The notes beneath the pieces are model-generated. The model saw nothing but the letters and a program-made list of their open reading frames with translations. It was not told the origin of the DNA and made no database searches. Below, piece after piece: positions 1-32,372 of a stretch of 32,372 nucleotides of DNA. The translations under genes were made by a program, and so were the position numbers. The stretch's first letter is position 1, and every line of letters starts with the position of its first letter. Location of the stretch: assembly GCA_030065755.1 (NCBI GenBank), contig JASJDA010000095.1:1-32372 (forward strand). The letters run 5' to 3'. Source of the DNA: Prochloraceae cyanobacterium. GTDB lineage: Bacteria > Cyanobacteriota > Cyanobacteriia > Cyanobacteriales > JASJDA01.

Positions 1-1
1 G

Positions 2-1342
2 TTAAGATAGCCAAATTGTTTTCTCAGTTTTAGGGTCAAATAGATGAATCTTATCTAAGTCCAGAGAAAGCCAAATTTCTTCCCCTACTCTCACTGAAAA
101 ATCTGGCGAAACTCTTGCTTGTAAGAATGTTTTTCGATTGCGCAGCGCCTCGTTAGGAGCGAGATCGCCTAAGAAATACCCTGAAATATACGTATCGTTA
201 CCTAAAGCTTCAACTGAATCTATTTCCACGGGTATATTTTTGGGAGCTGGCGGTTTGATGGTAAGGTGTTCTGGTCGAATGCCGAGTAAGACCGATCGTC
301 CCTGATAGGGTTGGATGGATTTTTTCCAAACCTCTGGCAAGGTCGTGCGAAATTCTCCATTAGCGATCGATAGAGGAGTTCGTACTTCTACTTCGATAAA
401 ATTCATCGGCGGCGAGCCGATAAATTCGGCAACAAAGCGATTTGCTGGTCGGTTGTAGATTTCTAAGGGCGGAGCAATTTGCTGGATATGACCTCGATCC
501 ATTACTGCAATACGAGATCCCATCGTCATTGCTTCTGTTTGGTCGTGGGTGACGTAAATTGTTGTTACCCCTAATTGGCGTTGTAACTTAACAATTTGAG
601 CGCGGGTTTCGGCGCGTAATTTAGCATCTAGATTGGATAGGGGTTCGTCCATTAAAAATACTTGTGGATTGCGAGCGATCGCCCTTCCTAAAGCAACTCT
701 TTGCTTTTGTCCCCCAGACAATTGTTTGGGAAATCTATTCAGTAGGGATTCTATTTGTAACAACTTTGCAACTTCTCTGACTTGTCTATTGACAAATTTC
801 TCTTTTTTTGATATATATCGCAATTGTTTGGGAAGCGATCGAGTAGTTGCTACCAGTAAATCTTCTATGTGTTGAAAAATTGATGACTGGGGAGCGTTAA
901 ATTTTTCTTTATATTTTTGTTCGAGCTTTGCTCCTTTGCGGCGCAATCCAAAAGCCAGATTGTCATAGACTTTTAGGTGGGGATAAAGTGCGTAATTTTG
1001 AAACACCATAGCGATATCTCTTTCTTTGGGTGCGAGGTTATTGACCTTGCGATCGCCAACAAAGATATTGCCACCTGTTAATTCTTCTAACCCAGCGATC
1101 GATCGTAATAAAGTACTTTTACCACAACCAGAAGGACCGACCAAGACCATAAATTCCCCATCTTCTACAGTTAAATTAATAGACCGTAAAATACTGACTG
1201 CAGTCGATCTAGACTTAGATCGAGCAACGGGTGTTTTCTTTGTCGATATCCCCAGGGTTTCCCCTGCTATGGGTACAGTAGCAGAATCTTGGTTTCGGTT
1301 AGGAAAGCTTTTGTGTACATTTTCTAAAACAACCTTTGCCAC
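2..1342 (-). CDS. ABC transporter ATP-binding protein, MalK/UgpC type (sugar-type importer)
   Basis: ATPase subunit of a carbohydrate-type ABC importer, expected to sit on the inner face of the plasma membrane and drive solute uptake. Seen: Walker A GPSGCGKST (about residues 69-77), Q-loop VFQNYALYPH, signature LSGGQKQRVALGRA, Walker B VFLMDEP, the H-loop in YVTHDQTEA, and a C-terminal regulatory (TOBE-like) half containing GIRPEH. I chose the GTG at 1342, which gives VAKVVLENVHKSF, the usual start of the family. The open frame runs on upstream to 1432, but that stretch is hydrophobic and unlike the family. Two insertions are unusual: about 33 residues before Walker A, and about 45 residues between the Q-loop and the signature. 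No permease or binding-protein gene is adjacent, so the substrate is unknown. A glucosylglycerol/sucrose-type importer is possible, but nothing here decides it. Confidence 0.88.
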   Translation of the reverse strand: MAKVVLENVHKSFPNRNQDSATVPIAGETLGISTKKTPVARSKSRSTAVSILRSINLTVEDGEFMVLVGPSGCGKSTLLRSIAGLEELTGGNIFVGDRKVNNLAPKERDIAMVFQNYALYPHLKVYDNLAFGLRRKGAKLEQKYKEKFNAPQSSIFQHIEDLLVATTRSLPKQLRYISKKEKFVNRQVREVAKLLQIESLLNRFPKQLSGGQKQRVALGRAIARNPQVFLMDEPLSNLDAKLRAETRAQIVKLQRQLGVTTIYVTHDQTEAMTMGSRIAVMDRGHIQQIAPPLEIYNRPANRFVAEFIGSPPMNFIEVEVRTPLSIANGEFRTTLPEVWKKSIQPYQGRSVLLGIRPEHLTIKPPAPKNIPVEIDSVEALGNDTYISGYFLGDLAPNEALRNRKTFLQARVSPDFSVRVGEEIWLSLDLDKIHLFDPKTEKTIWLS

Positions 1343-1437
1343 TTTCTTAAATAAAATCGGTTTTTGGGGAAATACTATCGAGACTATAATAATAAGCGAG
1401 TAAAAAAATTCCTCACTGATAAATAAATACAAATTAT

Positions 1438-1550
1438 TGGTTTCACCAAGGCTGTTGGTTGTTTGTTGTTGGTTGTTTGTTTATCCCCCTCTCCCCGTCT
1501 CCCACTCTCCCCATCTCCCCACACTTCCCACACTCCCCACACTCCCCACT
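1438..1550 (-). repeat. Bipartite heptanucleotide-type repeat, copy A (G-rich block plus CAACC/CAACAG block)
   Basis: Read on the minus strand, a run of GGGGAGT/GGGAGAG-like units is followed by AACAACC/AACAGCC-like units, with a period near 7. This resembles the short tandemly repeated repetitive (STRR) sequences known from filamentous and other cyanobacteria. It fills most of the spacer between the small membrane-protein gene and the ABC ATPase gene. Copy B at 24395-24502 has the same two-part order relative to its flanking genes. No coding potential is credible here. Confidence 0.8.
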
Positions 1551-1553
1551 CCT

Positions 1554-1979
1554 TCAAAACAATTGACCTCCATTGAAGCGCCAATAGGGAAATAAAATTC
1601 GCATTAAGGTATGGGTTGCTGCAAACATGCCCAGCCAAACTAGACTGTAGTGAATTGCAAACCATTGGAGAGGTACGCCTGGCTCTAATCCTGGCAAATC
1701 AATAAACTCTACTAGATAAGAGAAAAAAATTGCTTCCCACAAACCTGCAATGAGTTGAAAAACAGCAGGCCAATCTCTATCCCAGCGAAACTGCTGTAAG
1801 TAATTGTACAATACGTCCCAAATTAAACCTAATAGAGCTAGATAGAATAAAACTAAGAAAGGAATTCCACTGGCATCTGGGCCGACAATACCTAAAGCAA
1901 AAGGCAAAGTAAATAATGCGCCAACAGTAGCGAAGAGAACAATACGAGTTTGCCAGCGTCCGAGTAATGTTGGGGTCAT
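1554..1979 (-). CDS. Hypothetical multi-pass membrane protein, 141 aa
   Basis: I do not recognise the family. Seen: a hydrophobic protein with about four predicted membrane segments: RIVLFATVGALFTLPFALG near the N-terminus, PFLVLFYLALLGLIWDVLY, AVFQLIAGLWEAIFFSYL, and FAIHYSLVWLGMFAATHTL near the C-terminus. Tryptophans and aromatics cluster at segment ends. The ATG at 1979 (MTPTLLGRW) is preferred. An in-frame TTG lies 7 codons upstream, at 2000, with no better ribosome-binding site. It is 43 bp downstream of the FHA-oxidoreductase gene on the same strand, so it could be co-transcribed with it. It is probably located in the plasma or thylakoid membrane. The role is unknown. Confidence 0.7.
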   Translation of the reverse strand: MTPTLLGRWQTRIVLFATVGALFTLPFALGIVGPDASGIPFLVLFYLALLGLIWDVLYNYLQQFRWDRDWPAVFQLIAGLWEAIFFSYLVEFIDLPGLEPGVPLQWFAIHYSLVWLGMFAATHTLMRILFPYWRFNGGQLF

Positions 1980-2022
1980 ATTGGCGCGGGGCGAAAACAA
2001 CTAACTATTAACAAATATATTA

Positions 2023-4017
2023 TTATTCATCTGGCGATCGATTGTTAAGCCATTTTAACCATTGTTGAAAAGAATTCAGAGGAGATAATTTTTTCAATCC
2101 TGGCGATCGACTTGCTGCCAAACTTTCGATCGCTCGTAAAGCAGTATATTGCAAGCCTAGGAAACTATCAACTGCTGCATAAGGACCTCCTAAAGTAATT
2201 GCACCAGCAGCATAGATTTTGCCTGTCGAGTTACGCATTTGTTCAATTTCAAAATCATTACTTACTGCTAAACGTCCGGCAAAATTGAGAGGTAAATTGT
2301 AATGAGTAACGAGATCGTTAAGCAGAGGACTAACTTTAACATCCGCATCCAAGCCAGTAGCATCGATAATATAGTCAGTTTGTAGGTGAATTGTGCTTTT
2401 AAAGTTTTTGTTTTTAATATAAGTAATGAGAAAATCTGCTTCTTTTTCTACTTTTTCTACTTGACCGAATTCTATTTTATACCATCCTTCTCTAAGTCCT
2501 TCGTCGATCGTGTCTCGCCAATCTTTTCGAGCGGCGGTAGTAGTTCCTCCCCAGTCAGCAATTAAACTCTGTCTTTGTTGGGAATCCGCCCGTTCTAATT
2601 GAAATCTTAAATCTCCTCCCCAACAAGCTTTCGGCCAGTTAAAAGGTTGAAATTCAAAGTGATTTTCTACAAATCTTTCGGCTTTTTTAAATTGGTTTCC
2701 TTTCGGTTTGGGCGAGCGCATTAAATGAATCACGCCGATATTAGGATTATCTCGCCTGGTTTCATAAATCCTTTGAATAATACGCGAAGCCACAATGCCT
2801 CGACCTCTAATTAATACCGTACCGCCGCGTTTTTTTAGATTTTCGTAAACGTAATCGTGTGCTTCATAAGCGTTAACTACTGACTGGAAATCCTGAGTTT
2901 CTTCCCGATATGCTTGCAAATCTGGGAGAAATTTTATGGCGGGATAACCTGTGGCTAAATAGAGATAATTAGCAATTAAAAAAGCCCTTTCTCGTTTGTC
3001 TCTAGTTCCGCGAGAATAGGCGATCGCATATCTTCCATCTGTGGTTTTGCGAATTGCCAACACTCGACCGTAACGATACATTTTTTCCCAACCAATGCGC
3101 TTTATTTCTCTATCTATAGAATCAAAAACATTGCCAGCGCGAGGAGTATATGTTTGTGCTAGTGTGGGTTCGGCAAAGACTTGCCACAAATTTCCTATAG
3201 CATCGAATAAGCGCAATCGAAGCAAATCGTGCCATGCTTCTCGCCAAGCGTAACTGGGGAAACCCCAAATATTATCGGGACAAGAATCGGAATTCGAGCG
3301 CAATCTTTCTTTTAGGGGTATTTGAGAATTGAGACAAAGTTGCTTGTAGCGGGAATAGGGTTTTCGATCGATACCCAAAGCAATAATTTTGTCTGCAGTT
3401 ACGCCAAAAATTCTCAGACAATCTACAAACACAAAACTGCCAATTCCAGCGCCAATAGTTAAGTAATCGATCTCGTCGACAGACAAACCACTAGTGTAGA
3501 TGTCTTGGAGGGATACTTGTAATGGTGTTGCAAACTCAGGAGGTGGAAATCTATCCGATTCGCTGGCGGTTGTTACTACTGATGGAATTCCTTCGCTCTC
3601 AGAATCTAGGGAATTAGTAATGGGGTTGAAGAAAATCTGCGATCGGTTAGTCTCAAATATAGATTTTTTGTTATCCCCTCCCCAAGTAATAATAATTTCA
3701 TAGGGGCCAATTTCAATAACGTCTCCACTCTCTAAAATAGTATTTTTCCGGCGCTGACCGTTAATAAGTATGCCATTTTTGCTATTGCGATCTCTTATAA
3801 CACAACTGTTATTTTCCCAGTCAATTAATGCGTGATAACGAGAAACTGCTGAACTATTGAGAACTACGCGAGAAACTTGCCTCTGTGCGATTTCTCCTGG
3901 CATTTGATTCAATTGTCTTCCCAAGGCAATAGGAATTTGTACTAGTAGATTTTGATACTCTGAAGTAACGGGATCTTCCCAACTCAATTTGACTTCTTGC
4001 CTTTGACTGGAATTCAT
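2023..4017 (-). CDS. FHA domain fused to a FAD/NAD(P)-binding oxidoreductase-like protein
   Basis: Two-part protein of 664 residues. Residues ~30-115 form a forkhead-associated (phosphothreonine-binding) domain: IALGRQ, the SRYHA core, DRNSKNGILING, and the closing GDVIEIGPYEI. After a linker, residues ~180-640 look like a flavoprotein or lysine/ornithine-monooxygenase-like fold: dinucleotide-binding YLTIGAGIGSFVF, a second nucleotide-binding-like segment GGTVLIRGRGIVASRI, the hallmark IIDATGLDAD, and a C-terminal IYAAGAITLGGPYAAVD. Inference: a redox enzyme or sensor whose partner choice is set by Ser/Thr phosphorylation; two Ser/Thr kinases lie elsewhere in the window. A second FHA gene lies 52 bp upstream on the same strand, suggesting an operon. 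The substrate is unknown. Assignment of the two domains is firm; enzymatic activity is not. Confidence 0.85.
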   Translation of the reverse strand: MNSSQRQEVKLSWEDPVTSEYQNLLVQIPIALGRQLNQMPGEIAQRQVSRVVLNSSAVSRYHALIDWENNSCVIRDRNSKNGILINGQRRKNTILESGDVIEIGPYEIIITWGGDNKKSIFETNRSQIFFNPITNSLDSESEGIPSVVTTASESDRFPPPEFATPLQVSLQDIYTSGLSVDEIDYLTIGAGIGSFVFVDCLRIFGVTADKIIALGIDRKPYSRYKQLCLNSQIPLKERLRSNSDSCPDNIWGFPSYAWREAWHDLLRLRLFDAIGNLWQVFAEPTLAQTYTPRAGNVFDSIDREIKRIGWEKMYRYGRVLAIRKTTDGRYAIAYSRGTRDKRERAFLIANYLYLATGYPAIKFLPDLQAYREETQDFQSVVNAYEAHDYVYENLKKRGGTVLIRGRGIVASRIIQRIYETRRDNPNIGVIHLMRSPKPKGNQFKKAERFVENHFEFQPFNWPKACWGGDLRFQLERADSQQRQSLIADWGGTTTAARKDWRDTIDEGLREGWYKIEFGQVEKVEKEADFLITYIKNKNFKSTIHLQTDYIIDATGLDADVKVSPLLNDLVTHYNLPLNFAGRLAVSNDFEIEQMRNSTGKIYAAGAITLGGPYAAVDSFLGLQYTALRAIESLAASRSPGLKKLSPLNSFQQWLKWLNNRSPDE

Positions 4018-4069
4018 GGTTTTATTTTCGCTTAGAAGCTTCCGAAGATAAATTGGTGGTTAGCGACAC

Positions 4070-4633
4070 CTAGGTAGATTCTTCTTCAGGTGGTATAAAG
4101 ACACTTGCTGCAGCAGCCAAAGAACTGCCACACCACCTACAACCAATGTCTATCCATTCGTAGTAACAAAGGCGACCGCAACTAGGACATTGCAACTGAT
4201 AACTAGGTGTCGGTCGAGATGGCTTTTTAGGCTTGGGTTCTTCTAGGGATAGACTCATGCTCTCAAAAGGTTCGGGAAGAGAAAAGACAGTTGGAGAAAC
4301 ATCCACTACATAGGAGACCACTTTGACAATTATTTGTCCTAAATAGATTGTACTATCTGGCTTTAAAACTATTTCTCCCTGAATAATTCTACGCCCGTCT
4401 ACCACTGGCGGATTAATTTCTCTTAGATTGCGCAGAAAAAATTTTTCTTGCTCGAAACTAAAAAAGATTTCTACGTGCAGTCCAGATACAGTTGGATTGG
4501 CGATCGTAATATCACAGCGAGCTGGATCGCGACCGATACGAACAGTACCAGGATTTTTACTAGGCTGTCCGGCGCTAATTGTCTGCGTTTTTTTCCGACC
4601 GGCTTCTTGCCACTCTAAAGTTAATTCAGGCAT
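4070..4633 (-). CDS. FHA-domain protein with C-terminal zinc ribbon
   Basis: 187-residue protein. Residues ~25-110 form an FHA domain (VRIGRDPARCDITIANPTVSGLHVEI core, later FLRNLREINPPVVDG). This is followed by a Pro/Lys linker and a C-terminal zinc-ribbon-like module with two Cys pairs, CPSCGRLC and CRWCG (residues ~150-170). The ordinary FHA SxxH motif reads SGLH, so phosphothreonine binding is plausible. The start at 4633 is an ATG. The next gene, the FHA-oxidoreductase fusion, starts 52 bp after its stop, so the two are likely transcribed together and may act in one phospho-dependent complex (inference). The metal is expected to be structural zinc. No specific pathway can be named. Confidence 0.82.
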   Translation of the reverse strand: MPELTLEWQEAGRKKTQTISAGQPSKNPGTVRIGRDPARCDITIANPTVSGLHVEIFFSFEQEKFFLRNLREINPPVVDGRRIIQGEIVLKPDSTIYLGQIIVKVVSYVVDVSPTVFSLPEPFESMSLSLEEPKPKKPSRPTPSYQLQCPSCGRLCYYEWIDIGCRWCGSSLAAAASVFIPPEEEST

Positions 4634-4809
4634 TGACTTGCAATTGCGTATTTATTATAGTAGTTGTGCGTGCTAAATTGATGCTTACACCGTTTTAACT
4701 TATTAGTCTTTAATCCTCATAATAAAAAAAACCAGATTAATCTAATTAGGAAAATACACTGAGAAAGTATATTTTGGAAACTTAAAATAATTTCTTGGGC
4801 TTTAATCCT

Positions 4810-5973
4810 ATGAAACTGGCAACGAGAGTGAGTCAAGTAACCCCTTCAATAACTTTGGCAATTTCAGCCAAAGCCAAGGCGATGAAAGCAGAGGGCATCG
4901 ATGTTTGTAGTTTTAGTGCAGGGGAACCAGATTTTGATACTCCAGCTCATATTAAAGAAGCAGCAAAGAGTGCCCTAGATAAAGGAAAAACCAAATACGG
5001 GCCCGCAGCAGGAGAACCGAAGCTAAGAGAAGCGATCGCTAATAAGCTACAAAACGACAATGCTTTAAACTATCGCCCTGAAAATATTATCGTCACTAAT
5101 GGGGGCAAACATTCCCTATTTAACTTGATGTTGGCCCTAATTGAACCAGGAGATGAAGTAATTATTCCCGCTCCCTATTGGCTCAGTTATCCTGAAATGG
5201 TGAAATTAGCAGGTGGGTCGCCAGTAATAGTTTCCACCCAGCAAGAGCACGGCTATAAAATTACGCCTCAACAACTGCTCGGAGCAATTACGTCCAACAC
5301 CAAACTATTTGTTCTCAATTCTCCCTCCAATCCTACTGGATCTGTCTATACTCCCGATGAAATTCGCAGCCTAGCAGAAATTATCGTAGAAAAAAATTTG
5401 TTAGTAGTCTCTGACGAGATTTACGAAAAAATTCTCTACGATGACGCTCGACATTTGAGTATTGGCGCAGTAGGAGCAGAATCTTTCGATCGCACTGTAG
5501 TTAGTAGTGGTTTTGCCAAAAGTTATGCCATGACTGGCTGGCGAGTAGGATATATAGCTGCTCCGGTGGAGGTAATTAAGGCAATGACTACCATTCAAAG
5601 TCACAGTACTTCTAACGTGTGTACCTTTGCTCAGTACGGCGCGATCGCGGCTTTAGAAGGCTCTCAAGATTGCGTCGAACAAATGCGTCAAGCTTTTGCT
5701 CGAAGAAGACAAATAATGTTACAGGCGATCGCTTCTATTTCCCAACTTAGCAGCTCTAAACCTCAAGGAGCTTTTTATTTATTTGTTGACATTAGCAAAA
5801 CAGGAATGAAATCTTTAGATTTTTGTAATAATTTACTTCTCAATCAAAAAGTTGCTGCTATTCCTGGTGTTGCTTTTGGCGCAGATAATTGCATTCGGCT
5901 TTCCTACGCCACCGATTTGACCTCAATTAACAAAGGAATGGAACGTCTCGATAAGTTTGTTAACAATTTATAA
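4810..5973 (+). CDS. aspC: Aspartate aminotransferase (class I/II PLP enzyme)
   Basis: Catalyses PLP-dependent transamination between aspartate/oxaloacetate and glutamate/2-oxoglutarate in the cytoplasm. Members of this bacterial subgroup can also transaminate prephenate, which the sequence does not resolve. Seen: the N-terminal [13 protein letters not shown] motif, [19 protein letters not shown], the PLP lysine in [17 protein letters not shown] (Lys about 237), and a C-terminal IRLSYATDL with the substrate-carboxylate arginine. I start it at the ATG at 4810 ([13 protein letters not shown], the usual cyanobacterial N-terminus) rather than the in-frame TTG at 4795. The length of 387 aa is normal. 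It is monocistronic; the next plus-strand gene begins 408 bp later. Confidence 0.94.
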
Positions 5974-6381
5974 CTCGAATTAAACTAACATTCAATCTCA
6001 AAAGTCATCTCGGTTTTGTTTTTTTTATTAAGTAAAAAGACTTAGGTGGCGAAGGATTAGGATAAATGGGGAATTTGCTCTCGCAGGTTAATTTTTGTTT
6101 GACTAATGGCTGCTAAAGTTAACATTTTTGTCAAAATTAAAATAGTCAGATCTTTAATTGAGATTTCTTACAAGTCTGGAAAATCAGAAAATATTTCTTT
6201 TGATGTTTTCTGGAATTTGGATTTTACGAGTTGTATAAAACTTTGTAAGAAACTGTGGCGAGCAATCGGAGTTAAGCAGCAATTTCCAAGAGCATCCCCA
6301 TATTTAAAGACCATAGCGATCGCCAATCTGCTTTAGTGTTATTCCGCCATTGCTTTTAAGAATAGATCTGCAAGCCAAGGG
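5974..6381. other. Intergenic stretch without a convincing gene
   Basis: 408 bp between the aminotransferase and the first kinase. It starts with a T-rich run at about 6014-6030 that may help end aspC transcription, but no clear stem precedes it. A HIP1 octamer lies near 6317. One 76-codon open frame (6106-6336) has no family resemblance and no ribosome-binding site, so I do not call it. The 3' part presumably holds the kinase promoter; I cannot pick out a consensus. Confidence 0.5.
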
Positions 6382-7647
6382 ATGCTCCCAAACTTCCACG
6401 ATGTCGAGCTAGTCTATGGGGAATTGGATGAGATGTTAAAACGAGTATTAGGTGGACGCTATTACATTGCCGACAAGTTAGGTGGAGGAGGGTTTGGTGA
6501 AACTTACTTGGCTAGAGATCGAGGTTTACCCACTCATCCTTATTGTGTTGTCAAGCAACTCAAGCCTCACTCGACAAAGCCATTTCACTTGCAAACGGCG
6601 AGACGTTTGTTCGCAACAGAAGCAATGGTTTTGCACAAATTGGGAAAGCACGACCAGATTCCACAACTTATGGCTTATATTGAGGAAAATGATGATTTCT
6701 ATTTAGTTGAAGAATTAATTGAAGGAAAAAATCTTGCCCTAGAAATTACACCTGGTAAAAAGTTAAGTGAGTCTTATGTTATTGCTCTTCTGCAAGATAT
6801 TCTCAACGTACTCGAGTTTATCCAGCAGCACAATGTCATCCACCGCGATCTTAAGCCTTCTAACTTAATTAGGCGTCAGTCAGATAACAAAATCGTTTTG
6901 ATTGACTTCGGGGCAGTTAAAGAAATCGCTAGTATTAAGGCACTATCTGACGATCTAGACGAAAATAAGTCTTTTACAGTCGCTATTGGTACTCCTGGCT
7001 ACATGCCATGCGAACAAAGCTTTGGCCAACCTAACTTTAGTAGCGATATCTACGCAGCAGGAATAATTGCTATTCAAGCACTCACAGGCATACAGCCTCA
7101 CTTACTATCAAGAGATAGTAATGATGAGTTTGTCTGGCGTCAAGAGGCAAAAGTGAGCCGTAAACTGATAAATATTTTAAATAAAATGGTGCGCTACCAC
7201 TCCAACCAGCGCTATCAGTTGGCAACTGAGGTTTTACAAGACCTCGAAAAATTAACTAATCTTGCTCGCGTACTATCTCTGAAAGAGCAGACTAGCAAAG
7301 AAAGAAAGCCAATACATCTCCTAGAAATGGAAGAAAAAATTGATTCCAAACAGTCAAAGAATAGGAGGGCAAAAAAACAGCAAATCAATCTCCTAGAAAT
7401 GGAAGAAAAAATTGACTCCAGTCAGTCAGACAATAGGAGAGAAAAAAAACAACAAATCAATCTCCTAAAAATGGAAGAAAAAATTGACTCCAGTCAGTCA
7501 GACAATAGGAGAGAAAAAAAACAGCAAATCAATCTCCTAGAAATGGAAGAAAAGTTTGAATCAAAGCAGGCAGAAAATAAACAAGTAAAAAAAAATTTAC
7601 ACCCCGTAGTATCCCAAGATCTGGCTAAAATAATGAACCTAAATTAA
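6382..7647 (+). CDS. Eukaryotic-type Ser/Thr protein kinase with four 24-residue C-terminal repeats
   Basis: Cytoplasmic Hanks-type kinase that phosphorylates Ser/Thr on unknown partners. Seen: glycine loop LGGGGFGETYLARD, the VVK lysine (about 58), catalytic HRDLKPSN (154-161), DFG (175-177) and activation-segment GTPGYMPCEQ. All catalytic residues are present. There is no membrane segment. Residues 311-406 are four tandem 24-residue copies starting near I/H-LLEMEEKIDS and ending RREKKQQ. They are highly charged and probably coiled-coil or helical. The second and third are almost identical in DNA, so the array is recently expanded. An alternative start is the ATG at 6433 (MLKRVLGGRY), which fits relatives better; the ribosome-binding sites do not decide. 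A PIN/TPR membrane protein follows 103 bp downstream. A paralogous kinase lies at 13040-14374. Confidence 0.9.
   Translation: MLPNFHDVELVYGELDEMLKRVLGGRYYIADKLGGGGFGETYLARDRGLPTHPYCVVKQLKPHSTKPFHLQTARRLFATEAMVLHKLGKHDQIPQLMAYIEENDDFYLVEELIEGKNLALEITPGKKLSESYVIALLQDILNVLEFIQQHNVIHRDLKPSNLIRRQSDNKIVLIDFGAVKEIASIKALSDDLDENKSFTVAIGTPGYMPCEQSFGQPNFSSDIYAAGIIAIQALTGIQPHLLSRDSNDEFVWRQEAKVSRKLINILNKMVRYHSNQRYQLATEVLQDLEKLTNLARVLSLKEQTSKERKPIHLLEMEEKIDSKQSKNRRAKKQQINLLEMEEKIDSSQSDNRREKKQQINLLKMEEKIDSSQSDNRREKKQQINLLEMEEKFESKQAENKQVKKNLHPVVSQDLAKIMNLN
7312..7599 (+). repeat. Four in-frame 72-bp tandem repeats inside the kinase gene
   Basis: Copies lie at 7312-7383, 7384-7455, 7456-7527 and 7528-7599, each 24 codons. 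Copies 2 and 3 differ at very few positions, while copies 1 and 4 are more diverged. This is the usual pattern of expansion from the middle of an array by slippage or unequal recombination. Copy number is likely to vary between strains (inference). Confidence 0.92.
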
Positions 7648-7750
7648 GGATAATTTCAAACTCAATCTCAGGCAAAAAAGAACCACATATTTTCACTTTG
7701 TTTTTCAACAGCTATTTTTATAACAACTTGAAACTATTAGTGTCAGAACC

Positions 7751-9391
7751 ATGAAAACTAAAACTAAACCGAATCCCAAAGTCATAGTAGAAGCAGATAC
7801 ACTTCTAGATTTCATCAATACGAGGGAGCCATTTAAAAAAGACTCTAAAGCTCTTTTGGAATTGCTAAATAAACATGAAATAGAAGGGTATATAACGGAA
7901 TCGATAGTAAAAGAAGTCGTGGAAAAAGCCAGAGACTTTCACAAAGATAATTATGTATACATGGAGGATCCAGAGAAGTTTGACGAATTTCTAGAAGGAA
8001 TTGAATCCGCAATTAAAGGAACCTTTCAAGAATGCGTAAATACCAACATTCCCAACTGCATAAAAGAAAAAAAAATCAATACAGTAATTACTCGAAGATC
8101 TAATTGGATTGAGAAATTCCCAGAACTTAGAGACAAAGAAATTCGCATCTTGCCAGCACGACGTTTTTTAAAAAACTATAGTTTTAAAAAACTCTCCAAA
8201 GTAATTTCTTGGGTTTCTGTACCTGCATTCGGGCTAATTATATTACTAAGTTTTTATTTTTGGAATTTCTTAAAAACAGAAAGTGTAGTGCAACAAGCAT
8301 TGCAAAGTGCTTATCAGACATGTAGCACTCTACCAGAAGGTCACAGGACAATATCCAACTATCAGAAATTAGGTCTATCTTGTTTAGAAATAGGCGAACA
8401 CCAAGAAAAGGATAAAGACCTAATTTTAAGAAGGGGACTAGACGCATTACAAAGGGTGAACAATAGCGACCAGGTTAATCCCCAAACTATTTTTTATGAA
8501 GGTCTCATTCAGGAACTGCTTGCAGACTACGAAGAGACCGATCGCCTCTATAAAAAAACCGTTGAATTGTATCAGAATCGCAACCTAGGAGAGAAAGACG
8601 TCGAGATCTTAGTTGAAATAGGTAACTATTTCGTCGCACAGGGAAAATACCAACAGGCATTAGTAATTTACAAACAAGCTCTAGCTCGATTTCCCAAAAA
8701 TACCCCTGCCTTATTAGGATTAGGAACGGCTTACTTTAAACTAGATAAAAATCTTGAAGAAGCTTTCATTGCCTACGAGCTGGCCCTAAAAAATCTTACA
8801 TCTCGCGATGCTAAGGCGGGCGGGTATCAACAAAAATTAAAAGAAAACCTAGCAGAAACTTACTATAATACTGGGGCTTTGCTCGTCAAAAAAGGCGATT
8901 ATTCAAAAGCGATCCAATTTTTTGACTTGGGAATAAGATACAGTGAAGTAAAAATGAAGTATTACCTGGAAAGAGGTAAGTTTTTGGCACTCATCTTAGA
9001 CGAACAGTATGCAGAAGCAAAACATTTTTTAGATTACTTTGCAGATAGTGAAAAAGTAACGCAAGAAAAAGATCTTTTTCTCTTCGGACTTGGTCTTGCC
9101 AATTTTGGTCTGAAAAAATACGATAAAGCAGCTCAGAGTTTTAGCAAAGCCAACAATTATTCCCACGCTTCTGAATATCTTACAAAATCAAGAGAGTGTT
9201 CCAGATCGTCCAATTCTTGTAAAAATTGGAGCTTGAAGAGCGATCTAAGTATCACAAAAGAAATTCAAGAGATATTTTCACCTTTCATAATTCATTACTA
9301 TCACACAGATCCCTTGCTGCAGATCGACCACCACAAATATCATCTCAAACATTCGAGAAACCCTGTTTTCGACCAACTCCTAGCAGATTAG
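7751..9391 (+). CDS. PIN-like domain / transmembrane helix / TPR protein
   Basis: 546 residues in three parts. Residues ~10-145 resemble a PIN (RNase-fold) domain: VIVEADTLLDFIN at the start, an acidic residue in SIVKEVVEKA, and a C-terminal part reading INTVITRRSNW then IRILPARRFLKN. In active PIN domains this last part is normally DAxxxTRD, so the third and fourth acidic residues appear lost and the domain may be catalytically dead (inference from family pattern). Residues ~151-175 are a single membrane helix (SVPAFGLIILLSFYFWNFL), preceded by basic residues, predicting the PIN part in the cytoplasm. Residues ~185-490 are TPR-like helical pairs (for example GNYFVAQGKYQQALVIYKQA, GALLVKKGDYSKAIQFFD). 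It lies 103 bp behind a Ser/Thr kinase and is probably functionally linked to it. The exact role is unknown. Confidence 0.78.
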   Translation: MKTKTKPNPKVIVEADTLLDFINTREPFKKDSKALLELLNKHEIEGYITESIVKEVVEKARDFHKDNYVYMEDPEKFDEFLEGIESAIKGTFQECVNTNIPNCIKEKKINTVITRRSNWIEKFPELRDKEIRILPARRFLKNYSFKKLSKVISWVSVPAFGLIILLSFYFWNFLKTESVVQQALQSAYQTCSTLPEGHRTISNYQKLGLSCLEIGEHQEKDKDLILRRGLDALQRVNNSDQVNPQTIFYEGLIQELLADYEETDRLYKKTVELYQNRNLGEKDVEILVEIGNYFVAQGKYQQALVIYKQALARFPKNTPALLGLGTAYFKLDKNLEEAFIAYELALKNLTSRDAKAGGYQQKLKENLAETYYNTGALLVKKGDYSKAIQFFDLGIRYSEVKMKYYLERGKFLALILDEQYAEAKHFLDYFADSEKVTQEKDLFLFGLGLANFGLKKYDKAAQSFSKANNYSHASEYLTKSRECSRSSNSCKNWSLKSDLSITKEIQEIFSPFIIHYYHTDPLLQIDHHKYHLKHSRNPVFDQLLAD

Positions 9392-9402
9392 GTCTATTGA
9401 GT

Positions 9403-9436
9403 CAATCCTGAAAGCGCGATCGTGCTTTCGGGATTG
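9403..9436. terminator. Inverted repeat between convergent genes
   Basis: A 12-13 bp stem (arms 9403-9415 and 9424-9436, one T-G pair) with a CGATCG-containing loop lies between the PIN/TPR gene (plus) and the glycosyltransferase gene (minus), 11 bp from each stop. Its position suggests bidirectional termination. Neither side has a clear T-run, so efficiency is doubtful. Confidence 0.55.
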
Positions 9437-9447
9437 GGAAACAACAA

Positions 9448-10707
9448 CTAGCTAGCTAGAGAAACATTGTTTTCTTCAATTGCTTGCAGATAGAGATCGT
9501 TTAGCTCTGATGCAACCTCATTCCAACTAAATTTATTTTCAACTCGTTTTCTACCATTTAACCCCAATTGCTGCGCTAATTGGCGATCGTCGAGAATGCG
9601 ATCTAGTGCTACAGTAAAAGCCTCCTCATTTTGAGGCGATACTAGTAAACCCGTTTCTCCATCGACAATACTGAATTGCAAACCACCCACCTTGCTAGCT
9701 ATTACTGGAGTTCTACTTGCCATTGCTTCAATTGCGACTAAACCGAAGGGTTCGTAGTGAGAAGGAACTACGCAAACATCTGCAGCAGCATAGTAAAAAG
9801 GTAATTCTCGATCGCTAATTCGTCCTGGGAATTGGGTTTTCGACCATAAGCCCAGTTCTTTGACTATCTCTTCGATACGCTTGCGTTCGATGCCGTCGCT
9901 TCTCCCAGGAGTTGAACCGCCGCCAATAATTAATTTCAAACGGCTGTCTCTACTCCATTTAGATTTGGCAACAGCGCGTACTAGGGTTTCTATTCCCTTG
10001 CGCTTGTCAAACCTTCCTAGATATAAAACTATGCGATCGTCTGGTTCCATTCCCAAACTAGCTCTAGCATCCGCACGATTAATCGAACCAAACAGATCGA
10101 TATAGGTTCCGCAAGGGATAATGACAATATCGCCTTTCTTAGAAACCAGCGATCGCATGTGTTCTTTTTCTTGAGGAGAAGTAGCCACAATGTAGTTGGC
10201 TGTTTCCAAGCAAGCTTTTTCTACTGCTAAACGAGTTTTCGCGATCGTCGGTATTGTCGAGACAGATTTATACTTAACGGCACCCAAAGAATGATAAGTA
10301 TGAACCATCGGTAGTGAAAGCTTCTTTTTTAACTCCAGTCCTATCCACCCAGAAATCCAATAATTGGCGTGTACTAGAGAATATTTCTTCCCCGATCGTT
10401 CTTGAAACTCTAGTAGGGCTTTGATAAAGTCATAACGATAGCTAAATATTTCTTGGCGAGGAATAAATTTTTCTGGTCCTGCACTCAAGCGAATGATGCG
10501 GCAATTCCGGTTGCGATCGACAATTTTTGGTAGTTTTGCATTACTCGCACGAGTAAACATATCTACTTGCCATCCTTGCTGAGCCAGTGCTTCGCCCACT
10601 TGCCGCACGTAAACATTCTGTCCGCCAGCTTCTTCACAACCAATTTCTATGGCTGGATCTCCGTGAACTGATATGAGTGCTATAGACTTTTTCTGTCTTT
10701 TATTCAT
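9448..10707 (-). CDS. Sucrose-phosphate synthase-type GT4 glycosyltransferase
   Basis: GT-B fold glycosyltransferase of family GT4, cytoplasmic, transferring a glucosyl group from a nucleotide sugar. Seen: N-terminal ISVHGDPAIEIGCEEAGGQN with the acceptor-domain glycine loop, VHANYWISGW, VHTYHSLGAVK, ATSPQEKEHM, the donor domain YLGRFDKRKGIETL, and the sugar-nucleotide signature PSHYEPFGLVAIEAMA containing the E-x7-E pair. The pattern closely follows cyanobacterial sucrose-phosphate-synthase-like proteins I remember from Nostoc relatives. No phosphatase domain is attached and no sucrose-phosphatase gene adjoins it, so sucrose synthesis is likely but not proven; another glucosyl acceptor is possible. 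The 419-aa length is normal. The ATG at 10707 is the only good start. Confidence 0.85.
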   Translation of the reverse strand: MNKRQKKSIALISVHGDPAIEIGCEEAGGQNVYVRQVGEALAQQGWQVDMFTRASNAKLPKIVDRNRNCRIIRLSAGPEKFIPRQEIFSYRYDFIKALLEFQERSGKKYSLVHANYWISGWIGLELKKKLSLPMVHTYHSLGAVKYKSVSTIPTIAKTRLAVEKACLETANYIVATSPQEKEHMRSLVSKKGDIVIIPCGTYIDLFGSINRADARASLGMEPDDRIVLYLGRFDKRKGIETLVRAVAKSKWSRDSRLKLIIGGGSTPGRSDGIERKRIEEIVKELGLWSKTQFPGRISDRELPFYYAAADVCVVPSHYEPFGLVAIEAMASRTPVIASKVGGLQFSIVDGETGLLVSPQNEEAFTVALDRILDDRQLAQQLGLNGRKRVENKFSWNEVASELNDLYLQAIEENNVSLAS

Positions 10708-10824
10708 AGTTATTGATTTTTCACTCCAATCTTCAATTCAACACGGACTATACCCAATTTGAGCTTTGAGCGGAGATTTTTGCCTCTGCCGTTTTTGAGA
10801 CTCCTCAACCCTTATATTGTATAG

Positions 10825-10898
10825 GTGCTAACCCCGAGAGAAATATTTGCAATAGGGACAGTCTTCCCCAGCGATAGGTTTGGGGTCGAGAGTTTTTT
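10825..10898 (+). ncRNA. Candidate small RNA with terminator-like end
   Basis: TTGAGA at 10795-10800, a 17-nt spacer and TGTATA at 10818-10823 form a possible promoter. About 40 nt later there is CCCCA/TGGGG (10866-10870 with 10881-10885), a few more bases, and then TTTTTT at 10893-10898. The product would be about 70 nt. I recognise no known cyanobacterial RNA family in it. The evidence is only promoter and terminator shape, so confidence is low. Confidence 0.25.
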
Positions 10899-11098
10899 CG
10901 TGAGGGGGGACAAATTGCTCAGGGTAAACGCATTTTAAAATATGCTATAAATGACAATTGGTTTAAATTCAGTTATACGCTTACTTTTATAGATTAATGG
11001 CTCTCGGTTTTGTCCCGATATCTTTAAATAAGAACAAAGAAGAAGATTTAAGCTCTAATGGTATTAGTTTTTTCAAATATTGCACGATACTATTTATA

Positions 11099-11287
11099 TT
11101 AGTATTTATGTATTAGGCAAGCAATTAAAGCTAATACGTGCATAATACGTATGAGCTTTTTTCTTGTCAATTTATAGTTATCAATAACTCTGGGAGAATA
11201 AGTGCAATTATCTTTGCGCCAATATTGGTAATTTTCGATCTTTTTTTTATATTTTTTTATTAAACTAGTTGACAAGAGCCTTGACAA
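11099..11287 (-). pseudogene. Possible transposase C-terminal remnant
   Basis: A 62-codon frame with the pattern IENYQYWRKDN ... LTRKKLIRIMHVLALIACL. This loosely recalls the C-terminal IEN-x-x-HW ... alanine/leucine helix of transposases such as the ISAs1 group. No N-terminal part, catalytic residues or clean terminal repeats are present. It may also be a chance frame in AT-rich DNA. Confidence 0.25.
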
Positions 11288-11310
11288 TATAATGTTATCT
11301 ATATTATATT
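11281..11310 (+). promoter_or_regulatory. Promoter of tRNA-Ser
   Basis: TTGACA (11281-11286) is a perfect -35 hexamer. It is followed after 18 nt by TATATT at 11305-11310 (TTATAT after 17 nt is equivalent). This places the transcription start about 10 bp before the tRNA, as expected for a stable-RNA promoter. Confidence 0.65.
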
Positions 11311-11326
11311 AGGGGATGGTCGTCCT

Positions 11327-11416
11327 GGAGAGATGGCTGAGCGGTTGAAAGCGGCTCCCTGCTAAGGAGTTATGGGGATAATATCTTCATCGAGGGTTCG
11401 AATCCCTCTCTCTCCG
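11327..11416 (+). tRNA. tRNA-Ser (anticodon GCU)
   Basis: Cloverleaf by eye: acceptor stem GGAGAGA (11327-11333) with TCTCTCC (11409-11415) and discriminator G at 11416. The D-arm lies around GCTGAGCGGTTGAAAGC. The anticodon stem CTCC/GGAG has loop CTGCTAA, giving anticodon GCT at 11361-11363. A long class-II variable arm precedes the T-arm GAGGG-TTCGAAT-CCCTC (11392-11408). The long variable arm and the anticodon together specify serine, reading AGC/AGU codons. The CCA end is not encoded. Confidence 0.95.
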
Positions 11417-11592
11417 TATTAAAAAAATATTCGATCGTAGAGTTATTATCGATCGGACTTAAAAAAACCAGATATTGATAATTTGTACTAAATTTAAAGA
11501 TTTATAAATTTATAGCCGATCGCTTGTAATAATCTTGTCAAGCTGACAAAAATCCCTACAAATAACAAAAGAGAAATAACAACAAAAAGACA

Positions 11593-12864
11593 ATGAATGG
11601 ATTAAAAAAAAGCGATCGGTGCCTCAAACCTACTGTAATATTTGCCCTTTCTCTGATAGCTGGCATTCTCACTACTGCTTGCGAACAACAACAAGCTGGA
11701 CTAAAACTAGGCAACTTATTGCCAACCACTGGGGATCTATCTTCGATCGGACAAAATATGTCTGGGGTGGTAGAACTAGCAGTAGAAAAAATTAACGAAT
11801 GTGGTGGTGTCAACGAAAATCCAGTTACTGTCATCTCTCAAGACACCCAAACCGATCCTAGTGCTGGCTCTCAAGCAATGACTAAACTAGCAGAAGTCGA
11901 TAAAGTGGCCGGAGTAGTAGGATCCTTTGCTAGTAGTGTTTCTAGTTCGGCTGTAACAATAGCCGTACGTAACAAAGTAATGATGATTTCCCCTGGTAGC
12001 ACTAGTCCTGTTTTTACTCGGGATGCTAAGAAGGGAAAATTCAAAGGCTACTGGGCGCGTACAGCTCCCCCCGATACTTATCAAGCCAGAGCTTTAGCTG
12101 TACTCGCACACAAACAAGGGTTTAAGCAAGTTTCTACTGTCGTAATTAACAATGACTATGGAGTGGGCTTTGAAAAAGAATTTGTTGAAGCCTTCCAAAA
12201 ACTAGGAGGAAAAGTAGTTAACAGTTCTAGTCCTGTTCGCTACGACCCCAAAGCTGCGACTCTCGACAGTGAAGCTAAAGCAGCTTTTAGGGGTCAACCC
12301 GATGCTGTGGCGGCTGTTGTTTACATTGAAACTGGTAGTGTTTTGCTCAAATCAGCTTTCGAGCAAGGTTTGAGCAAAGATGTAACTATTCTTCTCACCG
12401 ACGGCGTGTATTCAGAAGATTTCGTCAAACAGGTGGGCAAAACTGGCGATGGAAAATCAATTATCGCTGGCGCACTGGGAACAGTGCCAGGAGCAGATGG
12501 GGAAGGTTTATCCGAACTGAGGGAGTATTGGAAAGAAAAGAGAGCTAAAGAGATAACCGCATTCGTACCCCATGCTTGGGATGCAGCAGTATTGATGATG
12601 TTAGCAGCAGAAGCTGCAAATGAAAACACTGGAGTTGGAATTAAAAGCAAAATTCGAGAAGTAGCTAATGCTCCAGGTCAAGAAGTGAGCGATGTTTGCG
12701 AAGCGATCGAATTGGTCAGAAAAGGAGAAGATATTAACTATCAGGGCGCTAGTGGCAACGTGGATATCGATGAGAATGGCGATGTGATTGGCTCTTATGA
12801 TGTCTGGAAAGTAAATCCAGAGGGGACTCTAGAAGTAATCGATCGAGTTCAGCCAACTCAATAG
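11593..12864 (+). CDS. Branched-chain/neutral amino-acid-type ABC substrate-binding lipoprotein
   Basis: Extracytoplasmic solute-binding protein of the LivJ/NatB type (periplasmic-binding fold I), expected to be lipid-anchored to the outer face of the plasma membrane and to deliver an amino acid, amide or related solute to an ABC importer. Seen: a basic N-terminus, a hydrophobic segment and a lipobox-like ILTTAC with Cys about residue 30. The mature protein starts with KLGNLLPTTGDLSSIGQ, the typical first strand and ligand loop, then VVGSFASSVSSSAVTIA, MMISPGSTSP and VVINNDYGVGF. The 423-aa length is normal. No permease or ATPase genes adjoin it, so it is an orphan binding protein; the ligand cannot be predicted. 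A ribosome-binding site is not obvious. Confidence 0.87.
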   Translation: MNGLKKSDRCLKPTVIFALSLIAGILTTACEQQQAGLKLGNLLPTTGDLSSIGQNMSGVVELAVEKINECGGVNENPVTVISQDTQTDPSAGSQAMTKLAEVDKVAGVVGSFASSVSSSAVTIAVRNKVMMISPGSTSPVFTRDAKKGKFKGYWARTAPPDTYQARALAVLAHKQGFKQVSTVVINNDYGVGFEKEFVEAFQKLGGKVVNSSSPVRYDPKAATLDSEAKAAFRGQPDAVAAVVYIETGSVLLKSAFEQGLSKDVTILLTDGVYSEDFVKQVGKTGDGKSIIAGALGTVPGADGEGLSELREYWKEKRAKEITAFVPHAWDAAVLMMLAAEAANENTGVGIKSKIREVANAPGQEVSDVCEAIELVRKGEDINYQGASGNVDIDENGDVIGSYDVWKVNPEGTLEVIDRVQPTQ

Positions 12865-13039
12865 TTTTTTAAAGATTGGTTGTAATTGCTTAGAAGAAAT
12901 GTTCCCTCGATATTCATACAATTTATTGGGTAAGCAGGATAAATTATTTATTTGAGAAAAGTTGTCCTGTAGAGGGAATATTTTGTCTCATTGTTCCGTT
13001 AAAGGTATAGAGAGCTAGATATCGACGGAAGTCATATTG

Positions 13040-14374
13040 ATGAAAGATAAAAGAATAATATCTTTGTTACCCTTTAAACAGAACGATGCCATACAGAAGA
13101 TGGAAGAATTGTTAGCAGGTCGCTATCAGATTTTGAAAGATTTGGCAAGAGGTGGATTTGGTCAAACATTTCTTGCTAAAGATATTTATTTACCAGGTCA
13201 ACCCTTGTGTGTGGTAAAAAAACTCAAGCCTCAATTTGCCGATCGAGATACCCTCATAATTGCCAAACGTTTATTCGCTCGCGAAGCTGAAACTCTATAT
13301 AAACTAGGCAATCACCGCCAAATTCCTCGCCTATTGGCTAACTTCGAGCAAGATGAAGAATTTTATTTAGTTCAAGATTTTGTCGATGGCGATACTTTAG
13401 AAAAAGAACTAATTCCAGGAGAGCGATCGAGCGAAATTTATACGATCGAGCTTTTACGCGACATCTTGCAAGTGCTTTCCTACGTCCACCAAAACCGCGT
13501 CATCCACCGCGATATTAAACCAGCTAACATAATCAGACGTAAAGAAGACAATCGAATAGTGCTAATAGATTTTGGCGCAGTTAAAGAGGTTTCAACTCTG
13601 GCGATAGATGATAATGGAGAATCCATTATGACTGTAGCAATTGGCTCTCCAGGTTATATGCCTAGCGAACAACAAGCATTCAAACCCCGTTTTAGTAGCG
13701 ATATCTATGCAGTTGGCTTGATTGGAATTCAAGCTGTGACAGGAATAGCCCCTAATAAGCTAGAACCAGATTTCGAGACGGGTGAAATTTTTGATGCCGA
13801 TCTAAGCAGTTGTATTTCCATAAGCCGAAATTTAGCAGAAATTCTCGCTAAAATGGTTCGCTATGACTATCGCGAGCGTTATAAATCGGCAAAAGAGGCG
13901 CTGAAAGTTATAGAAACACTTTTTGACAAACAATCCCAAACCTATAACCCTCAAACCTCGATCGCTAGTTTTGAATCAGAAACTTCATCAGAAAATATTA
14001 CTTCTGTTAGCCCAGAAGATTTAGAAGAGACTGCTGAAAATGAAATAGAAGAGAACTTCTCTCTCAACTCAGATATTATCGATCGCTGTCAGGAAGAATT
14101 GACTCTTCACGTCGGGCCAATGGCGAAATTTATATTCAACGATATCATCACAAAACATCCACAGATGGATTTTAACCAACTAGTTGACATACTTGCATCA
14201 GAAATACCTGAAATACCAAAACAAGCCCTAATAGCGATCGAAACATTGATTGATAAAGAATTGGCCGCTCGAAAAAAAACTTCTACTTCTACTGTGAAGT
14301 CAAAGAATATTGCACAAAAGACACCTAAATATAAAAAAACTCAGAAAAAATATCGAGGAATTTCTTATAATTAG
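13040..14374 (+). CDS. Eukaryotic-type Ser/Thr protein kinase with a GPMA-type C-terminal domain
   Basis: Cytoplasmic Hanks-type kinase paralogous to the one at 6382: both share LL-x-GRY-x-I, GGFG-x-T, CVVK-x-LKP and PGYMP-x-EQ. Catalytic residues are present: the VVK lysine (about 60), HRDIKPAN (156-163), DFG (177-179) and GSPGYMPSEQ. After an acidic linker, residues ~345-410 form a small helical domain with the core CQEELTLHVGPMAKFI followed by MDFNQLVDILASEI. A similar GP-x-A pattern occurs in C-terminal domains of other bacterial signalling proteins (recollection, unverified). The tail is Lys-rich. Start: the ATG at 13040 has GGAAG 8 nt upstream, which decides it over the adjacent TTG. 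A DEP-domain gene follows. Confidence 0.9.
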   Translation: MKDKRIISLLPFKQNDAIQKMEELLAGRYQILKDLARGGFGQTFLAKDIYLPGQPLCVVKKLKPQFADRDTLIIAKRLFAREAETLYKLGNHRQIPRLLANFEQDEEFYLVQDFVDGDTLEKELIPGERSSEIYTIELLRDILQVLSYVHQNRVIHRDIKPANIIRRKEDNRIVLIDFGAVKEVSTLAIDDNGESIMTVAIGSPGYMPSEQQAFKPRFSSDIYAVGLIGIQAVTGIAPNKLEPDFETGEIFDADLSSCISISRNLAEILAKMVRYDYRERYKSAKEALKVIETLFDKQSQTYNPQTSIASFESETSSENITSVSPEDLEETAENEIEENFSLNSDIIDRCQEELTLHVGPMAKFIFNDIITKHPQMDFNQLVDILASEIPEIPKQALIAIETLIDKELAARKKTSTSTVKSKNIAQKTPKYKKTQKKYRGISYN

Positions 14375-14462
14375 GGACTCGATCGAAAGTAGAGAAATCG
14401 CGATTAGGGGTTAACGGCGAGAGTATGTCAACCTAGTTCCATATCAATTTATTACGAATTTA

Positions 14463-14492
14463 TTGACAAAATATCAAAACGATCGTTATTAT
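14463..14492 (+). promoter_or_regulatory. Putative sigma-70-type promoter of the DEP-domain gene
   Basis: TTGACA at 14463-14468 and TATTAT at 14487-14492 are separated by 18 nt. A second TATAAT occurs at 14496-14501. The distance to the DEP gene start (14595) leaves an untranslated leader of roughly 90 nt. This suggests that the DEP gene is transcribed separately from the kinase upstream. Confidence 0.5.
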
Positions 14493-14594
14493 AATTATAA
14501 TCTACTGAAAAAAATAATTTGAGAAAAAAACAACTGAACGTTCTAAAATCCCCGCAACACCAATATAGTATCTTCTTCGGAACATAAAAAAGCT

Positions 14595-15110
14595 ATGGAT
14601 AAAGAAAAACATCGGGTACTGACAATATTAATGATGCGCTTTGGACTAAGTGCTTATGTAGCAATCCCTCTGTTAAAAAATTGGCTTTCTAACCATCCAA
14701 ATAAATCTTGCGAGGATCTAAGTAAATTCCTGCTTGAAGGAAAGGTAATTTTTAAAAATGGGATTTTGCACGACGTTACGCGAGGAGAAATAATAGCGTT
14801 AACAAACCAGATGCGGGGCGATCGAGGAGTAGAGATAAAAAATCGTTGGTACAGTCTTAAATTATATCCTCAATGCTTTGTAGGTAGTGATGCAGTAGAT
14901 TGGTTTGTTAACACTCAAAAAGTAGGCAGAGAAGAAGCAATTCAACTAGGACAAATGTTAGTCGCTCGAAAGATAATTCATCACGTTCACGACGACCACA
15001 ATTTTAAGGACGAGCATTTATTTTATCGTTTTTATCAAGACGAAACTCAAGGAAAGAAAGCAAATTCTACTCAAAATCAAGCTTGGAGAGATATTGCATT
15101 AGACCTTTAG
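14595..15110 (+). CDS. DEP-domain protein
   Basis: 171-residue soluble protein. Residues ~78-150 match the DEP (Dishevelled/EGL-10/Pleckstrin) winged-helix pattern: GVEIKNRWYSLKLYPQCF, then GSDAVDWFV, REEAIQLGQMLVARKIIHHV, and FKDEHLFYRFY at the end. In eukaryotes DEP domains target signalling proteins to membranes or partners; bacterial versions are little studied. The N-terminal ~70 residues (VLTILMMRFGLSAYVAIPLL, LSNHPNKSCEDLSKFLLEG) form a helical region I do not recognise. It lies 220 bp downstream of the second Ser/Thr kinase with its own promoter-like sequence. A role as an effector or substrate of that kinase is inference from context only. Confidence 0.82.
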   Translation: MDKEKHRVLTILMMRFGLSAYVAIPLLKNWLSNHPNKSCEDLSKFLLEGKVIFKNGILHDVTRGEIIALTNQMRGDRGVEIKNRWYSLKLYPQCFVGSDAVDWFVNTQKVGREEAIQLGQMLVARKIIHHVHDDHNFKDEHLFYRFYQDETQGKKANSTQNQAWRDIALDL

Positions 15111-15129
15111 AAAATACCAATATTTTTTT

Positions 15130-15741
15130 TTATTCTTGCTGTATGCTTTTTGGCACCCCCACAGAAGAAAGATTGGCGATCGCTCTTAAGTTTTGGCAGC
15201 GAATTAATTCAGTAAAATTTAAACCAGGACGACCTTCAAGTTTGGCGAGTGTTTCTATTGCTTCTAAAAGATGTTTAGCTGCTTCTGTTTCTGTATATCC
15301 CCGTCTCGTAGCGACTTTAATTCCTGCTTCATCAGCATTGATTTGGATTTGTAAGCTGCGGTTAGTGCGCCAAATTTGACTAGCAGCGATCGCTGTTAAA
15401 CCTCCAGCTACGATCGTGCCTAAAGCGTCTCCTTGGAATAATTCAAAAGTTAGTCCCAAAAAACCTACCAGAGTCATGCCTTGATATACGTCTGGCTTAA
15501 ACCATTTTATTTTCAGCGAGCCACTTACGGTAGATAATAATAATAAATCTCGCTGTGGTTTAGATAACTTTTGCCAGAGATCGAAGTTAATATAAATAGG
15601 TCGGCTACCTTGATGCCAAGGCATGGGAAATGGGAAATCAATTACCTGCGATTGCTGGGGTTTGCTAACAATTTTGTTAAACATCCTTCCAGAAGCAGGC
15701 ATGATATCTAATAAGCGATTAATCTCAGAATTTAAATTCAT
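15130..15741 (-). CDS. DUF3318 family protein
   Basis: 203-residue cyanobacterial protein of unknown function. Recognised from the N-terminal pattern MNLNSEINRLLDIMPASGRM, then FPMPWHQGSRPIYINFDLW and LSKPQRDLLLL, which recur in this family. Two weakly hydrophobic stretches (GMTLVGFLGLTFELF and LGTIVAGGLTAIAA) suggest membrane association. A C-terminal helical region follows (GYTETEAAKHLLEAIETLAKLEG). The ATG at 15741 is chosen over the in-frame TTG at 15750. It converges with the DEP gene with only 19 bp between the stops. A small gene at 15808-15984 lies just upstream on the same strand, possibly in the same transcript. Confidence 0.82.
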   Translation of the reverse strand: MNLNSEINRLLDIMPASGRMFNKIVSKPQQSQVIDFPFPMPWHQGSRPIYINFDLWQKLSKPQRDLLLLSTVSGSLKIKWFKPDVYQGMTLVGFLGLTFELFQGDALGTIVAGGLTAIAASQIWRTNRSLQIQINADEAGIKVATRRGYTETEAAKHLLEAIETLAKLEGRPGLNFTELIRCQNLRAIANLSSVGVPKSIQQE

Positions 15742-15807
15742 GCTTGCCAATCTTTATCGACGTGCCGATCTTACAGAATTTTGTCGAGCGATCGCAGTTA
15801 AATTTTA

Positions 15808-15984
15808 TTATTGATGGGGACTTTGGAAGTCAAATTCTTGCTGCCAACAGTTTTGTAGCAATTTAACTCTATACAAATGCCAAAATTTGCTAAATTCCCA
15901 AATTGATTCAGCTTCAGAATCAAATACGGGTTGATTGAGATATTGCCATAAAGCGCGCTTAAAATGTTGGCCTTTGCGATTCAT
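15808..15984 (-). CDS. Small protein, 58 aa, aromatic-rich
   Basis: Short open frame encoding 58 residues, starting MNRKGQHFKRALWQYLNQ and containing WEFSKFWHLYRVKLLQ. It is rich in Trp, Phe, His and Gln. GGAG lies 10 nt before the ATG at 15984, which supports translation. The stop is 66 bp before the DUF3318 start on the same strand, so the two may share a transcript. I do not know its family; it has the look of a small conserved cyanobacterial protein, but this is unverified. No membrane segment or metal-binding motif is present. Confidence 0.55.
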   Translation of the reverse strand: MNRKGQHFKRALWQYLNQPVFDSEAESIWEFSKFWHLYRVKLLQNCWQQEFDFQSPHQ

Positions 15985-16190
15985 TTTATAATTTCTCCAG
16001 AAAATGCTGTTTATTTACGTAATAACTTTGATGAGAGCTTTTCAATGATGTCTGAATCAATAGCTCTTTCATTTCAAGAATGGCAAATTTTCCAGCGATT
16101 TTCTTGGTTATAATTGCGGAATATTAATACGCGAATTTAAGCATTTAAGTGGGAGTACAGAAACTAGGAGCGAGATGAAAGGGAAAGATG

Positions 16191-16553
16191 TCAATTTTGC
16201 TTGCTTCGAGTTATATCAATGGTAATTTTGCCCCCAAAGTCGGGGATGGGGGGAGAAGGTTTAGATAATTTTACTCGGACTCGATCGACCCTCGCTAGTT
16301 GCAAAATTTCCTCAGCGATCGCCGCTGCTAATTTCTCTACTAAAGCAAATTTAGCCGTTTTAATGATATTTTTCACCGAAGCGATCGCCTCTCGGTAATC
16401 TAGGGTGTTTTGTATATTATCAGTATTGCCAGCAGATGCTAAATCGAGCCATATAGTTAAATCTACTTCAAACCACTGTCCCAATACTTGTTCTTCTGGT
16501 AAAAACCCAGTGTATCCGTAGCAGCGTATTCCACTGATGTGAATTGAGTCCAT
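16191..16553 (-). CDS. folB: Dihydroneopterin aldolase
   Basis: Folate biosynthesis: converts 7,8-dihydroneopterin to 6-hydroxymethyl-dihydropterin and glycolaldehyde in the cytoplasm, normally as an octamer. Seen: N-terminal MDSIHISGIRCYGYTGFLPEEQ with the catalytic-region Tyr and Glu, VDLTIWLD, NTLDYREAI, LVEKLAAAIAEEIL, and the C-terminal VRVKLSKPSPPIP with the conserved lysine-proline segment. The length of 120 aa is standard. The ATG at 16553 is 8 bp after the proA stop, so it is translated from the proA transcript. The pairing of proline and folate genes appears to be positional rather than metabolic. Confidence 0.93.
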   Translation of the reverse strand: MDSIHISGIRCYGYTGFLPEEQVLGQWFEVDLTIWLDLASAGNTDNIQNTLDYREAIASVKNIIKTAKFALVEKLAAAIAEEILQLARVDRVRVKLSKPSPPIPDFGGKITIDITRSKQN

Positions 16554-16561
16554 GTTTCTTT

Positions 16562-17872
16562 TTATAGGTCTTTATGCGTAAATGGTTTAGCATTTTGACC
16601 CGTATAAGTAGCCGCGACGTGACCGTTGCCTGTAATCTTGTATTTGTAGGTAACGAGTCCTTCTAATCCTACTGGTCCCCGTGGGGGCATTTTTTGGGTA
16701 CTAATGCCTACTTCTGCTCCAAAGCCGTAGCGAAAACCGTCAGAAAAACGAGTAGAACAGTTGTGGAATACACTAGAAGCATCTACTCGATCGAGGAAGG
16801 TTGTCGCTGCAATAGGGTCTTCAGAGACGATCGCGTCGGTATGTTTGGATCCATAGGTATTGACGTGAGCGATCGCTTCGTCGAGGGAGTCTACTATTTT
16901 GATAGATAGAATTAAATCGCAATATTCCGTACCCCAGTCTGCTTCTGTTGCGGGGGAAATATCGATAAATTCCCTAGTTTTTTCGTCTCCGCGCAATTCT
17001 ACTTGTTTTTCCTGTAAAACTGCTGCTAGTTTTGGTAAGAATTGAGAAGCTATTTCGCGATCGACCAGGAGAGTTTCTATAGAATTACAAGCGGCTGGAT
17101 ACTGGGTTTTAGAATCTACGGTAATATCTATTGCTTTGTCTATTTGGGCTGTTTTATCTATGTAGAGGTGACAAATACCATCTGCGTGTCCTAGGACTGG
17201 AATTAGGGTATTTTCTTGTACGTAGCGGATAAAAGAATTAGAGCCTCTAGGAATAATTAAGTCTACGTATTTGTCTAATTTTAGTAAGGCTTTGATTTCT
17301 TCTCTAGTGGTGAGTAATTGAACTGCTGCTGGGTCTACGTTAGTTTTTTCTAGTCCCTGATGAATTGCTTTTACTATAGCTTGACAGGAGCGAGTGGCTT
17401 CTTTACCCCCTTTGAGAATGACCCCATTACCCGATTTAATTGCTAGGCTGGTAATCTGTATTAGAGCATCGGGACGAGCTTCAAATATTACTCCCAATAC
17501 TCCTAGGGGACAGGTTACTCGATCGAGAATTAATCCTTCATCCAATTCTCGATGGATTTGGACTGCACCTACTGGATCGGTTAATTGACCGACATCTTTT
17601 ACCCCAGCAATGGCTGCTTTTAGTTTGACTTCCCCTAATTTTAATCGCGCGTATAGAGGTTTAGGGATGCCATCGGTTTCTGCTGCTTGGCAGTCAGCTT
17701 GATTAGCTGCTAAGATTTCTGGCGCTGCTGCTTCTAAGGCTGTGGCGATCGCTTCTATCGCTCGATCGCGTTCTTTTGTCGAGCTTACTGCCAATTTAGA
17801 GGCTGCTTGGCGGGTTTGTTGGGCTATTTGGGTTAGAGAGGAAGACGTTTCTTCTCGCGCGATCGTAACCAT
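16562..17872 (-). CDS. proA: Gamma-glutamyl phosphate reductase
   Basis: Second step of proline synthesis: NADPH-dependent reduction of gamma-glutamyl phosphate to glutamate semialdehyde, cytoplasmic. Seen: an aldehyde-dehydrogenase-like fold with [18 protein letters not shown], the glycine-rich [25 protein letters not shown], the catalytic cysteine in [15 protein letters not shown], and the C-terminal [19 protein letters not shown] and [13 protein letters not shown]. The 436-aa length is typical. ATG at 17872. folB follows after 8 bp. No proB is present in the window. Confidence 0.95.
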
Positions 17873-18155
17873 ACTCTTAACTTTGTAGGGGTAAGGGAAA
17901 GTCTAGCAGAAATTTGACATTTTTTCGATTTTAGTCATTAGATTTTTTAAACAAGCCTAACTCTTTTAGAGGTAGTGGCAATATTACAGTTGACGCTGAA
18001 TTGTCAGGGTATGGTTTTGGGTCACGCGATCGTGGTGAGATACACATTTTTGTAGTTGAAATTATTAACTATTACCTAACCTTTTGCACTACCCAAGCGC
18101 GATCGCTTTATCATCATGGCGAGGACTAACAGATAAAAACCCAAAACCAGCCACC

Positions 18156-20696
18156 ATGAATAACTATATCTCTAGCCAAGTACGCGTAGAAGACGATCGC
18201 ACTGGCATGACTAGAGAAACCCTCAAACGAGCATTTGCGGATAATTTATTTTATCTTCAAGGTAAGTATGAGAATAACGCAACTGTCTACGACTATTACA
18301 TGGCTCTTGCCTACACGGTAAGAGATAGACTGCTACAACGCTTTATTAAATCGGTCAGAACTTACTTTGAAGAAGATGTAAAAGTGGTTTGCTATCTAAG
18401 TGCCGAATTTCTTATGGGTCGGCACTTAGGGAATAACTTAGTCAACCTGGGAATTGACGAGGAAATACGTCAGGTTGTCGAAGAATCCGGATTAGATTTA
18501 GATGAATTGCTAGAGCAAGAACCAGATCCAGGTTTAGGCAATGGCGGTTTGGGACGCTTAGCCGCCTGTTTTCTAGACTCCTTAGCCAGCTTAGAAATTC
18601 CAGCAATTGGCTACGGCATTCGGTATGAATTCGGGATCTTCCACCAAATTATTCAAGGTGGTTGGCAAGTAGAAGTACCGGATAACTGGTTGCGCTTTGG
18701 CAACCCCTGGGAACTACCCCGTCCCGATCAAAGCGTTGAAGTTAAGTTAGGAGGACACACCGAAGCTTACCACGACGAAACAGGAAACTACCGAGTTTGC
18801 TGGATACCAGAGCGAAAAATAATGGCCATTCCCTACGATACACTCGTACCAGGGTATAAAACTAACACGGTCAATCCTCTCCGTCTGTGGAAAGCAGAAG
18901 CTAGCGAGTCGTTCAACTTCGATGATTTCAACGCGGGGAACTACGATCGTGCTGTAGCGGAAAAAATGAACGCTGAAACTATCTCGAAAGTACTCTACCC
19001 CAACGACAATACCCCTGCAGGAAGAGAACTACGGCTAGCACAACAATACTTTTTCGTTTCAGCTTCCCTACAAGACCTAATTAAAATTCACCTGAGTACC
19101 CGCGAAAGTTTAGACGATCTGCACGAAAGAGTTGCTATTCAACTAAACGATACTCACCCTGCAGTATCTATTGCCGAAATGATGCGGCTCTTAATTGACG
19201 AGTACGGAATAGATTGGTCTAAAGCCTGGGATATTACTCAAAAAACTTTTGCTTATACCAATCATACCCTAATGCCAGAAGCCCTCGAACGCTGGCCAGT
19301 TAGTATGTTCGGTCAACTCTTACCCAGACATCTAGAAATTATTTATGAAATTAATCACCGCTTTTTAGAAGATCTTCGTATTTGGTTCCCCAATGACGAG
19401 GAGTTAATTTCTAGACTTTCAATTATTGAAGAAGGCGACGACAAACAAGTGCGCATGGCTCATTTAGCCTGCGTTGGCAGTCATGCTATTAATGGAGTAG
19501 CAGCTCTGCACACAGAACTACTCAAAAAAGATACCCTGCGAGATTTTGCTTTTCTGTGGCCAGAGAAATTCTTCAACAAAACTAACGGAGTTACTCCCCG
19601 TCGCTGGATCTTGTTGAGTAATCCCAAACTATCCGCTTTGATAACAGAAAAAATTGGCGATGATTGGCTTAAAGACTTGTCCCAGTTGAAAAAATTAGAA
19701 CCTTTTGCTGAAGACAAACAATTTCGCGATCGCTGGAAACAAATTAAACAGGAAAACAAAACCAGACTGGCAGCCTATATTAAAAAGGCAAAAGGCATTG
19801 ATGTAGATGTAAATTCAATTTTTGACATTCAAGTCAAGCGGATACACGAGTACAAGCGCCAGTTACTTGCTGTGCTGCAGGTGATTACTGTTTACAACCG
19901 CATCAAAATCAATCCCAACATAGAGATAGTTCCTCGAACCTTCATTTTTGCTGGAAAAGCTGCTCCTGGATACTTTATGGCTAAGTTGATTATTAAACTG
20001 ATCAACTCGGTAGCAGAAGTGGTCAATAGAGATCCAGACGTGCGGGGTCGTTTAAAAGTAGTCTTCTTACCTAACTTCAGCGTATCTCTGGGTCAGAAGA
20101 TTTATCCTGCGGCTGACCTTTCCGAACAAATTTCTACTGCGGGTAAAGAAGCTTCTGGTACTGGCAATATGAAGTTTGCCATGAATGGCTCTCTCACCAT
20201 CGGCACTCTCGATGGGGCTAATATAGAAATTCGGGAAGAAGTTGGAGCGGAAAACTTTTTCCTATTCGGTCTGACCGCAGAAGAAGTATACTCTCTCAAA
20301 GCCAAAGGCTACACTCCTATGGAGTACTACAACAGCAATATAGAGCTAAAAACAACTATCGATCGCATTGCTAGCGGTTATTTTAGCCATCACGATCCTC
20401 AACTGTTTCAGCCTATTGTGGAATCTCTATTGCATCAAGATCGGTACGTGCTTCTAGCCGATTATCAAGCTTATATGGATTGCCAAGAGCAGGTAAGCAA
20501 GGCTTATAAAGACCAGGACAAGTGGTTTAAAATGTCAATTCTCAATGCTGCTCGCACCGGTAAATTCTCCTCAGATCGCACAATTAAAGAGTATTGTGAG
20601 GAAATTTGGAAAGTTAAGCCAGTGAGCATAGAATTAGAAGCATACAATCAAGAAGAAGCTGGCTTGAATGCAAAAATGCAGCCAGTCACTTCCTAA
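18156..20696 (+). CDS. glgP: Glycogen (alpha-glucan) phosphorylase
   Basis: Phosphorolysis of alpha-1,4-glucan chains, releasing glucose-1-phosphate; GT35 family, cytoplasmic, PLP cofactor. Seen: YLSAEFLMGRHLGNNL, the GLGNGGLGRLAACFLDS motif, FNKTNGVTPRRW, IFDIQVKRIHEYKRQLL, GKAAPGYFMAKLIIKLI, and the PLP-lysine region EASGTGNMKFAMNGSLTIG. Start: the ATG at 18156 (MNNYISSQVRVEDD) gives 846 aa, the usual length. The in-frame TTG at 18084 would add 24 unconserved residues and is rejected. It is a single gene; no other glycogen gene is nearby. Confidence 0.95.
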   Translation: MNNYISSQVRVEDDRTGMTRETLKRAFADNLFYLQGKYENNATVYDYYMALAYTVRDRLLQRFIKSVRTYFEEDVKVVCYLSAEFLMGRHLGNNLVNLGIDEEIRQVVEESGLDLDELLEQEPDPGLGNGGLGRLAACFLDSLASLEIPAIGYGIRYEFGIFHQIIQGGWQVEVPDNWLRFGNPWELPRPDQSVEVKLGGHTEAYHDETGNYRVCWIPERKIMAIPYDTLVPGYKTNTVNPLRLWKAEASESFNFDDFNAGNYDRAVAEKMNAETISKVLYPNDNTPAGRELRLAQQYFFVSASLQDLIKIHLSTRESLDDLHERVAIQLNDTHPAVSIAEMMRLLIDEYGIDWSKAWDITQKTFAYTNHTLMPEALERWPVSMFGQLLPRHLEIIYEINHRFLEDLRIWFPNDEELISRLSIIEEGDDKQVRMAHLACVGSHAINGVAALHTELLKKDTLRDFAFLWPEKFFNKTNGVTPRRWILLSNPKLSALITEKIGDDWLKDLSQLKKLEPFAEDKQFRDRWKQIKQENKTRLAAYIKKAKGIDVDVNSIFDIQVKRIHEYKRQLLAVLQVITVYNRIKINPNIEIVPRTFIFAGKAAPGYFMAKLIIKLINSVAEVVNRDPDVRGRLKVVFLPNFSVSLGQKIYPAADLSEQISTAGKEASGTGNMKFAMNGSLTIGTLDGANIEIREEVGAENFFLFGLTAEEVYSLKAKGYTPMEYYNSNIELKTTIDRIASGYFSHHDPQLFQPIVESLLHQDRYVLLADYQAYMDCQEQVSKAYKDQDKWFKMSILNAARTGKFSSDRTIKEYCEEIWKVKPVSIELEAYNQEEAGLNAKMQPVTS

Positions 20697-20816
20697 ATAG
20701 ATTCAAAACAGAATGGGGGCGGATTTATATCCAAAAAAATAGTAATATAGTTGTTCTGTAAATTCGTCCTCTTTCATTTTCCAGAAAGAAAATATAACAA
20801 ATAAACCAGATAAACA

Positions 20817-21371
20817 ATGAAAAATCTCAATTTAGTTCAAACAAATTTTCTCTTAAATACTATTGCAAGTGATAATTCAGCAACTAATTCACTGCTGGCA
20901 AAAGCAGAACTGAAAGAAAAAAGTTATGCCAAAATATTAGAAATAGCCAGAAAAGAAGAATCGGAAGCAGAAGGCCACCACAAAGAAAGAGAATCGGAAG
21001 CAGAAGGCCACCACAAAGAAGGAGAATCGGAAGCAGAAGGCCACCACAAAGAAGGAGAATCGGAAGCAGAAGGCCACCACAAAGAAAGAGAATCTGAAGC
21101 AGAAGGTAAAAAAGAAGGAGAATCTGAAGGAGAAGGCCACAAAGAAGGAGAAGGCCACAAAGAAGGAGAAGGCCACAAAGAAGGAGAAGGCCACAAAGAA
21201 GGAGAAGGCCACAAAGAAGGAGAATCTGAAGAATCTGAAATAGAAGAAATTTCTTTTACTCCCATGATCGATCGAAGTTCGGAACTGATAGATTATGCCG
21301 GCATTGTTGTTCTATTTATTGCAATATTTGGGGTGGTTATAATTTGGATTCAACGAACCTCTAAATCCTAA
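20817..21371 (+). CDS. His/Glu-rich tandem-repeat protein with C-terminal membrane helix
   Basis: 184 residues; I know no family for it. Residues 1-47 form an uncharged then amphipathic segment (MKNLNLVQTNFLLNTIA). Residues 48-91 are four 11-residue repeats ESEAEGHHKE(R/G), followed by a degenerate ESEAEGKKEG. Residues 106-135 are five identical 6-residue repeats EGHKEG. Residues ~158-178 are one membrane helix (IDYAGIVVLFIAIFGVVIIWI), followed by the basic tail QRTSKS. The acidic residues before the helix and basic tail after it predict a cytoplasmic C-terminus, leaving the repeat outside; the lack of a signal peptide makes this uncertain. His plus Glu density suggests divalent-metal or pH buffering (inference). 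It sits alone between glgP and sir. Confidence 0.8.
   Translation: MKNLNLVQTNFLLNTIASDNSATNSLLAKAELKEKSYAKILEIARKEESEAEGHHKERESEAEGHHKEGESEAEGHHKEGESEAEGHHKERESEAEGKKEGESEGEGHKEGEGHKEGEGHKEGEGHKEGEGHKEGESEESEIEEISFTPMIDRSSELIDYAGIVVLFIAIFGVVIIWIQRTSKS
20958..21221 (+). repeat. 33-bp (x4) and 18-bp (x5) in-frame tandem repeats
   Basis: 33-bp units start at 20958, 20991, 21024 and 21057, with a shortened 30-bp unit at 21090. 18-bp units start at 21132, 21150, 21168, 21186 and 21204 and appear identical. Nucleotide-level identity, including third positions, indicates recent expansion. Both units share the same GAAGGCCAC core, so the 18-bp unit probably arose from the 33-bp one. Confidence 0.95.
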
Positions 21372-21456
21372 TAGCAAATAGAACTTTCCCAAATCAAAAT
21401 CAAAATTGTTTTTTTAAGAAAAAGTATAAAAATACATTTTTTTTTTAAGCATTAAT

Positions 21457-21490
21457 GGAGATTATTAACGCTAAGATGGGAATAATCTCC
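21457..21490. promoter_or_regulatory. Perfect 10-bp inverted repeat upstream of sir
   Basis: GGAGATTATT (21457-21466) and AATAATCTCC (21481-21490) flank a 14-nt spacer. It lies between the His/Glu repeat gene and sir, 63 bp before the sir ATG. There is no T-run after it, so it is not a standard terminator. It could be an operator or a leader stem-loop. Confidence 0.4.
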
Positions 21491-21553
21491 CCGATTTTGA
21501 ATTGGACTCATTAAATTAAAATAAAGTAGCGATCGAGTTTGTTATTAAAAAAA

Positions 21554-23491
21554 ATGGTCAAAACTCCGACGTCACCAACCCAAAAGTTTTCTAAATTAGA
21601 AACAATCAAAGAAAACAGCAAATATTTACGCGAACCCCTTCTAAGTCAATTAGCTGAAGATACTACTCACCTCGATGGAGAAGGCATTCAAATACTGAAA
21701 TTTCACGGTTCTTATCAACAAGATAACCGAGATAATAGGGTAAAGGGACAGGAGAAAGACTATCAGTTCATGTTGCGTACCCGCAATCCAGGAGGGTTTG
21801 TTCCCCCAGAGTTATACTTAACTTTGGACGGGCTCTCAAGCGAGTATGGCAATAACACGCTCAGAGTAACTACTCGTCAAGGCTTTCAGGTTCACGGAAT
21901 TCTGAAAAAAAATCTCAAAACCGCCATATCTTCTATTATTCGGAATATGGGATCGACCTTGGGAGCCTGCGGCGACCTCAATCGCAATGTAATGGCTCCA
22001 CCAGCTCCTTTTAAAAACCGAATAGAATACACTTATGCCTGGGAATACGCCGATAAAATAGCAGACCTGCTCAAACCACAAACAGGTGCGTACTACGAAA
22101 TTTGGCTAGATGGGGAGAAATTTGTCAGCGGAGAAGAAGACCCAGAGGTAAAAGCAGCCAGGATTACCAATAAAAACCAGACGATTTTCCCAGATAAAGA
22201 AGAGCCAATTTATGGGGAACGCTATATGCCCCGTAAATTTAAATGCTCTGTTACAGTACCAGGAGATAACTCTATTGACGTATATACTCACGACCTGAGT
22301 CTGGTGGTAATAACAGACGATCGAGGGGATCTCCTGGGATTTAATGTTTTAGCTGGGGGGGGGTTAGGTCGAACTCACAGAAAAGAAGAAACTTTTGCGC
22401 GGGTTTCCGACCCGATCGGCTACGTAGAAAAAGACGACGTTTACGACCTGGTAAAAGCAATTGTCGCCACTCAAAGAGATTATGGAGATCGGGTCGATCG
22501 CCGTCATGCCAGAATGAAATACCTCATTAACGACTGGGGAGTAGATAAGTTTCGCGCCACAGTAGAAGGCTATTTTGGCAAACAAATAGAGCCTTTCAAA
22601 GACTTGCCAGAATGGAAGTATCAAGATTACCTCGGTTGGCACGAACAAGGCGATGGCAAGTTATTTTTTGGTATTTCTGTAGAAAACGGTCGGGTTAAAG
22701 ATGAAGGCAGCTTTCGTCTAAAAACCTGCTTGAAAACAATAATCGAGCGCTTTAGATTGCCAATACGCTTAACTGCCAACCACAACATAATTCTCTACGA
22801 AATCGAGCCTCTAGAGCAAGAAGCAATAGAAGAAATACTATTAGAACACGGTATAGTAACAAATCCAGAACAAATAGATCCTCTGGTGCGCTATTCAATG
22901 GCTTGTCCCGCTCTGCCTACTTGCGGTTTGGCAATTACCGAGTCAGAAAGGGCAATACCGGCAATTATAGAGCGGATTCGGGCCCTATTGAATAAACTGG
23001 GTATGGAAAAAGAGCAGTTTGTAATCCGCATGACAGGCTGTCCCAATGGTTGCGCTAGACCCTATATGGCAGAATTAGGATTTGTTGGGAGTGCCCCTAA
23101 AACCTATCAAATATGGTTAGGAGGTACCCCAGATCAAACCAAACTCGCTCAACCTTACGAAGAGAAGCTTCAAATTGACGACTTGGAAACATTTTTAGAG
23201 CCGATTTTTGTGTATTTTAAACACAGCAAAACCAAAGAAGAAAGCTTTGGCGAGTTTTGCTCTAGAGTTGGTTTCGAGGCAATTAGAGAATTTACAAGCA
23301 ACTACAAGCCAGAGAAGTATCAAAATTCAACCAAGTCTAAGTCTATTAGAGTTCGTAAAAATCAGCATCGAGTAGGAGTACCTGACGAGTTATTTGCTCG
23401 CCTCAAACAAATGTCAAACGAACAAGGAAGACCAATGAATCAGATATTAGCAGAAGCCCTTGAAGCCTATTTCGATCGAGAAATTAAATAA
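21554..23491 (+). CDS. sir: Ferredoxin-sulfite reductase with C-terminal RHH-like extension
   Basis: Six-electron reduction of sulfite to sulfide by ferredoxin in sulfur assimilation; soluble, with sirohaem and a 4Fe-4S cluster. Seen: [44 protein letters not shown], and the cluster ligands C451-x5-C457 (CPALPTC) and C496-x3-C500 (CPNGC). These cysteine spacings are those of sulfite/nitrite reductases; substrate-pocket residues fit sulfite reductase. After ~residue 590, a basic linker leads to residues ~604-645: [16 protein letters not shown] then [17 protein letters not shown]. This has the strand-helix-helix pattern of CopG/Arc-type DNA-binding domains. Start: the ATG at 21554 rather than the TTG at 21539. 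Known: plant plastid sulfite reductases bind nucleoid DNA. Confidence 0.92.
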
Positions 23492-23518
23492 TTACCCCTC
23501 CAAGAAAAATCTAATTGC

Positions 23519-23542
23519 AGAGACTTTTAATGAAAAGTCTCT
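23519..23542. repeat. 10-bp-stem inverted repeat between sir and rsmA
   Basis: AGAGACTTTT (23519-23528), loop AATG, AAAAGTCTCT (23533-23542), followed by ACAA. The GAGAC...GTCTCTAC ends resemble a dispersed inverted repeat common between cyanobacterial genes. It may also attenuate sir transcription, but no T-run follows. Confidence 0.6.
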
Positions 23543-23575
23543 ACAAAAGCGATCGATATACAATTAAATAAATGA

Positions 23576-24394
23576 ATGAATCCTAAACCCCGCAAACGTT
23601 TTGCTCAACATTGGCTCAAGAGCGAAGAGGCATTAGATTCGATCGCAGAAGCAGCAAACTTGCAAAAAAGCGATCGCGTTCTAGAAATTGGCCCTGGTAC
23701 TGGGGTACTAACTAGCCGCCTTTTGCCACAAGTAAGAGCTGTAGTTGCAGTAGAAATCGATCGAGACTTGTGTAAGAAGTTAGTTAAAAGCCTGGGGAAA
23801 CAAGAGAATTTTTTACTGCTACAAGGAGATATACTTTCTCTGGATCTAGATTCTTTATTGGTGCCTTTCCCTCGCTTTCAAGCTCCCAATAAAGTTGTTG
23901 CCAATATTCCTTATAACATTACTGGCCCTATTTTAGAAAAGCTTCTCGGAACAATTAGAGAACCCTCTCAAACAGAATACGATCTAATTGTACTGCTGAT
24001 GCAAAAAGAAGTCGCAGATCGCCTGGTAGCAGAACCAGGAACAAAAGCTTTTGGCGCGCTGTCAGTGAGGGTTCAGTATCTAGCCACTTGCGAGTATATC
24101 TGTTGCGTACCTTCTAAGGCTTTCTATCCAGCGCCGAAAGTAGATTCAGCGGTGGTCAGATTAATTCCCAGGTCAGTACTTCCTGCAGTAATTAACCCCA
24201 ACAATTTAGACATCTTGGTCAAACTCGGTTTTGCCAATCGCCGCAAAATGTTAAAAAATAATTTAAAAAGTATAGTTGAGAGCGATCGGCTCGTTCAATT
24301 ACTGGAAAAATTAAATATTAATCCCCAAAGTCGTGCTGAAAATTTAAGCTTGCAAGACTGGATTACTTTAAGTAACAACTTACAGGGAGAATAA
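23576..24394 (+). CDS. rsmA: 16S rRNA adenine dimethyltransferase (KsgA/RsmA)
   Basis: Dimethylates the two adjacent adenosines in the 3'-terminal hairpin of 16S rRNA, using S-adenosylmethionine, late in 30S assembly. Seen: N-terminal PRKRFAQHWL, the SAM-binding motif VLEIGPGTGVLTSRLL, the acidic VAVEIDRDLC, LLQGDIL, the catalytic NIPYNITGPILEKLL motif, and FYPAPKVDSAVVRL. The 272-aa length is typical. ATG at 23576, in an overlapping ATGAATGAA context. It is the first gene of an rsmA-ispE-DUF3082 cluster, an order I recall as common in cyanobacteria. Confidence 0.95.
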   Translation: MNPKPRKRFAQHWLKSEEALDSIAEAANLQKSDRVLEIGPGTGVLTSRLLPQVRAVVAVEIDRDLCKKLVKSLGKQENFLLLQGDILSLDLDSLLVPFPRFQAPNKVVANIPYNITGPILEKLLGTIREPSQTEYDLIVLLMQKEVADRLVAEPGTKAFGALSVRVQYLATCEYICCVPSKAFYPAPKVDSAVVRLIPRSVLPAVINPNNLDILVKLGFANRRKMLKNNLKSIVESDRLVQLLEKLNINPQSRAENLSLQDWITLSNNLQGE

Positions 24395-24502
24395 GAGAGA
24401 GGGAGAGGGGGAGAGGGGGAGCAAGGGAGCAGGGGAGATAATTAACAGCCAACAGCAAATAGCAAACAGCAAATAGCAAACAGCCAACAGCCAACAGCAA
24501 AT
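24395..24502 (+). repeat. Bipartite heptanucleotide-type repeat, copy B
   Basis: Begins directly after the rsmA stop with GGGAGAG-like units. After a short ATAATT spacer it continues as seven 7-bp units of the form AACAGCA/AATAGCA/AACAGCC. It occupies the whole rsmA-ispE spacer up to the ispE start, so ispE has no visible Shine-Dalgarno sequence. Copy A is at 1438-1550. Confidence 0.85.
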
Positions 24503-24504
24503 AT

Positions 24505-25458
24505 ATGCATTCTTATTCTCTAATAGCCCCAGCTAAAATCAATCTGTATCTGGAGATCGTTGGCGATCGACCTGACGGATATCACGAATTAGTGATGATT
24601 TTGCAAAGTATAGACTTGGTCGATCGCGTTGACCTAGTTCCTATAGATACACAAGAGATACGGATTTATTGTCAGCACCCTCAAGTACCTCTAGATGGGA
24701 GTAACTTAGCTTACCGTGCTGCACAATTGATGAGCCAAACATATCCCGATACTTTCGCCAATTACGGTGGTGTGGCAATTACCATACATAAAAATATCCC
24801 AGTAGCAGCAGGATTGGCTGGAGGATCTACCGATGCAGCAGCGGTGTTAGTGGGAATAAATCAGATGTGGAAATTAGGGTTGACCCAACCAGAGTTACAA
24901 GTCCTAGCTGCTAAAATTGGTTCGGACATTCCTTTTTGTGTTTCTGGGGGGACGGCGATCGCCACTGGACGAGGTGAAAAATTAGACGCGATCGCCGCTC
25001 TCAGTAAATTGTGGGTAGTTTTGGCAAAGTACCAAAATTTAGCTGTTTCCACAGCTTGGGCTTATCAAACTTATCGCCAACAATTTGCCAGTTCTTATAT
25101 TTCCGATCCTGAGTCTGTAGATTCTCGTGCTTCCAAAGTACATTCTGGCCCCTTAGTAGATGCGATTGCACACAAAAACGGAGAATCGATCGGGAAACTA
25201 TTGCACAATGATTTAGAAAAAGTTGTTTTACCAGAATTTCCACAAGTCGATCGCTTGTGCGAAGCGATGCGCAGCGCAGGAGGATTAGGAACTATGATGT
25301 CTGGTTCTGGGCCTACTGTTTTTACACTATGCGAGACTGAAAGTCAAGCACAAGCAATTAAGCAAAAGTTAAAAGAGAAAATTTCTGACCCAGATTTAGA
25401 GTTTTGGGTAGCCCAGTTATCTGGTAATGGAATTCAGGTGGGATCGACTCGATCGTAA
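24505..25458 (+). CDS. ispE: 4-diphosphocytidyl-2-C-methyl-D-erythritol kinase
   Basis: ATP-dependent phosphorylation in the MEP isoprenoid pathway, cytoplasmic; in cyanobacteria it feeds carotenoid, phytol and quinone synthesis. GHMP-kinase fold. Seen: [22 protein letters not shown] at the N-terminus, the phosphate-binding loop [35 protein letters not shown], and the C-terminal [13 protein letters not shown]. The 317-aa length is normal. The ATG at 24505 follows a tandem repeat instead of a ribosome-binding site. DUF3082 follows after 18 bp. Confidence 0.95.
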
Positions 25459-25476
25459 CTTAGGAAGTCAAAATTT

Positions 25477-25812
25477 ATGAGTAATTCTAATTCCAAAGAC
25501 AAATCTAGTACTGCGGCAGAGAAAAAGGTAACTCCTGGGCGTTGTATAGTGGGAGCAAGTATTTCTGGAACACTCGCGATCGCTTTCTATTTCCTGACTG
25601 TTGCAATTTATCAAACATTTGCTAGTAAACCTATTCAATCTTCTAATCCTTTTGTGATTAATATTTCTTCTGCGGTTCGGACTTTAGTAGAAGGAGCCAT
25701 GGCCCTAGCAACTGGTATTTGTGCTGTTACCACAGTAGGTTTAGTTGCTTTAGCAATTCAGCTTACTATTCAAAGCTTCACAAAAAAATCTTCCTCTTCT
25801 GGGGAGAACTAA
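25477..25812 (+). CDS. DUF3082 family membrane protein
   Basis: 111-residue cyanobacterial protein of unknown function with two membrane helices (residues ~25-48, IVGASISGTLAIAFYFLTVAIY; ~72-97, LVEGAMALATGICAVTTVGLVALAI). Both termini are hydrophilic and Ser/Lys-rich and are predicted to be cytoplasmic. It is placed directly after ispE, an arrangement I recall as conserved, which suggests co-transcription and perhaps a link to isoprenoid products; that link is inference. ATG at 25477. Confidence 0.82.
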   Translation: MSNSNSKDKSSTAAEKKVTPGRCIVGASISGTLAIAFYFLTVAIYQTFASKPIQSSNPFVINISSAVRTLVEGAMALATGICAVTTVGLVALAIQLTIQSFTKKSSSSGEN

Positions 25813-25835
25813 AAAGCCAGTACGTCGGACTTCTT

Positions 25836-25880
25836 TAAAGAGATAGTATATGAAACGCATATACTATCTCTTTATTTTTA
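25836..25880 (+). terminator. Strong intrinsic terminator of the rsmA-ispE-DUF3082 unit
   Basis: A perfect 17-bp stem (arms 25836-25852 and 25858-25874) with a 5-nt AAACG loop is followed by TTTTTAT. It lies 24 bp after the DUF3082 stop. Confidence 0.9.
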
Positions 25881-26375
25881 TCTAATGAAAAAATTCTTTG
25901 CAATTCTTATTTTTTCTGCCCCTTTTCCCCCATTCATTCCCCACTATTTCCACAAAGTTTTTTCTTGTTTTCCACAATTTACCCAGAGTTTTCCACAGAC
26001 AATGTTCAGATCTTCAAGCCTTTACCGTCAAGTCGTGGATTTTTTTCTTTCTTTCTCCTGGGCTAATTTTCACCTTTCATTTGTAAACTTACGTAAAAAA
26101 AAACAAGCTTAAACTATGATTATTTCGTAGAGACACTTTTCTAATTGGTGGTTTTGTAATGTTTCGTCGCATTGACAAACCTACCCCCTTTTAGACGACA
26201 ATAGTGCGACTGACAGATAAATAATTTTCGATTAGGCTGGCTTAACTAAGTTATGAGAGCAAATGCCAGATAGGGATTTTACTGTCTTTATTAAACCACT
26301 TTCTATTGCCCTAAAACATCTTTAATCCTGATTTATTAATCCCTAGAATCTGAAAACAGAAAAATTGAGGTAATT
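25881..26375. other. Non-coding spacer holding the DnaA-box-like cluster
   Basis: About 0.5 kb after the terminator. It contains the phased nonamers and an AT-rich tract (26040-26110). The overlapping 60-75-codon frames here are pyrimidine-rich chance frames and are not called. The 3' end carries the DUF2811 ribosome-binding site (GAGG, 5 nt before the ATG at 26376). The rest shows no feature I can name. Confidence 0.6.
25946..25997 (+). promoter_or_regulatory. Cluster of three DnaA-box-like nonamers, phased by two helical turns
   Basis: ATTTCCACA at 25946-25954, TTTTCCACA at 25968-25976 and TTTTCCACA at 25989-25997. All have the same orientation, with start-to-start spacings of 22 and 21 bp. 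TTTTCCACA is the DnaA-box form I recall for cyanobacteria. The following 100 bp are AT-rich, with A- and T-runs. This is a candidate replication origin or DnaA-controlled site; no dnaA or dnaN is in the window. Confidence 0.55.
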
Positions 26376-26594
26376 ATGAATACACGAGTCAGCATTTTGG
26401 CAGAAATCCCCGAAGAATTACACGAATCTTTAAAAAAATATCTAGAAACTCATCCTACTTGGGATCAAGATCGGGTATTTGCTGCAGCTTTATCTTTGTT
26501 TTTATTACAAAATGCAGATAATCGAACTACTCAAACAGCTCAAAATTATCGTACCTGTGCCCGTGTATATTTAGAAACTTTGTTCAAACATTAA
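26376..26594 (+). CDS. DUF2811 family small protein
   Basis: 72-residue soluble protein of unknown function, found widely in cyanobacteria. Recognised by MNTRVSILAEIPEELHESLK, then HPTWDQDRVFAAALSLFLLQN. The first half has a ribbon-helix-helix-like feel (strand, then ELHESLKKYLE helix), so nucleic-acid binding is possible but not shown. GAGG lies 5 nt before the ATG. It is a lone gene between the DnaA-box-like region and the IS relics. Confidence 0.85.
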   Translation: MNTRVSILAEIPEELHESLKKYLETHPTWDQDRVFAAALSLFLLQNADNRTTQTAQNYRTCARVYLETLFKH

Positions 26595-26625
26595 TTCTTT
26601 GCTTAAGTGATGTACCCACACTGCC

Positions 26626-26908
26626 CTAGCGGGACAGTTGATCGTCCCAATACTCTCTGATATCAGTATTGGTAAAAACAAATTCATCTCGATAACTTAG
26701 TAATTGAGATGAATATGCTGGATCTACTTCTTTAACTATCGCACCAGCTTCTTGCTCCGTCCTTACGCCGAGGAAACCTCGGCGCGGGCGGTGCGCTTTT
26801 TCGGCTTTGTACTTTAGTATGGAAAAGAATTGACCGAAAGCAGCATCAGCCCAAGATTTGTTTAATCCTGTTTTAGCTGATTGTCCGTTGGGAACATATT
26901 TGCCCTTG
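26626..26908 (-). pseudogene. tnpB: IS605-type tnpB relic, C-terminal fragment (minus strand)
   Basis: C-terminal part of a TnpB RNA-guided nuclease, starting at GKYVPNGQSAKTGLNKSW and AFGQFFSILKYKAEKA, continuing VKEVDPAYSSQ and SYRDEFVFTNTDIREYWDDQ, and ending prematurely before the last RuvC aspartate (normally VDRDINAAIN). A 48-bp in-frame palindrome-bearing insertion splits it (26746-26793). It is the continuation of the tnpB fragment at 27318-28049, from which it is separated by a fragment of another element in opposite orientation. It cannot encode a functional nuclease. Confidence 0.85.
26746..26793 (-). repeat. 48-bp in-frame insertion with GC-rich palindrome
   Basis: Relative to the usual tnpB reading KYKAEKA-GAIVKEV, 16 codons (HRPRRGFLGVRTEQEA) are inserted. 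Within it, CGCCGAGG-AAA-CCTCGGCG (26766-26784) forms an 8-bp stem. It is GC-rich in AT-rich surroundings. It resembles the dispersed GC-rich palindromes at 32254-32311. The exact borders rely on a remembered tnpB sequence. Confidence 0.6.
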
Positions 26909-26909
26909 T

Positions 26910-27230
26910 CTAGCCAAATCAATATCAGATGCGGCATGGTATCGTTTTCGGGAATGGTTGGAGTATTTTAGCGCTGTTTATGGAGTGCCAGTTATAGCAG
27001 TTAGCTCCAATTATACCAGTCAAAATTGTTCGAGCTGTGGGAATAAAGTAGTTAAAACTCTTAGCACTAGAACCCACAAGTGTCCGCATTGTAATTATGT
27101 TGCAGATCGGGACGAAAACGCAGCCATAAACATCTTGAGATCTGCTCTGAAAGAATTATCAACTACGGTGGGGCGCACCGAATGTGAAGTCTCCCGAGAG
27201 ATTCCCCTCTGCTTGAATGTGGAAACATAG
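26910..27230 (+). pseudogene. tnpB: Second tnpB relic, C-terminal third (plus strand)
   Basis: An open frame begins abruptly at LAKSISDAAWYRFREWLEYF, runs through NYTSQNCSSCG, the second CxxC pair in CPHC, and the RuvC-type DRDENAAINIL, and ends after CLNVET. It is the C-terminal zinc-ribbon and RuvC-III part of a different TnpB subfamily from the minus-strand copy. No N-terminal two-thirds is present. Its 5' junction with the minus-strand tnpB relic is within a few bases of 26908. Confidence 0.85.
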
Positions 27231-27305
27231 GTAAGTAAGGGAACTCGAAGAAAGAGAAAGTCTAATCAGTGATGGTTAGAATCCCCGTACCTTCAGGTCG
27301 GGGAG
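27231..27305 (+). mobile_element. Right end of the plus-strand IS200/IS605 element (possible reRNA/omegaRNA scaffold)
   Basis: After the tnpB stop there is a short spacer and then the hairpin CCCCGTACC-TTCA-GGT-CGGGG (27283-27303). This is the subterminal stem-loop typical of IS605-family right ends and of the 3' end of TnpB guide-RNA scaffolds. The sequence directly beyond it belongs to the minus-strand tnpB relic, marking the element boundary near 27306-27318. Confidence 0.6.
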
Positions 27306-27317
27306 AACGTCAAGAAA

Positions 27318-28049
27318 GGACTTTAGTGATGGTACCTTGAAACCAAGAGAAGTCGCCAAGTAATCATCTTCGTGTAATACTGCATCCATCCCCAGGGAAT
27401 TTGACCAAGTAGGTTTAATATCTGCTTTGAACTCAGGTACGGTTTCATCAGTCAATCGAAGGTTAACATACCACCCGTCAGCTTTTTTAATTATTTGTGC
27501 TTGTTTGATAATTGCACCATCAGGTAAATGACGATGAGAACGAATCTTGAGAACTCCAATTTTAGCAACATCAAGATATAGATACTTTCCACCCACTGAA
27601 CATCGAACAAGAGAAACTGCTTGTCCCTCTAAAACCATTGAGCGATATCGAGCCGTATTCTTAAAGCGTGGTTTACCACTTCTATTGCCATTTTTATCTC
27701 CTTTTAGAAAGCGGCTCATTGCCTCATCGACTCTTTTTGATACCTCCTGCAAGGTTTGAGAAGGAATTCGAGTAAAGTCTAGCTGTTCATAGCTCCAACC
27801 CACCTTGACTAGATCTTTCTTTAACGGTGGAAGTTGTTTTTTCTGAGTGTAATAGTTGGGTCGCTCTTTTAATTGCGGTAGATGACAGATAAGAGGACAA
27901 CTGTCAGTGTAAGTACGATTTTGTTCCCACCAATCAAATCTCTCTCCCAATTGAAAGTTATACCAATATCGACAAACTCAAAGCCAATAATTGAGTTCTA
28001 GCTTCTGAGTCCTAGTTGGTAGTAGTCGATATTGATACGTGTACTTCAC
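27318..28049 (-). pseudogene. tnpB: IS605-type tnpB relic, N-terminal two-thirds (minus strand)
   Basis: Starts at GTG 28049 with VKYTYQYRLLPTRTQKLELN, hits an in-frame TGA at codon 24 (27978-27980), then continues VCRYWYNFQLGERFDWWEQN, LKKDLVKVGW, RSGKPRFKN, and the RuvC-I region LGMDAVLHEDDYLATS. It breaks off after PSLKSF at about 27318, where another element's right end replaces roughly 90 residues. It resumes at 26908. The stop codon and disruption make it a pseudogene. Divergent from the tnpA relic, as in IS605 elements. Confidence 0.87.
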
Positions 28050-28105
28050 AATCAGAGTTAATTTATAAACTACACTGATTATAGCATAGATAAGCAAAAT
28101 GTACT

Positions 28106-28219
28106 GTGAAAAAAGATTTTATTTCTCGTGGTCGTTCCGTCTCTGACTTGAAAGCTCATTTAGTTTTAACCACAAAATACAGGCGAAAAGTCTTTAATGC
28201 AGCTGAGAATTGGTATTAA
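28106..28219 (+). pseudogene. tnpA: IS200-type tnpA (Y1 transposase) N-terminal fragment
   Basis: From GTG 28106, a 37-codon frame reads KKDFISRGRSVSDLKAHLVL then TTKYRRKVF, the start of the IS200/IS605 single-strand transposase. It ends soon after. The HUH and catalytic-tyrosine regions are missing. It is divergent from tnpB with 56 bp between the starts. This marks the broken left side of the minus-strand tnpB element. Confidence 0.85.
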
Positions 28220-28221
28220 AT

Positions 28222-28250
28222 CAAAAAGGCGGATGTATCTCCGCCTTCTA
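28222..28250 (-). terminator. Intrinsic terminator of the cytochrome c peroxidase gene
   Basis: On the minus strand, stem AAGGCGGA/TCCGCCTT (28226-28247) with a 6-nt loop is followed by TTTTTGATTT, 9 bp after the peroxidase stop. It also abuts the tnpA relic stop, so the IS remnant ends at or just before this point. Confidence 0.8.
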
Positions 28251-28258
28251 AAAAATTA

Positions 28259-29323
28259 TTAATTTGGATCGGGTAGTGGTGTTTTGTCTGTAGTTTCTGG
28301 TAGTTTGGGTTCTTCGATATAGTTAGTAGGAATTTCGCCAGTTAAAGAATCTAAAAAAGCAACGATCGCGCTGGTTTCTTCTTGAGAAAGATCTTTTCCT
28401 AGTTGATATTTACCCATCCACTCTACTGCTCGAGCGAGATTTTTTGCCTGACCGTCGTGGAAATAGGGCGCGGTCATGGCAACATTTCTTAAGGAAGGGA
28501 CTTTAAAGATCATGCGATCGCTATCTTGGTGAGTTACTTCGTAGCGACCTCGATCTTTTTGAGTGGGCCAATCTTCAACTAACCCGACTTTTTGATACAT
28601 TCCACCTCCAACATAAGTCCCATTGTGGCAAGCAATGCAACCTGTTTCTGTAAATACTTTCAAACCTTGCTTTTGTTGGGATGTTAGTGCTGATGTATCG
28701 CCAGCGAGGTATTTATCGAAAGGTGCGGGGGTAACTAATTCTCTTTCAAAAGCACCGATCGCTTTCCCAATATTTTCGTATTTTAGTGGATTTGATTCGT
28801 CTGGAAAAGCCTCTTGAAAAGCTGCTACGTATTCAGGCATAGATTTTAGAACCTCTAAGACCTTTTCTTCGGAAGGCATTGCCATTTCCCCAGGATTGAG
28901 AATTGGTCCTAATGCTTGTTGTTCTACATCTTCAGCCCTTCCGTCCCAAAATTGAGCAATATGAGCAGCCGCATTATAGACGCTGGGGGAGTTTCTCGTG
29001 CCAAGCTGACCTTTGTGACCAGGAGAAGTAGGGAGGTTATCGACCCCGTAATTATCCAACTGGTGACAGCTATTGCAGGAAATATCTGCATTTTTACTCA
29101 GTCTCTTTTCGTAGTATAGTTCTCGTCCGAGATCGATTTTGGCTCGATCTGGTTTTTCTCCAGAAAACATATTTTCTGGTAGCGGAGAACCAAAGATACT
29201 TAAATTAATATCCTCTTGGGCTATAACTGCCTTTGAGAAGCTGAAAAAAGATAGGGTAAGGATTAATATCGATACTACAAGAATGCTCGCAACTCTTTTG
29301 CTGAGTTTTAATTTCTCAGTCAT
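28259..29323 (-). CDS. Di-haem cytochrome c peroxidase (CcpA/MauG family)
   Basis: Periplasmic (or lumenal) di-haem c-type cytochrome that reduces hydrogen peroxide with electrons from small redox carriers. Seen: a Sec signal with a hydrophobic core at residues ~12-35 ending near VIAQ, two haem-binding motifs CNSCH (about residue 82) and CIACH (about residue 230), the domain-typical LGRELYYEKRLS, GTRNSPSVYNAA, FWDGRAEDVEQQALGPI, and PSLRNVAMTAPYFHDG, where a methionine haem ligand normally lies. The 354-aa length is typical. Members of the MauG branch oxidise other substrates, which cannot be excluded. Single gene with its own terminator; the ATG at 29323 is clear. Confidence 0.9.
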   Translation of the reverse strand: MTEKLKLSKRVASILVVSILILTLSFFSFSKAVIAQEDINLSIFGSPLPENMFSGEKPDRAKIDLGRELYYEKRLSKNADISCNSCHQLDNYGVDNLPTSPGHKGQLGTRNSPSVYNAAAHIAQFWDGRAEDVEQQALGPILNPGEMAMPSEEKVLEVLKSMPEYVAAFQEAFPDESNPLKYENIGKAIGAFERELVTPAPFDKYLAGDTSALTSQQKQGLKVFTETGCIACHNGTYVGGGMYQKVGLVEDWPTQKDRGRYEVTHQDSDRMIFKVPSLRNVAMTAPYFHDGQAKNLARAVEWMGKYQLGKDLSQEETSAIVAFLDSLTGEIPTNYIEEPKLPETTDKTPLPDPN

Positions 29324-29463
29324 TAGAAATCTCTGTGACTAATACTTTACCAAAAATTTGGGTTTAAAGCCCTGCCCTAGAATAGCGGATTTGCAAGCCC
29401 TTTAATATTTTAGTTTTCGATCTTCCTTACTCGATCGCTCGCCCAGAATGAGTTTATTACCCT

Positions 29464-31632
29464 TTAATCGATGCCACCAATAAAATTATCTTGGGAATTA
29501 GACAAATGAGGAGAAATTTGCCAAACTGCACTTTGGGGAATGCCAAGAGAAATTCCGGCTTCGATCAATTCTCGTTGCACTCTGGGGCGAAATTCCCTTG
29601 CCAGAGCCCACTGCTGGCTCGGTGCTGTTTTAATCAACATACGAAGTAAAATTCCCTCGTGAGACACCTCGTCAACACCTAAAATAGTCGGCGGTTCTAA
29701 AATTTTGTCTTGCCATTCTGGTTCTTTTTGCATTTGTTGTGCTACTTGCTGGAGTATTTCTTTGGCTTTATTGACGTCAGCATTGTAGGCAATTTTGATG
29801 CTAAAGTTTACTCTCGACCAGTCCTTAGTCATATTAATGACCGTGCCAATTAAGCTATTGGGGATGATAATTAATTGACCGTCAAGATTGCGCAAACCAG
29901 TAGTGAACAGATTCATATTTTCCACACAACCGGCCAAACCATTAACTTCAATTACATCCCCAAGGGCATAGCGATCGCCTGCCAAAATTAAGATCCCATT
30001 GAGCATATTTTCAAGCAGGTTGCGGGACAGAAATGCTAAGACTACTGCGACAACACCAGCTCCAGCAAGCTCCCTGGGGTTAATTCCTAATAACAACACG
30101 GTTACATAGATAGCAATGGAGACAAAAATAAAAGTGGTCACTTTTTTTAAGACAGGAGAATAAGTAGTGACTCTCAAAGCATAGCGATTAGAAGCTGGAT
30201 TGTTTAATTGAGCTTCTGATGCCCACTGATTCAATGAGTAGTCGATGAGGACAGCGAAAATTTTGTCAGCTATGCTAACTAGCATCCAGGTTAGGGGCAG
30301 GAAAATAGCTTGGAAGAAAAACAAACGGAAATACAAGCGAGTTGCAGGAAATAGCAGCAACATTGAGGTCATGCCCATTAAGAAAATAAAGATTTGTCCC
30401 CAAAACAGCAGCCGGATTAACAAGTGATTGAGATTTTCTATCTGCTTGAGTGGAACCTGCAGCAGCAAAGAAGTCTGGGGATGAATTCGCCCAAAAGTTT
30501 GCATTTGAGTCGATAAAATCTTTCGGATCCTTATGGCTTTTTGCCAAAAATTAAAGATACTAATTCTGTGTAATTGAGTGGAAGTAGAAGGTGTGAGAGT
30601 TTCTGGTTGAGAAACTAGATTATCTGGAGTTTGACTGCGGGCAGAAAAAGACTCGGCTGTCGAGCTAACAGAGCGATCGGAGGTATTATCTTCTTCAGAC
30701 TTTGTGGCAGAAGGTTCAGCAGGGGGAGTGAGTATTTTTAATTTTTCGAGTTCAGCTAACTGTTCGGCTGATGCTGATTCGGGATTTACAGCCAGAGATT
30801 TAGTCAATCGACTTAATCCTCTGTGGATTTTTCGTTCCAATTGTTTGAGGATTTGAGATATGAAGCCCAGAGCTAAGAGCGCGATTAGCGCCATTGCCCC
30901 TATTGCTGCTGCTGCTGACGCGCGCAACCAAGGATAATTAGTATCCAGCTCGTATCCCCATAATTTTTCGCTCAGGTGACGTTGAATCAAATTTCGCCAG
31001 GATTGGGCCAATTCGTTGAGGGCTTTACCGTTAGCGCGGGCATCAACTCGATTCACGGTGATAATTGCCTGTTGGGACAGTTCCAACTCTGGTTGTGCTG
31101 GAACATAAACTACCGTCTGCTTGTTTTCGATTCCTACTTTTAGTTTCGGTGTAACAGGATGTAAAGGTTTGTTGCCTATTTGGAACAAATCTTTCCAGTC
31201 AACTTCAGGCTTAGCCTTTAGAATTTTGGGCGAGTTGGTAGTGGCCTGAACAATTTGCGATAAAGTTCTTTGAACTACTCTTGCTCGCTCTTCTATATTT
31301 AGAGCTACTTCTGTTGAGGGCAGTTTTGGATCGGGCTGATTTGCCACAGTCAGCTTTTCAAAGGGCTTTGACCAGCTTTTTCCTGTATTCAGGTAGACTC
31401 GGCTGCACCAGTACTTGCCACAGGGTTTGGCTTTGTAAAGATCCCACCAAGGAGTAGTATAAGTTTGACTAGTCGATGATGGGGGAAACCAAATTTGTGC
31501 CGCAGTAGGAGTGACTAAAGTTGTAGTTAGGATCGTGCTAATAAAGCCAATGAGGAAAAACCTGATTCCTCTTCTCCACTTGCTCCTATATTTTAAGAAT
31601 ATACCGCGTTTTTTAATATAACTATTACCCAT
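29464..31632 (-). CDS. Large MscS-family mechanosensitive channel
   Basis: 722-residue membrane channel that opens on membrane tension and probably releases osmolytes under hypo-osmotic shock. Seen: a cleavable N-terminal signal-like segment (FFLIGFISTILTTTLVTPTAAQ), then an extracytoplasmic domain of ~180 residues with a CGKYWC cysteine pair. One membrane helix follows near 235-260, then a Ser/Thr/Pro-rich cytoplasmic linker, four further hydrophobic segments (~400-535), and the MscS core: pore helix AGVVAVVLAFLSRNLLENML, then GDVIEVNGLAGCVENMNL, TGLRNLDGQLIIIPNS. The beta and alpha/beta vestibule follows, ending near IGIPQSA-type sequence. Much longer than E. coli MscS (286 aa), as is common in cyanobacteria. 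ATG at 31632. Confidence 0.9.
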   Translation of the reverse strand: MGNSYIKKRGIFLKYRSKWRRGIRFFLIGFISTILTTTLVTPTAAQIWFPPSSTSQTYTTPWWDLYKAKPCGKYWCSRVYLNTGKSWSKPFEKLTVANQPDPKLPSTEVALNIEERARVVQRTLSQIVQATTNSPKILKAKPEVDWKDLFQIGNKPLHPVTPKLKVGIENKQTVVYVPAQPELELSQQAIITVNRVDARANGKALNELAQSWRNLIQRHLSEKLWGYELDTNYPWLRASAAAAIGAMALIALLALGFISQILKQLERKIHRGLSRLTKSLAVNPESASAEQLAELEKLKILTPPAEPSATKSEEDNTSDRSVSSTAESFSARSQTPDNLVSQPETLTPSTSTQLHRISIFNFWQKAIRIRKILSTQMQTFGRIHPQTSLLLQVPLKQIENLNHLLIRLLFWGQIFIFLMGMTSMLLLFPATRLYFRLFFFQAIFLPLTWMLVSIADKIFAVLIDYSLNQWASEAQLNNPASNRYALRVTTYSPVLKKVTTFIFVSIAIYVTVLLLGINPRELAGAGVVAVVLAFLSRNLLENMLNGILILAGDRYALGDVIEVNGLAGCVENMNLFTTGLRNLDGQLIIIPNSLIGTVINMTKDWSRVNFSIKIAYNADVNKAKEILQQVAQQMQKEPEWQDKILEPPTILGVDEVSHEGILLRMLIKTAPSQQWALAREFRPRVQRELIEAGISLGIPQSAVWQISPHLSNSQDNFIGGID

Positions 31633-31966
31633 TTAACTCAATCGACACTCCCAGCTATGGGCTTTTATTGTCTGTTAGAAGGAACTGGGAACGATTATTC
31701 GCGATCGCAAATCCCAAAATCAGTTTATTCAACTTTTAGTCATAATACGCGCCATGAAGCAGATACCGAAGGGATCGCAAAGATATCTTAAGCCAACCTT
31801 ATCGTGACATACTCCTACGGTGATGCTGAAGCATACACCGTAGGCTTCTCACCAACTCCAGCTATCGCTTCGGATACTCGCTAAAAAATTGATGGAAAAG
31901 GAGTAACGAGTAACTAGTAGGATTTATCTTCAACTACCCCATCCTCGAATAACGAGCCGTTGCTCA
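31633..31966. other. Spacer between the channel gene and the tnpB relic, containing the IS right end
   Basis: The first ~170 bp (to about 31805) hold only a HIP1 octamer and presumably the channel promoter. From about 31806 the sequence belongs to the right end of the minus-strand IS element. A bulged hairpin CCTACGGTG-ATGCT...AGCAT-CACCGTAGG (31814-31844) lies near its tip. Confidence 0.55.
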
Positions 31967-31982
31967 TTATTCGAGGATGGGG
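31937..31982 (-). terminator. 16-bp perfect hairpin overlapping the tnpB stop
   Basis: CCCCATCCTCGAATAA (31937-31952) pairs with TTATTCGAGGATGGGG (31967-31982). The 14-nt loop can itself form GAGC/GCTC. The tnpB stop codon lies inside the inner arm. It probably serves as the end of the TnpB guide-RNA scaffold and/or a terminator. Confidence 0.7.
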
Positions 31983-32251
31983 ATTGTATCTAAACTCCAC
32001 CGCAACTCCGAGTATCTCGATAGACCCTCGGCTTTGGCTTCAACGCTCGATACATCAGGGACGGCTGAAAAACGACCCGTACTCTCAAAGTCCTGCCTTA
32101 AGAGCAACGTTCTCAGTGCAATATTTCTGGCTCCCAATAAGTCAGCATGAATTGTAAAATTACAGGCTTCACAACGAAAGTCTAGACCTTTATTCGGTCG
32201 GTTTTTACGGTCTGTATGCCCGCATTTTACACACTGCTGCGAAGCTTGCAT
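31967..32251 (-). pseudogene. tnpB: tnpB relic, C-terminal fragment
   Basis: 94-codon frame with the TnpB zinc ribbon CVKCG ... CEACN, the KNRPNKGLDFRC segment, HADLLGARNIALR (RuvC-III region, where A-D-L replaces the usual D-x-x-A context) and a tail ending DTIPILE. N-terminal ~300 residues are missing. Upstream of the ATG at 32251 the frame stays open for 25 codons through GC-rich palindromes before a stop, so those palindromes have replaced tnpB sequence. Confidence 0.85.
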
Positions 32252-32253
32252 GG

Positions 32254-32311
32254 GGACAACCGCCTCGAGCGGTTGTCCTAAAGGGCGATCCCGCAGGGAT
32301 CCGCGTAGCGG
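32254..32311. repeat. Cluster of three small GC-rich palindromes
   Basis: GGACAACCGC-CTCGA-GCGGTTGTCC (32254-32278), GATCCC-GCA-GGGATC (32287-32301) and CCGC-GTA-GCGG (32301-32311) are nearly contiguous. They contrast with the AT-rich surroundings and look like members of a dispersed palindromic repeat family. The minus-strand frame through them is open and in phase with the tnpB relic. Confidence 0.75.
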
Positions 32312-32372
32312 CGCGGCAGATTAGTCACACAAAAGAAAGATAAGCGTAGCTGATAGGTTTTTCAACAGCAAA
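32312..32372. other. Window edge, no feature called
   Basis: The last 61 bp hold a stop codon in the tnpB-relic frame and nothing else I can identify. Confidence 0.5.

Follow-up and report, generated by a model that had tools for sequence, protein, structure and literature searches.

Three phased DnaA-box-like sites in an intergenic spacer of a Prochloraceae cyanobacterium raise the question of whether they belong to a replication origin or to some other DnaA-controlled element, two readings that an earlier note on this DNA had offered side by side. The sites lie in a stretch of 32,372 nucleotides (the window), which is the entire contig C54 of a draft genome of 8.46 Mb in 455 contigs. Box 1 (ATTTCCACA, 25946-25954) and boxes 2 and 3 (both TTTTCCACA, 25968-25976 and 25989-25997) are all on the plus strand and, as had been described, occupy 25946-25997 with start spacings of 22 and 21 bp. 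According to the available parts of PMC4674748, TTTTCCACA is the cyanobacterial DnaA box. The spacer proved to be gene-free as claimed, with 563 bp and no open reading frame of at least 80 aa between the stop of a DUF3082 gene (PF11282; 25477-25812, plus strand; Pfam E 2.2e-28) and the start of a DUF2811 gene (PF10929; 26376-26594, plus strand; Pfam E 1.3e-28). Upstream, an rsmA-type gene, a GHMP-kinase (ispE-type) gene and the DUF3082 gene are followed by the proposed terminator, an intrinsic-terminator-like hairpin with a 17-pair stem and a T tail (25836-25874, plus strand). The 72 aa DUF2811 product, encoded 0.38 kb downstream of the triplet, is a clear family member (99.4 bits against a curated cut-off of 26.6). 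The window also holds two Cas12f1-like/TnpB zinc-ribbon fragments (26958-27227, plus strand; 31970-32251, minus strand), and an Rfam scan of it gave a tRNA as the sole match at the gathering threshold.

The phasing of the boxes, rather than their number, sets the locus apart. None of 200 first-order Markov simulations of the window produced a triplet within 60 bp or a same-strand pair within 30 bp. Same-strand pairs of TTTCCACA with gaps of 8-38 bp occur at five places in the whole draft: the window triplet accounts for two, another triplet, on contig C269, for two more, and a pair on C439 for the last. Single copies of TTTTCCACA are about twice as frequent in this genome as the reversed control (159 versus 80), and an excess over the reversed form (1.2 to 5.9 fold) is also present in 13 of 13 complete genomes that lack dnaA. 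Single boxes therefore mean little and it is the phased array that carries the signal; box counting was dropped as evidence, and in cyanobacteria the number of boxes across a genome says little about the presence of DnaA.

The array extends beyond the reported triplet. Weaker sites stand in register with the boxes at 25923-25931 (TTTTCCCCC; TTT.CCCCA alignment columns), 25935-25943 (CATTCCCCA; ATTCCcCA alignment columns) and 25978-25986 (TTTACCCAG), all on the plus strand, so that the row of sites starts at 25923, 25935, 25946, 25968, 25978 and 25989 and is followed by an inverted box-like site at 26035-26043 (minus strand; GTGGATTTT on the plus strand), 46 bp from box 3. The degenerate TTTACCCAG between boxes 2 and 3, where several relatives carry TTTACCCA, may also bind DnaA. 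In relatives, an inverted box-like TGGGGATTT (consensus tGGGGATTTt) stands about 45 bp after the forward boxes, and in six diverse loci the inverted site is an exact box, 44-46 bp away from the last forward one. Distances between TTCC[AC]CA sites are mostly 11, 21-22, 32-33, 42-44, 53-54 and 64-65 bp (644 pairs, many from related loci), with a best period of about 10.7 bp (R 0.92). This suggests roughly one possible site per helical turn, mostly on one face of the helix, over roughly 65 bp. Ahead of the row lies the motif TTTGCAATTCTTATTTT (25897-25913, strand not assigned), of which AATTCTTAT is conserved in the alignment; it persists in the dnaA-less genome G150, where the array is gone.

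Downstream, the AT-rich tract on which the origin reading had drawn is present, yet in relatives the same stretch aligns as conserved blocks leading to a promoter. The AT-rich middle blocks (26081-26128; TGTAAA..GTAA..AAAA...ATTATTTCGT in alignment columns) are conserved only in part, given that GTAA[CA] and TTCGT co-occur in 47 of 99 loci. They are followed on the plus strand by a -35-like TTGACA (26172-26177), 183 bp past the start of box 3, and, after a 19 bp spacer, by a -10-like GACAAT (26197-26202). The promoter pattern scanner allows only spacers of 16-18 bp and hence did not report this promoter. The triplet forms the centre of an element that is conserved among cyanobacteria and spans about 25897-26202 in the window. 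A small RNA between array and gene was also considered and is disfavoured, as the sequence after the -10 element is little conserved.

To what extent is the array kept in front of DUF2811? A search of the 388 class genomes for three TTTCCACA sites with gaps of 11-15 bp matched 173 of them, and the reversed control matched 0. Seventeen of 30 retrieved triplet loci, the window included, have a DUF2811 gene within 1.5 kb, and the boxes always lie upstream of it in the same direction; the remaining 13 belong to different site types, some of them at dnaN and some beside a cation-efflux gene. The family itself was found in 375 of 388 class genomes and 1 of 14 control genomes. Among the best 80 of 478 DUF2811 loci, of which 78 were long enough to read and in which near relatives are over-represented, at least two co-oriented NTTTCCACA sites occur in the 800 bp upstream of the gene in 73 of 78 and at least three in 55 of 78. 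These sites number 223 in forward and 1 in reverse orientation, against 2 for the reversed pattern and 4 in the 800 bp downstream (both strands together). Five loci fall short: in L104, L107 and L109 the array takes a TTTCCCCA form, in the endosymbiont L093 it is eroded, and in L075 it is absent. Likewise, 29 of the 30 DUF2811 loci with the highest family scores have at least two exact boxes, the sole miss having just 400 bp of upstream sequence. Both copies of DUF2811 in G149, the one multi-copy genome checked copy by copy, have their own array.

Among 30 diverse genomes chosen by hand the picture is less uniform: 15 have at least two exact boxes, 7 have one and 8 have none. Three of these 15 weaker genomes lack dnaA and one has a cut locus, while in four, namely G013 and three members of family f17 (probably picocyanobacteria), a forward box is paired with an inverted one at a distance of 44-46 bp. 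Exact boxes are missing altogether from the dnaA-bearing genomes G014, G016, G035, G065 and G201; in some dnaA-bearing genomes of this kind, CCCC-type sites replace the exact boxes. Such box-poor arrays in dnaA-bearing lineages count against promoter control by DnaA.

The distance from array to promoter is nearly fixed. In 74 loci, all with at least two close exact boxes, the last exact box precedes TTGAC by 172-204 bp, and in 60 of these by 182-184 bp, whereas its distance to the DUF2811 reading frame ranges from 245 to 641 bp. Six loci at 204 bp have a CCCC-type third box in common. Wider sets of loci again give mostly 172-197 bp, with no fittingly placed TTGAC in L151, L279, L287, L298, L299 and L301. 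A NANAAT element follows TTGACA by 19 bp in 67 of 79 loci (counting the earliest match in a search range of 13-24 bp), and there is little conservation beyond it. The near-constant distance to TTGAC despite the variable distance to the gene, together with the presence of an array at both G149 copies, argues that the array belongs to the DUF2811 promoter; DnaA-box sites and promoter are conserved together, as expected of a DnaA-controlled promoter. It should be noted that a position about 180 bp upstream of the -35 element is unusual for a direct activator and thus counts against promoter control. The helical phase of the few distances other than 183 bp (p 0.005 after collapsing lineages by hand) was given no weight; that test left out distances of 181-184 and 203-205 bp, the dnaA-less L297, the six loci without a placed TTGAC, and loci without an exact box.

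Known DnaA-regulated promoters include those of dnaA, mioC and nrdAB in Escherichia coli, and DnaA-bound intergenic regions of Bacillus subtilis are cited in the available text of PMC7198777. The likeness consists in boxes upstream of a promoter, with DnaA as transcription factor. The present array differs in being long, of single orientation, about 183 bp from the -35 element and conserved over many cyanobacterial families, and in that the gene behind it tends to disappear together with dnaA. We found no account of a DUF2811-linked DnaA-box array in a literature search that covered titles and the starts of abstracts, and DUF2811 is not named in the literature searched.

Could the array nevertheless be the chromosomal origin? 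Its boxes, AT-rich DNA and intergenic place would suit one, and the same box, an intergenic position and AT-rich surroundings are features of the cyanobacterial origins at dnaN in the available parts of PMC4674748. As the earlier note had observed, dnaA and dnaN are not adjacent to the window; both are on contig C304. The note had proposed to see whether the densest box cluster of the genome lies here, and it does not: C304 carries four exact copies of TTTTCCACA in 136 bp, three of which fall within 39 bp, compared with two exact boxes and one variant in 52 bp in the window (clusters elsewhere were partly surveyed). The C304 boxes occur on both strands next to AT-rich DNA, about 2.7 kb from dnaN; they are flanked on one side by the end of dnaA and on the other by an IS605-type OrfB fragment (L011:5914-6552), which separates them from dnaN. 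We infer that the C304 cluster is the oriC of this genome, and the window array is therefore probably not. The C304 cluster resembles published origins in having TTTTCCACA boxes near dnaA/dnaN, and published cyanobacterial oriCs are mostly at dnaN, as far as the available parts of PMC4674748 report.

Other genomes point the same way. At 15 of 30 dnaN loci there are at least three boxes nearby, on both strands and with other spacings, in contrast to the one-sided DUF2811 array. A two-strand dnaN cluster coexists with a DUF2811 array elsewhere in G005 (dnaN at 3.42 Mb, DUF2811 at 2.24 Mb), G024, G149, G193 and G304 (0.52 and 4.52 Mb, respectively). In G031, seven boxes at dnaN are accompanied by a two-box DUF2811 array 0.85 Mb away, and in G025 a triplet adjoins dnaN with the DUF2811 array 0.23 Mb off. 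G022, G184, PCC 7117, G058, G112 and G065 have no box cluster at dnaN or dnaA, which would favour an origin at the array; against this, G022 and G184 have another box cluster, with spacings of 11, 54 and 9 bp, far from DUF2811. Clusters spaced 9, 53-54 and 11 bp (L322, L323 and L324) adjoin dnaN in G037, whereas in G022 and G184 they are near neither dnaA nor dnaN; they may mark displaced origins. GC skew was sampled in three other genomes (20 samples of 20 kb each) and gave no significant arc (permutation p 0.78, 0.15 and 0.31), an inconclusive outcome expected from the irregular GC skew of most cyanobacteria described in the available text of PMC7198777. Conservation of the spacer in relatives, proposed as a check, was found in that the array is kept across cyanobacteria; what is conserved is tied to the DUF2811 promoter and coexists with a separate dnaN cluster in several genomes. 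We therefore regard an origin at the window array as highly improbable. Close clustering of DnaA boxes in a cyanobacterial genome does not by itself identify an origin.

The distribution of dnaA itself provides a further line of evidence. The DnaA DNA-binding domain (PF08299) is absent from 20 and DUF2811 from 13 of 388 genomes. Among 334 complete genomes (at least 90% complete, at most 5% contamination), DUF2811 is missing from 10 of the 13 without dnaA and from 2 of the 321 with it (G027 and G151), giving a Fisher p of 4e-15 that treats related genomes as independent; within the order, the comparison is 10 of 13 against 0 of 49, again among related genomes. The ten double losses (G143; G357 and G366; G342; six genomes of family f9) represent perhaps three or four events. 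By contrast, the upstream control family DUF3082 is absent from 20 of the 334 complete genomes and from only 1 of the 13 without dnaA, and thus has no dnaA link. Loss of dnaA has been reported, in the available parts of PMC7198777, for free-living Cyanobacterium and Geminocystis and for symbionts; genomes of these groups are probably among the dnaA-less ones here, and the f9 genomes are probably the free-living Geminocystis/Cyanobacterium group.

Three dnaA-less genomes still have a DUF2811 match, and in all three the array has decayed: it is gone in G150; eroded, still recognisable and left with one exact box in G384; and eroded in G354, whose DUF2811 frame has two stops (the frames of G150 and G384 have none). 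Dependence of the sites on dnaA is thus apparent in 3 of 3 cases. G327 and G348, dnaA-bearing members of the same genera as dnaA-less genomes, keep three boxes. G295, in which dnaA is present, has only a weak and partial DUF2811 match. These three retained matches, the two complete dnaA-bearing genomes without DUF2811 and the case of G295 count against promoter control by DnaA. Triplets of any kind occur in 1 of 13 dnaA-less and 141 of 321 dnaA-bearing complete genomes. The single case, G300:C2:18151-18200 (L024), consists of exact, iteron-like repeats of 21 bp, and its contig, of 26.7 kb, is perhaps a plasmid.

Erosion of the array where dnaA has been lost would also be expected of a site resembling datA or DARS, at which DnaA is titrated, its ATP hydrolysed or DnaA reloaded, the position before DUF2811 being secondary. 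The many boxes with weaker sites in register fit such a function, and, given the C304 cluster as the inferred oriC, this is a DnaA-box cluster outside oriC, as are datA, DARS1 and DARS2 of E. coli (here with predicted binding). The available text of PMC4585315 and PMC5010248 describes those as non-coding control regions, whereas the array here is linked to a promoter. A pure titration site would need neither the nearly set distance to the promoter, nor the same association at the second DUF2811 copy, nor the loss of DUF2811 itself along with dnaA, and we consider a datA- or DARS-like site unlikely as the main explanation. Such sites may exist elsewhere in these genomes, since a second class of phased triplets lies away from promoters. 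These are TTTTCCACA triplets spaced 20-21 bp (G000:C269:26514-26563, equivalent to L010:6515-6565, and L326, L335, L341, L014 and L036), located in all six loci just past a cation-efflux gene, between converging reading frames and not at a promoter; the opposite gene is of beta-lactamase type on C269 and a GMP synthase in L326 and L341. They are candidate titration or datA-like sites.

It is also conceivable that the sites serve another regulator with a DnaA-box-like motif, and that a common but indirect cause, for instance endosymbiosis or polyploidy, led to the loss of both DUF2811 and dnaA. In line with this, single TTTTCCACA sites remain in excess where dnaA is absent, and some dnaA-less genomes may be symbionts. 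However, DUF2811 is missing in 6 of 6 f9 genomes, probably free-living, and DUF3082 is kept by 12 of 13 dnaA-less genomes. The array is eroded in each of the three dnaA-less genomes that keep a DUF2811 match, and a site spacing near 11 bp fits a DnaA array. The box sequence is moreover the published cyanobacterial one (PMC4674748, available parts). Taken with these points, another regulator appears very unlikely.

The near-fixed distance between array and promoter, and the tendency of array and gene to disappear with DnaA, suggest a DnaA-controlled switch rather than an origin. Of the two original readings, then, a DnaA-controlled element is upheld by the promoter tie and the co-loss, and an origin is disfavoured by the box cluster at dnaA. 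We consider it reasonably probable that DUF2811 is transcribed under the control of a DnaA-binding array with the triplet at its core. DnaA, probably DnaA-ATP, would assemble into a filament along one helical face of the TTTCC[AC]CA-type sites, which share one orientation, and would activate or repress the TTGACA / 19 bp / NANAAT promoter. Long spacers between -35 and -10 elements often mark regulator-dependent promoters, and the 19 bp spacer suggests such dependence here. From the co-loss, the DUF2811 product would serve a DnaA-linked task, for example restraining or timing replication, and would be useless once dnaA is gone; it seems to be useful mainly together with DnaA. Against DnaA control of this gene, we count that dnaA disruption left growth of three species unaffected under optimal conditions, as stated in the available parts of PMC7198777.

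A further step, which we put forward tentatively, is that DUF2811 may be a partner of DnaA, the gene being switched by DnaA via the array and its small product in turn influencing DnaA or initiation. The fold model of the protein (mean pLDDT 58) has helices at residues 13-25, 31-47 and 52-70 and no strand, and a search for solved relatives found none, the best matches to solved chains having E values of 1.4 and 1.5. A ribbon-helix-helix protein (a strand-helix-helix dimer) is a guess from the sequence that, given the poor fold model, we offer only as a lead.

If such a loop between DnaA and its partner is real, it would explain both why dnaA is retained where replication no longer needs DnaA and why DUF2811 is lost with dnaA. 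Picosynechococcus PCC 7117, in which the array is present (two exact boxes, TTGAC at 184 bp), is a near relative of PCC 7002. According to the available text of PMC7198777, PCC 7002 replicates without need of DnaA, and it is not clear what DnaA does in cyanobacteria able to replicate in its absence. The DUF2811 promoter is a direct candidate for that function in DnaA-independent replicators. It offers one named gene and promoter that can be tested in workable strains, and a first functional clue for the DUF2811 family.
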